Positions 1 through 64,000 of a DNA stretch of 64,000 nucleotides are shown piece by piece (positions within the stretch are counted from its first letter, which is position 1; each line of letters begins with the position of its first letter). The position numbers and the translations under genes were made by a program. The notes beneath the pieces are model-generated. The model worked only from the letters and a program-made list of their open reading frames with translations, had not been told where the DNA came from and made no database searches. The DNA is taken from assembly GCA_943789305.1 (NCBI GenBank), contig CALSTP010000001.1:224178-288177 (forward strand), given 5' to 3'. This stretch comes from an uncultured Flavobacteriaceae bacterium. GTDB taxonomy: Bacteria; Bacteroidota; Bacteroidia; Flavobacteriales; Flavobacteriaceae.

Positions 1-1
1 T

Positions 2-1033
2 GGGACCTCTTTTTTCTTATCTGATATTTTCATTCAAGGAGAAGTATTGCATTATCAAGGAGGATCACCCGTTTTATATGAACATTTGTTTTGGTTTTTA
101 GGTCACCCCGAAGTATACATTGTATTACTCCCTGCATTGGGGATTACATCAGAGATTATTGCAACAAATTCTCGCAAACCAATTTTTGGATATCGTGCCA
201 TGGTCGCTTCGATTATTGCAATTGCTTTTTTGTCAACAATTGTTTGGGGGCACCATATGTTCATTTCAGGGATGAACCCTTTTCTAGGTTCAGTATTTAC
301 CTTTACAACCTTATTGATCGCTATACCTTCGGCTGTAAAAGCATTCAACTACATTACAACACTTTGGAAGGGTAATCTTCAATTGAATCCTGCCATGCTT
401 TTTTCAATTGGCTTAGTATCTACATTTATTTCAGGTGGTTTGACTGGTATTATATTAGGAGATAGCACCCTAGACATTAATGTTCACGACACCTATTTTG
501 TTGTAGCACATTTCCATTTGGTAATGGGTATATCAGCTTTATATGGTCTCTTTGCTGGTGTGTATCATTGGTTCCCAAAGATGTTTGGTAAAATGATGAA
601 TAAAAATTTAGGATACGTTCATTTTTGGGTAACAGCAGTGTGTGCTTACGGAGTATTCTTCCCCATGCATTTCATTGGAATGGCAGGTTTGCCCAGAAGA
701 TACTATACCAATACAGCATTTCCATATTTTGATGATATTGCGAACATCAATGTTGTAATCACAATCTTTGCATTAATTGCAGGTTTGGCTCAACTGGTAT
801 TTCTTTATAATTTCTTACACAGTATTTTTTATGGAAAGAAAACAGAAATGAATCCATGGAAATCCAACACAATGGAATGGACCGCTCCTGTAGAGCATAT
901 GCATGGAAACTGGCCGGGTGCAATTCCAGAAGTTCACCGTTGGGCATACGACTACTCCAAGCCGGGGCAAGAAGAAGATTGGGTTTCTCAAATTGTTCCT
1001 CTCAAAGATGGAGAAGAAGAATTACAGCATTAA
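2..1033 (+). CDS. coxA: Cytochrome c oxidase subunit I, C-terminal part (5' end outside window)
   Basis: This is the catalytic subunit of a heme-copper terminal oxidase in the inner membrane, reducing O2 to water while pumping protons. The reading frame is already open at base 2 and continues to TAA at 1031-1033, so the N-terminal part lies upstream of the window. Visible signatures are HLFWFLGHPEVYI (first CuB histidine and the conserved PEVY), the CuB His pair in GHHMFISGM, and HDTYFVVAHFHLVM with the heme a3 and heme a axial histidines. Several hydrophobic membrane helices follow, and the tail is charged and soluble. The TTG near base 47 is internal and not a start. Other oxidase genes (heme O synthase, subunits III and IV, SCO) lie about 17 kb downstream. 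Identification is secure; only the extent is incomplete. Confidence 0.95.
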   Translation, partial: GTSFFLSDIFIQGEVLHYQGGSPVLYEHLFWFLGHPEVYIVLLPALGITSEIIATNSRKPIFGYRAMVASIIAIAFLSTIVWGHHMFISGMNPFLGSVFTFTTLLIAIPSAVKAFNYITTLWKGNLQLNPAMLFSIGLVSTFISGGLTGIILGDSTLDINVHDTYFVVAHFHLVMGISALYGLFAGVYHWFPKMFGKMMNKNLGYVHFWVTAVCAYGVFFPMHFIGMAGLPRRYYTNTAFPYFDDIANINVVITIFALIAGLAQLVFLYNFLHSIFYGKKTEMNPWKSNTMEWTAPVEHMHGNWPGAIPEVHRWAYDYSKPGQEEDWVSQIVPLKDGEEELQH

Positions 1034-1036
1034 ACC

Positions 1037-1102
1037 CTATTTCATTAAAGCCTAAAAAAAGAGACGCGAAAGCGTCTCTTTTTTTAGGCTTTAATGAAAT
1101 AG
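1037..1102 (+). terminator. Very long perfect hairpin, probable bidirectional terminator after coxA
   Basis: Two 31-nt arms (1037-1067 and 1072-1102) are exact reverse complements around a GAAA tetraloop (1068-1071). The top of the stem is GAGACGC/GCGTCTC, followed by seven A on the left and seven T on the right, the classical intrinsic terminator core usable in both directions. The complementarity then continues another 17 bp beyond the A/T tracts. It starts three bases after the coxA stop. Confidence 0.9.
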
Positions 1103-1103
1103 T

Positions 1104-1131
1104 TTTGGCAATAAGATTTCCACTATATTTG
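1104..1131 (+). promoter_or_regulatory. Bacteroidota-type promoter for ruvB-queG
   Basis: TTTG at 1104-1107 and TATATTTG at 1124-1131 fit the -33/-7 pattern of Bacteroidota sigma-70 promoters, with a slightly short 16-nt spacer. The ruvB ATG begins at 1137, only five bases after the -7 box, so the transcript is expected to be leaderless or nearly so. Confidence 0.6.
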
Positions 1132-1136
1132 TTTGA

Positions 1137-2156
1137 ATGAATGAAAATTTAGACCCTAGCAACGAACAATATACACCAGAAGAAAAAGACTTTGATAAGG
1201 CTTTAAGGCCTTTGAGTTTTGATGATTTTGCAGGTCAAGAGACCATTCTTGCTAACCTTAAAATATTTGTCGAAGCAGCAAATCAGAGAGAAGAAGCATT
1301 GGATCACACTTTGTTTCACGGACCTCCTGGACTTGGAAAAACAACTTTAGCTAACATTTTAGCAAATGAATTAGAAGCAGGAATAAAAATGACTTCAGGT
1401 CCAGTATTAGACAAACCAGGTGATTTAGCAGGTTTACTTACAAATCTTGAGCCCAGAGACATATTGTTTATTGATGAAATACATCGATTAAGCCCTATTG
1501 TTGAGGAGTATTTGTATTCAGCGATGGAAGATTTTAAAATTGACATCATGATCGAAACAGGGCCCAATGCCCGAACGGTTCAAATCAACTTGAACCCTTT
1601 TACTCTAGTTGGAGCAACTACCCGATCAGGTTTGTTGACAGCTCCTATGCGCGCAAGATTTGGTATTAGCAGTCGTTTACAATATTACAGTACAGAATTA
1701 CTTTCAACCATCATACAACGTTCAGCAGAAATCCTCAAAGTTCCTATCAAAGAAGATGCATCAATAGAAATTGCAGGAAGAAGCAGAGGAACTCCTCGTA
1801 TAGCAAATGGCTTGTTGCGTAGAGTACGAGATTTTGCCCAAATAAAAGGCAATGGAACAGTTGATTTCGAAATAACCCAATATGCCCTTAAAGCACTCCA
1901 AGTTGACGCAAATGGTTTGGACGAAATGGATAATAAAATACTAACGACCCTAATTGACAAATTTAAGGGTGGACCAGTCGGAATTACCACTTTAGCTACA
2001 GCTGTATCTGAAAATGGAGAAACCATTGAAGAGGTTTATGAACCCTTTTTGATACAACAGGGATTTATCATAAGAACTCCTAGAGGAAGAGAAGTTACAG
2101 CACTAGCTTACAAACATCTGGGTCGGATTAAAGACAATCAAGAAGGCTTATTTTAA
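1137..2156 (+). CDS. ruvB: Holliday junction branch migration helicase RuvB
   Basis: This is the hexameric AAA+ motor that drives branch migration of Holliday junctions together with RuvA. At 339 residues it has the normal family length. Walker [10 protein letters not shown] is at residues 62-70, Walker B with DEIH at 113-116, and the RuvB-typical [18 protein letters not shown] segment (sensor 1 and arginine-finger region) at about 159-176. The C-terminal winged-helix part contains the expected GGPVG and TPRGR motifs. The ATG at 1137 is placed right behind a TAnnTTTG box. queG starts three bases after the stop, so the two are co-transcribed. Its partner ruvA lies 6 kb downstream in a different operon. 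Confidence 0.98.
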
Positions 2157-2159
2157 TCA

Positions 2160-3095
2160 ATGAATCAAGCTTCAAAAAAGCATGCACAATGGATTAAAGA
2201 CCAAGCGTTGAAAATTGGTTTTCTTTCATGTGGAATTTCTAAAGCAGAATTTTTAGAACAAGAAGCTCCGAGGCTAGAGCATTGGTTGAAAACCAAGCAA
2301 CATGGTGAGATGAGCTATATGGAAAATCATTTTGATAAACGCCTAGACCCAACTTTATTAGTTCCCGGAGCCAAAAGTGTGGTTTCACTTACCTTGAATT
2401 ATTATAATCCAAAAAAACAAACAGATTCTGATGCTCCAAAAATTTCTCAATATGCCTATGGGAAAGACTATCATTTTGTAATAAAAGATAAGCTCAAACA
2501 ACTTTTAAGTCAGATTCAAAAAAATATAGGGGCGGTTGAAGGACGTGTATTTGTAGATTCTGCTCCAGTGATGGATAAAGCATGGGCAGCAAAAGCCGGT
2601 TTGGGTTGGATTGGTAAAAACAGTAATCTTATCTCAAAGCAAGTTGGTTCTTTTTTCTTTATTGCAGAATTAATTTTAGATCTTGAGTTAGAGCCCGATC
2701 AGCCCGTTACAGACCATTGCGGGAGCTGTACAGCATGCATCGATGCATGCCCAACAGATGCTATTAGTGAACCTTATCAAGTAGATGGGAGCAAGTGTAT
2801 TTCGTATTTTACCATTGAGCTTAAAGACTCTTTACCCTCAGAATTTAAAGAGAAAATGGATAATTGGATGTTTGGATGTGATGTGTGTCAAGATGTATGT
2901 CCTTGGAACAAGGTTTCAAAGCCACACCAAGAACCATTGTTTAATCCACACTCCGACCTTCTTACAATGTCATCTCAAGATTGGAAAGAATTAACTGCTG
3001 AAACGTTCAAAAAAGTATTTAAAGATAGTGCAGTTAAGAGAACAAAGTTTGAGGGTTTAACTAGAAATATTGATTTTTTAAAAGTTATTAAGTAG
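2160..3095 (+). CDS. queG: Epoxyqueuosine reductase QueG
   Basis: This cytoplasmic enzyme performs the last step of queuosine tRNA modification, reducing epoxyqueuosine to queuosine in a cobalamin- and iron-sulfur-dependent way. At 311 residues it has the usual length. The conserved DUF1730 part includes [15 protein letters not shown]. Two ferredoxin-type cysteine clusters follow: [12 protein letters not shown] near residue 187 and [12 protein letters not shown] near residue 238, with another Cys in CISYF between them. These are the ligands for two 4Fe-4S clusters. The gene begins three bases after ruvB. Its last 8 bases overlap the convergent LacI-type gene, so no terminator is visible between them. 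Confidence 0.96.
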
Positions 3096-4104
3096 ACTTT
3101 CTTTCAATTAAAGTAGTTTCTATTTCATATTTCTTGAACTCAATAATCTCATTTCTTTTTTTAGTTTCTCGTTCCTCAAGGAAAACTCTAAAAGCTTTTC
3201 TTCCCATCAATTCTCCAGGTTGATCGATGGTGCTCAACGAGGGGGTAATAAGTGATGAAATCATCCAATTACTAAATCCCATTACAGCTATTTGATCAGG
3301 AATTTTTATATTATTTTCTATCAAACATTTGATTGCTCCGATTGCAGGAAGATCAGCTACTGCAAAAATAGCATCCACATCCATTTTTTTATCTAAGATG
3401 TTTTGGGCATGATCATAACCTTCTGAGTCACTAATTTCATCGCAAATAAAAACTAAATTTTTATCATATTCGATTCCATGATCTTCAAGAGCTTGTTTGT
3501 ATCCCAAGAATCGATCTATGGAGTTTTGAGGAAGAAGAGGTCCTCTGAAATGAGCAATACGTTTATTGCCTTTGCTGATCAAATGTTTTACAGCTGTGTA
3601 GGCAGCTTTCCGATCATCAATTACAATACTAGAACATTGGGTTAGTTTAGAGTATTTATCGAAAATCACCAAATTAGTTCCATTATCTGTAATATTTTGA
3701 ATATGAGCTAAATCGTGGGTTTTGTCTGCTATGGAAAGAAAAATTCCATCTACATTTTTACTAAGTAAACGTTGAATTTGGATTTTCTCTAACTCATACG
3801 ACTCTTCAGAACATAAGATAAAAGTCATGTATTCGTGCTTTTCAGCTTCAGAAATAATGCCTCTTAGAATGCTGCTGAAAAAATAGTGATTTAGGCGGGG
3901 AATTACGATTCCTATAGTTTTGGACTCATGAGTTCTTAAATATGCAGCAAAAGAATTTGGTGTAAAATTAACTTTCTCGGCATATGCTTTTACACGCTCT
4001 TTAGTTTTAACACTTACATCCGGATAGTTTTTGAGTGCTTTAGAAACAGTAGTAACGGATATGTTTAATGCGGCTGCAATGTCCTTTAAGGTTAGATTTT
4101 TCAT
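3088..4104 (-). CDS. LacI-family transcriptional regulator
   Basis: A 338-residue LacI/GalR-type repressor. The N-terminal helix-turn-helix (about residues 3-25, [20 protein letters not shown]) is followed by a hinge and a periplasmic-binding-protein-like effector domain (about 60-330) with the usual [15 protein letters not shown] entry motif. The natural ligand cannot be read from sequence; family members usually respond to sugars or nucleosides. It is divergent from the haloperoxidase-like lipoprotein gene across roughly 260 bp that contain two copies of a small odd palindrome. The likely arrangement is autoregulation plus control of the lipoprotein gene. The 3' end overlaps convergent queG by 8 bp. 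Confidence 0.93.
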
Positions 4105-4116
4105 GAATTTATCACA

Positions 4117-4127
4117 GTTATCATAAC
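4117..4127. promoter_or_regulatory. Candidate LacI-type operator, site 1
   Basis: GTTATCATAAC is a perfect odd palindrome (5-bp arms around a central C), located 13 bases upstream of the repressor ATG and just downstream of its proposed promoter, a position suited to autorepression. Its 9-base core recurs in opposite orientation at 4244-4252. Regulatory function is inferred. Confidence 0.35.
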
Positions 4128-4142
4128 ATCAATTATTTTAAA

Positions 4143-4177
4143 CAAATTTAACCTAAACTTTTAAGAAAGAACACAAA
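4143..4177 (-). promoter_or_regulatory. Candidate promoter of the LacI-family gene
   Basis: On the minus strand, TTTG (4177-4174), a 23-nt spacer and TAAATTTG (4150-4143) fit the Bacteroidota promoter pattern. Transcription would begin near 4137, about 30 bases before the ATG, with operator site 1 inside the leader. Confidence 0.45.
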
Positions 4178-4243
4178 TAAATTAAAAGTGATTTTATTCA
4201 AAAAAACGGAACTTTTCGTTTAATAAAAAATTTTGTTTCCAAA

Positions 4244-4252
4244 TTATGATAA
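4244..4252. promoter_or_regulatory. Candidate LacI-type operator, site 2
   Basis: TTATGATAA is a 9-bp odd palindrome and the reverse complement of the core of site 1 (TTATCATAA). It lies about 120 bases upstream of the lipoprotein start chosen here, within the shared intergenic region. The rest of this region (4128-4243 and 4253-4364) is AT-rich without a clear second promoter. Confidence 0.3.
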
Positions 4253-4364
4253 GTAATATTGATTTTGTGTCTAATAAAAGTTTTAACTTGCCCCGAAATT
4301 TGAAATTTAATATATCCAGATGCTCCAAAAAGACACCCCTTTAATTTTCTCATTAAAAAAATTA

Positions 4365-5717
4365 ATGAAAGTATTTCAAATATTATCTTTAATCATAATG
4401 ATTTTTATAGCCATTTCATGTACAGAAGATGGATCTTATAAAACAAAGATTAACGATCCAGAATTCGTTCAGTCAAATGTAAAGAACCTTACAGATATAA
4501 TCGTCTATGATATTTTTTCACCACCTGTTGCCAGTAGAGTGTATGTTTATCCTTCAATTGCAGCTTACCAAACAATGCAATTAGCCAATAAAGATTCATA
4601 TGCATCTTTAAGCGATCAAATAAAAGGTTTAAAACCTTTGAGTGAACCTCAAAACGAAAAAGTAAATTTAAGTATCGCCTCTTTACATGCCTATAATGAG
4701 GTAGGTAAAGCGATGATTTTTTCTCAAGAAAAAATGATTGCATATCAAGAGAAACTAGATGAAATCTTAAAGGATAAAGGAGTACCGCAATCGGTTCTCA
4801 GAGCATCTAAGAAGTATGGAGATCAAGTTGCAAATCATATTTTAGATTGGGCTAAGGGAGATTATTATAACCAAACTCGAACTTTTCCGAAATACACCAT
4901 TAAAGAAGAAGAACATTTTTGGAAACCAACCCCACCTGATTATATGGATGGAATCGAACCTCATTGGAAGTTGATCCGAACAATGACTTTAGATTCTTCC
5001 AATCAATTCCCACCAAAACCTCCTATTCCTTTTGATTTGACAGAAGGAAGCCCGTTTCAAACTCAATTGAATGAAGTATATCAAATTGGTAAAAGTCTAA
5101 CCGATGAACAATTAGAAATTGCTAAATTTTGGGATTGTAACCCTTACGTAACTCATCACCGTGGTCATGCAATGTTTGCAACCAAAAAAATTACACCAGG
5201 AGGGCATTGGATTGGGATTACATCAGTAGTAACAAGAAAAATAAAAAGTGATTTTCAATCCACTATTAATGCTTATGCCAATGTAACCATTGCTCTTTTT
5301 GATGCTTTTATAAGCTGTTGGGATGAAAAGTGGAATACATTAGTTGTAAGACCTGAAACCCTAATCAATAAGCATTATGATGAAGAATGGTTACCTATTT
5401 TACAAACCCCTCCCTTTCCAGAATACACAAGTGGGCATTCAGTTATCTCAAGAGCTGCAGCCATAACTTTAACGGATCTATTTGGTGATAATTTTGCTTT
5501 TGATGACACAACCGAATTGGAATATGGATTACCAGTCCGATCCTATGGTTCATTTATTGAAGCCTCAGAAGAAGCCGCAATTTCTAGGCTTTACGGTGGA
5601 ATACATTATATGATGGCTATTGAGGAAGGAGTAAATCAAGGAGATCAAGTGGGTAGGCACGTAGTTAATAGAATACAAACTTATATTGGGGGATCAACCG
5701 AAATAGCCCTAAAATAA
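4365..5717 (+). CDS. Vanadium-dependent haloperoxidase/PAP2-like lipoprotein
   Basis: A predicted exported lipoprotein of 450 residues in the PAP2/vanadium haloperoxidase superfamily. From the ATG at 4365 it has a clean lipoprotein signal (MKVFQILSLIIMIFIAISC, lipobox Cys19). The frame extends to an ATG at 4320, which would add 15 residues ahead of the signal and is less likely. The superfamily signature is present in order: K322 x6 R329-P330, S356-G357-H358 (in EYTSGHS), and S407-R408 x5 H414 (in SRLYGGIH), i.e. the phosphate/vanadate pocket and catalytic histidines. Family members include acid phosphatases and true haloperoxidases, and sequence alone does not separate them. The gene is divergent from a LacI-type repressor and is probably its target. 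Confidence 0.82.
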   Translation: MKVFQILSLIIMIFIAISCTEDGSYKTKINDPEFVQSNVKNLTDIIVYDIFSPPVASRVYVYPSIAAYQTMQLANKDSYASLSDQIKGLKPLSEPQNEKVNLSIASLHAYNEVGKAMIFSQEKMIAYQEKLDEILKDKGVPQSVLRASKKYGDQVANHILDWAKGDYYNQTRTFPKYTIKEEEHFWKPTPPDYMDGIEPHWKLIRTMTLDSSNQFPPKPPIPFDLTEGSPFQTQLNEVYQIGKSLTDEQLEIAKFWDCNPYVTHHRGHAMFATKKITPGGHWIGITSVVTRKIKSDFQSTINAYANVTIALFDAFISCWDEKWNTLVVRPETLINKHYDEEWLPILQTPPFPEYTSGHSVISRAAAITLTDLFGDNFAFDDTTELEYGLPVRSYGSFIEASEEAAISRLYGGIHYMMAIEEGVNQGDQVGRHVVNRIQTYIGGSTEIALK

Positions 5718-5861
5718 GGCAGGTTGATGTTTTTTCTTCAATAATCAATCCAATCTGATTTGGATACCTTGATTACCAAGAGTATATTTTTAAAACGCTA
5801 CTTAAAAAAAATAAAAAAATAGAATTTAAATGTTACTTTTCTAATATTTAGGCTATAAACA

Positions 5862-5891
5862 TTTGTTAATTCTACAGTCTTCCTACATTTG
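5862..5891 (+). promoter_or_regulatory. Promoter of the maeB-ruvA-sprA operon
   Basis: TTTG at 5862-5865, an 18-nt spacer and TACATTTG at 5884-5891 closely match the Bacteroidota consensus, 19 bases before the maeB ATG. This promoter decides the start: a TTG at 5863 in the same frame is part of the -33 box. The preceding gap (5718-5861) contains only a weak imperfect inverted repeat (about 5743-5774) and no gene. Confidence 0.7.
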
Positions 5892-5910
5892 CTATTCGAC
5901 ACACATAAAA

Positions 5911-8184
5911 ATGAGCAAAGAACGTAAAAGAAGAGAAGCTTTAGTTTATCATGCTAAGCCAAGACCAGGAAAAATTGAGGTAGTCCCTACCAAAAGTTAT
6001 AGTACTCAAAGAGATTTAGCCTTGGCTTATTCTCCTGGAGTAGCAGTACCTTGCCTAGAAATAGAAAAAATAAAAGATGATGTTTATAAATATACTAACA
6101 AAGGAAATCTTGTAGCCGTCATTTCAAACGGGACTGCTGTTCTTGGATTGGGAGATATAGGACCTGAAGCATCAAAACCAGTGATGGAAGGTAAGGGGTT
6201 ACTTTTCAAAATTTTCGCAGGGATTGATGTTTTTGATATTGAAGTTGATGCAAAGGATCCTGAAAAGTTTATTGAAGCAGTGAAGGCAATTGCACCAACC
6301 TTTGGGGGTATAAATTTAGAGGATATTAAAGCACCAGAGGCCTTTGAAATTGAACAACGATTAAAAAAAGAATTAGACATTCCGGTAATGCACGATGATC
6401 AACACGGTACAGCAATCATTTCATGTGCTGCTTTGTTAAATGCATTAGAATTGGCTAACAAAAAAATCGAAGACGCCCGAATAGTAATATCTGGGGCAGG
6501 TGCTGCTGCAGTTTCTTGTACTCGACTTTATAAGTCTTTTGGAGCGAAAGATGAAAATATCATCATGACAGATAGCAAGGGAGTAATTCGAAAAGACCGA
6601 AAAAATTTAATTCCTGAAAAACAAGAGTTTGCAACTGACATTGATATTCATACCCTCAAGGAGGCTATGATTAATTCTGATGTATTCATTGGTTTATCAA
6701 AGTCCAATATTGTTGACAAAGGAATGTTGCGCTCAATGAATAAAAACCCTATCGTTTTTGCTATGGCAAATCCAGATCCAGAAATAGAGTATGAATTGGC
6801 TTGTTCTGTTCGTGATGATATTATTATGGCAACGGGAAGATCTGATCATCCGAATCAAGTTAATAATGTTTTAGGTTTTCCATTTATCTTTAGAGGAGCT
6901 TTAGATGTCCGTGCAACAAAAATTAACGAAGCCATGAAAATGGCGGCAGTTGAGGCATTGGCTGAATTAGCAAAAAAACCCGTCCCAGAGCAGGTTAATA
7001 TAGCCTATCAAGAAAGGAACTTATCTTTTGGTCTGGATTACATTATCCCAAAACCTTTTGATCCTCGTTTGATAGAAGAAGTACCTATTGCTGTAGCTAA
7101 AGCTGCAATAGCATCTGGAGTTGCAAAAGAACCCATAGAGGATTGGGAAAAATACAGAGTTCAACTAGCCCAACTCATAGGGACAGATAAAAAAACGATT
7201 AGATTGATTCATGATCGAGCGAAGTCCTCACCTAAAAAAATTGTCTTTGCAGAAGCAGATCAATTAGATGTTCTAAAGGCTGCCCAAATTGTAATTGAAG
7301 AAGGTATTGGACAACCAATTCTTTTGGGGAGAAAGGAAGTCATAACAGATCTTATGGAGTCCATTAATTTTAACGGAGAGATATCCATTTTAGACCCTAA
7401 AAGCGATGCTCAACGAGAGATGAAAGATAATTATGCTAACCTTTTTTGGGACGAACAAAAAAGAAAAGGAGTAACGCTTTACGAAGCACAGTCAATGATG
7501 CGTGAGCGTAATTATTTTGCTTCGATGATGGTTAAAAACGGGGATGCAGATGCGATGCTTTCTGGATATTCTAGAAACTATGCATCAGTAATCAAACCTG
7601 TAATTAACGTAGTTGGAAAAAACAAAGGAGTTTCCAAAATTGCAGCAACCAATATGATATTAACTGATCGTGGGCCTATTTTTATTTCCGATACCTCAAT
7701 CAATATTGAGCCAACAGCCAAAGAGTTAGCAAAGATTGGTTTGATGACTTCAAAAATTGTTGAAATGTTTGGAATTAAACCAGTAATGGCAATGCTTTCA
7801 TATACCAATTTTGGTTCCTCAAAACATCAAAACGCTGGAAAAGTAACCGAAGCAGTAGCGTATTTACATCGTTACTATCCGGATTTGGTTGTTGATGGAC
7901 CCTTACAGTCAGATTTTGCTTTAAATCGCGAGATGTTAAATGAAAGATATCCTTTTTCACAATTAGCAAAGATGAATGTCAATACCTTAGTTTTTCCTAA
8001 TTTAGAATCAGCAAACATAACTTACAAGTTGATGAAAGAATTGAATAAAAATCAATCTGTTGGTCCAATTCTATTGGGACTAAAAGAACCCATTCATATA
8101 CTTCAACTTGGTGCAAGTGTCGATGAAATTGTAAATATGGCGGCAGTAGCAGTTATTGATGCTCAGCAAAAGCAAAAAAAATGA
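5911..8184 (+). CDS. maeB: NADP-dependent malic enzyme with phosphotransacetylase-like domain
   Basis: Oxidative decarboxylation of malate to pyruvate with NADP reduction, an anaplerotic/NADPH-supplying step in the cytoplasm. At 757 residues it is the long MaeB type. The malic-enzyme part (about 1-430) carries YSPGVAVPC, GDIGPEASKPVMEGKG, the metal-binding EDIKAPE and MHDDQHGTA segments, and a Rossmann fold at ISGAGAAAVSC. The C-terminal part (about 440-757) is homologous to phosphate acetyltransferase (KIVFAEADQLDVLKAA) and is generally regulatory in this family. The ATG at 5911 is chosen because upstream in-frame TTG codons fall inside the promoter. The stop overlaps the ruvA start by four bases (ATGA), so the genes are translationally coupled. 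Confidence 0.95.
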   Translation: MSKERKRREALVYHAKPRPGKIEVVPTKSYSTQRDLALAYSPGVAVPCLEIEKIKDDVYKYTNKGNLVAVISNGTAVLGLGDIGPEASKPVMEGKGLLFKIFAGIDVFDIEVDAKDPEKFIEAVKAIAPTFGGINLEDIKAPEAFEIEQRLKKELDIPVMHDDQHGTAIISCAALLNALELANKKIEDARIVISGAGAAAVSCTRLYKSFGAKDENIIMTDSKGVIRKDRKNLIPEKQEFATDIDIHTLKEAMINSDVFIGLSKSNIVDKGMLRSMNKNPIVFAMANPDPEIEYELACSVRDDIIMATGRSDHPNQVNNVLGFPFIFRGALDVRATKINEAMKMAAVEALAELAKKPVPEQVNIAYQERNLSFGLDYIIPKPFDPRLIEEVPIAVAKAAIASGVAKEPIEDWEKYRVQLAQLIGTDKKTIRLIHDRAKSSPKKIVFAEADQLDVLKAAQIVIEEGIGQPILLGRKEVITDLMESINFNGEISILDPKSDAQREMKDNYANLFWDEQKRKGVTLYEAQSMMRERNYFASMMVKNGDADAMLSGYSRNYASVIKPVINVVGKNKGVSKIAATNMILTDRGPIFISDTSINIEPTAKELAKIGLMTSKIVEMFGIKPVMAMLSYTNFGSSKHQNAGKVTEAVAYLHRYYPDLVVDGPLQSDFALNREMLNERYPFSQLAKMNVNTLVFPNLESANITYKLMKELNKNQSVGPILLGLKEPIHILQLGASVDEIVNMAAVAVIDAQQKQKK

Positions 8185-8762
8185 TTACACAAATCAAAGG
8201 AAAATTATTAGAGAAACATCCAACACAGGTTGTAATAGAATGCAATGGTATTGGCTATATGGTTCATATCTCATTACATACTTATGAGCAGTTAGGCGAT
8301 GGAGAATTACTGAAGCTTTATACTCATCTTCAGGTAAAAGAGGATTCACATACTCTTTTTGGTTTTTATCAAAACATAGAGCGTAGTATTTTTAGACTTT
8401 TAATATCTATTTCTGGAATTGGAGCTAGTATTGCCCGAACCATGCTTTCATCAATGTCTCCTGAAGAAATACAGCATGCAATTTTAAGTGAAAATTTAGG
8501 CGCAATAAAAGCGGTAAAAGGCATAGGTCTTAAGACTGCACAACGTGTCTTAATTGAGTTAAAAGATAAAGTCCAAAAAACTGAAGGAATTGACGATATT
8601 CCTGTTCTTCAAAGCAATAGAATCAAAGAAGAAACGTTATCAGCTTTAGAGGTTCTTGGGTATCCTAGGAAACAGTCTGAGAAAGTAATTGATAACATAC
8701 TTCAAAGCACCCCAAATAGTTCCATTGAGGAATTGATTAAAATCGCTTTGAACAAATTGTAA
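8181..8762 (+). CDS. ruvA: Holliday junction DNA-binding protein RuvA
   Basis: Tetrameric Holliday-junction-specific DNA-binding subunit that loads RuvB. At 193 residues it has the normal length. The N-terminal OB-fold (about 1-62, starting MITQIKGKLLEK) is followed by two helix-hairpin-helix motifs: LLISISGIGASIARTML and IKAVKGIGLKTAQRVLIELK. The C-terminal three-helix domain that contacts RuvB (about 145-193) is present, ending SIEELIKIALNKL. It overlaps maeB by four bases, and sprA begins seven bases after its stop. It therefore sits in an operon with metabolic and secretion genes rather than with ruvB. Confidence 0.97.
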   Translation: MITQIKGKLLEKHPTQVVIECNGIGYMVHISLHTYEQLGDGELLKLYTHLQVKEDSHTLFGFYQNIERSIFRLLISISGIGASIARTMLSSMSPEEIQHAILSENLGAIKAVKGIGLKTAQRVLIELKDKVQKTEGIDDIPVLQSNRIKEETLSALEVLGYPRKQSEKVIDNILQSTPNSSIEELIKIALNKL

Positions 8763-8769
8763 ATACCTT

Positions 8770-11700
8770 TTGGTTAAAAATAAAAGTGACGCCTTTTTTA
8801 TACACTGCCATTGTCTACTTACTGCCTTTTTTATAGGGGTAGTTTTTAGTGCTACTCTTTATGGTCAGGATGTGACTGAATCTGCTTATGATTTAGGGGT
8901 TTTATCTTTTCCTAAAAGTCAAGGTCCTTTGGACCAATACGTTTACGACACAGAAAAAGAGGTTTATATATATGTTCAAACCGACGGAAATTATCCTTTA
9001 AATACCCCATTAGTTCTAACGCCAAAAGAGTATCAGCGTTTAATATTAAAAGAACAAATGAATACCTATTTCAAGGACAAAGTGAGTGCAATTTCACAGA
9101 AAAAAGGAAGTAATCAAGAGGCAGCCCAAAGAGATCTTTTACCGGAATTATATGTGAATTCCAAGTTTTTTGAGTCCATTTTTGGAAGTAATGAGATTGA
9201 TGTTACTCCTCAAGGATCCATTGGAATAGATTTAGGAGTACGTTATCAAAAAACAGATAATCCATCTTTTTCACCAAGAAATCGAAGAAATTTTGGCTTC
9301 GATTTTGATCAGCGAATTAGCCTAAGTTTACTTGGTAAAATTGGAGAAAGACTACAAATAACAGCTAATTATGACACAGAATCCACATTTGATTTTCAAA
9401 ATCTCGTAAAATTACAATTTAATCCTCCTAAAATAAACCAACTTGAAGACTATCTACCAAACTCGGTGAGTGAATCAGGAAATAGGTGGGAAGATAGAGC
9501 TAGTAGGGTATTAGACAAAGCATATGGAGTAGCTAATAAAGTAAAGGATAAGACCTTAGATGTCGCAGATAAAATCAACAATAAAATAACAGAAGTAGAA
9601 GACAAGGTTATTCAAATCAATGACAAGGTTTCAGCAGTTCAAAATAAAACCGATGAATATCAAAATAGGATAAATGATTTTTTGAATGAACCTGCTTCTG
9701 AAGATGCAATACTTCAAAATATTGATATTGGTAACATCAACATGCCACTCAACAGTTCACTTATTTCTGGAGCACAAAGTTTAATGGGAGTTAAAGCTGA
9801 AGTAAAATTTGGAAGAACCAACATCACAGGGGTTTTTGCAGAACAAAGATCCCAGTCTCAATCAGTAATTTCTCAAGGAGGGGGGACTCTTCAGGAGTTT
9901 TCATTATTTGCTCTGGATTATGAAGTAGATCGACATTTCTTTTTGGCTCATTATTTTAGAGATAATTATGATGTTTTTTTAAAAACCTATCCTTACATAA
10001 ATTCTCCCATTCAAATAACACGAGCCGAAGTATGGGTTACTAATCGTCAGTCTCAGACCAATAATATTCGAAACATTATTGCTCTTCAAGATTTAGGAGA
10101 AGTAAAGTCTGAAAACACAAAAGTTGACGAACTAGCCAACTCTTTTTTTAATAACCCTACACCCCGTGGAGTTCCAGCTAATGAAGCGAATAAATTAGAT
10201 CCAAAAGCCATGGGTGGAGGATCTTTTATCACAGATGCTATTCGAAATGTTGCAACTGTTCCTAATGGTTTTGGAATATTGAATGGGCGCATAAAAGAAG
10301 GGTTTGATTATGCTGTTTTGGAAAGTGCAAGAAAATTACAGCCCACTGAATATACATTACATCCTCAATTAGGATATATTTCATTGAATCAACGCTTGAG
10401 TAATGATGAGATTTTAGGAGTAGCTTTTCAATTTACATTCCAAGGAAAAGTTTATCAAGTTGGAGAATTTGCCAATGGAGGTATTGAAGGAACTTCAATT
10501 ACAGGTACGAATTCAAACACTCAAGTTGCTACAGTTTCAACAAATAATTTAGTTGTTAAATTATTGAAAAGTTCAATTACAGATGTTCGCCAGCCCGTTT
10601 GGGATTTAATGATGAAAAATATTTATAATACAGGAGCCTTTCAACTTGAACAAGAAGACTTTCGATTAAATATTTTGTATTCAGACCCCTCACCAATTAA
10701 TTATCTTCAACCAGTTGATGCAGCAATATGGCCAAAAACTTTGACCAATCAAGTTTTGTTGAGAACTCTTAATTTGGATCGCTTAAATTTATACAATGAT
10801 CCCGAACCCGAGGGAGATGGTTTTTTTGATTTTGTTCCCGGCATAACGGTAGACCAACAGTATGGGCGCATTATTTTTCCAACAGTAGAACCTTTTGGAG
10901 AAACCCTATTTAAACTGTTAGATAATCCAGAGGTGTCTAGTGAGCAATATACCAATGAAATGAGCTACAATACCAACCAGGCAAAGTATGTATTTCGCGA
11001 TATGTATGCCTTAACCCAAGCAGCAGCTCTCGAAGCTTCTGAACAGAATAAATACGAAATTAAAGGTCGATATAAATCTGCAAGTGGCGATGGAATTGCT
11101 ATTGGAGCTTTTAATGTCCCAAGAGGATCTGTTAGAGTTACAGCTGGAGGAAGAGTCTTGCAAGAAGGAATTGACTACACTGTAAATTATCAAATTGGGA
11201 GAGTAAAGATTCTAGACCCAGCCTTACAGGCATCCAATGTGCCAATTCAAATCTCTGTTGAAAATAACTCTTTCTTTGGGCAACAAAATAAACGCTTTTC
11301 AGGATTTGATATCATCCATCAGTTCAATAATAATTTTGTTTTGGGAGGAACTTTAATCAATTTAAGTGAAAATCCATTAACCCAAAAAGCTAATTACGGA
11401 ACGGAACCTGTGAATAATACTATGATCGGGGTAAACACTAATTTTTCGACCGAAATGCCTTTTCTAACACGTTTGGTAAATAAGCTTCCAAACATTGAAA
11501 CAACGGTACCTTCTCGAATTTCATTTCGTGGAGAAGTTGCTACATTCATTGCTGCTAACCCCAAAAACACACAGCTAGAAGGAGAAGCAAATGTATATCT
11601 TGATGATTTTGAAGGGGCACAAACGAATTTAGATGTAAAAGGATTTTTTTCATGGAATTTGGCAAGTGTTCCCGCAGAAGGCTTTATGGGATCGAATGCT

Positions 11701-14700
11701 GGTGTTGATGATTTGGAGTCAGGGTATAATCGCGCAAAATTATCATGGTATAGTGTTGACCCAATTTTTTACACTTCACAATCTCGCCCTCCCGGAATTG
11801 GAAATGATGACATTTCATTAAATACAACACGACGAATTTTTATCAATGAAATTTTTCCAGAACAAGACTTAGTCCAAGGACAATCAACCTTTCAACCCAC
11901 TTTTGATTTAGCTTATTTCCCTGATGAAAGAGGACCCTATAACAATCAAAAATTGAATGTCTTTCAAGAAAAACCAGAAAAAAATTGGGGTGCGATTATG
12001 CGACCTATAAATGCTACAAATTTTGAGCAATCCAATGTTGAGTTTATTGAGTTTTGGCTTTTAGATACTTTTACTGAATTGGAAACCCCTAATCAGGATT
12101 TAGGGTCTTTAATATTTCACCTTGGTAATATTTCTGAGGACATACTCAATGATGGAAAAAAGCAATATGAGAATGGTTTACCGGGAATTGAGCTTTCAGC
12201 AATACAAGAATCCAAATGGGGTAAAACCCCTGCTGCTCAATCTTTGCTTTATGCATTTAACACAGTAGAAGAAGATCGTAAGTTGCAAGATGTTGGTTTT
12301 GATGGTCTTAATGACGAAGAAGAACGCTTATTTTATCCCAATGGTCCTCTAGATGATCCAGCAGGAGATAATTATGAATATTTCGTTCAAGCTACTGGAG
12401 GAATTGTTTCGCGTTACAAAAATTATAACGGTACTGACGGAAATTCGCCCATAGCATTTTCAGATACCAATCGAGGAAGTACGGCAGAACCAGATACTGA
12501 AGATATTAATCGAGATCAAACAATGAATACGATTGATAGTTATTTCGAATATCGAGTTCCAATTTCAAAAAATATGACCGTAGGGAACCATCCTTTTATC
12601 ACTGATGTTCGGGAGAACGTAACGGTTGATCTTCCAAATGGACAACAATTAACTACCCGTTGGATTCAATTCAAAGTCCCGATAGACAAACGTTATTATG
12701 AGAGCACAAATTTCAATACCTATTTTGACAATATAAACGGGATTGATGACCTTCGATCAATTCGTTTTATGAGGATGGTTTTGAGTGAATTTAAAACACC
12801 TGTAGTTTTTAGATTTGGAACTTTAGATTTAGTTCGAGGCGACTGGAGGAGATACAATCAATCCCTAAACAAAGAATTAATAGCAAACGTGAACACAACC
12901 GTTGATATTAGCACTGTGAATATTTTAGAAAATGAGAATAGAATCCCTGTAAACTATGTATTGCCTCCAGATATTCAAAGGGAACAAATTAATAATAATA
13001 ATACCATAGTAAGGCAAAACGAACAATCACTTTCTTTTCGAGTTTGTAACCTACAGCCTATGGATTCTCGAGCAATTTATAAAAGTGTTTCGGTGGATTT
13101 ACGTCAATACAAGAAATTAAAAATGTTTTTACATGCAGAATCTACCAATGGACAAATACCATTACCTGGTGAAGGAGCTTTAGAGGAATACGATAAAAGA
13201 ATGGTTGGCTTCATTCGAATAGGAACAGATTATAAAGATAATTACTACCAAATAGAAATCCCTTTGAAGCCCTCTTCTTTTACACAAGGTGCTTCCAATA
13301 AGTTGAGTCCAGAAGAAGTTTGGCAGCCAGACTTCAATTCTATAGATGTTTCTATTGAGTTTCTTTCAAAGCTTAAAGCAGCAAGTATTGGTAAAATTTC
13401 AAACAAACCTCTTTATTTTGACGAAGATTTGAATATTATTGATGAGTTTACTCCAATCAGTTCTTTGCCTGGAGGAAAACGATATAAATTTTCTATTCAA
13501 GGAAACCCTTCTTTAGGGTCGATTAAAACCATGATGATTGGAGTAAAAAATCCTTCTGAAACTTTAGGAGACGTTTTGTGTGGTGAGATATGGTTTAATG
13601 AACTTCGAATTGCAGGAATAGATCGTCAAGGTGGTTGGGCAGCCATAGGATCATTAGATGCGAATATTGCAGATTTTGCAACTATTAGTGCCTCGGGTAA
13701 GATATCTACTATAGGTTTTGGCTCCATAGAACAGTCACCTAATGAAAGAAGTAGGGAAGATTTAACTCAATATGACATTGTCACCAACATTAATGTTGGA
13801 CAATTATTACCTAAAAACTGGGGAGTTCAAATACCATTGAATTACAATGTTGGAGTTACTAAAATTACCCCTGAGTACGATCCTTTTTATCAAGATTTGC
13901 TTTTAAAAGATCGAATAGAAACTGCTTCAAGTCATTCTGAGCAAAAATCAATAGAAAATCAAGCAATTGATTTTACTGAACGAAAGAGCATTAGTTTAAT
14001 AGGTGTACGAAAAAATGGAGGAGCGTCTAAACCCCATTTTTATAATATTGAAAACTTTGATTTTTCTTATGCCTACAACGAACTTTCTCATCATGACTAT
14101 GAAATCGAAGACCAGTCCAATAAAACGTTAGCACTTGCCGCAAACTACAATTACGGTTTTAAGCCTTTAGAAATTAATCCTTTTAAGAAAATCAAAATTC
14201 TAAACCGGAAAAAATATTGGCAATGGCTTCGTGAGGTGAATTTTAATTTAGTACCTAATAATATTGCAATCACCTCCAACATTAATCGATTATTCAACAG
14301 TCAGCGATTTAGAGAAGTATACATGGGAGATACAGATGCAACACAACAACTTGCTTTACCCAGTTTACAACAACGTAATTTTTTGTTTGATTGGACATAT
14401 AGCATAAATCATAATCTAAGTCGATCTTTAAAAATGAATTTTACAGCTTCCAGTAATAATATTGTCCGCAATTATTATAATGAAGATGGTGAAGGTGATG
14501 TTCTTATTGATAAAAGTAAAGGAATATGGGATGGCATTTGGGACATTGGAGATCCAAATAGATATTTCCAAGCCCTGACATTAAATTATAAATTACCGCT
14601 AAAATACATTCCATTTTTGAGTTTTATAGACGCTAATTATAGCTATACTGGAGATTTTAGTTGGCAACGTGGCTCAAATGTTCTTGCAGATGTAGAAAAT

Positions 14701-16242
14701 GATAATGGGAATTTTTTGGGGGTTGTAAATACAGTTCAAAATGCAAATAAAAAGACCCTCAATGGATCCATATCAATGAATCGAATCTATCGCTTGTTTG
14801 GACTTCAAAAACGAAATCAAAAATTAAAAAGGATACTTCCTAAAATAGAAATTTCACAAAACGCCTCAGCAAAAATAGTCCCTCCTAAAAAGAAAAAGAA
14901 AGTACTTCGATCCATTGCAGATGCTCTATCCATAATGAAAAGAATTCAATTTACTTACAGCGAGAATAACGGAAAAGTACTTCCAGGATATTTGCCAGGT
15001 ATTGGTTTTGGAGGAACTCTACAACCTACTCCAGCATTCACTTTTGGCAGTCAGGCTGATGTCCGATACGAAGCTGCTAAAAACGGATGGCTAACCGATT
15101 TCCCTGATTTTAATCAACAATTCACTCAAATAAAAAATAATCAGTTGAAGGTTACAGGTCAATTAGATTTTGGTAAAGGATTATTGGTTGATTTGACTGC
15201 TGAACGCAATTTTTCAGAAAACTTCTCTGAAAATTTTTCTGTAATCAATGGTTCATATCTTCCACTCAACCCAAACAGTTATGGGAATTTTGGGATTTCA
15301 ACCCTACTGATAAGAACTGCATTTAATAAATCAGTAGGTTCTTACAACCCCAATTTCGAAAAATTCAAAGCAAATCGTTTGATTGTAGCTCAGCGCCTTG
15401 CTGCAAAAGCTGGTATTCCATTAACTGATGTGGATGAGGAAGGTTTTCCTAGAGGCTTTGGAAAATCAAGTCAAGCCGTATTGATACCTTCATTTTTAGC
15501 TGCTTACTCTGGCTCTTCTGTGGATCGTATTTCCTTAAATCCCATTAAAAAAGCACCCTTACCAAATTGGAATTTAAAGTACACAGGCTTGATGAATATT
15601 AAGTCGATAAAAAAAATATTTAATAGATTCTCTATAACCCACGCTTATCGATCAAGCTATACAATCAATAATTTTCAAACAAATTTAGATTACGATCCAT
15701 CGTTCCCTAATCTAACAGATGATGGAGGAAACTTTATACCCTCAACATTATATTCCAACCTGAATTTAGTAGAACAATTTAACCCGCTTTTGAGGATAGA
15801 TTTAGAACTTAAAAACTCCTTCAAGTTTCTGGCCGAACTTAAAAAAGACCGCGCATTATCATTGAGTTTAGATAATAATTTATTGACAGAATCTAGTGGA
15901 GAAGAGTTCATTGTTGGATTAGGATATCGTATTAAAGACTTAAAGTTTAGAACACGAATAGGAGGAAGCAGAACAACTCTAAAAGGAGATCTAAACCTAA
16001 AAGCAGATTTATCTTACCGAAACAATATTACAGTTTTAAGAAATTTGGAGATTAATGACAATCAAGTTACAGCAGGTCAAACCCTCTGGTCAATCAAACT
16101 TACAGCAGATTATAAATTATCTAGTAACTTAACCAGCCAGTTTTTTTATGATCACAATTTTTCAAAGTTTGCTATTTCTACTGCATTCCCTCAGACCTCT
16201 ATTCGGTCGGGCATAAGCATTCGATATAATTTTGGGAATTGA
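8770..16242 (+). CDS. sprA: SprA, outer-membrane translocon of the type IX secretion system
   Basis: A giant protein of 2490 residues forming the outer-membrane channel (SprA/Sov family) through which T9SS substrates leave the cell; in gliding flavobacteria it is also needed for motility adhesin secretion. An N-terminal signal peptide is visible (hydrophobic core about residues 17-30, end near ATLYGQ). Family features include the N-terminal segment YVYDTEKEVYIYVQTDGNYP, the mid-protein SRPPGIGND segment, and a long barrel of alternating aromatic beta strands ending in IRYNFGN. The only plausible start in frame before the signal peptide is TTG at 8770, unusual for such a gene. Residues about 245-310 form a lysine/asparagine-rich helical stretch (VKDKTLDVADKINNKI). 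The secreted protease at 49.8 kb carries the T9SS tail this channel would handle. Confidence 0.95.
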   Translation: MVKNKSDAFFIHCHCLLTAFFIGVVFSATLYGQDVTESAYDLGVLSFPKSQGPLDQYVYDTEKEVYIYVQTDGNYPLNTPLVLTPKEYQRLILKEQMNTYFKDKVSAISQKKGSNQEAAQRDLLPELYVNSKFFESIFGSNEIDVTPQGSIGIDLGVRYQKTDNPSFSPRNRRNFGFDFDQRISLSLLGKIGERLQITANYDTESTFDFQNLVKLQFNPPKINQLEDYLPNSVSESGNRWEDRASRVLDKAYGVANKVKDKTLDVADKINNKITEVEDKVIQINDKVSAVQNKTDEYQNRINDFLNEPASEDAILQNIDIGNINMPLNSSLISGAQSLMGVKAEVKFGRTNITGVFAEQRSQSQSVISQGGGTLQEFSLFALDYEVDRHFFLAHYFRDNYDVFLKTYPYINSPIQITRAEVWVTNRQSQTNNIRNIIALQDLGEVKSENTKVDELANSFFNNPTPRGVPANEANKLDPKAMGGGSFITDAIRNVATVPNGFGILNGRIKEGFDYAVLESARKLQPTEYTLHPQLGYISLNQRLSNDEILGVAFQFTFQGKVYQVGEFANGGIEGTSITGTNSNTQVATVSTNNLVVKLLKSSITDVRQPVWDLMMKNIYNTGAFQLEQEDFRLNILYSDPSPINYLQPVDAAIWPKTLTNQVLLRTLNLDRLNLYNDPEPEGDGFFDFVPGITVDQQYGRIIFPTVEPFGETLFKLLDNPEVSSEQYTNEMSYNTNQAKYVFRDMYALTQAAALEASEQNKYEIKGRYKSASGDGIAIGAFNVPRGSVRVTAGGRVLQEGIDYTVNYQIGRVKILDPALQASNVPIQISVENNSFFGQQNKRFSGFDIIHQFNNNFVLGGTLINLSENPLTQKANYGTEPVNNTMIGVNTNFSTEMPFLTRLVNKLPNIETTVPSRISFRGEVATFIAANPKNTQLEGEANVYLDDFEGAQTNLDVKGFFSWNLASVPAEGFMGSNAGVDDLESGYNRAKLSWYSVDPIFYTSQSRPPGIGNDDISLNTTRRIFINEIFPEQDLVQGQSTFQPTFDLAYFPDERGPYNNQKLNVFQEKPEKNWGAIMRPINATNFEQSNVEFIEFWLLDTFTELETPNQDLGSLIFHLGNISEDILNDGKKQYENGLPGIELSAIQESKWGKTPAAQSLLYAFNTVEEDRKLQDVGFDGLNDEEERLFYPNGPLDDPAGDNYEYFVQATGGIVSRYKNYNGTDGNSPIAFSDTNRGSTAEPDTEDINRDQTMNTIDSYFEYRVPISKNMTVGNHPFITDVRENVTVDLPNGQQLTTRWIQFKVPIDKRYYESTNFNTYFDNINGIDDLRSIRFMRMVLSEFKTPVVFRFGTLDLVRGDWRRYNQSLNKELIANVNTTVDISTVNILENENRIPVNYVLPPDIQREQINNNNTIVRQNEQSLSFRVCNLQPMDSRAIYKSVSVDLRQYKKLKMFLHAESTNGQIPLPGEGALEEYDKRMVGFIRIGTDYKDNYYQIEIPLKPSSFTQGASNKLSPEEVWQPDFNSIDVSIEFLSKLKAASIGKISNKPLYFDEDLNIIDEFTPISSLPGGKRYKFSIQGNPSLGSIKTMMIGVKNPSETLGDVLCGEIWFNELRIAGIDRQGGWAAIGSLDANIADFATISASGKISTIGFGSIEQSPNERSREDLTQYDIVTNINVGQLLPKNWGVQIPLNYNVGVTKITPEYDPFYQDLLLKDRIETASSHSEQKSIENQAIDFTERKSISLIGVRKNGGASKPHFYNIENFDFSYAYNELSHHDYEIEDQSNKTLALAANYNYGFKPLEINPFKKIKILNRKKYWQWLREVNFNLVPNNIAITSNINRLFNSQRFREVYMGDTDATQQLALPSLQQRNFLFDWTYSINHNLSRSLKMNFTASSNNIVRNYYNEDGEGDVLIDKSKGIWDGIWDIGDPNRYFQALTLNYKLPLKYIPFLSFIDANYSYTGDFSWQRGSNVLADVENDNGNFLGVVNTVQNANKKTLNGSISMNRIYRLFGLQKRNQKLKRILPKIEISQNASAKIVPPKKKKKVLRSIADALSIMKRIQFTYSENNGKVLPGYLPGIGFGGTLQPTPAFTFGSQADVRYEAAKNGWLTDFPDFNQQFTQIKNNQLKVTGQLDFGKGLLVDLTAERNFSENFSENFSVINGSYLPLNPNSYGNFGISTLLIRTAFNKSVGSYNPNFEKFKANRLIVAQRLAAKAGIPLTDVDEEGFPRGFGKSSQAVLIPSFLAAYSGSSVDRISLNPIKKAPLPNWNLKYTGLMNIKSIKKIFNRFSITHAYRSSYTINNFQTNLDYDPSFPNLTDDGGNFIPSTLYSNLNLVEQFNPLLRIDLELKNSFKFLAELKKDRALSLSLDNNLLTESSGEEFIVGLGYRIKDLKFRTRIGGSRTTLKGDLNLKADLSYRNNITVLRNLEINDNQVTAGQTLWSIKLTADYKLSSNLTSQFFYDHNFSKFAISTAFPQTSIRSGISIRYNFGN

Positions 16243-16264
16243 TTAACAAAATCTGTTATATTTG
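16231..16264 (+). promoter_or_regulatory. Promoter of gcvH
   Basis: TTTG at 16231-16234 (inside the last codons of sprA), a 22-nt spacer and TATATTTG at 16257-16264 match the Bacteroidota promoter pattern, 22 bases upstream of the gcvH ATG. Confidence 0.6.
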
Positions 16265-16286
16265 TTTTTCTTTAATCAAACACTAG

Positions 16287-16670
16287 ATGAAAATACCCGA
16301 TACACTACAGTATACAAAAGATCACGAATGGATTTCCATAGAGGATGGAGTTGCAACCGTTGGAATCACAGAATTTGCTCAAGGAGAATTGGGTGACATT
16401 GTTTATGTTGAAGTAGAAACCTTGGACGAACAACTTCAAATTTCTGAAGTATTTGGAACCGTAGAGGCCGTTAAAACGGTTTCAGATCTTTTCATGCCTC
16501 TATCTGGCATGATAATTGAATTTAACGAAACATTGGAAGATGAACCTGAATTGATTAATGACGACCCCTACGGGAAAGGCTGGATGATCAAGATTAAATT
16601 AGACACCTCAAGTAGTGAAACCAGTGAACTTTTAGATGCAAAAAGTTATAAAGAATTGATAGGTGCCTAA
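16287..16670 (+). CDS. gcvH: Glycine cleavage system H protein
   Basis: Lipoyl carrier protein that shuttles the aminomethyl group between the P, T and L proteins of the glycine cleavage complex. At 127 residues it has the normal length. The lipoyl-lysine is K63 in GTVEAVKTVSD, corresponding exactly to the conserved modification site. The start MKIPDTLQYTKDHEW is typical of the family. It has its own promoter behind sprA. The other glycine cleavage genes are not nearby. The 3' end overlaps the following VanZ-like gene by eight bases. Confidence 0.97.
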   Translation: MKIPDTLQYTKDHEWISIEDGVATVGITEFAQGELGDIVYVEVETLDEQLQISEVFGTVEAVKTVSDLFMPLSGMIIEFNETLEDEPELINDDPYGKGWMIKIKLDTSSSETSELLDAKSYKELIGA

Positions 16671-17043
16671 ATATTTTTTTTCTATTGTTGCTTTTAGCAT
16701 TGGAATTTTCATAGTCTTTTTTTCAACAGTTCGCCTATCCTTCCCGCAATCAACAGGTTTGTTGATTGGAATGGATAAACTGGGACACATTTTTGCATAT
16801 TTTTGTTTCTCAATATCCGTTTTCGGATCATTAGTTGCGGAATGGAAGTTAAAAAAACCATTAAAATGGTCAGTAATTACTTCTTTATTATTGAGTTTTA
16901 TTCTTGAAATCATTCAAGGAATCTTTTTAATTCACCGTAGTTTTGAGGTTTATGACATATTTGCCAATGTAACAGGAATAATTTTGTTTATTTTTTTGGC
17001 AAAAAGAGTTAAAAAATTATTGTCAAATGGTCTATTTTTATAA
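16663..17043 (+). CDS. VanZ-like family membrane protein
   Basis: A 126-residue inner-membrane protein with about four hydrophobic segments (roughly residues 5-25, 38-60, 68-90, 98-116). The VanZ-like signature is present: DKLGHIFAYFCFS near residue 38 and LEIIQGIF...RSFEVYDIFANVTG between about residues 83 and 107. The start is GTG at 16663, inside the gcvH 3' end (8-bp overlap), suggesting translational coupling. Function is unknown; the family is named after a teicoplanin-resistance protein, but nothing here implies antibiotic resistance. It sits between gcvH and a TonB-like gene. Confidence 0.85.
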   Translation: MPKYFFSIVAFSIGIFIVFFSTVRLSFPQSTGLLIGMDKLGHIFAYFCFSISVFGSLVAEWKLKKPLKWSVITSLLLSFILEIIQGIFLIHRSFEVYDIFANVTGIILFIFLAKRVKKLLSNGLFL

Positions 17044-17066
17044 ATTAGCTATTTAAATTTAGTTCT

Positions 17067-17777
17067 ATGCAACTCAAAAAAAACCCTAAAGCGGACTTGT
17101 CCAAAAACAGTAGCTTATATTTCGCAATTGGTCTTGCAGTAGTTCTCTTTATTTCTTGGAGATCTATAGAGTGGAAGACCTACGAAAAAACGGCTTTCGA
17201 TTATCAAGCACTTAATGTTGATGACGAGGACGACGAAGAAGTTCCGATTACTGAACAGCTAAAAACTCCACCTCCACCTCCACCTCCACCTCCAGCTCCA
17301 GAAGTAATTGAGATCGTTGAAGATGAAGAAGAGGTTGAGGAAACTGTAATAGAATCTACTGAAACAGATCAAGAAGAAATTGTTGAGGTTGAAGACATTG
17401 AAGTTGAGGAAGATTTTGATGATGTTGATGTTCCTTTTGCAGTAATTGAAGACGTTCCTTTATTTCCTGGTTGTGAGCGTGTAGCTAAATCGGAGCGAAG
17501 AGCTTGTTTTCAAGATAAAATTAACAAGCATATTCGTAAAAATTTTCGTTACCCAGAAATTGCACAAGAAATGGGTATTCAAGGAAGGGTTTATGTAAAC
17601 TTTATAATTTCTAAAGATGGAACCATTACTAACGTTAGAATGCGTGGTCCAGACAAAAATCTAGAAAAAGAAGCTGCACGAATTATTTCAAAGCTCCCAA
17701 AAATGACACCCGGAAAACAAAGGGGAATACCTGTTCGTGTTCCTTTTAGTATCCCTATTACATTTAGATTAAACTAA
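17067..17777 (+). CDS. TonB-family energy transducer
   Basis: A 236-residue TonB-like protein that would couple the inner-membrane proton gradient to outer-membrane receptors. Layout: short cytoplasmic N-terminus, one membrane helix (about residues 18-36, SLYFAIGLAVVLFISW), a proline run (nine consecutive Pro, about 69-77), a strongly acidic linker rich in Glu/Asp/Val (about 80-125), and a C-terminal TonB domain (about 150-236) with YPEIAQEMGIQGRVYVNF and VPFSIPITFRLN. No ExbB/ExbD genes are adjacent. A terminator follows directly. The acidic linker instead of the usual Lys-Pro region is common in Bacteroidota homologues. Confidence 0.92.
   Translation: MQLKKNPKADLSKNSSLYFAIGLAVVLFISWRSIEWKTYEKTAFDYQALNVDDEDDEEVPITEQLKTPPPPPPPPPAPEVIEIVEDEEEVEETVIESTETDQEEIVEVEDIEVEEDFDDVDVPFAVIEDVPLFPGCERVAKSERRACFQDKINKHIRKNFRYPEIAQEMGIQGRVYVNFIISKDGTITNVRMRGPDKNLEKEAARIISKLPKMTPGKQRGIPVRVPFSIPITFRLN
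17268..17294 (+). repeat. Hexanucleotide microsatellite (CCACCT)n in the TonB-like gene
   Basis: Four and a half in-frame copies of CCACCT encode the polyproline run of the TonB-like protein. Copy-number change would alter linker length by two prolines per unit without a frameshift. Confidence 0.85.
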
Positions 17778-17793
17778 GAACAATTTAATTCAT

Positions 17794-17827
17794 ACAAAAA
17801 ACTCGAAGTTTACTTCGGATTTTTTGT
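17794..17827 (+). terminator. Intrinsic terminator after the tonB-like gene
   Basis: Arms at 17794-17809 and 17812-17827: ACAAAAAA pairs with TTTTTTGT and CGAAGT pairs with ACTTCG, with one mismatch and one wobble between. The top is GC-containing and the 3' side runs into TTTTTT. The rest of the gap to the next promoter (17828-17961) shows no gene. Confidence 0.7.
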
Positions 17828-17961
17828 TTTGTTGTGTTTGTTCAGATTGATTAAAAATATAAGCCAGATTGTAAATTAGCCTATGCAGAACAATTATTTG
17901 CAGATTTGAATTGTGGGATTTGTGTAGTCTTAAAATCAAAGAATTTAGATTTCAGTTTTTA

Positions 17962-17991
17962 TTGTAAATACGTTATTGTACACTACCTTTG
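17962..17991 (+). promoter_or_regulatory. Promoter of the ctaB-cox operon
   Basis: TTG at 17962-17964, a 19-nt spacer and TACCTTTG at 17984-17991 are a near-ideal Bacteroidota promoter. It overlaps an in-frame TTG at 17989, which excludes that codon as a start and supports the ATG at 18001. Confidence 0.7.
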
Positions 17992-18000
17992 CATCAGATT

Positions 18001-18909
18001 ATGGATGTAGAAAAAATTCGTTTGTCGCCTCTAGGGTCGACTTTTTCAATTTTTATAAACGACTTTAAAGAACTTACAAAAGTAAGGTTGGCAATCAGCG
18101 TTGTTTTTTCTTCTTTAGCAGGCTACTTTTTAGCTGCTGAAAACCCTTCAATTATAGATGTTGTTTTATTAGCTTTTGGAGGCTATTTCATGGTTGGAGC
18201 TTCTAATGCGTTTAATCAAATTTTAGAGAAGGATCTCGATGCATTGATGGACCGAACTAAAAACAGACCTCTACCATCAGGAAGAATGTCTGTTAAAACT
18301 GCATCAATAATTGCAACAATACTAACACTTCTTGGTTTATTAGTTTTATTTACAATAAATCTAAGAACGGCTTTCTTTGGGGGTATTTCTATCTTCTTGT
18401 ATGTTTGTGTCTACACCCCTCTGAAGACAAAAACCCCACTTGCTGTATTTGTAGGCGCTTTTCCTGGTGCTATCCCTTTTATGTTAGGTTGGGTAGCTTA
18501 TTCAAATCACTTTGGGATTGAACCAGGGGTTTTGTTTATGATACAGTTTTTTTGGCAGTTTCCCCATTTTTGGGCAATAGGATGGATGCTTGACAAGGAT
18601 TATAAACGAGCAGGTTTTAAAATGTTACCTACTGGAAAAGCAGATACTGCAACTGCTTTTCAAATTGTTTTTTATACACTTTGGATGATTTTGGTTTCAG
18701 TGCTTCCCGCGACTTCTTATACTGGAAGTTTTGATTTGAGTATTTCAGGAGCAGTAATTGTAGTAATTTTAGGATTTATTATGTTGTTTTTTGCTCTGGA
18801 GTTGATGGTTCAAAAGACTATTATTGCAGCAAAGAAGCTTATGTTTTCCAGTGTAGGATATATTACACTGATTCAAATAGTATATGTAATTGATAAAATT
18901 ATTAAGTAA
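18001..18909 (+). CDS. ctaB: Protoheme IX farnesyltransferase (heme O synthase)
   Basis: Integral membrane UbiA-family prenyltransferase that adds a farnesyl group to heme B to make heme O, the precursor of heme A for the oxidase. 302 residues from the ATG at 18001. The prenyl-diphosphate/Mg-binding motif NAFNQILEKDLDALMDRT and RPLPSG lie near residues 64-92, and the second Asp-rich region (LDKDYKRAG) near 196. About eight to nine hydrophobic helices are present. The stop is immediately followed by the ATG of the first subunit III-like gene, so this heads an oxidase operon. The start is fixed by the promoter just upstream. Confidence 0.95.
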   Translation: MDVEKIRLSPLGSTFSIFINDFKELTKVRLAISVVFSSLAGYFLAAENPSIIDVVLLAFGGYFMVGASNAFNQILEKDLDALMDRTKNRPLPSGRMSVKTASIIATILTLLGLLVLFTINLRTAFFGGISIFLYVCVYTPLKTKTPLAVFVGAFPGAIPFMLGWVAYSNHFGIEPGVLFMIQFFWQFPHFWAIGWMLDKDYKRAGFKMLPTGKADTATAFQIVFYTLWMILVSVLPATSYTGSFDLSISGAVIVVILGFIMLFFALELMVQKTIIAAKKLMFSSVGYITLIQIVYVIDKIIK

Positions 18910-19482
18910 ATGGAAAGTACCCTTCAAGAAAAAAATACTAAGGCAAAAAAAATGATGCTTTGGTTTGCTATGATAAGCATGACAATGACTTTTGCAGGCC
19001 TGACAAGCGCATATGTGGTAAGTAGTTCAAGATCCGATTGGCTGGCTTCCTTTGAATTACCCTCTTTCTTTTCATACAGTACAATAGTTATTCTTTTGAG
19101 TAGTGTTACTTTTTTTCTGGGAAAGAAAGCTTTGAATCAGGGTAGAACAGTAATCCAAAAATTATTCCTTTGGGCAACTCTAGGGTTGGCATTAGTGTTT
19201 ATATATTTTCAGTTCAATGGTTTTTCACAGATCATTGAAAAGGGATATTACTTTACTGGTGCCGAGAGTTCAATAACTACATCATTTCTTTATGTTCTTG
19301 TTTTACTTCACCTTGTTCATGTTTTTGGAGGATTGATTGTTTTGTCGATTGTTATAATTAAAAGCTATAAAAATGCATATTCTGCCAGCCATAAATTAGG
19401 ATACGAATTAGCAGAATTATTTTGGCACTTTCTAGATTTTTTGTGGATATATTTATACGTTTTTGTGACACTAAATAATTAA
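18910..19482 (+). CDS. Cytochrome c oxidase subunit III-like protein (short form)
   Basis: A 190-residue heme-copper oxidase subunit III family protein with five predicted membrane helices (about residues 15-38, 50-70, 83-101, 118-145, 160-188). Diagnostic segments are the late LLHLVHVFGGLIVL and LAELFWHFLDFLWIYLY, matching the HxxH..G and E..YWHFVD..W core of subunit III. It directly abuts the heme O synthase gene (no intergenic base) and precedes a second, longer subunit III gene. Having two tandem subunit III-type proteins is common in Flavobacteriia. The exact division of labour between them is unknown. Confidence 0.88.
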   Translation: MESTLQEKNTKAKKMMLWFAMISMTMTFAGLTSAYVVSSSRSDWLASFELPSFFSYSTIVILLSSVTFFLGKKALNQGRTVIQKLFLWATLGLALVFIYFQFNGFSQIIEKGYYFTGAESSITTSFLYVLVLLHLVHVFGGLIVLSIVIIKSYKNAYSASHKLGYELAELFWHFLDFLWIYLYVFVTLNN

Positions 19483-19523
19483 AAAAAACACTATTTTTGT
19501 AAAATTAAAATTTAGCACCTTTT

Positions 19524-20504
19524 ATGGAAGTTACAGCAAATAGCATAAGTGAGGAGACCAATATTTGGAGTGGAGGAAACAAACCACTAGGTTCCAGTTA
19601 CGGAAAATTGATGATGTGGTTTTTCATCGTTTCTGATGCTTTAACTTTCACAGGCTTTTTAGTTGCTTATGGTTTTTCAAGATTTAAAAACATTGATTCA
19701 TGGCCAATAGCCGATGAGGTTTTCACTCACTTTCCATTTTTGCATGGAGTAGATGCTCCTATGTACTATGTTGCTTTGATGACATTTATTCTTATTTTTT
19801 CATCAGTAACAATGGTTCTAGCTGTTGATGCTGGCCATCATATGAACAAGGCGAAAGTTACCTTCTATATGCTACTTACTATTATTGGTGGAGCAATTTT
19901 TGTTGGATCTCAAGCTTGGGAATGGAAAAATTTCATCAAAGGTGAGTACGGAGCATTAGAAACTAGAGGCGGTCAAATTTTACAGTTTATGGATGCAGAA
20001 ACTGGTAAACGTGTTGCCCTAGAAGCTTTTGCTGCAAATATTGATTCCCCTAGAACTACACACGAAAACAGTAATGGAATCTGGTTTCTTTCAGAAACAT
20101 CGTTGCCTAGTTATAGTGTTGAAGAGGTTGCAGCAGGTTTTGCAGCAAACGAAAATCTGGTTGTTAAGAGCGAAAAAATTGATGAATTGGGTCACAAAAT
20201 AATCCTTTCAAGAGAAGAATCTTTACGAAAAGTAAATGAAGCCATAAACGTAGTAGAGGGTGCAAACTTAGTTCACAATGAATACGGGAATCGCCTTTTT
20301 GCAGATTTCTTTTTCTTCATAACAGGTTTTCATGGTTTTCACGTTTTCTCGGGAGTTGTAATAAACATCATTATTTTTTTCAATGTAATCATGGGGACTT
20401 ATGAGAAAAGAGGACACTATGAAATGGTTGAAAAAGTAGGACTTTATTGGCACTTTGTAGATTTAGTGTGGGTATTTGTATTTACCTTTTTCTATCTCGT
20501 TTAA
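19524..20504 (+). CDS. Cytochrome c oxidase subunit III (long form with internal insertion)
   Basis: A 326-residue subunit III. Helices 1-3 are at about residues 28-52, 70-94 and 112-135; helices 4-5 at about 255-285 and 302-325 carry FFFITGFHGFHVFSGV and GLYWHFVDLVWVFVF. Between helices 3 and 4 there is a hydrophilic insertion of roughly 110 residues (about 140-250) absent from the 190-residue neighbour. Its N-terminal part (GSQAWEWKNFI) is the normal subunit III motif. A TATTTTTG box at 19492-19499 precedes the gene, but no good -33 element is seen. Subunit IV follows. Confidence 0.93.
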   Translation: MEVTANSISEETNIWSGGNKPLGSSYGKLMMWFFIVSDALTFTGFLVAYGFSRFKNIDSWPIADEVFTHFPFLHGVDAPMYYVALMTFILIFSSVTMVLAVDAGHHMNKAKVTFYMLLTIIGGAIFVGSQAWEWKNFIKGEYGALETRGGQILQFMDAETGKRVALEAFAANIDSPRTTHENSNGIWFLSETSLPSYSVEEVAAGFAANENLVVKSEKIDELGHKIILSREESLRKVNEAINVVEGANLVHNEYGNRLFADFFFFITGFHGFHVFSGVVINIIIFFNVIMGTYEKRGHYEMVEKVGLYWHFVDLVWVFVFTFFYLV

Positions 20505-20524
20505 CTAACATAATAAATATCATC

Positions 20525-20908
20525 ATGGCACACGATACAGAAAATTTAGCCATTTTTAGAGGATTGTTAAAATTCAAATCAAACGTTCAGAAAATTTGGG
20601 GTGTTTTGATTTTCCTTTCCATAGTTACAACAATTGAGGTTGTGCTTGGAATTTTGAAGCCTCAAAGTCTTATGAGTATGTTTTTAGGTATGAAGATACT
20701 GAATTGGATATTCATAATATTAACTATTGTAAAAGCGTATTATATTGCTTGGGACTTTATGCACATTCGTGATGAGAAAGGAAGTCTTAAGGGGTCAATT
20801 GTACTTCCATTAGTTGTCTTACTTCCCTACTTGTGTTTTATCCTTTTGTTAGAAGCAGATTATATTTATGAAGTAATGCGTACTGGATTTGTAAGTTGGA
20901 ACTTCTAA
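20525..20908 (+). CDS. Cytochrome c oxidase subunit IV-like membrane protein
   Basis: A 127-residue protein with three hydrophobic helices (about residues 24-44, 53-75, 92-112), fitting the bacterial cytochrome c oxidase subunit IV (CtaF/CoxD-like) family, which helps assemble the oxidase. Typical features are the NVQKIWGVLIFLSIVTTIEV start of helix 1 and the AYYIAWDFMHIRDEK loop. The ATG at 20525 is chosen; the frame is open further upstream, but that region is the end of the subunit III gene. It lies 20 bases after subunit III and 9 bases before the next gene, within one operon. Confidence 0.88.
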   Translation: MAHDTENLAIFRGLLKFKSNVQKIWGVLIFLSIVTTIEVVLGILKPQSLMSMFLGMKILNWIFIILTIVKAYYIAWDFMHIRDEKGSLKGSIVLPLVVLLPYLCFILLLEADYIYEVMRTGFVSWNF

Positions 20909-20917
20909 TCTGAGACG

Positions 20918-21583
20918 ATGATTAGTAATGATTTTAAAAAGTACATAGTTCTGGGAATACTTTTTGTATTTCCGATAGTCATATATTTATTTTTCGCTTC
21001 TGGGATTAATAATTTTGCAAAACTGCCAGTTCTAACAGAAAATCTTCCTGAAATATCCTCTTGGAGTTCATTGCGTGGAGACACCGTTCAATTTAAAGAT
21101 CGAATTACCATTATTGGTTTTTGGGGGAACGATATCGAAAATAAAAAAGGGGATGCTTTTAATCTAAATCAAAAAATTTACAAACGTTTTTATCAGTTTA
21201 AAGATTTTCAGTTTGTATTTGCTGTTGAAGATGGACGACAAAAACAAATAAAAACTGTTTTATCAGAAATACAAGAAGGAGTGGGTACCAATATGGTAAA
21301 ATGGAATTTTATTTTTGGATCTCCAAATCAAATTAAAACCTTATTTGAAACCTTTAATTCGGATGTAACTTTATCACCTCAACAAAGTACATCAACTGTT
21401 TTCATCGTAGATCGCTCTCTTAAATTGAGAGGCCGTGATGATGATGAAGATGTTGGAACTCTTTTTGGCTATGATGCTTCTTCGGTAGCAGAATTGAATA
21501 ATAAGATGACCGATGACGTCAAAGTTATTCTTGCAGAATACCGATTGGCGCTTAAAAAAAACAACACAAAACGACAAAAATAA
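20918..21583 (+). CDS. SCO-like membrane-anchored protein lacking copper ligands (degenerate paralogue)
   Basis: A 221-residue protein with one N-terminal membrane helix (about 10-28) and a soluble domain facing out of the cytoplasm. Its segments line up by eye with the SCO protein encoded next door: ITIIGFWGND against VYVVEFFFTR, VKWNFIFGSP against NDFWNFLTGT, and STVFIVDRSLKLRGR against YFALIDKNGFIRSR. The CxxxC copper/redox motif and the distal histidine of SCO are missing, so it is unlikely to bind copper the same way. It is located between oxidase subunit IV and SCO, which suggests an accessory role in oxidase maturation. The homology is my reading, not a computed alignment. Confidence 0.75.
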   Translation: MISNDFKKYIVLGILFVFPIVIYLFFASGINNFAKLPVLTENLPEISSWSSLRGDTVQFKDRITIIGFWGNDIENKKGDAFNLNQKIYKRFYQFKDFQFVFAVEDGRQKQIKTVLSEIQEGVGTNMVKWNFIFGSPNQIKTLFETFNSDVTLSPQQSTSTVFIVDRSLKLRGRDDDEDVGTLFGYDASSVAELNNKMTDDVKVILAEYRLALKKNNTKRQK

Positions 21584-21625
21584 ACTAGTGTTATTATAGG
21601 GAGTCTGATTTTAAAGTAGATTAAG

Positions 21626-21633
21626 TATCTTTG
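21626..21633 (+). promoter_or_regulatory. -7 promoter box of the SCO gene
   Basis: TATCTTTG matches TAnnTTTG exactly and ends four bases before the SCO ATG, predicting a leaderless transcript. No convincing TTG -33 element is seen at the right distance. The 54-base gap before SCO is the first real break in the oxidase operon. Confidence 0.45.
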
Positions 21634-21637
21634 AAGC

Positions 21638-22342
21638 ATGAAAAAAACCTCTTATTTTGGACTATTTGTTATTGTTTTTATTTTCGCTGTAATTGTAGTT
21701 CCAAAAATTTTCAATCGATTAACAAAGGGAGCTACTGTTGAGAGCAGTCGTTCTGTAAAACCAGGGTTTAAAGCTCTTGACTTTATCAAGATAAATGGGA
21801 ACTCTAAAAAGGTGCCGGATTTTCTTTTTTTAAATCAAGACAGTTTATATATTTCAAATGAAGATTACTTAGGTAAAGTTTATGTAGTTGAATTTTTCTT
21901 TACCCGCTGTCCATCTATTTGCCCAATCATGAATAAAAATATGAAAATCCTGAATGATGCCTTTGGTGAAAAAGAGAATTTCGGAATAGCTTCTTTCAGT
22001 ATCGATCCTGATTACGATACTCCTTCAACATTAAAAAAGTATGCTGAATCCTTTGTAAGAGCAAATGATTTTTGGAATTTCTTAACTGGAACTAAAACAA
22101 CCGTTTACGATCTAGCCAATAAAGGATTTAATATTTTTGCTGAAATTAATCCTGCAATGGCTGGAGGTTTTGAACATCAAGGTTATTTTGCTTTAATTGA
22201 TAAAAATGGATTTATTCGATCTCGCAAAGATTCTTATGGTAATCCAATTGTCTATTATTCTGGACTTGATCAAGAAGATGTTGAAGAAGAGGGTGTAGAA
22301 ATGCTTTTAACAGACATCAAACTATTATTAAATGAAAATTAA
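21638..22342 (+). CDS. SCO1/SenC-family copper chaperone
   Basis: Membrane-anchored, periplasm-facing thioredoxin-fold protein that delivers copper to the CuA site of cytochrome c oxidase. 234 residues. One N-terminal helix (about 6-24), then the SCO domain with C91-x3-C95 in FFFTRCPSICPIM and the third copper ligand H180 in GGFEHQGYFALID. Position and spacing fit the family. It is followed three bases later by the DUF420 gene and lies directly after a Cys-less SCO-like paralogue. Confidence 0.95.
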   Translation: MKKTSYFGLFVIVFIFAVIVVPKIFNRLTKGATVESSRSVKPGFKALDFIKINGNSKKVPDFLFLNQDSLYISNEDYLGKVYVVEFFFTRCPSICPIMNKNMKILNDAFGEKENFGIASFSIDPDYDTPSTLKKYAESFVRANDFWNFLTGTKTTVYDLANKGFNIFAEINPAMAGGFEHQGYFALIDKNGFIRSRKDSYGNPIVYYSGLDQEDVEEEGVEMLLTDIKLLLNEN

Positions 22343-22345
22343 TTT

Positions 22346-22873
22346 ATGAGTGCAAAAGGGTCTACTTTAAAATATAAAAATTGGATTATTCTAATTTCTG
22401 TCGCTATTCCAGTCGTAGTTGCTGTTCTATTTCGTATTCGCATAGAAAACGTTAAGCCACTTTCTTTTTTACCACCAATTTACACTGCTGTAAATGCGTA
22501 TACAGCAATTATTCTTCTTTGTGCATTATGGGCAATTAAGAATCGTAAAATTAATTTACACGAGCAATTTATGAAAACAGCCATTGGGCTTTCCTTATCT
22601 TTTTTGATCATGTATGTTGCATACCATTTAACCTCAGATCCTACTCCTTTTGGAGGGGAAGGATGGGTTAAAAATGTTTATTACTTTATTTTAATTTCAC
22701 ATATCATATTATCAATTACTATAATTCCCTTGGTTTTAATTACTTATGTTAGGGGGATTTCACAACAATTTACCCAACATAGAAAAATTGCACGCATAAC
22801 CTTTCCAATTTGGTTATACGTAACCATAACGGGAGTAATTGTATATTTAATGATATCTCCTTATTACAACTAA
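22346..22873 (+). CDS. DUF420 family membrane protein
   Basis: A 175-residue inner-membrane protein with about five hydrophobic segments (roughly residues 12-30, 42-65, 75-95, 110-132, 150-172). The conserved histidines typical of DUF420 are seen: NLHEQFMKTA, YVAYHLTSDP, ISHIILSI and the HRKIARITFPIWLYV motif. DUF420 proteins are regularly found with SCO and oxidase genes and are thought to help oxidase or heme/copper assembly; the activity is not established. It starts three bases after SCO and is followed six bases later by the small CxxC protein. Confidence 0.88.
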   Translation: MSAKGSTLKYKNWIILISVAIPVVVAVLFRIRIENVKPLSFLPPIYTAVNAYTAIILLCALWAIKNRKINLHEQFMKTAIGLSLSFLIMYVAYHLTSDPTPFGGEGWVKNVYYFILISHIILSITIIPLVLITYVRGISQQFTQHRKIARITFPIWLYVTITGVIVYLMISPYYN

Positions 22874-22879
22874 GACCGA

Positions 22880-23095
22880 ATGGTTAAAAAAGTCATTTAT
22901 CTAAGTTTAGTCTTTTTTTTTCTCGCATCTATTGATGCAGAGGCTCAGTGCGCAATGTGTAGAGCGGTTTTAGAATCCGAAGAAGGACAACAAACAGCTA
23001 AAGGGATTAATGATGGAATTATCTATTTAATGGCAATTCCATATGTTTTGGTTGGGATTGTTGGCTTTGCAGTTTTTAGGCTTTTAAAAAAATGA
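22880..23095 (+). CDS. Small exported CxxC membrane protein of the oxidase operon
   Basis: A 71-residue protein. Residues 1-22 look like a signal peptide (VIYLSLVFFFLASIDAEAQ), followed by CAMC (residues 23-26), a short conserved-looking helix ESEEGQQTAKGINDGIIYL, and a membrane helix near residues 47-67 ending FRLLKK. If the signal is cleaved after AQ, the mature protein would begin with the Cys pair. I do not recognise a named family. The position, six bases after DUF420 at the end of the SCO cluster, suggests a role in copper or heme delivery. That is inference from context and the CxxC motif only. Confidence 0.78.
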   Translation: MVKKVIYLSLVFFFLASIDAEAQCAMCRAVLESEEGQQTAKGINDGIIYLMAIPYVLVGIVGFAVFRLLKK

Positions 23096-23102
23096 TTTTT
23101 TT

Positions 23103-23128
23103 TGTAACATTTCGCTCCAACTGACGTC
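23103..23128 (+). promoter_or_regulatory. ECF-sigma-type promoter of the exporter operon
   Basis: TGTAAC (23103-23108), a 16-nt spacer and CGTC (23125-23128) match the general extracytoplasmic-function sigma promoter form (-35 xGxAAC, -10 CGTC). This differs from the housekeeping TAnnTTTG promoters of the window. It lies 35 bases before the exporter ATPase ATG. Confidence 0.55.
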
Positions 23129-23163
23129 TTACATATAATCAAAAGCATTTATACTCTAATTTC

Positions 23164-23865
23164 ATGATAAAAATTACTAACCTCCACAAATCCTATAAAA
23201 TGGGTAATTCATCTCTTCATGTTCTTAAAGGCATTGACTTTGAGGTAGAAGAGGGGGAATTAGTTGCGATTATGGGTTCTTCGGGTTCTGGAAAATCTAC
23301 ACTTCTCAATATACTAGGAATGTTAGATGTTTTAGATGAAGGTTCTTATTTGCTTGATGATGTTTTAATTAAAGATTTAGATGAAACAAAAGCTGCTAAG
23401 TACCGCAACCAATTTTTAGGTTTTGTTTTTCAGTCTTTTAATCTGATTAATTACAAATCAGCACTCGAAAATGTATCTCTTCCGCTATACTATCAGGGCG
23501 TAGCTCGAAAAGAGCGTCAAGAACAAGCATTGGAATATTTGACAAGAGTTGGCTTAGCAGACTGGGCAACACATTTGCCAAGTGAGCTTTCTGGTGGGCA
23601 AAAACAACGTGTAGCAATTGCTCGAGCTATGGCTTCAAAACCTAAAGTACTTCTAGCAGATGAACCAACAGGAGCTTTAGACACAAAAACATCTTACGAA
23701 GTAATGGATCTGATTCAAAAAATTAATGAAGAAGGAAATACAATTTTGGTAGTTACCCACGAAGAGGACATTGCTAAAATGTGTAAACGAATTGTTAAGC
23801 TTAAGGATGGAGTTATTGTTGAAGACAGTAAAGTTAAACAAGTTTTAGCAGCTGATTATGTTTAA
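23164..23865 (+). CDS. ABC transporter ATP-binding protein, MacB/LolD-type
   Basis: ATPase of a MacB/FtsE-like exporter, 233 residues. Walker A is GSSGSGKST (about residues 38-46), the Q-loop is in FVFQSFNLI, the signature LSGGQKQR is at about 141-148, Walker B is [11 protein letters not shown] (about 163-173), and the H-loop is VVTHEED (about 198-204). It is the first gene of a tight five-gene set: the two permease genes overlap in sequence by eight bases each, followed by HlyD and TolC proteins. This implies a tripartite efflux system. The substrate is unknown. An ECF-like promoter upstream suggests induction by envelope stress. Confidence 0.95.
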
Positions 23866-25087
23866 CAGAGATCGTTGGCAAGAAATATTTGAAACCATTC
23901 GAAAGAATAAACTTAGAACATTCCTTTCAGGTTTTACCGTTGCACTAGGTATTTTTATTTTCATCATTTTATTTGGTTTTGGTAATGGATTGAAAAATCA
24001 ATTTCAAGAATTTTTCTTAGATGATGCAACCAATGTAATTTTTTTATTCCCAGGTAAGACTTCTAAACCTTATAATGGATTTAAATCAAACAGAAGAATA
24101 GAGTTTAAGAACGACGATTTGTCGGATATTAAAGAGCAATTTCCTTTTTTTTTAGAATACATAACCCCAAGAATTTCTAGAGGAGCAGTGGTCAAATACA
24201 AAAACGAGTTTGACAATTATACCACCCGTGCAGTTGGTCCTGCACATCAATTTGCAGAAAAAACAATATTGATGAAAGGGAGGTTTATAAATCAAGACGA
24301 TATCAAGAATAAAACTAAATATGCTGTTATTGGTCGACTGGTTGCACAAGATCTATTTAATCAAGAAGATCCACTAGGTAAATTCATAGACATAGGGAAT
24401 AGTGTTTTTAAAGTTGTTGGAGTTTTTCAAGACGATGGCGGAGACCGAGAAGAACGCTACATATACATTCCATATACTACTAGACAATTACTAGAAAGAA
24501 GTAATGATAAACTGGATCAAATTATATTGGCTTTCAAACCTCAAATTGGTCATTCTGGTTCTGTTTTGTTTGAAAGAAAATTGCGCGAATTCTTAAAAAA
24601 GAAAAAATCGATTGACCCATCTGATCCAAATGGAATCTACATCAGAAATGTTGCAGACCAATTGAAACAAAACCAACAATTTGCAAACGTACTCCAGTTA
24701 ATCGTAACTTTTGTAGGACTAGGGACTTTGATTGCGGGTATCATAGGGATATCAAACATCATGGTATTTGTGGTGAAAGAAAGAACTAAAGAATTAGGGA
24801 TTAGAAAAGCTTTAGGAGCTACTCCAAAAGCAGTAATTCGAATGATCCTTCAAGAATCTATTTTTATCACTACAATTTCAGGGTATATTGGATTGTTTAT
24901 TGGAATTTTTGTTCTTAAAAACATTGGTGTTTCCTTACAAGATTATTTTATTAAAAACCCATACATAGACACATCAACTGCTTTATTTTCAACCATGATA
25001 CTTATTTTATTTGGAGGTATCGCAGGCTATATTCCAGCCAAACGTGCCGCACAAATCAAACCTATAATAGCGTTAAGAGATGAATAG
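23858..25087 (+). CDS. ABC transporter permease, MacB/FtsX-type (first of a pair)
   Basis: A 409-residue MacB-like permease. The family topology is visible: one N-terminal helix (about residues 19-42, LRTFLSGFTVALGIFIFIIL), a large periplasmic domain (about 45-280), and three C-terminal helices (about 285-310, 335-358, 370-395) with the conserved VKERTKELGIRKALGATPK segment contacting the ATPase. It starts inside the ATPase gene (8-bp overlap) and its end overlaps the second permease by 8 bp. It is a clear paralogue of that second permease, so the transporter core is probably a heterodimer. Confidence 0.93.
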   Translation: MFNRDRWQEIFETIRKNKLRTFLSGFTVALGIFIFIILFGFGNGLKNQFQEFFLDDATNVIFLFPGKTSKPYNGFKSNRRIEFKNDDLSDIKEQFPFFLEYITPRISRGAVVKYKNEFDNYTTRAVGPAHQFAEKTILMKGRFINQDDIKNKTKYAVIGRLVAQDLFNQEDPLGKFIDIGNSVFKVVGVFQDDGGDREERYIYIPYTTRQLLERSNDKLDQIILAFKPQIGHSGSVLFERKLREFLKKKKSIDPSDPNGIYIRNVADQLKQNQQFANVLQLIVTFVGLGTLIAGIIGISNIMVFVVKERTKELGIRKALGATPKAVIRMILQESIFITTISGYIGLFIGIFVLKNIGVSLQDYFIKNPYIDTSTALFSTMILILFGGIAGYIPAKRAAQIKPIIALRDE

Positions 25088-26357
25088 TTTTAAAATTATT
25101 TTCGATCGAGATACTTGGCAAGAAATTTTTGGCTCCATCCAAAAAAACAAAGTTCGAACTATAATTACGGTGGTTGGAGTATTGTGGGGTATTTTTATTT
25201 ATATCGCCTTATCTGGTGCAGCAAAAGGATTGGACAATGGTTTTGAACGTGAATTTGAAAATGTTGCTATGAACTCTATGTTTGTATGGGCGCAAAGCAC
25301 TAGTATTCCGTATGATGGTTTTAAAACGGGTAGAAATCCACAGCTTAAAATTCAAGATGTTCAAACCCTACGCAACAATGTGCCTGAAATTCAATTTATT
25401 GCACCTAGAAATGCCAAAGGAGTATTCGATGGATCAGGTGGTTCTGAAATAGTTCGTGGATCCAAATCTGGAACTTATGCTATCTATGGGGATTTCCCAG
25501 AGTATACCAAAATTGCAACGAAAAAAATATACGACGGTGGACGATTCATCAATCAGGCTGATATTGATAACGAAAGAAAAGTTTGTGTTATAGGTGAACG
25601 TACTCAAAAAGAATTGTTTGAAAAAGATGAAAAACCCGTAGGAAAATTCATACGTGTAGATAATATCTATTTTCAAGTTATTGGCGTTCATAAATATATT
25701 CAAGGAGGAGGTTTTGAGAGTGATGGTGATGTATTTATTCCTTTTTCTACTTTTAAAAAATTATACAATACAGGTGACAATGTAGATTGGTTCACTATTG
25801 CTGCATACGACGATGCTGATGTAATAGTAGTAGAGGAACAAGTAAAACAAACTTTGAAGCGAATACACCGTGTATCTCCAAAAGATGAACGCGCTTTTGG
25901 GTCGTTTAACTTAGGAGAAATATTTGGAAAGATTATGGGTTTTGCAAAGGGGATGACCTTTTTATCGCTCATCGTAGGAATTGCCACAATCATCGCAGGA
26001 GTAATTGGAATTGGAAACATCCTATTGATTTCGGTTAAAGAAAGAACAAAAGAATTGGGAATTCGACGTGCATTAGGGGCTACTCCAGGAGAAGTTAAGG
26101 CCCAAATAATTTTAGAATCCGTATTTCTAACTTTTATAGCAGGTGTTTTTGGAATTATACTAGGGGCATTTGTTTTGTCAGGAATTGATATGGCAACAGC
26201 GAACTTAGACAATTTTCCATATACCAACCCTACCGTTCCCATTTCATTTGTACTAGGGGCTTTATTAATTATGATAACCCTAGGAACTTTGATCGGATTA
26301 ATTCCTGCACAAAGAGCAGTAAGCATAAAACCAATAGACGCATTAAGAGAAGAATAA
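25080..26357 (+). CDS. ABC transporter permease, MacB/FtsX-type (second of a pair)
   Basis: A 425-residue paralogue of the preceding permease with the same layout: N-terminal DRDTWQEIFGSIQKNKVRT leading into helix 1 (about residues 24-45), a periplasmic domain (about 50-300), and three C-terminal helices with VKERTKELGIRRALGATPG. Both permeases open with a near-identical DRxxWQEIF motif, evidence of duplication. It overlaps the first permease by 8 bp and is followed after 31 bases by the HlyD-type adaptor. Substrate unknown. Confidence 0.93.
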   Translation: MNSFKIIFDRDTWQEIFGSIQKNKVRTIITVVGVLWGIFIYIALSGAAKGLDNGFEREFENVAMNSMFVWAQSTSIPYDGFKTGRNPQLKIQDVQTLRNNVPEIQFIAPRNAKGVFDGSGGSEIVRGSKSGTYAIYGDFPEYTKIATKKIYDGGRFINQADIDNERKVCVIGERTQKELFEKDEKPVGKFIRVDNIYFQVIGVHKYIQGGGFESDGDVFIPFSTFKKLYNTGDNVDWFTIAAYDDADVIVVEEQVKQTLKRIHRVSPKDERAFGSFNLGEIFGKIMGFAKGMTFLSLIVGIATIIAGVIGIGNILLISVKERTKELGIRRALGATPGEVKAQIILESVFLTFIAGVFGIILGAFVLSGIDMATANLDNFPYTNPTVPISFVLGALLIMITLGTLIGLIPAQRAVSIKPIDALREE

Positions 26358-26388
26358 TAATACCCACATATTAATAAATTATTTACCC

Positions 26389-27519
26389 ATGAAAAAAACC
26401 TTTAAATATATAATCACAGCAGCCATATTGTTTGGAGTTCTTTTTGCAGTAGCTTTTTTCATAAAGTCCAATAGCAAAGCTTCAATTCAGTATGAAACTC
26501 AAACACCTATAATTACCTCTATAGAGGCTAAATCTGTTGCTACTGGAAAAGTTATTCCAGAAGACGAAGTAGAAATCAAGCCTCAAATTTCAGGAATCAT
26601 TGAAAAACTTTATGTAGAAGAAGGCGATAATGTGAACACTGGAGATCTTTTGGCGAGAGTAAAAGTAGTTCCAGACGAACAATCACTCAACAGTGCTAAA
26701 GGGAGACTGGCAAACACCAAAATCTTATTGGAAAATGCTAAGGTCGAATACAACAGAAATAAAAGTCTTTTTGAAAAAGAAATTATTTCTCAACAAGACT
26801 TTCAAAATGCCGAACTCAATTACAGTAGAGCTAAACAGGATGTTGCTAATGCAGATAGTGACTTACAAATAATAAAACTTGGATCTGCTGGTGGATCTGC
26901 CATAGCAAATACAAATATCAGAGCAACTGTAGCAGGAACCGTTTTAGAAATGCCAATAAAAGAAGGTGATCAAGTTGTTGAGAGTAATACATTTAATAAT
27001 GGGACAACCATTGCAGTCATTGCTGATTTAAATAAAATGATCTTCGAAGGAAAAGTGGATGAAGCAGAAGTAGGAAAATTGAAAATAGGGATGCCTCTTG
27101 TAGTTAACCTAGGAGCAATTGAAGACAAAGAATTTGAAGCTAATCTAAAGTTTATAGCTCCAAAAGGAAATGAAGAACAAGGAGCAGTTCAGTTCAAAAT
27201 TGAAGGTGATGTATACTTGGATAATGACTTTTTTATTCGAGCAGGTTACAGTGCTAATGCCTCCTTTATCTTAGAAAGTAAGGATAGTGTTTTGGCAATA
27301 CCTGAGGCTTTGTTGCAGTTTGATAAAAAAAATCAGCAGCCCTATGTTCAAGTTCTAATTAAAGAACAGGAATTTGAACGCAAAAACATTGAAACAGGGA
27401 TTTCTGATGGAATTAATGTTGAAATAATTTCTGGGATAACCATTGAGGATAAGATCAAGGTTTGGAACAAAACGGAAGAAGAGAAGAAAGAAGACGAAGA
27501 AACTTCAAACGATAACTAA
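26389..27519 (+). CDS. HlyD/MacA-type periplasmic adaptor protein
   Basis: A 376-residue membrane-fusion protein linking the inner-membrane permeases to the TolC channel. It has an N-terminal membrane anchor (about 5-27), a biotinyl-lipoyl-like half motif (VEIKPQISGIIEKLYVEEGD, about 61-80), an alpha-helical hairpin (about 95-165, predicted coiled coil), the second lipoyl half (TNIRATVAGTVLEMPIKEGD) and beta-barrel/membrane-proximal domains. The C-terminus is very acidic/lysine-rich. It lies between the permeases and TolC. Confidence 0.93.
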   Translation: MKKTFKYIITAAILFGVLFAVAFFIKSNSKASIQYETQTPIITSIEAKSVATGKVIPEDEVEIKPQISGIIEKLYVEEGDNVNTGDLLARVKVVPDEQSLNSAKGRLANTKILLENAKVEYNRNKSLFEKEIISQQDFQNAELNYSRAKQDVANADSDLQIIKLGSAGGSAIANTNIRATVAGTVLEMPIKEGDQVVESNTFNNGTTIAVIADLNKMIFEGKVDEAEVGKLKIGMPLVVNLGAIEDKEFEANLKFIAPKGNEEQGAVQFKIEGDVYLDNDFFIRAGYSANASFILESKDSVLAIPEALLQFDKKNQQPYVQVLIKEQEFERKNIETGISDGINVEIISGITIEDKIKVWNKTEEEKKEDEETSNDN

Positions 27520-27538
27520 GCTTAATTCCTACTTTATT

Positions 27539-28954
27539 ATGAGATTAAAATATACTTCATTAGTTGCCTTACTCTGTGTTTCTTTTTATGCCCAAAGTCA
27601 AATACTTACCTTACAGGATTGTATAGAATTGGCCTTAGAAAAAAACATAAGCATTAAACAATCTGAATTGGACTTAGCTAATGCTGAAATAGATAAAAAA
27701 AATGCCTTTGGTAGCTTTTTACCGAGTGTCAATGCAAATAGCAGTCACTCTTGGAATATTGGTTTAAACCAAAATATTACGACTGGATTATTAGAGAATG
27801 TTACAACACAATTCTCCTCTTTAGGGGTTAATATGGGGGTTGATATTTATAAAGGATTACAGAATGTTAAACGACTTCACAGATCAAATCTTGCTATAAT
27901 TGCACAACAGTATAACATAGCAAACATAACTGAGAACACCTCTATCTTGGTTGCAAATTCTTATCTTCAGGTGATGTTTAACAGAGAATTTTTAGAGGTT
28001 CAAAAAAGTCAACTTGAAGTTTCTAAAAAAGAATTGGAGCGAACCAATGTTTTAATTAGCGCTGGAGTTTTAACAATTGCAAATGTTTTTGAACTTGAAG
28101 CGACTATTGCTTCACAAGAGCAAGCAGTAATTCAAGCTGAAAACAATTTACGTATTGCAAAGATTAACCTTGCTCAACTTTTACTAATAACCGACTATGA
28201 CAATTTTGACGTTGCTGTTGAAAATTTTGATATTCCTTTTCCTCTTATATTAGAGGAAACTCCTAAAGAAATTTTTGAAAAAGCTATGACTCACAGAAAC
28301 GACATCAAGTTTTCCTTAACCAATTTGGAAATTTCAAAGACAGATATTGAAATTGCAAAGGCTGCTCTTCAACCCTCTCTTTCGGCATTTTATAGCTACA
28401 GTACAAGGATTTCATACAGCGATGGTATTGAAAGAACAGGTGTGTTTGAAGAAACTCCGATTGGTTATGTAGCAGCAACAGGTGAGGCAGTTAATACAAA
28501 CGTTGAGAAAAGAAGAGTAGTTGGACCAGATTCTTTTTGGAATCAATTTCAAATGAATGAAGGACATAATTTTGGAGTTCAATTGAGAATACCAATTCTA
28601 AATGGACTTTCGTCTAAGAACAATCTAAAACGCAGTAAAGTTAATTTGTTGCGGGCCCAAAACACATTTGAGCAACAAAAATTAAACTTAGAGAGTGACG
28701 TAAATCAAGCATACAATGATGCGTTAGGAGCATACAACTTTTATAAAGCAGCTCAAAAAACAGTTATTGCTAGAGGAGATGCCTATAATAATGCTACCAA
28801 AAGATTTGATGCTGGTGTAATGAATTCTTTTGAATTTACTCAAATAAAGCAAAGGTATGAAGCATCAGTATCAGACGAATTACGTTCAAAATTTGATTAC
28901 ATCTTTAAACTTAAAATTCTTGAATTTTATTTTGGACTAAAACTTGAAATTTAG
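27539..28954 (+). CDS. TolC-family outer-membrane efflux protein
   Basis: Outer-membrane exit duct of the exporter, 471 residues from the ATG at 27539. A signal peptide (about residues 1-20, ending YAQSQ) is followed by the two OEP repeats typical of TolC: LTLQDCIELALEKNISIKQS near residue 22 and a second helical half ending ARGDAYNNATKRFDAGVMNS. The frame stays open upstream into the hlyD 3' end, but that stretch encodes an implausible Arg/Lys-rich leader, and the signal peptide fixes the start. It lies 19 bases after hlyD. Confidence 0.93.
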   Translation: MRLKYTSLVALLCVSFYAQSQILTLQDCIELALEKNISIKQSELDLANAEIDKKNAFGSFLPSVNANSSHSWNIGLNQNITTGLLENVTTQFSSLGVNMGVDIYKGLQNVKRLHRSNLAIIAQQYNIANITENTSILVANSYLQVMFNREFLEVQKSQLEVSKKELERTNVLISAGVLTIANVFELEATIASQEQAVIQAENNLRIAKINLAQLLLITDYDNFDVAVENFDIPFPLILEETPKEIFEKAMTHRNDIKFSLTNLEISKTDIEIAKAALQPSLSAFYSYSTRISYSDGIERTGVFEETPIGYVAATGEAVNTNVEKRRVVGPDSFWNQFQMNEGHNFGVQLRIPILNGLSSKNNLKRSKVNLLRAQNTFEQQKLNLESDVNQAYNDALGAYNFYKAAQKTVIARGDAYNNATKRFDAGVMNSFEFTQIKQRYEASVSDELRSKFDYIFKLKILEFYFGLKLEI

Positions 28955-28976
28955 AAGTCAGTTCTTCTTAATTTTG
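28944..28976 (+). promoter_or_regulatory. Promoter of tsaB
   Basis: TTG at 28944-28946 (within the tolC end), a 22-nt spacer and TAATTTTG at 28969-28976. The ATG of tsaB starts four bases later, so a leaderless mRNA is expected. Confidence 0.5.
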
Positions 28977-28980
28977 TTAC

Positions 28981-29658
28981 ATGGCTTACCTTCTTCATAT
29001 TGAAACTGCTACAAAAAATTGTTCGGTAGCTTTATCGGAAAATGGAAATCTTCTTCACTGTATCGAGAATAATGAAGCAGATTTTCGCCATAGTGATCAT
29101 TTGCATTGTTTCATAAAGCAGCTATTTGAGGAAGTTGGTGTTAAACCTTTTCAATTGTCTGGGGTTTCAGTGAGTAAGGGTCCAGGTTCATATACAGGAC
29201 TTAGAATTGGAGTTTCTACAGCAAAAGGATTATGTTATGCTCATAACATTCCTTTAATTTCGGTAAACAGCTTAGAAGTACTTGCAGCTGCTTATAATCC
29301 AGAATTTTCTGATTTATTAATTCCAATGTTTGACGCTAGAAGAATGGAAGTTTTTACGATGGTGTTGAATGCAAATAAAGAAGTGATATGTCCTACGCGT
29401 GCAGAAATAATAACCAGCGAGTCATTTAAAGAGTTCAGAAATCAAGGGCGTTTGGTTTTATTTGGCAATGGTTCTGAAAAGTGTAAAGGGATAATTCCAC
29501 AGGGAGACAAATATTTTGTAGAGTCCTTGAAAGAACCTTCTGCTCAGTATATGGTTGATATGGCTACAGAAAAATTCGAAGCAAAACAATTTGAAGAAAC
29601 CGCGTATTTTGAACCCTTTTATCTGAAAGATTTTTACACAAACGCATCTAAACCCTAA
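28981..29658 (+). CDS. tsaB: tRNA threonylcarbamoyladenosine biosynthesis protein TsaB
   Basis: Non-catalytic ASKHA-fold partner of TsaD in formation of t6A37 on ANN-decoding tRNAs. 225 residues, normal length. The N-terminal LLHIETATKNCSVAL and the TsaB hallmark SKGPGSYTGLRIGVSTAKGL (about residues 62-81) are present. The gene is convergent with, and overlaps by 11 bases, the DUF255 protein gene. Located behind the exporter operon with its own promoter. Confidence 0.95.
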   Translation: MAYLLHIETATKNCSVALSENGNLLHCIENNEADFRHSDHLHCFIKQLFEEVGVKPFQLSGVSVSKGPGSYTGLRIGVSTAKGLCYAHNIPLISVNSLEVLAAAYNPEFSDLLIPMFDARRMEVFTMVLNANKEVICPTRAEIITSESFKEFRNQGRLVLFGNGSEKCKGIIPQGDKYFVESLKEPSAQYMVDMATEKFEAKQFEETAYFEPFYLKDFYTNASKP

Positions 29659-31684
29659 TAAGGCCTAGTTTTTCTTTTACTTCTTCAATAGATTCTAGTG
29701 GGAGTTTACAATGATTATTTTTACACAAATAATATAAGGTCTTATTTTTAGAAATTCTATTTTGAAAGAGGGGTAAGTCAGATTCCTCTGCTGCCGCCCA
29801 ACTGCAATTCAGAGTGTACTGCGTGTTTCTAATCTCTCTGAGATTATTTTTTGAATTTGGTCCAACAGCAACAACTTCATAACCTGGGTTTAATAATCTT
29901 AAAGCTACTGTCAACCAATAACTGTAATTTCCTGGATATGATTTGATTTCAGATTTACAATAAAGTAACATTGCTCTTGCCTTATTCTTATATTCAGGTT
30001 TGATCAAATGATTCGATAAACGAATCAGGTTTTCTGCCATAATTGCATTAGAAGAAGGGATGACATTGTCAGAAGTCTCTTTGGTTCGAAGAACCAATTC
30101 TGAAGTTGAACTGAAATAAAAAAGCGGACTATTTTGGTCTTCAAACAGAGATAAACAAACTCCCATTAGTTTATCTGCATTGCGAAGATAATGTTCTTCA
30201 AACATGGCTTCATAAGCATCAATGTTCATTTTAATTACTGCGGCATAATCTTCTAAAAAAGCATCTATTTTGGTTACCCCTTTTTTGAAAATTCTTCTTA
30301 AAACTCCAGAATTAGTAATAAAATTCTGTTCAATAAATTTAATGTTTTTTAGTGCGAGTTCTAGATATGAACTATTTTTAAAACTAATATAAGCTTCCAA
30401 TAAACCTGAGGTAAGCATTGCATTCCAAGAACAAATGATTTTGTCGTCAAGTCTGGGGAGTTTTCTTTTATTTCTTACCCTTGATAAAGTAGTATTCCAA
30501 TGCAGAATTTTAGTTTTCAATTCGGATAGATCAATTTTATGTTTTTCTGCAAACTTTTCATCGGTATCAAGTCTTCTTAAAACATAATTACCATCTTCCC
30601 AATATCCACTTTCATTAATGGAATAATAATCTGATACAAGCTCATATTCATTCGGGAAAAGTTCTTTTATTTCATGTTGTTTCCAAACATAAAAAGCCCC
30701 CTCAACTAGTACTCCATTCTCATCAATACTGTCTGCATCTAAAGCAGCATAGAAGCCTCCTTCGGGTGAAAGTAGATTGTCCAACAAAAATTGAATTGTC
30801 TTATCAACCGTCTCATGATACAGATGAAGTGGCTTCTCACGATAGGCATGAGCATAAAGAGAAAGTAAAAGACCATTGTCATAGCCCATTTTTTCGAAAT
30901 GAGGGATGTGCCATTCGGAATCAACGGCATAGCGAGAAAAACCTCCTCCAATAGCATCAAAAATACCACCTAGCCCCATTTTTTTGAGAGAAAAATGATA
31001 ATGAATACTTGCTTCTTGATTATTACAGAACAATCCTCCGTGCTGAATAAATCGAAGTAGTGTGGGCATCATAAATTTTGGAGCGCCAAGAAGTCCTCCG
31101 TTTTTAGGATCTCTTTTTGACAGAACTTTATCCAAGCTTACCGTAATTTCATCCCAATTGAATTCATTTTTAACGGATTCATTCAACTCAAAATGGATTA
31201 ATCCCTTTTCCAATTCATCCGCATAATGAATTACCTTATCAGGATTTATTTGGGATAAGGAATGAATTTGAGAAAGTACTTCGATCCAACGTTTTTTTGG
31301 AAAATAGGTTCCACCCCAAATAGGTCTTCCATCCGGTAAGGCGATCATATTAAGTGGCCATCCACCTTGCCCAGTGATTATTTGAAGAGCATTCATATAA
31401 ACTTGATCTACATCTGGACGCTCTTCTCGATCAACTTTTATGTTGATGAAATTAGAATTCATCAACGCAGCAACTTCCTCATCTTCAAAGCATTCTTCTT
31501 CCATCACATGGCACCAATGACAAGAAGCATACCCAATACTAATCAAAAGTAATTTTCCTTCTTCTTTGGCTTGGTCAAGATATTTTTGATCCCATGGAAA
31601 CCATTGAACAGGATTATGAGCATGTTGAAGCAGATAAGCACTCAATTCATCAATTAAGGCATTTGTATGCTTTTTTGATTTCAC
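29648..31684 (-). CDS. YyaL/spermatogenesis-associated 20-type protein (DUF255 thioredoxin domain)
   Basis: A 678-residue protein with an N-terminal thioredoxin-like DUF255 domain (about 1-165) containing the CxxC motif in SIGYASCHWCHVMEEE and VDREERPDVDQVYM. A long alpha/alpha-barrel region resembling glycoside-hydrolase/epimerase toroids follows (about 180-650). No signal peptide is visible, so it is probably cytoplasmic. The biochemical role of the family is not settled. It overlaps convergent tsaB by 11 bases and lies five bases downstream of the Nfu-type gene on the same strand. Confidence 0.9.
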   Translation of the reverse strand: MKSKKHTNALIDELSAYLLQHAHNPVQWFPWDQKYLDQAKEEGKLLLISIGYASCHWCHVMEEECFEDEEVAALMNSNFINIKVDREERPDVDQVYMNALQIITGQGGWPLNMIALPDGRPIWGGTYFPKKRWIEVLSQIHSLSQINPDKVIHYADELEKGLIHFELNESVKNEFNWDEITVSLDKVLSKRDPKNGGLLGAPKFMMPTLLRFIQHGGLFCNNQEASIHYHFSLKKMGLGGIFDAIGGGFSRYAVDSEWHIPHFEKMGYDNGLLLSLYAHAYREKPLHLYHETVDKTIQFLLDNLLSPEGGFYAALDADSIDENGVLVEGAFYVWKQHEIKELFPNEYELVSDYYSINESGYWEDGNYVLRRLDTDEKFAEKHKIDLSELKTKILHWNTTLSRVRNKRKLPRLDDKIICSWNAMLTSGLLEAYISFKNSSYLELALKNIKFIEQNFITNSGVLRRIFKKGVTKIDAFLEDYAAVIKMNIDAYEAMFEEHYLRNADKLMGVCLSLFEDQNSPLFYFSSTSELVLRTKETSDNVIPSSNAIMAENLIRLSNHLIKPEYKNKARAMLLYCKSEIKSYPGNYSYWLTVALRLLNPGYEVVAVGPNSKNNLREIRNTQYTLNCSWAAAEESDLPLFQNRISKNKTLYYLCKNNHCKLPLESIEEVKEKLGLIRV

Positions 31685-31689
31685 CTTAT

Positions 31690-32583
31690 TTAGCCATTGA
31701 TTGCAGTAACATTAGAAACTTTTCCAGGAAGCATTTCCTTAAGCATATTTTCAATTCCATTTTTTAATGTAAAAGTAGAGGATGGACAACCACTGCAGGC
31801 CCCTTGAAGAACCACTTGTACATTTTTATTTTCAGCATTGTATGAATCAAAAAGTATATTCCCCCCATCTGCTGCAACAGCTGGCTTGATATAGTCTTCA
31901 ATTATTCCTACTATTTGCTGAGAAATTTCATCCAATTCTACCTCAGTTTTTTCAGCAGTTTTTTTATTTAATGTTTCTTTTACTGAAGCTGTAATTTCAT
32001 TTCCTTCTTCCAAGAAAGAACGAAGGAACTCTCGAATTTCCATGACGATTTCATCCCATTTAGAAACATCAAATTTGGTAATTGAAATGTAATTGGTATC
32101 CATAAAAACCTCTTTTACAAAAGGAAAATGAAAAAGCTTTTGAGCAAGGGGAGCATTCGAAGTTTCATCAATATTCTTAAACTCATAAATTTGATTTACT
32201 AATTTTTTGTTCGCAACAAATTTCATTACCGAAGGGTTGGGTGTACTTTCTGCATAAACTGTAATGGGAACTTTTTTTAAAGCTTGGGTTTCATTTATTG
32301 CAACACTTCCTGAGTTGAGAAAGTTTTCAATTTCAAGTGAAACATCATCTAACACCTCTTCCCATTTCAAGATATCGAATCGCAAGATTTCTATAGCCTC
32401 TTTTTTTAGAACCACTGATTTTACAAAAGGTAAATAAAACATTTGTTGTGCCAGAGGGGCATCTTTTGCTTCATCTATATTATTGAATTGATAAGTTTGA
32501 ACGATTTGTAATGTTGGTGATATTTCGAATCGCGCAATAGTTTGGTCCTCAGTTAAAGAAGCAGAAACGGAAAATGTAGTCAT
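31690..32583 (-). CDS. NifU-like (Nfu) iron-sulfur scaffold with duplicated N-terminal domain
   Basis: A 297-residue Fe-S cluster carrier. The C-terminal NifU domain (about 215-297) has the cluster-binding C263-x2-C266 in GACSGCPSSTF. Ahead of it stand two Nfu N-terminal-type domains: a canonical one (about 108-195, AESTPNPSVMKFV, IDETSNAPLAQKLFHFPFVK) and a preceding related copy (about 8-100, IDEAKDAPLAQQMFYLPFVK). The two share the DExxxAPLAQxxFxxPFVK core, so this is an internal duplication. It is divergent from the gamma-carbonic anhydrase and co-directional with the DUF255 gene five bases downstream. Confidence 0.92.
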   Translation of the reverse strand: MTTFSVSASLTEDQTIARFEISPTLQIVQTYQFNNIDEAKDAPLAQQMFYLPFVKSVVLKKEAIEILRFDILKWEEVLDDVSLEIENFLNSGSVAINETQALKKVPITVYAESTPNPSVMKFVANKKLVNQIYEFKNIDETSNAPLAQKLFHFPFVKEVFMDTNYISITKFDVSKWDEIVMEIREFLRSFLEEGNEITASVKETLNKKTAEKTEVELDEISQQIVGIIEDYIKPAVAADGGNILFDSYNAENKNVQVVLQGACSGCPSSTFTLKNGIENMLKEMLPGKVSNVTAING

Positions 32584-32682
32584 TGTAAATTTTTTGTAAA
32601 AATACTGAATTCTCTTATCTTTTAATAAAAATTATTGGGTTTCGTTTTTGTTGAAAGTAGTATATTCGAAAAAAATAGTACT

Positions 32683-33198
32683 ATGCTCATCAAAACAGTT
32701 CGTGGGTTTACACCTCAATGGGGATCTGATTGCTTTATTGCAGAAAACGCAACTCTCATAGGAGACCTAATTATGGGAGATCAATGTTCTGTATGGTATC
32801 AAGCTGTGATTAGGGGAGATGTTAATTCAATCCGCATAGGGAATCGGGTGAATATTCAGGACGGATCAGTTATTCATGCTACTTACAAAAAATCAAAAAC
32901 TACCATAGGGAATTATGTTTCCATAGGACATAATGCTATTATTCACGGATGTACTCTCAATGATCATGTTTTGGTTGGAATGGGCAGTATTATTATGGAT
33001 AATGCTGTGGTAGAATCGAATTCCATCATTGCAGCTGGGAGTGTTGTAAAACAAAACACACATGTTCCAAAAGGATCTATTTTTGCTGGAATTCCTGCAC
33101 GAAAAATTAAAGACATCGACTCAAAACTTCAAAAAGGTGAAATTGAAAGAATAGCCCAAAATTATTTGATGTATTCCGGTTGGTTTAAGTCTGATTAA
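32683..33198 (+). CDS. Gamma-carbonic anhydrase family protein
   Basis: A 171-residue left-handed beta-helix protein with hexapeptide repeats, gamma-carbonic-anhydrase/YrdA/PaaY type. The three metal-ligand histidines are present: H65 (GSVIHAT), H83 and H88 (IGHNAIIHGC). The start at ATG 32683 gives the normal N-terminus MLIKTVRGFTPQWG; the open frame upstream to 32635 lacks family resemblance. It may hydrate CO2 or act as a related acyltransferase-fold protein, since many homologues are untested. Its stop touches the murI stop (convergent, no spacer). Confidence 0.92.
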   Translation: MLIKTVRGFTPQWGSDCFIAENATLIGDLIMGDQCSVWYQAVIRGDVNSIRIGNRVNIQDGSVIHATYKKSKTTIGNYVSIGHNAIIHGCTLNDHVLVGMGSIIMDNAVVESNSIIAAGSVVKQNTHVPKGSIFAGIPARKIKDIDSKLQKGEIERIAQNYLMYSGWFKSD

Positions 33199-33981
33199 TC
33201 AAAAGTTAACCGCCTTTATTTTTTCAGATATAAAGTTCGATAAGGTTGATTTTGTTGCTGAACTGAAATATTTTACGGTTTCACCTAAATTTTCTGTAGA
33301 CAACAATTTTTCTTTTTTTAAAACCCTGAAGGTTTGTTTTGCAACTGCATCAGTACTGTCTACAATTTGAATGTTTTTTGGTAAAATAGTTTTAAGTAAA
33401 GGGATAAGAAAAGTGTAATGAGTGCATCCTAATACAAGGATGTCTACATTTTGATCAAGCATTGGCTTGATATATGAATTTAACAAATCAACAAGTATAG
33501 AATTCATTAATTCACCCTTTTCTATAGCCTCAACTAATCCATCTCCAATTTGTTCAATAACATTTACATTTTGGGTAAAAGTATTGCTTGTTTGAGCAAA
33601 CAATCGACTACTCAATGTACCTCGTGTAGCCAGAACTCCAATAACTTTTGTTTTACTATTTAAAGCAGCTGGTTTTATAGCAGGTTCAATTCCTATAAAA
33701 GATATATCATACCGACTTCTTAATGCGTCTATAGCATTAGTTGTAGCCGTATTACATGCCACAACCACAAGTTTACATCCTTTGGAGATAAGAAAATCTA
33801 CAATTTGAAAGCAACGCTCAGAGATTTCTTCTTTTGATTTCTTCCCGTAAGGAGCATTGGCATCATCAGAAACATAAATAAACTGTTCTTGAGGCAACAT
33901 CGACTTCAGAGAAGAAAGTATCGTTAGTCCTCCAACTCCGGAGTCAAATATCCCTAGATAAGTATTTTGCTTTATTTTCAT
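33199..33981 (-). CDS. murI: Glutamate racemase
   Basis: Cytoplasmic racemase producing D-glutamate for peptidoglycan. 260 residues. Entry motif GIFDSGVGGLT (residues 10-20), catalytic Cys pair C76 (VACNTATTN) and C186 (LGCTHYTFL) with H188. It closes the bamA/ompH block. Oddly, a strong intrinsic terminator of the preceding ompH gene ends two bases before this gene's ATG, so expression must come from readthrough or from a promoter embedded in or upstream of that hairpin. Confidence 0.97.
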   Translation of the reverse strand: MKIKQNTYLGIFDSGVGGLTILSSLKSMLPQEQFIYVSDDANAPYGKKSKEEISERCFQIVDFLISKGCKLVVVACNTATTNAIDALRSRYDISFIGIEPAIKPAALNSKTKVIGVLATRGTLSSRLFAQTSNTFTQNVNVIEQIGDGLVEAIEKGELMNSILVDLLNSYIKPMLDQNVDILVLGCTHYTFLIPLLKTILPKNIQIVDSTDAVAKQTFRVLKKEKLLSTENLGETVKYFSSATKSTLSNFISEKIKAVNF

Positions 33982-33983
33982 AG

Positions 33984-34018
33984 AAAAAAAAACTGCCTTA
34001 TAAAGATAAGGCAGTTTT
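33984..34018 (-). terminator. Terminator after the ompH pair, abutting the murI start codon
   Basis: On the minus strand a 13-bp perfect stem (34018-34006 with 34001-33989, core ACTGCCTTAT/ATAAGGCAGT, four-base loop) runs into nine T (33992-33984). Two bases later comes the murI ATG (33981). The loop side reads TATCTTTA, one mismatch from TAnnTTTG, so a promoter could overlap the hairpin. Confidence 0.85.
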
Positions 34019-34044
34019 AAATTAGAATTTAGAAAACAACTTTT

Positions 34045-34554
34045 TTAAAATCCAAGTTCAGATTTTACATCAGCCATTAAATCTTTTCCTTTTGCCATGA
34101 TAACACTTCCCCCTGCACTTGCATCAAGAACATAATCAAAACCTTGAGCAGAAGCTATTTTTTCGATAGCAGCTCTTGCTTTTTCATACAAAGGACGCAT
34201 CATTTCGCCTTGTTTTTTCTGCAAATCTTGTGCAGCTGTTTCACGGTATTTTTGAATGTTTTGTTGCATACTTTCTAGCTCCGTTTGACGTGCTTGATTA
34301 GTTACATCAGTTTGATTAGCTGCATCTGCAGAATACGACTGTGCTTTTGTTTGAAATTCTTTGTAAGTATTTTCAATCTCTTTAGTGTAAGTTTCTTCAA
34401 CTGCTTTGATTTGTTTTTGAGCAGCAATAACCTCAGGCATTTCACTGATCAGCTTTTGAGTGTCAATATGTGCGATTTTAGACTGTGCATAAGTTACAGT
34501 CATTGGTAACGCAGTCATTAAGGTAGCTAGTAATAGTGTTTTTAAATTTTTCAT
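34045..34554 (-). CDS. OmpH/Skp-family periplasmic chaperone (second copy)
   Basis: A 169-residue exported protein: signal peptide (residues 1-23, ending TVTYAQS), then the OmpH domain with KIAHIDTQKLISEMPEV, a long charged helical hairpin (about 45-135, predicted coiled coil with many Gln/Glu/Lys) and the C-terminal FDYVLDASAGGSVIMAKG core. Skp-like chaperones escort unfolded outer-membrane proteins to the BAM complex. It follows another ompH gene (26-base gap) and bamA in the same direction, and is closed by a strong terminator. Confidence 0.93.
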   Translation of the reverse strand: MKNLKTLLLATLMTALPMTVTYAQSKIAHIDTQKLISEMPEVIAAQKQIKAVEETYTKEIENTYKEFQTKAQSYSADAANQTDVTNQARQTELESMQQNIQKYRETAAQDLQKKQGEMMRPLYEKARAAIEKIASAQGFDYVLDASAGGSVIMAKGKDLMADVKSELGF

Positions 34555-34580
34555 TTTTTTTGAATTTATTTGAGCGTATG

Positions 34581-35171
34581 TTAGTTTTTCAGTTTTTTAA
34601 GTTGTTCTTCTCTTTTTTTAAGTTGTTCTTTTCTATCTTCAATTCTGTTTTGAGCATTTATTTTTCTTAAAACGAGGTCACTAATATCGTAATTTTTTGC
34701 GGAATACAACATAACCAAGTCCGAAGATCTATCAAAAATGAAGTCGTATTTTCTTTCTTGTGCTATTTCTCTAACTATTCCGAGCACTCGATCTTGTATG
34801 GGTTTCAAAAGTTTGGATTTTTGTTGGATTAATTCACCTCTTGGCCCAAATTTTTGAGTTTGAAAATTCACGATATCTGAAGCAAAGTCATTAATTTCTA
34901 TTTGACGATCAGATATTAAGTTGGGAGTAAGCAGTGCTTTTTCAGCATTAAGTGCATCCTCTAATTTTTTTAATTGAAGTTTTTGTAATTCAATTTCTTT
35001 TTTCCAATTTTCAACCTTTTTATCTAAAAGCAGATTAGCTGTTTTGTATTCATCAACATTTTCTAAAATAACATCCATGTCGATATAACCAATCCGAACT
35101 CCTCGTTGTGCTGAACTTATTTGAGCAGAAAAAATAGTAATTAAAAGTAAAAATGTTATTCGTTTTATCAT
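34581..35171 (-). CDS. OmpH/Skp-family periplasmic chaperone (first copy)
   Basis: A 196-residue paralogue of the following ompH. From the ATG at 35171 it has a signal peptide (IKRITFLLLITIFSAQISS), then RIGYIDMDVILENVDEY, a long coiled-coil arm, YDFIFDRSSDLVMLYS, and a C-terminal tail of repeated EQLKK units. The frame is open upstream to 35210 but that overlaps bamA and lacks a signal-like sequence. It starts two bases after the bamA stop, consistent with translational coupling to BamA, the likely partner. Confidence 0.92.
   Translation of the reverse strand: MIKRITFLLLITIFSAQISSAQRGVRIGYIDMDVILENVDEYKTANLLLDKKVENWKKEIELQKLQLKKLEDALNAEKALLTPNLISDRQIEINDFASDIVNFQTQKFGPRGELIQQKSKLLKPIQDRVLGIVREIAQERKYDFIFDRSSDLVMLYSAKNYDISDLVLRKINAQNRIEDRKEQLKKREEQLKKLKN
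34593..34630 (-). repeat. 17-bp direct repeat in the ompH 3' end
   Basis: TTTTTTAAGTTGTTCTT occurs at 34593-34609 and 34614-34630, a 21-bp period, encoding repeated (R)EEQLKK-type heptads at the C-terminus of the chaperone. Probably a recent in-frame duplication. Confidence 0.7.
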
Positions 35172-35173
35172 TT

Positions 35174-37768
35174 TTAAAATTGTTGTCCAATTATGAAGTG
35201 TGTCTCCCATCCATGGGCGCCTGTTTCTTGAGAATTAGCAGCGTCGAACCCATACCCAAAATCGATTCCTAAAAGACCAAAGGCAGGCATGAAAATTCGT
35301 ATCCCAGCTCCAGCGGATCGCTTAGAGTTAAAGGGGTTAAAATCACTAAAGCTGTTGTATCCATTACCAGCTTCTAAAAAACTAAGGGCAAAAATTGATG
35401 CACTAGGTTTTAGGGTTATCGGATATCGTAGTTCTAATGAAAACTTATTGTAAATAGTCGATCCATCTCTAGATGATAAGGATTGGTTATCATATCCTCT
35501 CAATGCAATGGTTTCTCTACCATCTAATGAGTAATTAGCCATTCCATCACCTCCAAGGAAAAAGCGTTCAAAGGGAATTGCTCCACGATCTTTATTGTAT
35601 GTTCCTAAGAAACCAAAGTCTGCTTGAGTTTTTAAGATAAGTTTCCCAATAATTCTTGAGTACCAAGTTCCATTAAATTTAATTTTATAAAATTCAAGCC
35701 ATTTAAATCTTTCTTGATCGATCTTGGCTTGATCCACAACCAGTTCACCTGTTGTCGTGTCGAGTCTTTTGTATTCTGGTAGGTTTTGAAGATTTCCAAA
35801 ATCTGTGTCACTAAACAAACTAAATGGAGGAGTAAACTTTCCGCTGATAATAAAACTGGATCCACTGGTTGGGAAAATCGGATTTACGGCAGTATTATTT
35901 CGGGATAACGAAATAGTGTAGGCTATATTATTTGAATTCCCGTTTCCAAAGGTAAATAGTCCAGTAAAATAATTTTGAAGATTATAATATTGGAATGAGA
36001 TTGCTTGAGAAAGTGTAAAGAAGTCATCGGGAACTCGAAGTCTTTTTGCAATCCCCAAGGTTAGACTACTAATCTCAAAGGATTGGCTTCTATCTGCTCT
36101 TTGGGTAAAAAAATCATATCGATATTGATTGGTTCTAGAAATCGATGTAGAAAACTGTACGGGTTGCTGACCCCCTAACCAAGGCTCTGAAAATGAAAAG
36201 CTATATGTATTATAAAATTGACTTGCTTGTAATCGAAGACTCAAGGATTGACCATCACCAGAGGGAACAGGTCTATACGAAGACTTGTCAAAAATATTTC
36301 GCATGGAGAAATTATTAAAGGAAAGACCCAGTGTTCCGATAAAGCCACCTCCTCCATAACCACCTTGAAGTTCAATTTGACTGGCACCAGATTCTACTAA
36401 TCCAAATTCAATATCTACAGTACCTGCATTGGGATCTACATTTTTAAAATCAGGATTGATTTGCTCTGCATCAAAAAAGCCCAATTGACCTAATTCACGA
36501 ACAGTACGTACAACTTTGTCTTTGCTGTACAATTCGCCTGGTTTTGTCCTTAACTCCCTGAAAATTACGTGGTCGTTAGTTTTGTCGTTTCCAACAACAG
36601 TAATTTTATTGAAAGAAGCTAATTTCCCTTCAGTAATTCGAATCTCAAAATTAATGGTATCATTTTCCGCACTGACTTCAACTGCATTGATGTTAGAAAA
36701 AAGATACCCATTGTTTTGATACAAGTTAGTAATGTCATTTCCATCAGGTTTAGAGTCATCTGCTATTCTCTCTTTCAAAAGAATTCCGTTGTAAGTATCC
36801 CCTTTTTTTATCCCAAGAACGGAAGAAAGTATTCGATCTGTATAAGCTGCATTACCTAGATATTTAATATCTCCAAAATAATAACGGTTTCCTTCTTCAA
36901 TTGAGAGTTTAATTTCAAGATCACTTTTATCTTTATCGATAATTGTATCACTTAAAATACGTGCATCTCGATATCCTTTTTCTTTATAAAAATCAATTAA
37001 AGAAGTCAAATCCTCTTGGTAATCATCACGGATAAATTTTGATTTTTTCCAAAAGCGAACAACGTTTTTCTTTTTGGTGTTTTTGAATTTTGAAGCTAGT
37101 TTTTTCGCACTAAACTTTTCAACACCTTCGAAATCTATTGATTTAATCTTAACACGTTTTCCGCGGTCAATATTAACAACCATCTTTAAGACATTTTGGG
37201 CTGTTGAGTCTGGGATAGTATTTAGGACTACTTTGGAATTCAAAAAGCCTTCTTTCTTGTATTTGTTGATGATGTAGTTTTTGGTATTGGTCAAAAAACT
37301 CTCAGAAAGCTTTTTGCCTTTAGTCAATTCAGTATCTTTAATTATGTTCTGAGCTTTTGATTTTTTAATTCCAACGATTTTTACATCTGACAATGTGGGT
37401 AATTCTTCGATCTCAATTTCTAAGGTAATTAGATTCCCATTTACCCCAGCTGTGTAGAAATTAATGTCACTAAAAAGTTCAAGATTCCAAAGCTTTTGAA
37501 TCACATTGCTAATTTCCTCACCAGGAACTTGAATGGATTGACCCTTTCGAAGACCACTGTATGATATTACAGTTTTATCCTCATAACTTTTGAGTCCAGT
37601 AACTATAATGGAATCAATTATGTATTTTTTTGAAGCCTTATATGCACTTGGCGAGGGGGTTTGAGCATTCACAGAAATCCCATTCAAGAGCATCCCCATT
37701 ACACACAAAAAGAATAGTAAGTTTTTATAAAGAGGCTTATGTATTGAGTTGTTCACTTGTTTTTCCAA
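35174..37768 (-). CDS. bamA: Outer-membrane protein assembly factor BamA
   Basis: Essential Omp85 protein that inserts beta-barrels into the outer membrane. 864 residues, within the usual range for Bacteroidota. A signal peptide lies at about residues 12-36 (ending NGISVNAQ), then POTRA domains (about 48-450, e.g. IDSIIVTGLKSYEDKTVI) and a 16-strand barrel (about 460-864) with GGYGGGGFIGTLGLSFNNF, the lid-type ALRGYD motif near residue 757 and a C-terminal aromatic end (FIIGQQF). The 5' end overlaps uppS by 32 bases; the ATG at 37768 is the only one giving a full signal peptide. The ompH genes follow directly. Confidence 0.96.
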   Translation of the reverse strand: MEKQVNNSIHKPLYKNLLFFLCVMGMLLNGISVNAQTPSPSAYKASKKYIIDSIIVTGLKSYEDKTVISYSGLRKGQSIQVPGEEISNVIQKLWNLELFSDINFYTAGVNGNLITLEIEIEELPTLSDVKIVGIKKSKAQNIIKDTELTKGKKLSESFLTNTKNYIINKYKKEGFLNSKVVLNTIPDSTAQNVLKMVVNIDRGKRVKIKSIDFEGVEKFSAKKLASKFKNTKKKNVVRFWKKSKFIRDDYQEDLTSLIDFYKEKGYRDARILSDTIIDKDKSDLEIKLSIEEGNRYYFGDIKYLGNAAYTDRILSSVLGIKKGDTYNGILLKERIADDSKPDGNDITNLYQNNGYLFSNINAVEVSAENDTINFEIRITEGKLASFNKITVVGNDKTNDHVIFRELRTKPGELYSKDKVVRTVRELGQLGFFDAEQINPDFKNVDPNAGTVDIEFGLVESGASQIELQGGYGGGGFIGTLGLSFNNFSMRNIFDKSSYRPVPSGDGQSLSLRLQASQFYNTYSFSFSEPWLGGQQPVQFSTSISRTNQYRYDFFTQRADRSQSFEISSLTLGIAKRLRVPDDFFTLSQAISFQYYNLQNYFTGLFTFGNGNSNNIAYTISLSRNNTAVNPIFPTSGSSFIISGKFTPPFSLFSDTDFGNLQNLPEYKRLDTTTGELVVDQAKIDQERFKWLEFYKIKFNGTWYSRIIGKLILKTQADFGFLGTYNKDRGAIPFERFFLGGDGMANYSLDGRETIALRGYDNQSLSSRDGSTIYNKFSLELRYPITLKPSASIFALSFLEAGNGYNSFSDFNPFNSKRSAGAGIRIFMPAFGLLGIDFGYGFDAANSQETGAHGWETHFIIGQQF

Positions 37769-38468
37769 ATCTACGTTCTCGGTTTTGGTAATTATCTATT
37801 GCTAAATGTAAATGTGTTTCATTAAATTCTGGCCAAAGGATGTCTAAAAAATAGAGTTCTGCATAAGCTATTTTCCACAACAAAAAATTGCTAATTCTTT
37901 GTTCACCACTTGTTCGAATTAATAAATCTACATCTGGTAAATTTCGCGTGTAAAGATGCTTATTTATTATGGTTTCATCAACATTTTCGGGAGAAATTAT
38001 ATTATTTTTAACTTTAGATGCAATCTCTTTAAAGGCATGGGTAAGTTCTTCTTTACCACCATAGTTTAATGCTAGGGTTAGCGTCATTCTTGAATTCTTT
38101 TTGGTCTTCTTAATGGTTTGGTTTAATTCCTTTTGAACCGACAAGGGTAGTTTGCTTATATTTCCAATTGCATTAAGCCGAATATCGTTTTCGAGCATTT
38201 GATTAAGCTCTTTCTTTAATGAGCTGACTAACAAGCTCATTAGGGTATTTATTTCTTTTTGAGGCCTTTTCCAATTTTCAGTAGAAAAAGCATAAAGAGT
38301 TAAGTGTTTTACCCCTAATCTAGTAGATTCTTCGACAGTTTTTTGAACAGCTTTTACACCGTTCCTATGGCCGAATAATCTGTTTTTCCCTTTAGATTTT
38401 GCCCAACGCCCATTGCCGTCCATAATAATAGCAATGTGGTTTGGTATGTTTGATGGTTTATGAATCAT
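37737..38468 (-). CDS. uppS: Isoprenyl transferase (undecaprenyl diphosphate synthase)
   Basis: cis-Prenyltransferase making the C55 lipid carrier for peptidoglycan and other glycans. 243 residues. Conserved signatures are IAIIMDGNGRWAKSKG (catalytic Asp17), FGHRNGVKAV, YAFSTENWKRP, and DLLIRTSGEQRISNFLLWK near the C-terminus. Its ATG overlaps the stop of the DUF6089-like gene by one base (TAATG), and its 3' end overlaps bamA by 32 bases. The whole run nadK-DUF6089-uppS-bamA-ompH-ompH is arranged as in many Flavobacteriia. Confidence 0.97.
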   Translation of the reverse strand: MIHKPSNIPNHIAIIMDGNGRWAKSKGKNRLFGHRNGVKAVQKTVEESTRLGVKHLTLYAFSTENWKRPQKEINTLMSLLVSSLKKELNQMLENDIRLNAIGNISKLPLSVQKELNQTIKKTKKNSRMTLTLALNYGGKEELTHAFKEIASKVKNNIISPENVDETIINKHLYTRNLPDVDLLIRTSGEQRISNFLLWKIAYAELYFLDILWPEFNETHLHLAIDNYQNRERRFGKTSEQLNT

Positions 38469-39169
38469 TATTTTTCTTTACAATAACACGGTAATCTTCC
38501 AAAGGTAAAACTTAATGTAATACCAGTAAAAACATACCAGTCATTATTATATAATGCACCATGTTTTAAATTTGGATTATTTTGAAATTGTCCTATTGGA
38601 TTACTTCCATCAAGGTTGTCAGTAAAGGAATAACGTGCTCCAATTTCAAATCCAAGAATTACTTTTTGATTGAGTTTAGCTTTTGCTCCAACTGTCAAGG
38701 GAATAGAAAATTCTAACTCTTTGTCATATTCAACCAAGTCATTAGGACTGTTTTTGTTTATGTAAAACAAATTGTACCTAAAATAGTTTATACCAACATA
38801 TATATATGGCGAAATGTGGTTGTCGTAATCATGTAAATTGAAATCAAAAAAATTAAATTCAATACCAGCCGAGAATTCAGTAATTTGATTTTCTGCACTG
38901 ATAAAGGATAGAAGTCGATTGGGTTCGTCTGAAAAAAAATTCCGGTTAACTAATTTTGAGTAAGAAAAACTTCCACGCAAAGAATATCGAGTTGTAATGT
39001 TATATTTATAAATAAGCCCAAAAGCTGGGGATTTAGTGTTAATAAATTTTCTAGATCCAACATCACCAATTAGGTTGCTACCCCCAAGAAAAAAGCCTAC
39101 TTCATGCATTTGAGCTGCAGAAATAAAGGGAAGGCATAATAAAAAGCATAAGATCAAAATTCTTTTCAT
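38468..39169 (-). CDS. DUF6089-like outer-membrane beta-barrel protein
   Basis: A 233-residue exported protein. From the ATG at 39169 the signal peptide is KRILILCFLLCLPFISAAQ, followed by HEVGFFLGGSNLIGDVG, which is typical of the DUF6089 family, and alternating aromatic strands predicting a small 8-10-strand outer-membrane barrel. The upstream frame to 39208 would put 13 extra residues ahead of the signal and is not favoured. Function unknown. Constant association with uppS and bamA suggests an envelope role. One-base overlap with uppS downstream; 88 bases separate it from nadK. Confidence 0.85.
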   Translation of the reverse strand: MKRILILCFLLCLPFISAAQMHEVGFFLGGSNLIGDVGSRKFINTKSPAFGLIYKYNITTRYSLRGSFSYSKLVNRNFFSDEPNRLLSFISAENQITEFSAGIEFNFFDFNLHDYDNHISPYIYVGINYFRYNLFYINKNSPNDLVEYDKELEFSIPLTVGAKAKLNQKVILGFEIGARYSFTDNLDGSNPIGQFQNNPNLKHGALYNNDWYVFTGITLSFTFGRLPCYCKEK

Positions 39170-39257
39170 CAGAATTTGGGAAATTCTAGTATTTACGTGG
39201 TCTTCCATCCAAAAGGAAGTTCCATTATTCTAAACTGAATTTTGACTGAATTATTGC

Positions 39258-40130
39258 CTAATTTCTTGTGTCTAGGCCCCAAAAAAGTTTGTCTTGTAAA
39301 GTTTTGAAAAAAGCATTGTCGTTTAATTCTACTGTAGCTATTGAAAAAGGGGCTTTTTTGACAAGAATTTTGGTTTCTTGATTTAGGGATATAATTTTCG
39401 AATCCAAGGAAAGTAAATGGTCTTGCCCACGTCCGGTTACTTCAAGTTCAACCACTGTAGAATTGGGAACAATGAGTGGACGGATATTAAGATTATGAGG
39501 AGCAATAGGAGTAAGAACAAAACTAGCAGTTTGAGGTGACATTATAGGCCCTCCACTACTCAACGAATATCCTGTTGACCCTGTAGGTGTAGAAATAATT
39601 AAGCCATCGGCCCAATATGTAGTCAAGCTTTTGCTGTTGAGGCGGGTATCGATACTAATCAAAGAAGCTGTATTTTTTCGACTAACTGTAATTTCATTTA
39701 AGGCATAGGGAAAAGAATCCACAACTTCATTTGAGTTGGGTAGTTTAACCTCTAAAAGATCCCTATCGATAAGGGTATAATTATTTTCCCACAATTGTTT
39801 TAGCCCAATATTGAATGATTCTTTTTGGAGACTAGTCAAAAACCCCAATCTTCCGGTATTGATTCCAAGTATAGGCACCTTGCTGTCTTTAACCGTAATT
39901 ATTGCCTGAAGCATAGAGCCATCACCCCCGATACAAAACAAAAAATCAGTATTTTTAGGTAAGGATTCAAAAACGGATACATATGAAATCATATCAGTAT
40001 CCTTCAAAAAATTTACCATTTTGGAATCAACCAAGACTGTTACTTTTCGTTCAAGTAAATGTTCCACAACCCCTTGGGCATATCCCCGCGAAAGTTCATT
40101 TTGAAACGGACAAATAACCGCAATCTTCAT
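39258..40130 (-). CDS. nadK: NAD kinase
   Basis: ATP-dependent phosphorylation of NAD to NADP. 290 residues. The diagnostic GGDG is at residues 68-71 (FCIGGDGSML), followed by ILGINTGRLGFLTS and the second signature ADGLIISTPTGSTGYSLSSG. First gene of the minus-strand envelope block, divergent from pdxJ, with a promoter just upstream of the ATG. Confidence 0.97.
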   Translation of the reverse strand: MKIAVICPFQNELSRGYAQGVVEHLLERKVTVLVDSKMVNFLKDTDMISYVSVFESLPKNTDFLFCIGGDGSMLQAIITVKDSKVPILGINTGRLGFLTSLQKESFNIGLKQLWENNYTLIDRDLLEVKLPNSNEVVDSFPYALNEITVSRKNTASLISIDTRLNSKSLTTYWADGLIISTPTGSTGYSLSSGGPIMSPQTASFVLTPIAPHNLNIRPLIVPNSTVVELEVTGRGQDHLLSLDSKIISLNQETKILVKKAPFSIATVELNDNAFFKTLQDKLFWGLDTRN

Positions 40131-40146
40131 AACTCTGAATTTATAT

Positions 40147-40174
40147 CAAAAGTACAAAAACTTATGTTGTACAA
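40147..40174 (-). promoter_or_regulatory. Promoter of nadK
   Basis: On the minus strand TTG (40174-40172), a 17-nt spacer and TACTTTTG (40154-40147) match the Bacteroidota pattern, ending 16 bases before the nadK ATG. Confidence 0.6.
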
Positions 40175-40213
40175 TCTTTTTAATTTAGGAGCCCCCTTTT
40201 CTCTTAAAAACTC

Positions 40214-40245
40214 TTGGGATTAGGAACGGGAAGTTTGTAATTTTA
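40214..40245 (+). promoter_or_regulatory. Candidate promoter of pdxJ
   Basis: TTG at 40214-40216, a 21-nt spacer and TAATTTTA (one mismatch to TAnnTTTG) at 40238-40245, 11 bases before the pdxJ ATG. Confidence 0.4.
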
Positions 40246-40256
40246 CCAAAAAAAGA

Positions 40257-40973
40257 ATGACCAAACTTAGTGTTAACATTAATAAAGTTGCTACCCTCCG
40301 AAATTCAAGAGGAGGCAATGTACCCAATCTACTAAAAGTAGCATCCGATTTACAGTCTTTTGGAGCAGAAGGAATTACGGTTCATCCTCGTCCTGACCAA
40401 AGACATATTCGATATGACGACGCTTATGCACTACCTAAAATAGTATATACGGAATATAATATTGAAGGAAACCCAATCCCAGAGTTTATGAAACTGGTTA
40501 TGGATATAAAGCCCACTCAAGTAACCTTGGTTCCAGATGCAATTGATGCACTTACTTCAAATGCGGGCTGGGATACTCATAAGCATAGCGATTTTTTAAA
40601 AAAGACGATTCATCAATTTAAAGAGTTGGGAATAAGAACCTCAATTTTTGTTGACCCAAACATCGAAATGATTGAAGGAGCTTTTGCTACTGGCACCGAC
40701 AGAATTGAATTATACACCGAAGCTTATGCAGATGAGTTTATTAAAAACCCCGAAAAAGCGATAGCTCCATATGTAAAAGCCGCAGAAAGAGCCAATGAGT
40801 TGGGTATTGGAATTAATGCTGGTCATGATTTAAATCTTGATAATATCAAGTATTTTTTTAAAAACATACCCCAGCTACTAGAGGTTTCTATTGGGCATGC
40901 ACTTGTTTGTGAATCGTTGTACCTTGGATTTGAAAATGTAATTCCAATGTATCTTCAACGCCTTGCTAAATGA
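40257..40973 (+). CDS. pdxJ: Pyridoxine 5'-phosphate synthase
   Basis: Condenses 3-amino-1-hydroxyacetone phosphate with deoxyxylulose phosphate to form pyridoxine 5'-phosphate (DXP-dependent vitamin B6 pathway). 238 residues forming a TIM barrel. Conserved elements: LSVNINKVATLRNSRGG at the N-terminus, GAEGITVHPRPDQRHIR (about 36-52), the catalytic-loop Glu in TEAYA, and NAGHDLNLDN near residue 183. The stop overlaps the start of the following esterase by four bases. Confidence 0.97.
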   Translation: MTKLSVNINKVATLRNSRGGNVPNLLKVASDLQSFGAEGITVHPRPDQRHIRYDDAYALPKIVYTEYNIEGNPIPEFMKLVMDIKPTQVTLVPDAIDALTSNAGWDTHKHSDFLKKTIHQFKELGIRTSIFVDPNIEMIEGAFATGTDRIELYTEAYADEFIKNPEKAIAPYVKAAERANELGIGINAGHDLNLDNIKYFFKNIPQLLEVSIGHALVCESLYLGFENVIPMYLQRLAK

Positions 40974-41740
40974 AACACTTAAATAGTTTAATACTTGGAA
41001 ACACTGATCGTCATCTAATTGTATTACACGGTTTTTTGGGGATGGGTAATAATTGGAAAACACATGCAAAACACTGGGCAGATATGGGTTGGTGTGTACA
41101 TTTGATCGATCAAAGAAATCACGGAAAGAGTTTTTGGTCTTCAGAATTCGATTATTCAATAATGGCCGAAGATTTGAAAGTGTATTTGGATCATAAATCC
41201 ATAGAAAAATGTACTGTTTTAGGTCACTCTATGGGAGGTAAAACAGCGATGACTTTTGCAATACAGTATCCTGAAAGGGTCAAACAATTGATAGTAGCAG
41301 ATATAGGCCCCAAATCCTATCCTTCTCATCATCAACAAATTTTGAACGGACTTGCTTCTTTAGATTTTTCTAAACTCAAAACCCGTCGGTCTGTTGATCA
41401 AGCCCTTATCCACTATGTACCAGAAGTTGAGGTTCGTCAATTTTTAATGAAAAACCTTTATTGGGTAGAAAAAGGAGTTTTAGGGCTTCGAATCAACATA
41501 GAAGTTTTAAAACAAGTTGGAGAAAAAATTGGTTTAGGTTTAGAACCGAATCAAAAGTATAATGGTTCTGTTTTATTTTTGAGAGGATTACAATCTGATT
41601 ATATTATTGACGGAGATCAATTGACTTTGAAACATCATTTTCCAAATTATACTCTTAAAGACATAGAAAAAGCGGGACATTGGCTGCATGCAGAAAACCC
41701 AGTAGCGTTTTTGGAAGCAATAGAATCTTGGTGGGCATAG
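40970..41740 (+). CDS. Alpha/beta-fold hydrolase (YbfF-type esterase)
   Basis: A 256-residue serine hydrolase. The oxyanion-region motif LHGFLGMGNNWK (about 19-30) precedes DQRNHGKS, the nucleophile elbow GHSMGG (Ser87) and the catalytic His237 in AGHWLHAENP. The pattern fits YbfF/ABHD11-like acyl-CoA or ester hydrolases; the substrate is not predictable. It overlaps pdxJ by four bases, so it is co-translated, though no direct metabolic link is obvious. Confidence 0.92.
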   Translation: MKHLNSLILGNTDRHLIVLHGFLGMGNNWKTHAKHWADMGWCVHLIDQRNHGKSFWSSEFDYSIMAEDLKVYLDHKSIEKCTVLGHSMGGKTAMTFAIQYPERVKQLIVADIGPKSYPSHHQQILNGLASLDFSKLKTRRSVDQALIHYVPEVEVRQFLMKNLYWVEKGVLGLRINIEVLKQVGEKIGLGLEPNQKYNGSVLFLRGLQSDYIIDGDQLTLKHHFPNYTLKDIEKAGHWLHAENPVAFLEAIESWWA

Positions 41741-41751
41741 GCCATTTTTTT

Positions 41752-41775
41752 TCACATTAACCCTATAAAATGTGA
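41752..41775. repeat. Inverted repeat between the esterase and GNAT genes
   Basis: TCACATT (41752-41758) and AATGTGA (41769-41775) form a 7-bp perfect stem with a 10-base loop, preceded by a run of eight T. It may be a weak terminator or a regulator site. A TATTTTTG box at 41814-41821 without a clear -33 lies between it and the GNAT gene. Confidence 0.4.
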
Positions 41776-41839
41776 TAATCAATTATAAATTTAAAAGACA
41801 TGTACAGAACACTTATTTTTGCATTATAAAACGAAATAA

Positions 41840-42313
41840 ATGATACGTTTAGCTCTGAAAGAGGACATGCCGTCAGTTTTGAAGTTAATACAAGAATTAG
41901 CCGACTTTGAAAACGAACCAGATGCCGTGGTCATTACTGTGGATGACCTTCTAAGAGATGGCTTTGGAAGCAGTCCAATATTTCATTGTTTAGTAGCAGA
42001 AGAAGAAAAAGAAATTATAGGTATGGCTCTTTTTTATCCTCGCTATTCTACCTGGAAAGGTCAAACTTATCACCTCGAAGATTTGATAGTAACTCAAAGA
42101 CATCGCGGAAAAAATTATGGGAAAGAATTATATTCCAGTTTCATTAAATTTGCTGCTCAAAAAAAAGTAAGAAGAATCGAGTGGGTTGTCTTAGATTGGA
42201 ATACACATGCAATAGATTTTTATAAGAAAAGTGGTGCGACAGTATTAGATGATTGGCGTACTGTACAAATGGACGAAAAAGCAATAGAAGCTTACGTAAA
42301 AACATTCCTATAG
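41840..42313 (+). CDS. GNAT-family N-acetyltransferase
   Basis: A 157-residue acetyltransferase resembling spermidine/diamine acetyltransferases: MIRLALKEDMPSVLKLIQEL at the N-terminus, YHLEDLIVTQRHRGKNYGKE (about 74-93) including the acetyl-CoA-binding RHRGKNYG loop, and VVLDWNTHAIDFYKKSGA at the C-terminal core. The acceptor is unknown. It is 11 bases upstream of aspartate kinase and probably in the same transcript. Confidence 0.92.
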   Translation: MIRLALKEDMPSVLKLIQELADFENEPDAVVITVDDLLRDGFGSSPIFHCLVAEEEKEIIGMALFYPRYSTWKGQTYHLEDLIVTQRHRGKNYGKELYSSFIKFAAQKKVRRIEWVVLDWNTHAIDFYKKSGATVLDDWRTVQMDEKAIEAYVKTFL

Positions 42314-42324
42314 ATAATTAGAAA

Positions 42325-43581
42325 ATGAAAGTATTTAAGTTTGGAGGAGCCTCTGTTAAAGATGCCGATGGTGTAAAAAATGTTGCAAAAGTTCTTAATC
42401 AAGTAGGGTATAAAGATACTGTAGTCATTGTTTCGGCTATGGGTAAAACAACCAATGCACTTGAACTTGTAGTCGACCATTATTTTAATAACACAAAGCA
42501 ACTTTCCAATTCAATTTTAGAATTGAAACAGTTTCATTTGGACGTTGTAAATGAATTGTTGAGCTCAGAGTCTGTGGCGATAAAAGCCAAAGTAAGTGAG
42601 TTGATTGAGGAACTCAATACCTTTTTAAAACATAACAAAGCCACGAACTATAGTTTTGTGTATGATCAAGTCGTGGGTTTCGGTGAATTGCTTTCAACCC
42701 ATATTATAAACTCTTATTTGAATTATGTTGGAATTCAATCGAAATGGATTGATGCCCGTAAATGTGTCAAAACAGATTCATATTACAGGGATGCAAATCT
42801 AGACTGGGAACAAACCCAAAAAGAAATTAATGAGCAGATTTCGAAAGATGTTGTTTTTATTTCTCAAGGTTTTATAGCCAGTGATCAAAACAATTTTACG
42901 ACCACTTTGGGGAGAGAGGGGTCAGATTATACAGCTGCGATATTTGCATATGCACTAAATGCAGAGTCGGTAACCATATGGAAAGATGTTCCTGGGGTTT
43001 TAAATGGAGACCCCAGAGTCTTTGAAAACACTCAGTTATTGAATCAAATTTCGTATACCGAGGCTATTGAATTGGCTTTTTACGGAGCATCAGTAATACA
43101 CCCAAAAACCTTACAGCCCCTTCAAAGAAAAGAAATCCCTCTTTATGTTCGATCGTTTATTAATCCTGAAGGAGCGGGAACATCCGTTTCCAAAGGGAAA
43201 ACACTTGATCCCTACATTCCTTGTTACATTTTAAAACCCAAACAAGTCTTAATTCGATTATCTTCCTTGGATTTTTCTTTCATAGTAGAGGATAATATTA
43301 GTGAGATTTTTGCTCTCCTGTATCAACATCAAATGCGTGTTGATTTAATTCAAAATTCAGCAATTAGTTTTTCGGTGTGTGTCAACAATAAATACAACCG
43401 ACTAGAAGAGTTACTCAAAAATCTACGTTCTAAATTTAAGGTAACTGTCTTTGAAAATGTTGACTTGCATACCGTTAGACATTTTGATTCGAAAGCATTA
43501 ACTTCCATTGAAAATCAAAAAGAAAAAATATTACTTGAACAACGGGCTCAAGAAACCATTCAATATGTTGTTGAAAGATGA
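42325..43581 (+). CDS. Aspartate kinase
   Basis: Monofunctional aspartokinase, the first step of the aspartate-family pathway (lysine, threonine, methionine, diaminopimelate). 418 residues. Signatures are VFKFGGASVKDADGVKN (start), LGREGSDYTAAIFAYAL (about 197-213) and VPGVLNGDPRVF. A C-terminal regulatory region (about 300-400) has the size of ACT domains but is divergent. No homoserine dehydrogenase fusion. Convergent with the ArsC-type gene two bases further. Confidence 0.94.
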   Translation: MKVFKFGGASVKDADGVKNVAKVLNQVGYKDTVVIVSAMGKTTNALELVVDHYFNNTKQLSNSILELKQFHLDVVNELLSSESVAIKAKVSELIEELNTFLKHNKATNYSFVYDQVVGFGELLSTHIINSYLNYVGIQSKWIDARKCVKTDSYYRDANLDWEQTQKEINEQISKDVVFISQGFIASDQNNFTTTLGREGSDYTAAIFAYALNAESVTIWKDVPGVLNGDPRVFENTQLLNQISYTEAIELAFYGASVIHPKTLQPLQRKEIPLYVRSFINPEGAGTSVSKGKTLDPYIPCYILKPKQVLIRLSSLDFSFIVEDNISEIFALLYQHQMRVDLIQNSAISFSVCVNNKYNRLEELLKNLRSKFKVTVFENVDLHTVRHFDSKALTSIENQKEKILLEQRAQETIQYVVER

Positions 43582-43582
43582 T

Positions 43583-44005
43583 TTACACAGCTAAATAGCG
43601 GCTAACAAATTTCTCGCAATAATGTTTGATTTCTTCTCGAGTTGCTTTAAAGGCAGCTTCTATTTCTTCCTCCGTACCTTTTAATTTAGAAGGATCAGTA
43701 AAATTTTTATGAAACTTTTGTAATGTTTTTCCAGTAAATATTGGACAGTTTTCAGCCGCATGATCACAAACTGTAAGAATAAAATCAAAAGTAATTTTTT
43801 CGTAATCTGAAATCAGATTAGACTTGTTTTTTGAAAGGTCTATCCCAATTTCTTTCATAGTTTTGATCGCCCTTGGATTTACTCCATGAGTTTCAATACC
43901 GGCACTGTAAACCTCTAATTTTCCTGCTCCCAAAGATTCCATAAATCCATGGGCAATTTGGCTTCTACAAGAATTACCAGTACAAATAATTAATAATTTT
44001 TTCAT
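43583..44005 (-). CDS. Thioredoxin-type arsenate reductase/low-MW phosphatase (ArsC-like)
   Basis: A 140-residue low-molecular-weight phosphotyrosine-phosphatase fold protein. The P-loop CTGNSCRS has C8 and R14, and there are two further cysteines at C80 and C87 (TVCDHAAENC). These correspond to the three redox cysteines (10, 82, 89) of thioredoxin-coupled ArsC with a constant offset of two. This supports arsenate reductase activity over plain phosphatase. No arsenite pump or ArsR regulator is adjacent. The gene overlaps the dehydrogenase gene upstream by four bases. Confidence 0.9.
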   Translation of the reverse strand: MKKLLIICTGNSCRSQIAHGFMESLGAGKLEVYSAGIETHGVNPRAIKTMKEIGIDLSKNKSNLISDYEKITFDFILTVCDHAAENCPIFTGKTLQKFHKNFTDPSKLKGTEEEIEAAFKATREEIKHYCEKFVSRYLAV

Positions 44006-44970
44006 ATTTTTTTTTTAAAATGTCCAAATTTGGAACAGATTTTATTTGAAATGATTTGAGCTAATTTTTGATGGCTTTCAACGGACCAGCCGGCCACATG
44101 AGGGCTTAATAAAACATTTTTTGCATCAATTAAATAAGAAAAGCTAGGGTTGTTTTTTTGAGAATGAAAGATATTTTCAAAAGAATTGCTTTCGTAATCA
44201 AGAACATCAAGACCAGCACCAAGTATTTTCCCACTTTTTAATCCATAAACCAGAGCATCGGTTACTACCGAAAGCCCCCGAGCGGTATTCAAAAACCAAA
44301 AATTACGCTTCATTTGATCGATAAAATTTTTATCGATCATTCCTTTGGTCAATTCGGTTTGTGGTGTGTGAATACTCAGAACATCAACTTCAGATTTCAG
44401 TTCTTCTAAAGAAACTTGTGAGGCATATTCATCATTCCCTAGGTCAAGAAGATCATGAAAAACAACTTTTTTTACTTCAAAACCTTGTAATTTCTTCGCA
44501 AAGCTTTTCCCCATATTTCCATAACCAATAATTCCAACTGTTTTACCCTCAAGTTCAATTCCTCGATGTTCTTCTCGAAGCCAATTTCCATTTCTAATGC
44601 TTCGATCCCCAAGATTGAGTTTATTGAATAAAGACAGCAACATGCCCAAGGCATGTTCCCCAACAGCATTGCTATTCCCTTGAGGTGCCGCAAAAAGTTC
44701 AATTCCCATTTTTTCTGCTAGTTTATGATCAATATTTTCTACTCCAGCTCCAACACGACCTATGAATTTAAGACGTTTTGCATGTTTTAGAAAATTAGCA
44801 TCGATAGGGAATCTACTTCGGATGATTAGTCCGTCGTATTGGTCAATGGATTTGATGATTTCATTTTTTGGCTCCTCGTATGCAATTTTATTGGTAAATC
44901 CAGATTTTTCTAGGTTCTCGAGTAAAAGGGGATGGTTTTTATCTACATGTAGGACCTTCATTTTTATCAT
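44002..44970 (-). CDS. D-2-hydroxyacid dehydrogenase (phosphoglycerate dehydrogenase-like)
   Basis: A 322-residue NAD-dependent dehydrogenase. The Rossmann motif VGIIGYGNMGKSF lies at about 144-156, substrate-region GRVGAGVENIDH at about 71-82, the catalytic Arg in LNTARG, and the catalytic His in SPHVAGWSVESH. No C-terminal ACT domain, so it is shorter than classical SerA. It could act on phosphoglycerate or another 2-hydroxyacid. An alternative ATG three codons in (44961) is possible. It overlaps the ArsC-like gene by four bases and lies two bases downstream of mgtE. Confidence 0.9.
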   Translation of the reverse strand: MIKMKVLHVDKNHPLLLENLEKSGFTNKIAYEEPKNEIIKSIDQYDGLIIRSRFPIDANFLKHAKRLKFIGRVGAGVENIDHKLAEKMGIELFAAPQGNSNAVGEHALGMLLSLFNKLNLGDRSIRNGNWLREEHRGIELEGKTVGIIGYGNMGKSFAKKLQGFEVKKVVFHDLLDLGNDEYASQVSLEELKSEVDVLSIHTPQTELTKGMIDKNFIDQMKRNFWFLNTARGLSVVTDALVYGLKSGKILGAGLDVLDYESNSFENIFHSQKNNPSFSYLIDAKNVLLSPHVAGWSVESHQKLAQIISNKICSKFGHFKKKI

Positions 44971-44972
44971 TT

Positions 44973-46331
44973 TTAAAACTCTAAAAAGATTTGAGCAATA
45001 TAAAAGAAAAGGTAAATTCCAAAAATATCATTTGAAGTAGTAATGAATGGACCAGTAGCAATTGCGGGATCAATTCCTCTTTTATCTAGGATTATGGGAA
45101 CAAAAGTTCCGATAACAGCTGCAACAATAATCACCCCCATCATGGATCCAGCTACGGTCAGACTTAATGTAAAGTCCTGATCAATAACCCATCCAAAAAT
45201 AATTAGAACAACGGCTAAGAAAAACCCATTGATAAGACTCAGTCCAACCTCTTTGATTAATCGATTGATTAGCGAGCCTTTTACAACGTCATTTGCGATC
45301 CCTTGAACAATAATTGCTGAAGATTGAACCCCAACATTTCCTGCCATAGCAGCAATTAGTGGGGTGTAAAAAAATAAGCTTCTTAAATCCGGTTGGGACA
45401 TGATTGTTTCAAAATCTTTTAGAATAAAAACACTTCCCAAACCACCTAACAACCCTAAAAACAACCAAGGCAAACGGGCTTTGGTCAGTTCAAAGACATT
45501 ATCATCTGCTTCTACGTCATTCGAAATACCTGCTGCCAATTGATAATCTTTATCTGCTTCTTCTTTGATTACATCAACGATATCATCGATGGTAATTCTA
45601 CCTAATAATTCTTGTTTATTGTTTACAACCGGAATGGCTTCCAAATCGTATTTTGACATTATTTTAGCAACCTCTTCCACATCTTCATAAACATCAACAA
45701 AATCTACTTTTGGTATAAAAATATCCTTGACTTTTGCTTTTGAATTCGCCGTCAACAAATCTTTCAATGAGAGTCTGCCCATCAGTTTATTTTTTTTGTT
45801 GACGACATAAATCGAATGAACGCGGGTCACATGTTCTGCTTGTGCTCGCATTTCATTTAAACATTTGAGTATGCTCAAATCTTCTTGAACCTTTACCAAT
45901 TCTTTTGCCATTAATCCACCAGCAGTATTCTCTTCATAGGTAAGAAGCTCTCGAATATCCTTTAAATGATCAGTATCCGAAATTTGAGACATTACCTTTT
46001 CTTGGCGCTCCTCTGGAAGTTCAGCTATTAGATCGGCAGCATCATCGGTATCTAACTCTTCTATTTTCTCTGCAATTTCTTTAGCAGATAGCTGAGTCAA
46101 TATTTTTTCCCTGAAATCTTCGTTAATTTCTGCCAAAGCATCAGCAGTTTTTTCACTGTCTAAAAGCTTAATCAGGTATATTGCATCTTCAAGGGATAAA
46201 TTCTCGGCAATTTCGGCAATATCAGCGTAATGCACGTCGGCGAGTTTACGAACTAACTTCTTGTCCGAACGTTTTTCAACAAGAGAATTGATCAAGGTTA
46301 AAGTGTCATTATCAAGAAGAAATTTTGCCAT
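44973..46331 (-). CDS. mgtE: Magnesium transporter MgtE
   Basis: Mg2+-gated channel/transporter, 452 residues. An N-terminal superhelical domain (about 20-130) with [14 protein letters not shown], two CBS domains (about 140-255; RLSLKDLL and [12 protein letters not shown]), a plug helix and five membrane helices (about 285-450) with [20 protein letters not shown] and [17 protein letters not shown]. The ATG at 46331 is preferred; a TTG two codons upstream is also in frame. It overlaps rsmA by 20 bases. Confidence 0.95.
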
Positions 46332-47097
46332 CTTCAATTTTTTGAGTCAATCCTATAAAATCATCCCCCGAAAGTTTTTCTGGACGCATGTCAAAGATAC
46401 TATCTTCTGTAAGATTAATTGGTAGTTGCAATGTTTTTAAACTATTTCGAAGGGTTTTCCTTCTTTGTTGAAAACTCATTTTAACAATTTTAAAAAGCAA
46501 TTTTTCATTACAATCAAGGGAATAATTCTCTTTTCTTTTTAGGGTAAGAACTCCAGAATCAACTTTTGGGGGCGGGCTAAATACTTCTGGAGGTACTGTA
46601 AACTCGTATGTAGCCGTATAAAATAGTTGGGTCAAAACAGAAAGAATCCCATATTTTTTGGTCCCAGGGGCTTCACAAATTCTTTCAGCAACCTCTTTTT
46701 GAAACATCCCTGAGAAAAAAGGAATTTGATTTCGGTGTTCTAGGGCTTTAAAAACAATTTGAGTAGATATGTTGTAAGGGAAATTTCCGATAATGGCAAA
46801 AGGGGAGTCTCCAAAAACTGATTTTAGATCATACTTCAAAAAATCTCCCTCGATAATATTGGGTTCCAACAAGGGATATTTATTTTTTAAATAAGCTATG
46901 GACTCACGATCAATTTCGATCAGATAAACTTTTCCCGTTTTGTGAGGTAAATATTGGGTTAACACTCCCATTCCAGGGCCAATTTCTAAAACTTTGGTGT
47001 AGGTTTCAAATTGAAGGGTCTCAGCAATTTTTTTTGCAATGCTGAGGTCGTTTAAAAAGTGCTGCCCTAATTTTTTTTTGGCCTTTACAGTTTTCAT
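46312..47097 (-). CDS. rsmA: 16S rRNA dimethyladenosine transferase RsmA (KsgA)
   Basis: SAM-dependent dimethylation of A1518 and A1519 in 16S rRNA. 261 residues. The start [19 protein letters not shown] is typical, motif I is [13 protein letters not shown] (about 36-48), and the catalytic motif IV is [11 protein letters not shown]. The FSPPPKVDS loop and the C-terminal helical domain are intact. One-base overlap (TAATG) with the upstream small gene and 20-base overlap with mgtE suggest a tightly packed transcript. Confidence 0.97.
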
Positions 47098-47408
47098 TAA
47101 AAGGAAGTAATTTGTTCCAACTCTGTATTAAAAGAAAGGATGCGTTCTCCAAATTTTTCAACAGCCAGATTTCTCAATTTTAGAGCATCTTCTGATAGAT
47201 AACGTTCAAAATCATCTCGATTGCTACAATGGTATTGGGTTGCATAACTAACACCTCCCATGTCCTCTTCGGTGACAACTTTAAATAAAACAACTTTATT
47301 GAATTTCCCTGTTTTCATCATTTTGGGAAGATATTCAACATTCATCCAGTCAATCCATTGAGATTCAATAGAAAGTTCTACATGTGTGGTTACGTTGTAT
47401 ATAAACAT
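47097..47408 (-). CDS. DUF4286-like small protein
   Basis: A 103-residue cytoplasmic protein with no signal or membrane segment. The sequence ([20 protein letters not shown] at the start and [20 protein letters not shown] in the middle) fits the DUF4286 family, a ferredoxin-like/dimeric alpha-beta barrel fold of unknown function, common between serS and rsmA in Flavobacteriia. It lies 9 bases after serS and overlaps rsmA by one base. Confidence 0.82.
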
Positions 47409-47417
47409 AAAATCTTT

Positions 47418-48689
47418 TTAAGAAATCATATCAAAACCTGTGTAGGGTACAAGCACTTTTGGGATTTTAATCCCTTCTGGGGTTTGACAGTTCTCAAGTA
47501 GTCCGGCAAGAACTCTGGGTAATGCTAGTGAACTTCCGTTTAAGGTATGGATCAAATGTTTACTTCCGTCATTGGCCTTGTAGCGAAGTTTAAGTCGCTC
47601 CGATTGGAAACCTTCGAAGGTAGAAATAGAGCTGATTTCCAGCCATTTATCCTGAGCTGGAGAAAACAATTCAAAGTCATACGTTAAAGCAGAGGTAAAA
47701 CCTAAATCTCCCCCACAAAGCCTTAGTATTCTGAAAGGAAGTTCAATTTCATTCAAAATACCGCGCACATGATCAACCATTTCTTCTAGCGCTGCTTCAG
47801 AACGTTTAGGCGTTTCTAGGCGAATGATTTCTACTTTGTCAAACTGATGCAGTCGGTTTAGACCACGAACATGAGAACCATAACTTCCAGCTTCTCGTCG
47901 AAAACAAGGAGTGTAACCCGTTAAGCAAATGGGCAATTGTTTTTCTTCTAAAAGTTGATCTCTAAAGATGTTTGTCAAAGGAACCTCGGCTGTTGGAATC
48001 AGGTATAAATCATCGGCGGTTACGTGATACATTTGACCTTCTTTATCGGGTAATTGTCCCGTTCCATAACCCGAAAGTTCGTTTACAAGATGAGGCACTT
48101 GAGTTTCTTGATATCCAGCAGCAACATTTTTGTCTAAAAAGTAATTGATCAAAGCTCGTTGTAATCGAGCTCCTTTTCCTTTGTAAACAGGAAAACCAGC
48201 CCCTGTAATCTTACTACCGAGTTCAAAGTCTATCAAATCATATTTTTCGGCTAATTCCCAATGCGGTAAGGCTCCCTCAGAAAGTTCGGGTATTCTTCCA
48301 CCACGTTCAACTTCAATATTGTCTTCTTCAGAACTTCCCGATGGAACAATGTCTTTGGGCACGTTAGGAATTTGATAACGCAATTCACTCATTTTATTCT
48401 CTGTGTCTTGCAACAGTTCTTGAAGTTCTTTTGAACTGGACTTTAATTGACCAGAGCGTTCTTTGAGTTCCTGTGCTTTGTCAGGTTCTCCATTTTTAAA
48501 AAGTTGCCCTATTTCTTTGGCAATACTATTTGCTTCAGCAAGTTGTTGATCCAGTTCGGTTTGGGTCTTTCTTCGGCTTTCATCCAAATCAAGTAAATTA
48601 TCAATCAGTTCAACTTCTTTGAAATTTCTTTTTTCCAAAGCTTTTAGGACAGCTTCTTTATTTTCTCTGAGATATTTTAATTGTAGCAT
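47418..48689 (-). CDS. serS: Seryl-tRNA synthetase
   Basis: Class II aminoacyl-tRNA synthetase, 423 residues. An N-terminal coiled-coil arm for tRNA-Ser binding (about 25-110) precedes the catalytic domain. Motif 2 is CFRREAGSYGSHVRGLNRLH (about 262-281) and motif 3 is HTLNGSSLALPRVLAGLLEN near 381-400. The start MLQLKYLRENKEAVLKALEK is typical of Bacteroidota. A TACCTTTG box lies 21 bases upstream. Confidence 0.98.
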   Translation of the reverse strand: MLQLKYLRENKEAVLKALEKRNFKEVELIDNLLDLDESRRKTQTELDQQLAEANSIAKEIGQLFKNGEPDKAQELKERSGQLKSSSKELQELLQDTENKMSELRYQIPNVPKDIVPSGSSEEDNIEVERGGRIPELSEGALPHWELAEKYDLIDFELGSKITGAGFPVYKGKGARLQRALINYFLDKNVAAGYQETQVPHLVNELSGYGTGQLPDKEGQMYHVTADDLYLIPTAEVPLTNIFRDQLLEEKQLPICLTGYTPCFRREAGSYGSHVRGLNRLHQFDKVEIIRLETPKRSEAALEEMVDHVRGILNEIELPFRILRLCGGDLGFTSALTYDFELFSPAQDKWLEISSISTFEGFQSERLKLRYKANDGSKHLIHTLNGSSLALPRVLAGLLENCQTPEGIKIPKVLVPYTGFDMIS

Positions 48690-48710
48690 AAATCCATTAA
48701 TAGGGTATTA

Positions 48711-48718
48711 CAAAGGTA
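48711..48718 (-). promoter_or_regulatory. -7 promoter box of serS
   Basis: TACCTTTG on the minus strand (plus-strand CAAAGGTA), in the 40-base gap between ribF and serS. No clear TTG is seen at the expected -33 distance, which would fall in the ribF 3' end. Confidence 0.35.
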
Positions 48719-48729
48719 TTGTTTTATGG

Positions 48730-49671
48730 TTAGTGATTGAAGCTTTCGGAATCAAATAATTCAATACATTTATTTTTATCCTTTTCAAGTTGATTTTGAA
48801 GTTCATCAAGGGAATCAAATTTTTGTTCTTCTCTAATTTTATGAAGTATTTCTATGGTTAAAGATTGTTCATAAAGGTCTTCATTAAATTCAAAAAAGTG
48901 AACTTCTATGGTTTTAGCTTTACCATTTACGGTAGGACGCATTCCAATATTCATCATTCCCTGAATGGATTTATCGTTGATTTTTGATTGAATACAATAA
49001 ACCCCGTTTGGTGGACAAAGTTTGTATGTTTCCTTTATTTTAATGTTGGCAGTGGGGAAATCAATGGTTCTCCCGAGCCCTGCTCCTGTGGATACAACCC
49101 CACTCAGCTGATATGGACGATTTAAGAAGACATTTACTTTTTTCAAATCCCCTTGAGTAAGGGCATTTCTTATTTTTGTAGAGCTTACATTAACCGAAGA
49201 AATTTCCTGAGCTGGAATTTCTTCAACCTCAAAACCATAAGTAGCTCCATATTGGTGAATGTCCTTGATCGAAGCTTCGCGATTCCTACCAAAGCGATGG
49301 TCGTAGCCGATAATTACTTTGGATATTTTAAACGTATTAACCAATAAATTTCGAATAAACTCCAAGGAGGTTAATCTTGAAAATGCTTTCGAAAAGGGAT
49401 GAATAACCAAAACGTCCACTCCGAGTGAAGCAAGTATTTTTTGTTTTTCTTCGAGAGTATCGATCAGTTTGATATCAATATCTTTTTGCAACACCATCCT
49501 GGGATGAGGAAAAAAAGTAAGCACAACAGATAAGTGATTTTTTTCTTTGGCTTGTTGAACCAAATTTGCAATTATTTTTTGATGACCAACGTGAACTCCG
49601 TCGAAAGTACCAATAGTAAGAATACTAGGGGTTTGTTCCTGGTAGTTTTCAATATGCTTAACTATCTTCAC
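48730..49671 (-). CDS. ribF: Bifunctional riboflavin kinase/FAD synthetase
   Basis: Makes FMN and FAD from riboflavin. 313 residues. The N-terminal adenylyltransferase domain (about 15-165) has the HxGH-type motif TIGTFDGVHVGHQKI and YDHRFGRNREA. The C-terminal kinase domain (about 180-305) has GAGLGRTIDFPTANI and GVYCIQSKI. It is divergent from the metalloprotease gene across 107 bases and is followed by serS. Confidence 0.97.
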   Translation of the reverse strand: MKIVKHIENYQEQTPSILTIGTFDGVHVGHQKIIANLVQQAKEKNHLSVVLTFFPHPRMVLQKDIDIKLIDTLEEKQKILASLGVDVLVIHPFSKAFSRLTSLEFIRNLLVNTFKISKVIIGYDHRFGRNREASIKDIHQYGATYGFEVEEIPAQEISSVNVSSTKIRNALTQGDLKKVNVFLNRPYQLSGVVSTGAGLGRTIDFPTANIKIKETYKLCPPNGVYCIQSKINDKSIQGMMNIGMRPTVNGKAKTIEVHFFEFNEDLYEQSLTIEILHKIREEQKFDSLDELQNQLEKDKNKCIELFDSESFNH

Positions 49672-49778
49672 TAAAATTAGGTATATTTAGAAGTGCTTTA
49701 CAAAACTATGATTTTTAGACTTAAAATTGAGGTATAATTATTGTATGTTTAGCCAAAATATAAATTTATCCTCTTTTT

Positions 49779-52700
49779 GTGAAAAGTAGATTTCTCTTAT
49801 TTTTTCTTTTAACTTCGTTTTTCTCTTTTGGGCAAGAGCTGAGCTTTTTCAAAAAAAACTCACAACATTCTTCCTTTTTAGAAAACTCTATTGCTCAAGA
49901 TGAGATAGAAACCTTATTTCTAGATCCAGAACAGTTGAAGTCATTTATTTCAAAAGATGAAGCAGTTATCCGTTTTTCTAAAGAAAAAGGGATTGTTGAA
50001 ATGCCAAACGAACTTGGAGCCATTGAAAAATTTAACCTTCAAGAAGTTCAAGTACTTTCAGCGGCTTTGTCAGAAGCCCATCCAAAGATCAAGACCTATA
50101 TTGGTAATAGCTTGGATCGAGAAAATGTCAATATTCGTTGGAGTGTTTCACCGATGGGATTAAATGCAATGATTCAATCTCCTCGAGGAACATTTTTTAT
50201 ACAGCCCAAAAAGGGAAGTAAGCAAAGCGAACACTTATTTTATAAAAGAGGAGGAAAAATTTATAACGATTTCAAACATTTAAATTGTTTGTTGGATGTT
50301 GAGCAAGAATTTAAAAGTTCGAAAAGCACGCCCCTACTCAATCCCAGAAATGCATCAAAAAAAAGTTCTGATCAACGACTCAAGACCTATAGGATAGCCA
50401 TTTCTACCACGGCTGAATTCACAAATTTTTGGGGCGATGAAGACGACTCTAATGGGACCAATAAAGAAGATGCTTTTGCAAAAGTAGCAAGTACAATTAA
50501 TCGAATCAATCAGATTTTTGAAACTGATTTGGGGGTTCACCTAGAACTAGTTTCGACGCTAAATCTCATTTACGATGACCCTGAGACCGACCCCTATGGA
50601 AATGATTTTAATAGTGAAATACAAGAAGTACTGACCGATCTAATAGGAGAGTCCAATTATGACCTGGGCCATCTTTTTGATTTTGGTGCTGCTGATGGTA
50701 ATGCAGGAAGTGTTGGAAATGTTTGTATAGACGGAAGAAAAGGAAGAGCCTTTACTTCTCACCCTTTTGTCGATGTACAAGGAGGAGGTGAATTTTTGAA
50801 TGATTATTTTGATCTCGATTTTGTAGCCCACGAAATAGGACATCAATTTGGAGGATACCATACCTTTTCCCATCAACTTGAAAGTGCAGCAACACACATT
50901 GAACCAGGAAGTGGAACAACCATTATGGCATATGCGGGGGTAGCTTTAGATAGCAATGACAATATTCAAAACCACAGCGACCCTTATTTTCATTACATAA
51001 GCATAAAAAACATTGAAGATTACATAGCCAGGAACAGCTGTCAATCCTCCCTTGAAATTGAAAACCAACCTCCAGTAGTTTCTGCAGGTCAAGACATCAG
51101 TATTCCAAAGGACACAGCTTATGAATTAAAAGCAATGGCTTCAGATCCTGACAACGATCAATTGACCTATTGCTGGGAACAATTGAACAATGGTTTAATA
51201 ACTTTTTCTAATTTTGGCCCAACTGTTTTGTCGGGATCCACCAACAGATCTTTTCCCCCGACAACCTCATCCATCAGAACCGTACCTTCAATGGAAAGAG
51301 TTCTGGCAGGTAAATTGGTCCAAACAAATCCACAAACTGCCTTGGGTTGGCAATCCGTTTCTTCAGTTCAACGGAATTTACTTTGGGGGGTTACCGTTCG
51401 GGATAGAACCCTAACAAGTTCTGGAAGCATTGGACAAACTGCACTGGATTATAAAACAATATCTGTAGTTGAATCTGCTGGACCCTTCAAAGTACTGTCT
51501 CAAAACACCAACACCACTGTATGGCAAGCAGGTGCAAATGAGGTAATCCGTTGGGACGTAGCAAATACAAATTTAGCCCCCATAAACACCGAAAGGGTTT
51601 CCCTGTATTTATCCCTCGACAACGGTCAAAATTTTTCAACACTTTTAGCCTCAAATGTAATCAATGATGGGCATTTCGACTTTATTGTTCCAGGAAACAT
51701 TACTACGGTAAATGCAAGAATTAAGATTGTCCCAGAAAACGGAATATACTTTGCGGTCAACAGTCAACGCTTTAGTATTCTCGAGCGACCCTTTGCAACC
51801 CCTTTACAATCGGTTAAAAAAGACGAATGTGGCTTATCTGAGGTAAGTTTTGAATTTAAATTAAACAAATATCAAGAATCTATTGGTGCAGTTTCTTTGA
51901 GTTTAAATGATGTACCCCCGGGAGTTGATTACACCATCAATCCCCAAACACTATCCAACGATCAAGCAACAGGGGTAATAACCCTAAGAAACCTATCCAA
52001 TTTAGCTCCGGGGAATTATAAAATGAATTTAGTTTCAAGTGCAGGCTCTGTTGAGGCTCAGCAAGCATTTGAATTCAAACATCAAAAAAGTTTTATCGAT
52101 CCACCTACAAACTTATCTCCAACCCTTGCCGATGGAATTCAGCTAACTCAACCCAATTTTGTGTGGTTATCAGATGCAAATGCAAACACCTATGTAATTG
52201 AAATTTCTTTAACGGATACTTTTGAATCCTTGTTTCTTTCCTCAACCACCACAGCATCAACATTTATTCCTTCACAGAGTCTTTCGGCAGTAACCAATTA
52301 TTATTGGAGGGTTAAGGCTATGAATGAATGTGGAGAAAGTAGCTATTCGAGTATTCAAAATTTTAATACAGATCAAATCGATTGTCAAGCAATTGGAGCA
52401 GCAAACTTACCCATTAAATTAGAAGATGCTACTGTCAGAGGTAGTGGCATTACATATGCCGATGTATTTATGGCAAATGACTATTTCATAGCTGATATTA
52501 ATGTAGAAATCAGTATTCAACACACCTATTTATCGGATATGACACTTACTTTGATTGCCCCCGATGGCACCGAAGTTTTGTTGGTAAAAAACATAGGCGA
52601 AAGACAAAGCAATTTTGTGAACACAATTTTTGATCAAGATGGAGGCTTAATTCAAGAAGCACAAGCTCCCTTTAGCGGGATATTCCAACCTGCAGAAAGT

Positions 52701-53663
52701 TTGGATGTTTTCAATGGGCAATCTTCTTTTGGGAGATGGAGGCTCAAGGTAGAAGATCGAGAACGAGTGGATACGGGTGAAATTATATTGTTTAACATTA
52801 ATTTTTGTGTTAATGGCTCGATTCTTTTCGATGACGACTTTGATTTAGTAGCAAACCAATACGATAATTGTCCGTTGGTACCCAACCAAGATCAAGCGGA
52901 TTCTGACGGAGACGGATTAGGAGATTTATGTGATGTAAGTACCTTCAATAACTTTAGGATTTCAAAAGTTGACGAAACCTGTGCTTCAAGAAACAATGGA
53001 GCAATACAGATAAACGCCATCGTTGATGTGGATTATCAGGCACAAGTAACAGGCCCCAACAGATTTAATGAAACCTACACCTTTTCAAACAACAGCCTGA
53101 ACATTCAAAATCTTGATGGTGGGGATTACTTAATATGTTTGAGTACAAGTGCAGCCCCAAATTATAAACCTTGTTTTACGGCATCAATTTTAGAGCCACA
53201 ATCTTTAGAGGTCAGTTCTTTTGTTGATAAAAGAAACCTGAATTTGACTCTGGTTCTAGAAGGTGCAACTCAGTATACGGTCGCCGTAAATCAAGTTCAA
53301 ACTCGAGTTGAGCATAAAGATCAATTGAATTTTTCGTTGAGAAAAGGAATGAATACCGTTGAGGTAAATACAAATTTGAGCTGTCAGGGATCCTTTAAGC
53401 AAGAAATTTATATTGCGGAGGACTCCGTTTTATATCCAAACCCTAGCAGTGAAGAAGCTTATGTACTGGTAGGAGGTACAAGTCTGGATGTTCAGTACAT
53501 CATTTATGATGTGCAGGCAAATATTCTTGATGATCAAGCAATTCGATTGGAGGTTGAAAACAGAAAAATTCCCATAGACATGAGTAGGCTAACTGCGGGT
53601 AATTACTTCATCAAAATCATAACAGATCAAAACGAAGAAACCATTAAATTCATAAAGCGATGA
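49779..53663 (+). CDS. Secreted reprolysin-like metzincin protease with P-domain and T9SS sorting tail
   Basis: A 1294-residue secreted multidomain protease. Start is GTG at 49779, directly followed by a signal peptide (SRFLLFFLLTSFFSFGQ). A pro-region (about 20-190) precedes a metzincin catalytic domain (about 195-425) with zinc motif H351-E352-x2-H355-x5-H361 (HEIGHQFGGYH) and Met-turn IMAYAG. Then come Ig/FN3-like segments (about 430-865), a proprotein-convertase P-domain (about 870-1020), an Asp-rich calcium-binding thrombospondin-3-like stretch (NQDQADSDGDGLGDLCD), further beta domains, and a C-terminal T9SS type A sorting domain (YPNPSSEEAY ... TAGNYFIKI, ending FIKR). It would exit through SprA. 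The lipoprotein gene overlaps its end by four bases. Confidence 0.93.
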   Translation: MKSRFLLFFLLTSFFSFGQELSFFKKNSQHSSFLENSIAQDEIETLFLDPEQLKSFISKDEAVIRFSKEKGIVEMPNELGAIEKFNLQEVQVLSAALSEAHPKIKTYIGNSLDRENVNIRWSVSPMGLNAMIQSPRGTFFIQPKKGSKQSEHLFYKRGGKIYNDFKHLNCLLDVEQEFKSSKSTPLLNPRNASKKSSDQRLKTYRIAISTTAEFTNFWGDEDDSNGTNKEDAFAKVASTINRINQIFETDLGVHLELVSTLNLIYDDPETDPYGNDFNSEIQEVLTDLIGESNYDLGHLFDFGAADGNAGSVGNVCIDGRKGRAFTSHPFVDVQGGGEFLNDYFDLDFVAHEIGHQFGGYHTFSHQLESAATHIEPGSGTTIMAYAGVALDSNDNIQNHSDPYFHYISIKNIEDYIARNSCQSSLEIENQPPVVSAGQDISIPKDTAYELKAMASDPDNDQLTYCWEQLNNGLITFSNFGPTVLSGSTNRSFPPTTSSIRTVPSMERVLAGKLVQTNPQTALGWQSVSSVQRNLLWGVTVRDRTLTSSGSIGQTALDYKTISVVESAGPFKVLSQNTNTTVWQAGANEVIRWDVANTNLAPINTERVSLYLSLDNGQNFSTLLASNVINDGHFDFIVPGNITTVNARIKIVPENGIYFAVNSQRFSILERPFATPLQSVKKDECGLSEVSFEFKLNKYQESIGAVSLSLNDVPPGVDYTINPQTLSNDQATGVITLRNLSNLAPGNYKMNLVSSAGSVEAQQAFEFKHQKSFIDPPTNLSPTLADGIQLTQPNFVWLSDANANTYVIEISLTDTFESLFLSSTTTASTFIPSQSLSAVTNYYWRVKAMNECGESSYSSIQNFNTDQIDCQAIGAANLPIKLEDATVRGSGITYADVFMANDYFIADINVEISIQHTYLSDMTLTLIAPDGTEVLLVKNIGERQSNFVNTIFDQDGGLIQEAQAPFSGIFQPAESLDVFNGQSSFGRWRLKVEDRERVDTGEIILFNINFCVNGSILFDDDFDLVANQYDNCPLVPNQDQADSDGDGLGDLCDVSTFNNFRISKVDETCASRNNGAIQINAIVDVDYQAQVTGPNRFNETYTFSNNSLNIQNLDGGDYLICLSTSAAPNYKPCFTASILEPQSLEVSSFVDKRNLNLTLVLEGATQYTVAVNQVQTRVEHKDQLNFSLRKGMNTVEVNTNLSCQGSFKQEIYIAEDSVLYPNPSSEEAYVLVGGTSLDVQYIIYDVQANILDDQAIRLEVENRKIPIDMSRLTAGNYFIKIITDQNEETIKFIKR

Positions 53664-54346
53664 AAAACAGTTCAACTATTTTGGTTTTGACATTAATGCT
53701 TATGTTTTGTTGGTCATGTTCCAAGCCTTCAATCCCACAGCCTCAAGCAGCGACCTTGATAACACCCCAGAACAACAACGCCTGCCTACCTTTGTTTACC
53801 GATGAGTTAACAGGGGTAATAAATTTCAGTTGGGAAACCGCACTGAATACCGACTCTTATGAAGTTGTTATTCGAAATAATGTTTCCAGAACCGAACAAA
53901 AAAAAGCAGTAGATTTGACCTCAACAACCCTTATTCTTGAACGAGGATTCCCTTACACTTGGTGGGTAATATCCTCATCACAAATCAGCTCAGTGGAAAC
54001 AAAAAGTGAAGTTTGGAGCTTTTACATTGAGGGGATACAACAACAAACCCATTTACCCTTTGCAGCACAATTGAATTCCCCTTCAGAAGGACAAACACTT
54101 GAATCTACATCCGGTCAAATCAATCTAGAATGGACCGGTTCCGATTTGGATAACGATATCGCATTTTATCAAATTCACTTAGGAAAAAGCCCAAGTCAAT
54201 TACAATTGATCCAAGACAATTTATCTACTCAAAGTTATTCAGCCTCTCTAAGTATAGGCGAAACCTATTTTTGGAAAATAGTAACGGTGGATCGAAACGG
54301 AAACAAATCCGAATCTGTAATTCAGACTTTTAGTATCAGTTCTTAG
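53660..54346 (+). CDS. Lipoprotein with two fibronectin-III-like domains
   Basis: A 228-residue putative lipoprotein: signal peptide with lipobox Cys20 (LMLMFCWSCSK), then two beta-sandwich segments (about 30-130 and 135-228) of fibronectin-III type. The second (INLEWTGSDLDNDIAFYQIH, FWKIVTVDRNGNKS) resembles the FN3-like segment in the upstream protease (FVWLSDANANTYVIEI, YYWRVKAMNECGESS). The ATG overlaps the protease stop by four bases, so the two are co-translated. Function unknown; a cell-surface partner of the protease is plausible but unproven. It is convergent with pth, overlapping by four bases. Confidence 0.8.
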   Translation: MKNSSTILVLTLMLMFCWSCSKPSIPQPQAATLITPQNNNACLPLFTDELTGVINFSWETALNTDSYEVVIRNNVSRTEQKKAVDLTSTTLILERGFPYTWWVISSSQISSVETKSEVWSFYIEGIQQQTHLPFAAQLNSPSEGQTLESTSGQINLEWTGSDLDNDIAFYQIHLGKSPSQLQLIQDNLSTQSYSASLSIGETYFWKIVTVDRNGNKSESVIQTFSISS

Positions 54347-54963
54347 GAACCGTTAAATTGATTCATTGCCTCTTGAATACCCTGTGAAACAAAGGCTAAG
54401 GTTTGTTCAATAGTTTTTTCTACTCTAGAATTGAGTTGTGTTTCCTCTTTTTTGGACCATTTTCCTAGAACAAAGTTTACCGTGTCGTATCCTTTTTCTT
54501 CACTGTGAATCCCAAAACGAAGCCGAGGATAGTTTGGAGTGTTTAGCTGAGCTTCAACATCTTTTAGTCCATTATGTCCCCCATCACTTCCTCTAGGTTT
54601 TAGGCGCAGCGTCCCAAAAGGTAAATTTAAATCATCGGTAATAACCAAAATATTTTGAATCTGAATATTCTCTTTTAATGCCCAGTACCGAACAGCTTTC
54701 CCACTACGGTTCATCAGTGTAGAAGGTTTTAATAAAATCAAAGACTTGCCTTTGAATCGGGTTTTAGAAATTGCACCATAACGAAGATCCTCGAAAGTTA
54801 AATCTTTTTTTTCGACAAAAGTATCCAATACACGAAACCCAATATTGTGTCTTGTATTGTTGTACGGAGTTCCAACATTACCCAAACCAACAATTAAAAA
54901 TTTTTTCAAGACGTCTTCTTTTGGTTGGTTGTTTTTTTTAAAAACCTTTTTAAAACAGTTCAT
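54343..54963 (-). CDS. pth: Peptidyl-tRNA hydrolase
   Basis: Recycles tRNA from prematurely released peptidyl-tRNA. 206 residues, of which about 20 N-terminal residues (NCFKKVFKKNNQPKEDVL) precede the usual KFLIVGLGNVGTPYNNTRHN start; a similar short extension occurs in flavobacterial homologues. Catalytic His39 (TRHNIGF), LMNRSGKAV, VITDDLNLPFGTLRLKPRG and GGHNGLKD are present. A terminator for rplY ends 22 bases upstream of the ATG. A TTG-N22-TATATTTA promoter candidate overlaps it. Confidence 0.96.
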   Translation of the reverse strand: MNCFKKVFKKNNQPKEDVLKKFLIVGLGNVGTPYNNTRHNIGFRVLDTFVEKKDLTFEDLRYGAISKTRFKGKSLILLKPSTLMNRSGKAVRYWALKENIQIQNILVITDDLNLPFGTLRLKPRGSDGGHNGLKDVEAQLNTPNYPRLRFGIHSEEKGYDTVNFVLGKWSKKEETQLNSRVEKTIEQTLAFVSQGIQEAMNQFNGS

Positions 54964-54985
54964 CTACTTACTAAAACGTAAATAT

Positions 54986-55025
54986 AAAAAAAGCATCTGA
55001 AGGAATCCAACAGATGCTTTTTTTT
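54986..55025 (-). terminator. Intrinsic terminator after rplY (bidirectional form)
   Basis: Arms at 54986-54999 and 55011-55025: A-tract plus GCATCTG pairs with CAGATGC plus T-tract around an 11-base loop. It would end the prs-rplY transcript on the minus strand. On that strand, TATATTTA (54985-54978) right behind the U-tract may serve as the pth promoter. Confidence 0.85.
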
Positions 55026-55041
55026 AAATCGATAACTGAGC

Positions 55042-55665
55042 TTATTCTGCAGCTTCAGTTTCTGTTTCTTCGGTTTCTGTTTCTTCAGTTTCTACTTCTT
55101 CAGCATCCTCTAGGATCGAAGCTCTAGAAGTACGAACCTGACAAACAACGGTGTTGTCTGGGTGTAAAAATGAATATGCGTCGCTTTTAAGATCAGAGGT
55201 TGTCAGTTTATTTCCTAACTGAAGCTCCGAGATATCAGCAATGATGGTGTCGGGTAAATTAGAAGGAATCGCACGAACACGTAACTTTCTTTTGTTTAGT
55301 GTAAGTGTTCCACCACTATTCAATACTCCAGGAGCAGCTCCTTGAACTGTGACTGGGATATTCATTGAAATTTCTTTGTCATCTTTGAGTTCATAGAAGT
55401 CAGCATGAAGAATACGATCACTCACAGGGTGAAATTGGATGTCTTGTAAAATGGCATTGACAGATTTACCGTCGATTTTGATAACTACGGTGTGTGCATT
55501 TGGAGTATAAACGAGTTTACTGAAATCGAGTTCTTTCGCTGCGAAGTGTATGGGATTGTTTTCTCCATACAAAACACAGGGAACCATCTCAGCATTACGT
55601 AGGGATTTTGTAGCTTTCTTGCCCACGCTTTCTCTTTTTGATCCGTTAATTGTAATTGATTTCAT
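55042..55665 (-). CDS. rplY: 50S ribosomal protein L25/general stress protein Ctc
   Basis: 5S rRNA-binding ribosomal protein of the long CTC type, 207 residues. The N-terminal L25 domain (about 1-90) begins [20 protein letters not shown] and includes [14 protein letters not shown] and [20 protein letters not shown]. The C-terminal CTC beta domain (about 95-185) follows, and the protein ends in a Glu/Thr-rich acidic tail built from tandem EETET units. It lies 17 bases after prs and ends with a strong terminator; prs-rplY is a conserved pair. Confidence 0.96.
55056..55100 (-). repeat. 15-bp tandem repeat (three copies) in the rplY 3' end
   Basis: Three consecutive 15-bp units (55056-55070, 55071-55085, 55086-55100), differing by one to three bases, encode EETET-type repeats of the acidic tail. 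In frame, so copy-number variation would only change tail length. Confidence 0.8.
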
Positions 55666-55682
55666 TGGTATTTATTATTGAA

Positions 55683-56639
55683 TTAAACTATAAATTTAGA
55701 ACTGATTGATTTGTTTTCGTGAACTTCCCGCATAGTGTCTGCGAAAAGATCGGCACAACTCAATACTTTTATTTTGGGGCTTTGTTTTTTTGGCGGAATA
55801 GAATCGGTAACGATGAGTTCTTCAAGCAATGAATTTTCGATGCGTTCATAAGCATTTCCCGAAAGCAGTGCATGGGTACAAACTGCACGTACAGAAATAG
55901 CTCCACGTTCGAGCATTACTTCTGCGGCTTTGGTCAAGGTTCCTGCAGTATCAACCATATCATCAACAAGAACAACATTTTTGCCTTTTACATCTCCAAT
56001 CAATTCCATATGAGAAATTACATTGGCTTTTTCACGCTGCTTGTAACAAATTACAACATCGCTTTTAAGAAACTTTGAATAGGCATAAGCTCTTTTTGAC
56101 CCACCCATATCGGGAGAGGCAATGGTAAGGTTTTCTAGATTCAAAGACTTCAAATGAGGAACAAATATGGTAGAGGCAAACAAATGGTCTACGGGTTTTT
56201 CGAAGAAGCCTTGAATTTGATCTGCGTGTAAATCCATGGTTATGATTCGTGTTGCCCCGGCAGCCTCAAGAAGATTTGCAATTAGCTTGGCTCCAATAGG
56301 AACTCTGGGTTTGTCTTTTCGGTCTTGACGTGCCCAGCCAAAATAAGGCATAACAGCCGTTATGTGTCGAGCTGAAGCTCGCTTGGCTGCATCAATCATC
56401 AAAAGGAGTTCCATCAAATTTTCTGAACTGGGTTGGGTAGAGCCGATTAAAAAAACTCTTGACCCACGAACAGATTCTTCAAAAGAAGGCTGGAATTCCC
56501 CATCGCTGTAATGTGAAAAGGCTACTTCCCCCATGGGAACTCCAAATTTATCTGCAATCTGTTTTGCAAGAACTTCGCTTTGAGTACAACTAAAAATTTT
56601 TGCTTCTGGCTTCACACTTCCTAATTTGTTGTTCAACAT
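55683..56639 (-). CDS. prs: Ribose-phosphate pyrophosphokinase (PRPP synthetase)
   Basis: Forms PRPP from ribose 5-phosphate and ATP for nucleotide, histidine and tryptophan synthesis. 318 residues. The ATP flexible-loop region is PYFGWARQDRKDKPR (about 99-113), the metal-binding TMDLHADQIQGFF is at about 135-147, and the PRPP-binding loop NVVLVDDMVDTAGTLTKAA is near 219-237. A TAAATTTG box lies at 56661-56654 on the minus strand, 15 bases upstream of the ATG, without an obvious -33. The gene is divergent from tRNA-Leu. Confidence 0.97.
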   Translation of the reverse strand: MLNNKLGSVKPEAKIFSCTQSEVLAKQIADKFGVPMGEVAFSHYSDGEFQPSFEESVRGSRVFLIGSTQPSSENLMELLLMIDAAKRASARHITAVMPYFGWARQDRKDKPRVPIGAKLIANLLEAAGATRIITMDLHADQIQGFFEKPVDHLFASTIFVPHLKSLNLENLTIASPDMGGSKRAYAYSKFLKSDVVICYKQREKANVISHMELIGDVKGKNVVLVDDMVDTAGTLTKAAEVMLERGAISVRAVCTHALLSGNAYERIENSLLEELIVTDSIPPKKQSPKIKVLSCADLFADTMREVHENKSISSKFIV

Positions 56640-56723
56640 TTATTTAGGGAATGCAAATTTAAAAATAATTTTAGGTCTGCCGCTGTTTAATGCAATTATT
56701 TTAGGTAGGAAAAAATAATTTTC

Positions 56724-56731
56724 TAATTTTG
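56724..56731 (+). promoter_or_regulatory. -7 promoter box of the tRNA-Leu gene
   Basis: TAATTTTG matches TAnnTTTG and ends 10 bases before the first tRNA base. No clear TTG was found at -33. Confidence 0.4.
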
Positions 56732-56741
56732 TCATCCGATT

Positions 56742-56823
56742 GCCTTGGTGGCGGAATTGGTAGACGCGTTGGATTCAAAATCCAATTCTTTCGGGAGTGT
56801 GGGTTCGATTCCCACCCAAGGTA
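56742..56823 (+). tRNA. tRNA-Leu (anticodon CAA)
   Basis: An 82-base cloverleaf. The acceptor stem GCCTTGG (56742-56748) pairs with CCAAGGT (56816-56822; one G-U), with discriminator A at 56823. The D-arm contains GGCGGAATTGGTAGACGC. The anticodon stem TTGGA/TCCAA encloses loop TTCAAAA with CAA at 56776-56778. A long variable arm follows (TTCTTTCGGGAG, class II), then T-arm GTGGG-TTCGATT-CCCAC. The 3' CCA is not encoded. A class II variable arm and CAA anticodon identify leucine (UUG codon). Confidence 0.97.
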
Positions 56824-56830
56824 CTTAATC

Positions 56831-56871
56831 AAAACGCAACTCTTTAAAAAGATAAGAGTTGCGTTTTTTTT
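56831..56871 (+). terminator. Intrinsic terminator after tRNA-Leu
   Basis: A 14-bp perfect stem (56831-56844 with 56854-56867; core CGCAACTCTT/AAGAGTTGCG), nine-base loop, then T-tract to 56871. It starts eight bases after the tRNA. Confidence 0.9.
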
Positions 56872-56969
56872 ATGCGCGGAGCTTAAGCTTAATTTGGACA
56901 GTATCAGATTCTAAAATCAATAAATACTTATTTAAAAAAGTATTTATTGAACTCTCTGTTTATTTTGGA

Positions 56970-57839
56970 TTAAAATATACTCTCGTTCGATGTTTCCGAA
57001 GATTGTGTATCCTTTTTCTTTGTATTCAAATTAATAACCCCTCCAAAGAGAATATTGATCTGAGAAAACATAAATTTTTGTTTAGCACCATCCCCTGATC
57101 TTGAGGTGGTTTTGATGTCGGGTAGATTAATATACCCCCCTTTGAGTTCTGTTTGTATAAAGAAGCGTTGGAGGAACGTAAGATTCAATCCCGATACAAC
57201 ATGCATCCCAAAACCAGCCCAATGCCAATGATCATTGCGTTCAAAATTTAAGAGCGAAGCATCCGTTTTGGGATAGTATCCACCAAATCCACCTCCCAGT
57301 TGACCGTTGAGGTCGAATTTTCCAAATTTCATGAGTTGGGTATGTTTTCGAATTTCTAAATTCACATAATTTAGCCCATCAGTATGTTCTAACTCAAGGA
57401 ATCCGGGCTCTATTACTACTGGGCTGTTGTCGTAATTACCATCATAACGTGTACCCGTTCCGTTGATAAACCCAGAAGCAACAACCGTTTGGTTTTGATC
57501 TACAACATATTTCATATGATCTACCCCAAACGAAATATCCCAACGGTCCTTAAAAAAATAACCCACCCGAACATTGTACTGAGGGCTGGTAATGTGTAGG
57601 GGGTGTAAATAGGTTTTTGCACTGAAAGGAGAAGGACGGTCTTTAGCTGTTACATCAGCCAAAGTAAAGGCATGGTTATCTCCATTGAATTCAATATTGG
57701 AATCGCTATAAGCGCTCCAATTCCAGCCCCAATAGATGTAAAGATTATTTTTTGAAAGGGAGTTTCTGTCCGAGGGAGATTGTGAAAGAACTACAATAAA
57801 ATGGAATATAAATAACACACTTAAAAAGTGTTTTCTCAT
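56970..57839 (-). CDS. Predicted outer-membrane beta-barrel protein of unknown function
   Basis: A 289-residue exported protein. The signal peptide RKHFLSVLFIFHFIVVLSQ is followed by a chain of short alternating aromatic strands separated by glycine-rich turns (NLYIYWGWNWSAYSD, YNVRVGYFFKDRWDISFGVD, LNGQLGGGFGGYY, FFIQTELKGGYINLP), typical of an outer-membrane barrel of about 10-12 strands. The last 30 residues are hydrophilic rather than ending in an aromatic residue of a final strand. I do not recognise a named family. It lies 40 bases downstream of the enoyl-CoA hydratase gene on the same strand and may be its own unit. Confidence 0.75.
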   Translation of the reverse strand: MRKHFLSVLFIFHFIVVLSQSPSDRNSLSKNNLYIYWGWNWSAYSDSNIEFNGDNHAFTLADVTAKDRPSPFSAKTYLHPLHITSPQYNVRVGYFFKDRWDISFGVDHMKYVVDQNQTVVASGFINGTGTRYDGNYDNSPVVIEPGFLELEHTDGLNYVNLEIRKHTQLMKFGKFDLNGQLGGGFGGYYPKTDASLLNFERNDHWHWAGFGMHVVSGLNLTFLQRFFIQTELKGGYINLPDIKTTSRSGDGAKQKFMFSQINILFGGVINLNTKKKDTQSSETSNESIF

Positions 57840-57879
57840 AAATTAGTATGGTTTTTAAAATAAACCCGAAGATAGTTAT

Positions 57880-58722
57880 TTAATTCTTTTGGGAAGAATC
57901 ATTCCAAAGGGGTTTTCTTTTTTCCAAAAAAGCACTAAGTCCTTCTTTTGCTTCGGAACTTGATCGTACTTTTGCGATAGAATCTGCAGTGTAATCAATT
58001 AGTTTTTGGTCAATCTTTTTGTCAGCAACTTCAAAAACTAAGGTTTTGGTTTTTTGGAGGGCTTCTGGACCGTTTTTTAAAAGTACTTTGGAAAGCATGT
58101 CGATGGTGTGATCCAGTTTATTTTCTTGTGTTATTTCAGAAATAAAGCCATATTTTAAAGCGCTTTCAGAAGTTAGGGTTTCTCCAGTCAACAGAAAACG
58201 TTTTGCTGTTTTTGTTCCCACCGTTTTTATTAGATAAGGAGAAATGGTTGAAGCAATAACTCCAATTTTAACTTCACTCAAAGCGAGTTTGATGTCTGAA
58301 CTACCCACAGCAATATCACAACAACAAACCAATCCTACGCCTCCGCCAAAAACAGCACCCTTTACTCGAGCAATTGTGGGTTTGGGATGGCAATAAAGGG
58401 TATTCATCAATTGGGCAAGAGCCTTTCCGTCGGCTTTGTTTTCTTCAAATGAATTTTGGCCCATGCTTTTCATATAATTGATATCACCTCCGGCACAAAA
58501 GCTTTTACCTGTTCCAGCCAAAACAATAACCCTCACTTTTGGGTTAGATTTTGCATTTTCAAGTGCTTGTATAAGATTTTTTATTTGATAAGAATCAAAT
58601 GCATTGTGGACTTCTGGTCGATTCATTACAAGATACAAGACACCTTCTGGAGAAATAAATTCTAGTAATTGTTCATTTGAAGACTGGTTTTTCAGTCCTA
58701 AATTATTTAAATATGTCCTCAT
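57880..58722 (-). CDS. Enoyl-CoA hydratase/isomerase family protein (methylglutaconyl-CoA hydratase-like)
   Basis: A crotonase-fold protein of 280 residues with about 20 extra N-terminal residues. Oxyanion-hole segments are AGTGKSFCAGGDINYM (about 70-85) and KGAVFGGGVGLVCCCDIAVG (about 119-138). The first catalytic Glu of classical enoyl-CoA hydratase is replaced by Gly (GGGVGL), while the second is kept (ALSEVKIGVIASTISPYL). That combination is seen in AUH/LiuC-type 3-methylglutaconyl-CoA hydratases, suggesting leucine/isoprenoid degradation, but no other such genes are in the window. It lies 22 bases after the persulfide dioxygenase-like gene. Confidence 0.88.
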   Translation of the reverse strand: MRTYLNNLGLKNQSSNEQLLEFISPEGVLYLVMNRPEVHNAFDSYQIKNLIQALENAKSNPKVRVIVLAGTGKSFCAGGDINYMKSMGQNSFEENKADGKALAQLMNTLYCHPKPTIARVKGAVFGGGVGLVCCCDIAVGSSDIKLALSEVKIGVIASTISPYLIKTVGTKTAKRFLLTGETLTSESALKYGFISEITQENKLDHTIDMLSKVLLKNGPEALQKTKTLVFEVADKKIDQKLIDYTADSIAKVRSSSEAKEGLSAFLEKRKPLWNDSSQKN

Positions 58723-58744
58723 CTTTTTTTTCTTTTTGATGAAC

Positions 58745-60151
58745 TTATAAAGTGCTTGGACAAATATAGTCCGTTGTTTTTATACCTGTTTCTTTGATGC
58801 CCTTAAATCCAAGCTCTACATTCAATAGGTTATGAATCCCTCTTCTTTTCAAAATTGAAGCAGCAATCATACTGCGATAACCTCCGGCGCAATAAATATA
58901 AAATTCTTTTTGTTTTGGAAATTCGTTTAGGTGTTCGTTTATAAAATCCAGCGGAGTGCTTATTGCCTGTGGAATCCGTTCTGAGGTAAATTCATCCGGT
59001 TTTCGTACATCAAATATTTCGGTTTTTTCAGAAATGCTGTTTTTGAATTCCTCAGCTGTAATTGATTTTACCTGATCTGTTTCTTTCCCAGAATTTTTCC
59101 AAGTATCAAATCCTCCTTTAAGGCTGCCTAGAGTATGGTCAAAACCTACTCTCGAAAGCCGAGTGACGGCTTCGCGTTGTCTTCCTTGGGGAGTTACAAG
59201 CAGCAAGGGCTGTTCTACATTTCCAATAACAGCTCCAGCCCATGGAGCAAAACCTCCATCTAGCCCAATAAAAATAGACTGGGGAATGTGCCCTTTGGCA
59301 AATTCTTCTTGACTTCGAACATCCAAAATAATAGCATCAGAACGGTTGGCAATTTCTTCAAGTTCCTCTGCAGAATATTCTTTTTGACTTCTTTTAATAA
59401 CGGCATCAAAGTCTTCATAACCTTCTTTGTTCATTTTGACATTTAATGGAAAATACTCAGGAGGAGGCAGTAAGCCCTCAGTTACTTCTTTTATAAATTC
59501 GGCTTCGGTCATGTTTTCCCGAAGGGCATAATTTAATTTTTTTTGCTCTCCAAGGGTGCCAACAGTTTCTTTACTTAGGTTTTTCCCGCAAGCAGAACCA
59601 GCACCGTGTGCTGGATAAACAATTACATCATCTGCAAGAGGCATGATTTTGGTCCGTAAGCTTTTGTAAAGCATTCCCGCAAGTTGTTCTTGGGTCATTT
59701 TTGCTGCTTTTTGTGCTAAATCTGGGCGTCCAACATCCCCTAAGAACAAGGTGTCTCCACTAAAAATGGCATGATCTTTTCCCTGTTTGTCTTTGAGTAA
59801 ATAGGTTGTACTTTCGATGGTATGCCCTGGTGTATGAAGTGCAACAATAGTTAATTCACCTAGAACAAAATGTTGACCATCTTTTGCGATTATTGATTCA
59901 AAATGTGTCTCAGCTGTGGGTCCAAAAACGATTGGAGCCTTTGTTTTATTAGACAAACTAAGGTGTCCACTAACAAAATCTGCATGAAAATGGGTTTCAA
60001 AAATATATTTGATTTGAGCTCCATTTTTTTCTGCTTTTTTGATGTAAGGTGTTATTTCACGCAAAGGGTCTATGATGGCAGCCTCTCCCTGGCTTTCAAT
60101 ATAGTAGGCTCCTTGAGCTAAACATCCTGTATAAATTTGTTCGATTAACAT
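58745..60151 (-). CDS. CstB-like persulfide dioxygenase with two rhodanese domains
   Basis: A 468-residue MBL-fold/rhodanese fusion. The metallo-beta-lactamase domain (about 1-250) has iron-ligand motifs of persulfide dioxygenases: H54/H56/D58 in ETHFHADFVSGH, H110 (HTPGHT), D133 (FSGDTLFLGDVGRPDL) and H182 (YPAHGAGSACGK). A first rhodanese-like domain (about 265-350) has TPQGRQRE where the catalytic Cys should be, so it is a pseudo-rhodanese. The second (about 365-450) has the active loop C421-AGGYRS. MBL-pseudorhodanese-rhodanese is the order of staphylococcal CstB, which converts persulfides to thiosulfate/sulfite. It lies 20 bases after a SulP transporter gene, suggesting a sulfur-handling unit. 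Confidence 0.87.
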   Translation of the reverse strand: MLIEQIYTGCLAQGAYYIESQGEAAIIDPLREITPYIKKAEKNGAQIKYIFETHFHADFVSGHLSLSNKTKAPIVFGPTAETHFESIIAKDGQHFVLGELTIVALHTPGHTIESTTYLLKDKQGKDHAIFSGDTLFLGDVGRPDLAQKAAKMTQEQLAGMLYKSLRTKIMPLADDVIVYPAHGAGSACGKNLSKETVGTLGEQKKLNYALRENMTEAEFIKEVTEGLLPPPEYFPLNVKMNKEGYEDFDAVIKRSQKEYSAEELEEIANRSDAIILDVRSQEEFAKGHIPQSIFIGLDGGFAPWAGAVIGNVEQPLLLVTPQGRQREAVTRLSRVGFDHTLGSLKGGFDTWKNSGKETDQVKSITAEEFKNSISEKTEIFDVRKPDEFTSERIPQAISTPLDFINEHLNEFPKQKEFYIYCAGGYRSMIAASILKRRGIHNLLNVELGFKGIKETGIKTTDYICPSTL

Positions 60152-60171
60152 TTAGGTTTTTTTTAATGGTT

Positions 60172-61929
60172 TTATCTTTCGATAAGATCTGTATCTGTTT
60201 TACTTTGTAGCGTTATTTTTTTCTGAATATCCGAGTTCGTTGTTCCTTCCAAAAAGGCATTTACCGCCTCTGAAGTCTTGATGAACAAATTTTCTTTACC
60301 AATTATTTGGATTAAATCATGCTTAAAAATGATGTCGCGCACTGGTCCTGTAGCTCCAGCAATCATAATTCTTAGTCCCTGGTTTTTATGGTCATCAAAT
60401 ATTTTTTCGAGCATATCGAGCGCACTTGAGTCAATATAATTAATCGTTTCTGCATTAATGATGATGAGTTCTAAGGCAGCACCTTTGCCTTTGATTTGTT
60501 TCAACAATTCTTTTTTGAAGTAGTCTTTATTTCCAAAAAATAATTGCGAATCGAATCGGAGAATTAAAATTCGATCATCAATTTCAATATCACCTTCAAA
60601 ACGCCTGATATTTTTGTAATACTGGGTTCCTTTTATTTTGGCAAGCACTGCAATATGGGGATTAGATGTTCGGTAGATCATTGTCAATAACGATATCAGT
60701 ACTCCAAAAAGAATTCCCTGTGGAATCCCTACGGTCATTGTTATTATGAATGTAAACAAATAAGGAATACACTCTTCTCGGTTTTTGACCCATAGTTTTT
60801 TGGGATAACTAAAGTCAACCAATCCAAAAATAGAAACCATTATGATTGCAGCCAAAATAGGTATGGGGAGATAATAAAAAAGAGGGGTTAAAAAAAGTAA
60901 GGTGAGTAATACAAGTCCAGCACTAAACAAGGCGGCAATTCCTGACTTTGCTCCTCCCTGATCTTGAATTGCTGATCTTGAAAATGATGCAGTAGCAGGG
61001 TATGATTGTGCAAAAGACCCAATGATATTTGCACTACCCAATGCAATTAATTCTTGATTGGGATCTATTTCGTATTCTGTATGTCTTTCTTCTATGGCTT
61101 TTGCAATTGATATTGCCTCGGTAAAACCAACCATTGCTAATGTAATGGCTACAGGAATAAGCTCTGTAAATTGATCCTTGTTAAAACTTGGAATCCTTAA
61201 GTCCGGAAGGCCTTGGGGTATATTTCCTACAATCTTAATTCCATCAAGTTGCCATTGGGTAAAATACAAAAGCAGGATTCCAAAAACAACAACAACAAGG
61301 ATAGCAGGAATTTTTTTATTGATTTTTTGAAAGGTTTTGATTAAAACGACCCCTGTAATACCTATACCAAAACTGAGCAGGTGGGTTTGTGAAACTTTCG
61401 AAACAACTTCACTCAAAAGAACATGAATTTGGTTTGTTTGTGCTAGGTCAACACCTAATAAGTGTTTCAATTGACTTAGTCCAATAATTATCGCAGCAGC
61501 AGAGGTAAATCCACTCAAAACGGGTTTAGATAGAAAATTCACTAAAAAACCAAGCTTAAAGGTTCCTAACAACAATTGAATTGAGCCTACAAAAAGTGCC
61601 AAAAAAACTGCTGCGGCGATGTATTGCTCAACCCCAACAATGTTGAGGGTTCCAATCCCAGCAGCAACAATCAAAGAGTCCATAGCTACTGCCCCTAACG
61701 ACAGCTGTCGAGAGGTACCCATAAATGCATAAACAATTTGAGGGGTTAACGCAGCATAAAGTCCAAAAACAGGTGGGAGTCCAGCAATTATAGCATAAGC
61801 CATTCCTTGAGCAATAGCCAATATTCCGGCTGTAGTTCCAGAAACAGCATCATTCCAAAGCATCTTTTTTTGGTACTTGGGAAGCCAGTGCAGTATCGGA
61901 AAAATTTGTTTCAAAAAATTTGTTTTCAC
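60172..61929 (-). CDS. SulP-family inorganic anion transporter with STAS domain
   Basis: A 585-residue membrane transporter of the SulP/SLC26 family (sulfate, bicarbonate or related anions). About 10-14 helices (residues 25-430), with the family motif AIAQGMAYAIIAGLPPVFGL near residue 38 and SYPATASFSRSA near 300. The C-terminal STAS domain (about 455-570) has NYIDSSALDMLEKIF. The start is GTG at 61929, overlapped by a TACTTTTG box; TTG at 61914 is an alternative. It lies 20 bases upstream of the CstB-like gene, suggesting that the pair moves and detoxifies sulfur species. Confidence 0.93.
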   Translation of the reverse strand: MKTNFLKQIFPILHWLPKYQKKMLWNDAVSGTTAGILAIAQGMAYAIIAGLPPVFGLYAALTPQIVYAFMGTSRQLSLGAVAMDSLIVAAGIGTLNIVGVEQYIAAAVFLALFVGSIQLLLGTFKLGFLVNFLSKPVLSGFTSAAAIIIGLSQLKHLLGVDLAQTNQIHVLLSEVVSKVSQTHLLSFGIGITGVVLIKTFQKINKKIPAILVVVVFGILLLYFTQWQLDGIKIVGNIPQGLPDLRIPSFNKDQFTELIPVAITLAMVGFTEAISIAKAIEERHTEYEIDPNQELIALGSANIIGSFAQSYPATASFSRSAIQDQGGAKSGIAALFSAGLVLLTLLFLTPLFYYLPIPILAAIIMVSIFGLVDFSYPKKLWVKNREECIPYLFTFIITMTVGIPQGILFGVLISLLTMIYRTSNPHIAVLAKIKGTQYYKNIRRFEGDIEIDDRILILRFDSQLFFGNKDYFKKELLKQIKGKGAALELIIINAETINYIDSSALDMLEKIFDDHKNQGLRIMIAGATGPVRDIIFKHDLIQIIGKENLFIKTSEAVNAFLEGTTNSDIQKKITLQSKTDTDLIER

Positions 61930-62015
61930 AAAAGTACGTTATCTTATTTTATTGTTTTTGAGCTTCAGAGATTAAATATACTAATTAGATGTTTTCATTT
62001 TCAATCCAAATTAAA

Positions 62016-62048
62016 TTTGCATCCCTTGTAAAAAGAAACTTAAATTTG
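62016..62048 (+). promoter_or_regulatory. Promoter of the small membrane protein gene
   Basis: TTTG at 62016-62019, a 21-nt spacer and TAAATTTG at 62041-62048, 15 bases before the ATG at 62064. A second TAAATTTG occurs at 62012-62019. Confidence 0.5.
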
Positions 62049-62063
62049 ATTAAGAATTACTCT

Positions 62064-62225
62064 ATGATTAAAAAAAGCTTTAGAGAACATTTAAATGAGC
62101 TCCCAGACACAGTAAAAAGAACGGATTCCAAGAAATTTTACCCTTTATTGGTAGGATTGTTTTTGTTACCTGGGGGATCGTTTCTTTGTCTTTTCGCCCT
62201 TTACCTGAGGTTTCTCAGAAAATAA
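62064..62225 (+). CDS. Small predicted membrane protein (53 residues)
   Basis: A 53-residue frame from the ATG at 62064: a charged N-terminal half (KKSFREHLNELPDTVKRTDS) and one hydrophobic helix (about residues 29-48, PLLVGLFLLPGGSFLCLFAL) ending in basic LRFLRK. An in-frame ATG at 61989 lies upstream of the promoter and is not favoured. It has a promoter of its own and ends seven bases before the convergent tocopherol-cyclase-like gene. Family unknown. Coding status rests on the promoter, the membrane-protein-like composition and its fit in an otherwise empty gap. Confidence 0.55.
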   Translation: MIKKSFREHLNELPDTVKRTDSKKFYPLLVGLFLLPGGSFLCLFALYLRFLRK

Positions 62226-62231
62226 GTCAAC

Positions 62232-63203
62232 CTATTTTAGTAAAACAGCAAAATTCCCTGCCACTTCAATTCCTGCGGATGTCCCCTTATCTTCCAACAA
62301 GATCTCCCCAGTTTTTTTAAGCATTAATTTTAGGTGAATTTCAGCATTCATACTTTCTTCAATTCGAGCATCCATAAAACCAGCAATTGGTGCCACCAAT
62401 GGAGTTGCTTTTTCTCGTTCTGCTCGAATCCAAAGTTTATGCGAACGATTTTCCATTTCGATAACAACTTCTTTTTTAGAAACAGAACATTGCTTCAATT
62501 GAGATCGGTTGTATGTTGTAAATTCAATAAGATTTCCATTGATCAAAACTCCAGCAATGTTTCCGATAAAAGATGTTCCCATCCAAGGGATTTTAGCAAT
62601 CGATGCTTTGAAAGATATTCCTGATCGACTAAAATGATTGCTTTGCATCCAAATATATGCTTCCGGAAAAGAGTGTCCCCAATCTTTTTCTATATAACCT
62701 CTGCCTTGTTCAAAAGAAACGAGTTTATTCTGATGAATTAGGCTTCCCTCTATGCTGTGATCCATACTCAAAATCCCATGATAACATTCCATAAAAGGAA
62801 CAAAAGAAAAAGGCCCCATGATACCCGGTGAATGCAAACTACTGGACCATGGAAATCTGTCTTTAAACCTTAAATGTCCATTTAAGCCGGGTAAATCAAG
62901 CTCAATACTATCGTTTGTAAAACGATTTCCCCCAATTTGTAAATCATGTCTCTTAGGTTTAGGAATAAATTCTTGAGCATCAAATTTATGATAAGAAGCT
63001 TCGAGTTTTTTCCCGTCTAAAACTTGAATAAAAGCATGTTTATCACCATTTTCATTCATTGCAATTCCGGGGATGATTGCAAATGCATGTTTTTGATCGG
63101 GACTTATTATTTTGTAATACCAGCCTTCAAAAAATTTTTTAGACTTTCCCCAACCGTGATAGCACTCGGGATTCCAAATTGCATGAATTTGTTTGAGTAA
63201 CAT
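62232..63203 (-). CDS. Tocopherol cyclase-like family protein
   Basis: A 323-residue protein resembling the tocopherol cyclase family. Hallmarks are FFEGWYYKIISPDQKHAFA near the N-terminus, FPWSSSLHSPGIMGPFSFVPFMECYHG (about 117-143) and GYIEKDWGHSFPEAYIWMQS (about 169-188). Plant and cyanobacterial members cyclise tocopherol precursors, but this organism shows no sign of tocopherol synthesis, so the true substrate is unknown. No signal peptide. The upstream DUF6503-like gene ends six bases before it, so the two are co-transcribed. Confidence 0.85.
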   Translation of the reverse strand: MLLKQIHAIWNPECYHGWGKSKKFFEGWYYKIISPDQKHAFAIIPGIAMNENGDKHAFIQVLDGKKLEASYHKFDAQEFIPKPKRHDLQIGGNRFTNDSIELDLPGLNGHLRFKDRFPWSSSLHSPGIMGPFSFVPFMECYHGILSMDHSIEGSLIHQNKLVSFEQGRGYIEKDWGHSFPEAYIWMQSNHFSRSGISFKASIAKIPWMGTSFIGNIAGVLINGNLIEFTTYNRSQLKQCSVSKKEVVIEMENRSHKLWIRAEREKATPLVAPIAGFMDARIEESMNAEIHLKLMLKKTGEILLEDKGTSAGIEVAGNFAVLLK

Positions 63204-63209
63204 ACAACT

Positions 63210-63929
63210 CTAAGGTTTTGAATTTTTGAACAAAAAATCAGTTCCAAGGTATTTATCATCTTTGTTGTAATACCATGCTCTGTTTTTGGGTATTTTAATT
63301 CCGTTGATTACAATTTCTTCAGCCAATAAAATATATTCCCCATCGTTTTTTGATTCCTCATGATAAAACTGATATACTTCCATGGCATATGTGATTGGAT
63401 CAAAATAAAAATACCACCGATCGTTCCCTACTTCTTTTTTGTAATTTACCTGAGCAACAAGATATTTTTTTCCTTTAAAAGAGCGTTTTTCTATTTTTGG
63501 ATTGATTAGTGTGCCTGGATCTTTGAGTTTCATGGGAAGACCGTACAAATAGGTGTAATAATCTCTTGTTCGTTTGGTTTGATTGCAAGTGAGGCGGTAT
63601 TTTTTTTCTTCTTCAGAACTAAATTCGGCTTTCCCGTTTAAGAGAATTGAACAAATTCCTTTATCAAGCTCTTGAAAAATCAAATTTGAATCGCTTTCGT
63701 ACTGATTTCTAAAATATTCTTTTTGCAAATCAATAAAAACAGAACTTATTCTGGGATTCCTTGACGGGGTTTCCATTGTAATCTTCAATTCCCCTGAAAA
63801 CTTAACCCAATTGTTGTTGGGGTCGTGGTACTGAATGCTTTTATCGATTAGTTTTTCGCCGGACATATCCTGACCCAAAGAAATAAAACAGCTCAGCTGA
63901 AGTGCTAAAAAAAGTATTTTTTTAAACAT
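63210..63929 (-). CDS. DUF6503-like exported protein
   Basis: A 239-residue secreted or periplasmic protein with a signal peptide (KKILFLALQLSCFISLGQ), followed by GEKLIDKSIQYHDPNNNWVKF, as in the DUF6503 family of Bacteroidota, and a LolA-like array of beta strands (YFYFDPITYAMEVYQFY). The fold suggests lipid or hydrophobic-ligand binding, which is unproven. It heads the two-gene unit with the tocopherol-cyclase-like protein. The 71 bases beyond it to the window end contain no recognised gene. Confidence 0.8.
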   Translation of the reverse strand: MFKKILFLALQLSCFISLGQDMSGEKLIDKSIQYHDPNNNWVKFSGELKITMETPSRNPRISSVFIDLQKEYFRNQYESDSNLIFQELDKGICSILLNGKAEFSSEEEKKYRLTCNQTKRTRDYYTYLYGLPMKLKDPGTLINPKIEKRSFKGKKYLVAQVNYKKEVGNDRWYFYFDPITYAMEVYQFYHEESKNDGEYILLAEEIVINGIKIPKNRAWYYNKDDKYLGTDFLFKNSKP

Positions 63930-64000
63930 TTGATGGAGGAATTAAAGGTGAAAGTTCAAAACATTCTAAATGAAAATACTCAGTAGAAGCCAATAAATGG

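Follow-up and report, generated by a model that had tools for sequence, protein, structure and literature searches.

A small CxxC membrane protein that accompanies DUF420/CtaM across Bacteroidota, with a possible role in Cu(I) handling during heme-copper oxidase assembly

Among the closest described systems is the oxidase assembly factor CtaM (DUF420), which is required for the aa3/caa3 oxidase; in B. subtilis its absence does not prevent hemes a and a3 from forming, and its suggested role is at a late step, for example in CuB assembly (PMC9145763, from the part of the article available to us). Excerpts of a 2026 study report that CtaM mutants are copper-sensitive, and propose that the protein exports copper or helps to export it, perhaps to Sco (PMC13344008). 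The same portions of both articles describe the copper route to CuB as unclear and the role of CtaM as 'unassigned' (PMC9145763, PMC13344008). We analysed a small CxxC protein encoded immediately behind CtaM in an uncultured Flavobacteriaceae bacterium. A search of open-licence papers, covering titles and the beginnings of abstracts, returned no description of its family, and the protein is unmentioned in the accessible parts of work on alternative complex III (PMC8552683, PMC5928083) and on heme A oxidases (PMC8239418).

The gene lies within a 64,000-nucleotide window (the whole stretch of DNA that was analysed) in an oxidase gene cluster read from the forward strand. COX1 of the source genome is located at G000:C1:223519-224955, its tail falling at about positions 1-780 of the window, and the genes leading up to the small CxxC gene are as follows.

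17989..18909, + strand, CtaB, heme O synthase of the UbiA family (PF01040, E 4.1e-56; CtaB by context)
18910..19482, + strand, second subunit-III-type protein (PF00510, E 4.9e-12)
19524..20504, + strand, cytochrome c oxidase subunit III (PF00510, E 9.8e-13)
20525..20908, + strand, cytochrome c oxidase subunit IV (PF03626, E 6.6e-14)
20918..21583, + strand, ScoL, a Cys-less SCO/thioredoxin-fold protein (no Pfam family; fold match to ResA and Sco)
21638..22342, + strand, SCO1/SenC protein with CPSIC and a distal His (PF02630, E 4.9e-27; alignment)
22346..22873, + strand, DUF420/CtaM-type oxidase assembly membrane protein (PF04238, E 3.8e-46)

CoxIII is the family matched by each of the adjacent genes at 18910-20504, and in the second the match falls into two separate stretches. 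ScoL, encoded between the CoxIV and SCO1 genes, is without copper ligands: CxxxC was found in none of 133 ScoL relatives versus 181 of 187 SCO1 open reading frames in the fetched loci. Its structural model (pLDDT 87) matches ResA (PDB 1su9) and Sco (1xzo and 4hde) at E 5e-7 to 1e-6, and a conserved, ligand-free SCO partner is of interest in its own right.

Six bases separate the end of DUF420 (22873) from the small CxxC gene, which is present in a single copy in its own genome and has the following features.

22880..23095, + strand, small CxxC membrane protein gene (71 aa; ATG at 22880, stop ending at 23095)
22880..22945, + strand, predicted signal peptide, residues 1-22, cleavage AEA|QC (read by eye)
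22949..22960, + strand, CAMC motif, residues 24-27, at the start of the predicted mature chain
23015..23086, + strand, membrane-spanning helix at roughly residues 46-69, carrying the conserved YLM..PY (AlphaFold2 model and alignment; boundaries by eye)

The translation of 22880..23095 is MVKKVIYLSLVFFFLASIDAEAQCAMCRAVLESEEGQQTAKGINDGIIYLMAIPYVLVGIVGFAVFRLLKK. Read by eye, the 71 residues comprise a Lys-rich start, a hydrophobic core, a cleavage site, CAMC, a charged stretch and a single transmembrane helix ending in KK; the open reading frame translation thus confirms the length, signal peptide, CAMC at the cleavage site and one membrane helix proposed in an earlier note on this DNA. An AlphaFold2 model computed with 114 relatives as input places helices at residues 2-16, 26-31 and 34-70 (mean pLDDT 82), with low pLDDT (59-71) around CxxC. 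That 22880-23095 is a real gene follows from its presence in near genomes (50 of 60, its own included, by single-sequence search) and from its pN/pS, which in comparisons with six near-relative loci (two of them yielding identical values) was 0.16-0.27 for the whole gene and 0.08-0.14 for the last 48 codons (the mature part). An ABC-transporter ATPase gene begins 68 bases further on along the same strand, with no terminator-like site found in between, and the small CxxC gene therefore need not be the last of the operon, which the same note had taken it to close. MacB-like ABC transporter genes occupy window positions 23164-26357 on the strand of the oxidase operon. An ATPase gene was present no more than 1.5 kb downstream in 68 of the 76 related loci with enough flank, implying that the shared neighbourhood reaches beyond the oxidase genes.

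No Pfam or NCBIfam model fits the window protein, whose sole Pfam match was TRIQK at 0.043; this agrees with the expectation that annotation pipelines would call it hypothetical. For its relatives (n = 114) no fitting Pfam or NCBIfam model stood among the 25 most often matched of 66 families, and CcmH was not one of those 25. Matches to PDB sequences were weak and only zinc-finger-like (best E 0.012), none of them convincing, and a search of plasmids gave zero matches. The protein belongs to an uncharacterised family found across Bacteroidota and is not peculiar to the source genome. The family may extend past this phylum, to which our searches were confined; similar CPxC proteins are presumably encoded in Planctomycetes and Verrucomicrobia.

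Alignments were built in steps of 15, 25 and 114 sequences, the last (A3) thinned by identity. Across the 114 non-redundant relatives in A3, C24 and C27 are the sole invariant columns, and every one of the 204 loci matched by a profile has CxxC (some of these loci repeat a genome). The middle pair varies (AM, SM, PN, PA, SI, PM), with Met at the third position (CxMC) in 83 of 114 relatives and another residue in 31, and P54 is kept in 110. The residue preceding the first Cys is Q in 93, A in 18, S in two and G in one, and the residue before that is mostly A (88 of 114), so that the Cys pair sits right where the predicted mature chain begins. A lipoprotein would carry Cys at +1 of a lipobox; in the window protein Q precedes the Cys, and a lipobox-like sequence occurs in six of the 114 relatives, all from a divergent group outside the window's class. 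An additional Cys is found in one relative, and in five a His lies no more than 30 residues from the first Cys; the position directly after the second Cys holds R, K, T, S, A or Q, never His. The conserved soft-ligand (Cys/Met) site expected of a Cu(I) chaperone is thus present, as an invariant CxxC usually joined by Met.

We assessed how the family is distributed in a phylum sample of 296 Bacteroidota genomes. A first profile (A1) matched 72 genomes at E 0.01, and a second (A2) matched 102 at E 0.05, of which the 88 at E <1e-3 were counted as carriers, leaving out matches above that value (G296, G273 and weaker). Two of the seven A1 matches outside the window's class (G259 C81, E 0.003; G221 C15, E 0.005) were rejected, being without the Cys pair there and looking by eye like an outer-membrane and a sorting-domain protein. 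Carriers comprised 65 genomes of the window's class and 23 outside it. DUF420 was detected in 149 of the 296 genomes and the COX2 family in 220, and DUF420 was present in all 88 carriers: within the window's class the 65 genomes with DUF420 all carry the small protein and the remaining eight have neither, and outside it all 23 carriers have DUF420. None of the 147 genomes lacking DUF420 was a carrier, including 72 with a COX2-family subunit (Fisher p 5e-35, with shared descent ignored). The A2 seeds included sequences from G144 and G158 chosen for their position beside DUF420, and those two genomes are therefore not independent evidence. An oxidase-biogenesis factor should occur only with oxidase and assembly genes, and 87 of the 88 carriers also had a COX2-family match (G111 had none at E 1e-3). 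Conversely, 61 of the 149 DUF420 genomes were without the small protein, and CtaM in general thus does not need it.

A heuristic scan for a signal peptide, CxxC and transmembrane helix covered 30 loci of oxidase genomes: L219, 28 DUF420/COX2 loci of non-carriers, and L164, the DUF420 locus of a carrier (G248) whose own small gene lies elsewhere. L219, in genome G063, was the only locus to yield a candidate, so absence near DUF420/COX2 genes looks real within the heuristic at the loci scanned. This divergent candidate (L219:8253-8498, - strand; ACPVCFGDP...) has a signal peptide and transmembrane helix and comes after a CoxIV-like gene, and its genome has DUF420; it scored E 6e-4 in a small local search and E 0.018 genome-wide, and G063 was not counted as a carrier.

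Relatives were encoded by 470 candidate stretches of genome contigs, 80 of which were kept as close-relative loci; 79 of these have DUF420 directly upstream together with SCO1, and one (L067) has neither. In the phylum sample the small gene lies beside oxidase or oxidase-assembly genes in 75 of 88 carriers and is unlinked in 13. It adjoins DUF420 in all 30 carriers of the window's family, is linked in 22 of 35 carriers from the rest of the class (in G138 at 7 kb, in G122 convergently), and lies beside DUF420, SCO1 or a CoxIII-type gene in all 23 carriers outside the class. Sixteen of those 23 were new genome-wide A2 matches obtained regardless of position, neither seeds nor earlier finds, and all 16 were linked, which is the best evidence that the divergent relationship is true. 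Ten of the 13 unlinked carriers are all of the sampled members of a single family (f18); in the f18 loci examined (L193, L187) the small gene sits beside TypA and MeaB-like GTPase genes, named by eye. Genome G268 has two copies (L209, L210): DUF420 and SCO1 precede one of them, and a CoxIII-type gene precedes the other. The earlier note had proposed a candidate oxidase-maturation factor tightly linked to SCO and DUF420, to be abandoned if orthologues lost the cysteines or proved unlinked to oxidase genes; the cysteines are kept throughout and linkage holds in most carriers, supporting that proposal with the activity itself a prediction.

The screen for other copper-insertion factors covered Cox11, PCuAC and Caa3_CtaG, and divergent members would escape it. 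In 80 of the 88 carriers, Cox11 was found in two, PCuAC in four and Caa3_CtaG over the cut-off in one (plus one below it), suggesting that most carriers lack the usual factors for copper insertion. Among the 61 DUF420 non-carriers, PCuAC was found in 37 and Cox11 over the cut-off in none. PCuAC thus appeared in four of 80 carriers versus 37 of 61 DUF420 non-carriers (p 1.6e-13), a contrast that is weak because it comes mainly from one family (f37, 35 of 35) and becomes 2 of 16 versus 3 of 14 when counted by family. Replacement of PCuAC was for this reason rejected as the main argument.

The association with oxidases is strong. We consider it about an even call that the small protein is an uncharacterised, Bacteroidota-wide CuA/heme-copper oxidase factor acting with DUF420/CtaM, and usually SCO, through a putative Cu(I) relay. 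Three features are together best read in this way: a roughly 20-residue tail that contains Cys-x-Met-Cys but no His, the tie to CtaM and, in most, SCO, and the scarcity of known copper inserters. Met in the loop with no His would suit a soft Cu(I) site. The signal peptide would be cut just before the Cys pair, leaving an outward-facing tail starting Q-C-x-M-C and anchored by the one membrane helix; the Lys residues that open the signal peptide, like those at the C-terminus, suggest an N-out, C-in orientation after cleavage. The Cys pair, with Met where present, would bind Cu(I) arriving at the outer face via CtaM or another route and hand it to SCO or directly to CuA/CuB in an oxidase still under assembly, and the conserved YLM..PY helix face may dock the protein to CtaM or an oxidase subunit. 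More tentatively, the protein may be a third, unrecognised component of the CtaM/SCO copper-insertion pathway that replaces Cox11, PCuAC and Caa3_CtaG across most aerobic Bacteroidota; in that scheme CtaM would export copper, the small protein would capture it as Cu(I) on the surface of the membrane, and the recipient would be SCO or the CuB pocket. A phylum-wide CtaM partner with two invariant Cys, in bacteria from which the known copper inserters are mostly absent, would offer a concrete, easily mutated handle on the question of how CuB obtains its copper, and a way to probe a gene family without a Pfam or NCBIfam model. Against a Cu(I) relay, Met is not invariant, 13 of 88 carriers are unlinked, and a two-Cys tail without a fold could equally be a thiol-disulfide element.

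That last reading, in which the Cys pair would alternate between its dithiol and disulfide states and, carrying no metal itself, would hold the cysteines of the SCO CxxxC or of CuA in the reduced form that metal loading requires, seems to us rather unlikely. An invariant CxxC gene adjoining SCO, tolerance of middle-residue variation as in redox motifs, and the Cys-less, SCO-like thioredoxin-fold protein of the same operon would all suit it. However, the small protein has no thioredoxin fold, its ectodomain is short and modelled with low confidence, the dominance of Met at the third position suggests a metal more than a redox preference, and it would need an electron donor of its own, none being seen in the operon. 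Less probable still is that the protein belongs to the aa3 oxidase, or to its supercomplex with alternative complex III, as a small structural subunit whose Cys pair forms a structural disulfide. A subunit would fit the single helix with its conserved face and the position of the gene next to structural genes of the oxidase, which in some lineages (L210, L218) is immediately behind Cox3-type genes; and since no Bacteroidota aa3 oxidase could be recognised among the PDB chains matching subunit III of the window, no solved structure excludes it; yet none of the 72 genomes with a COX2-family subunit and no DUF420 carries the protein, which therefore tracks the assembly factor rather than the enzyme, and no PDB chain matched convincingly. 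The AlphaFold2 model is too simple to discriminate between Cu(I) relay, thiol partner and subunit.

A heme-handling role, as a CcmH-like factor or a heme-transfer peptide, is very improbable. CtaB is encoded in the operon, and CxxC after a signal peptide with a transmembrane helix presumably recalls CcmH; against this, CxxCH occurs in none of the 114 relatives and nearby His is rare, making c-type heme unlikely, and with it the heme-binding option that had been suggested for the Cys pair, and no CcmH model appeared among the best 25 of the 66 matched Pfam families. The formation of hemes a and a3 without CtaM in B. subtilis also speaks against it, on the available text (PMC9145763). A functionally unrelated membrane protein that is just co-transcribed with the oxidase genes would suit the downstream ABC transporter genes and the 13 carriers with the gene away from oxidase genes, but is scarcely credible given that DUF420 co-occurs in every carrier, also where unlinked.

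With the Cu(I) relay as the preferred reading, the small protein can be set beside known systems. It shares operon and genomes with CtaM/DUF420 (PF04238), a late-acting assembly factor and proposed copper exporter in the portions of the reports available (PMC9145763, PMC13344008). Unlike the polytopic CtaM, it is a separate, one-helix protein missing from many DUF420 genomes. Like SCO1/SenC (PF02630), it is membrane-anchored and predicted to present an outward-facing Cys pair, and it is encoded in the same operon. SCO has CxxxC within a thioredoxin fold and a distal His, whereas the small protein, at 71 aa and with no Pfam match to that family, has CxxC without His and about 20 residues outside the membrane. 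PCuAC (PF04314), Cox11 (PF04442), Caa3_CtaG (PF09678) and CtaK/YtkA would share its niche, copper delivery to CuA or CuB, with no sequence relation seen, and the first three are absent from nearly all carriers tested. CcmH of System I cytochrome c maturation similarly combines a membrane helix with a Cys pair close to the N-terminus of the mature protein. The small protein differs from CcmH in having no three-helix domain and in being linked to oxidase genes in most carriers.
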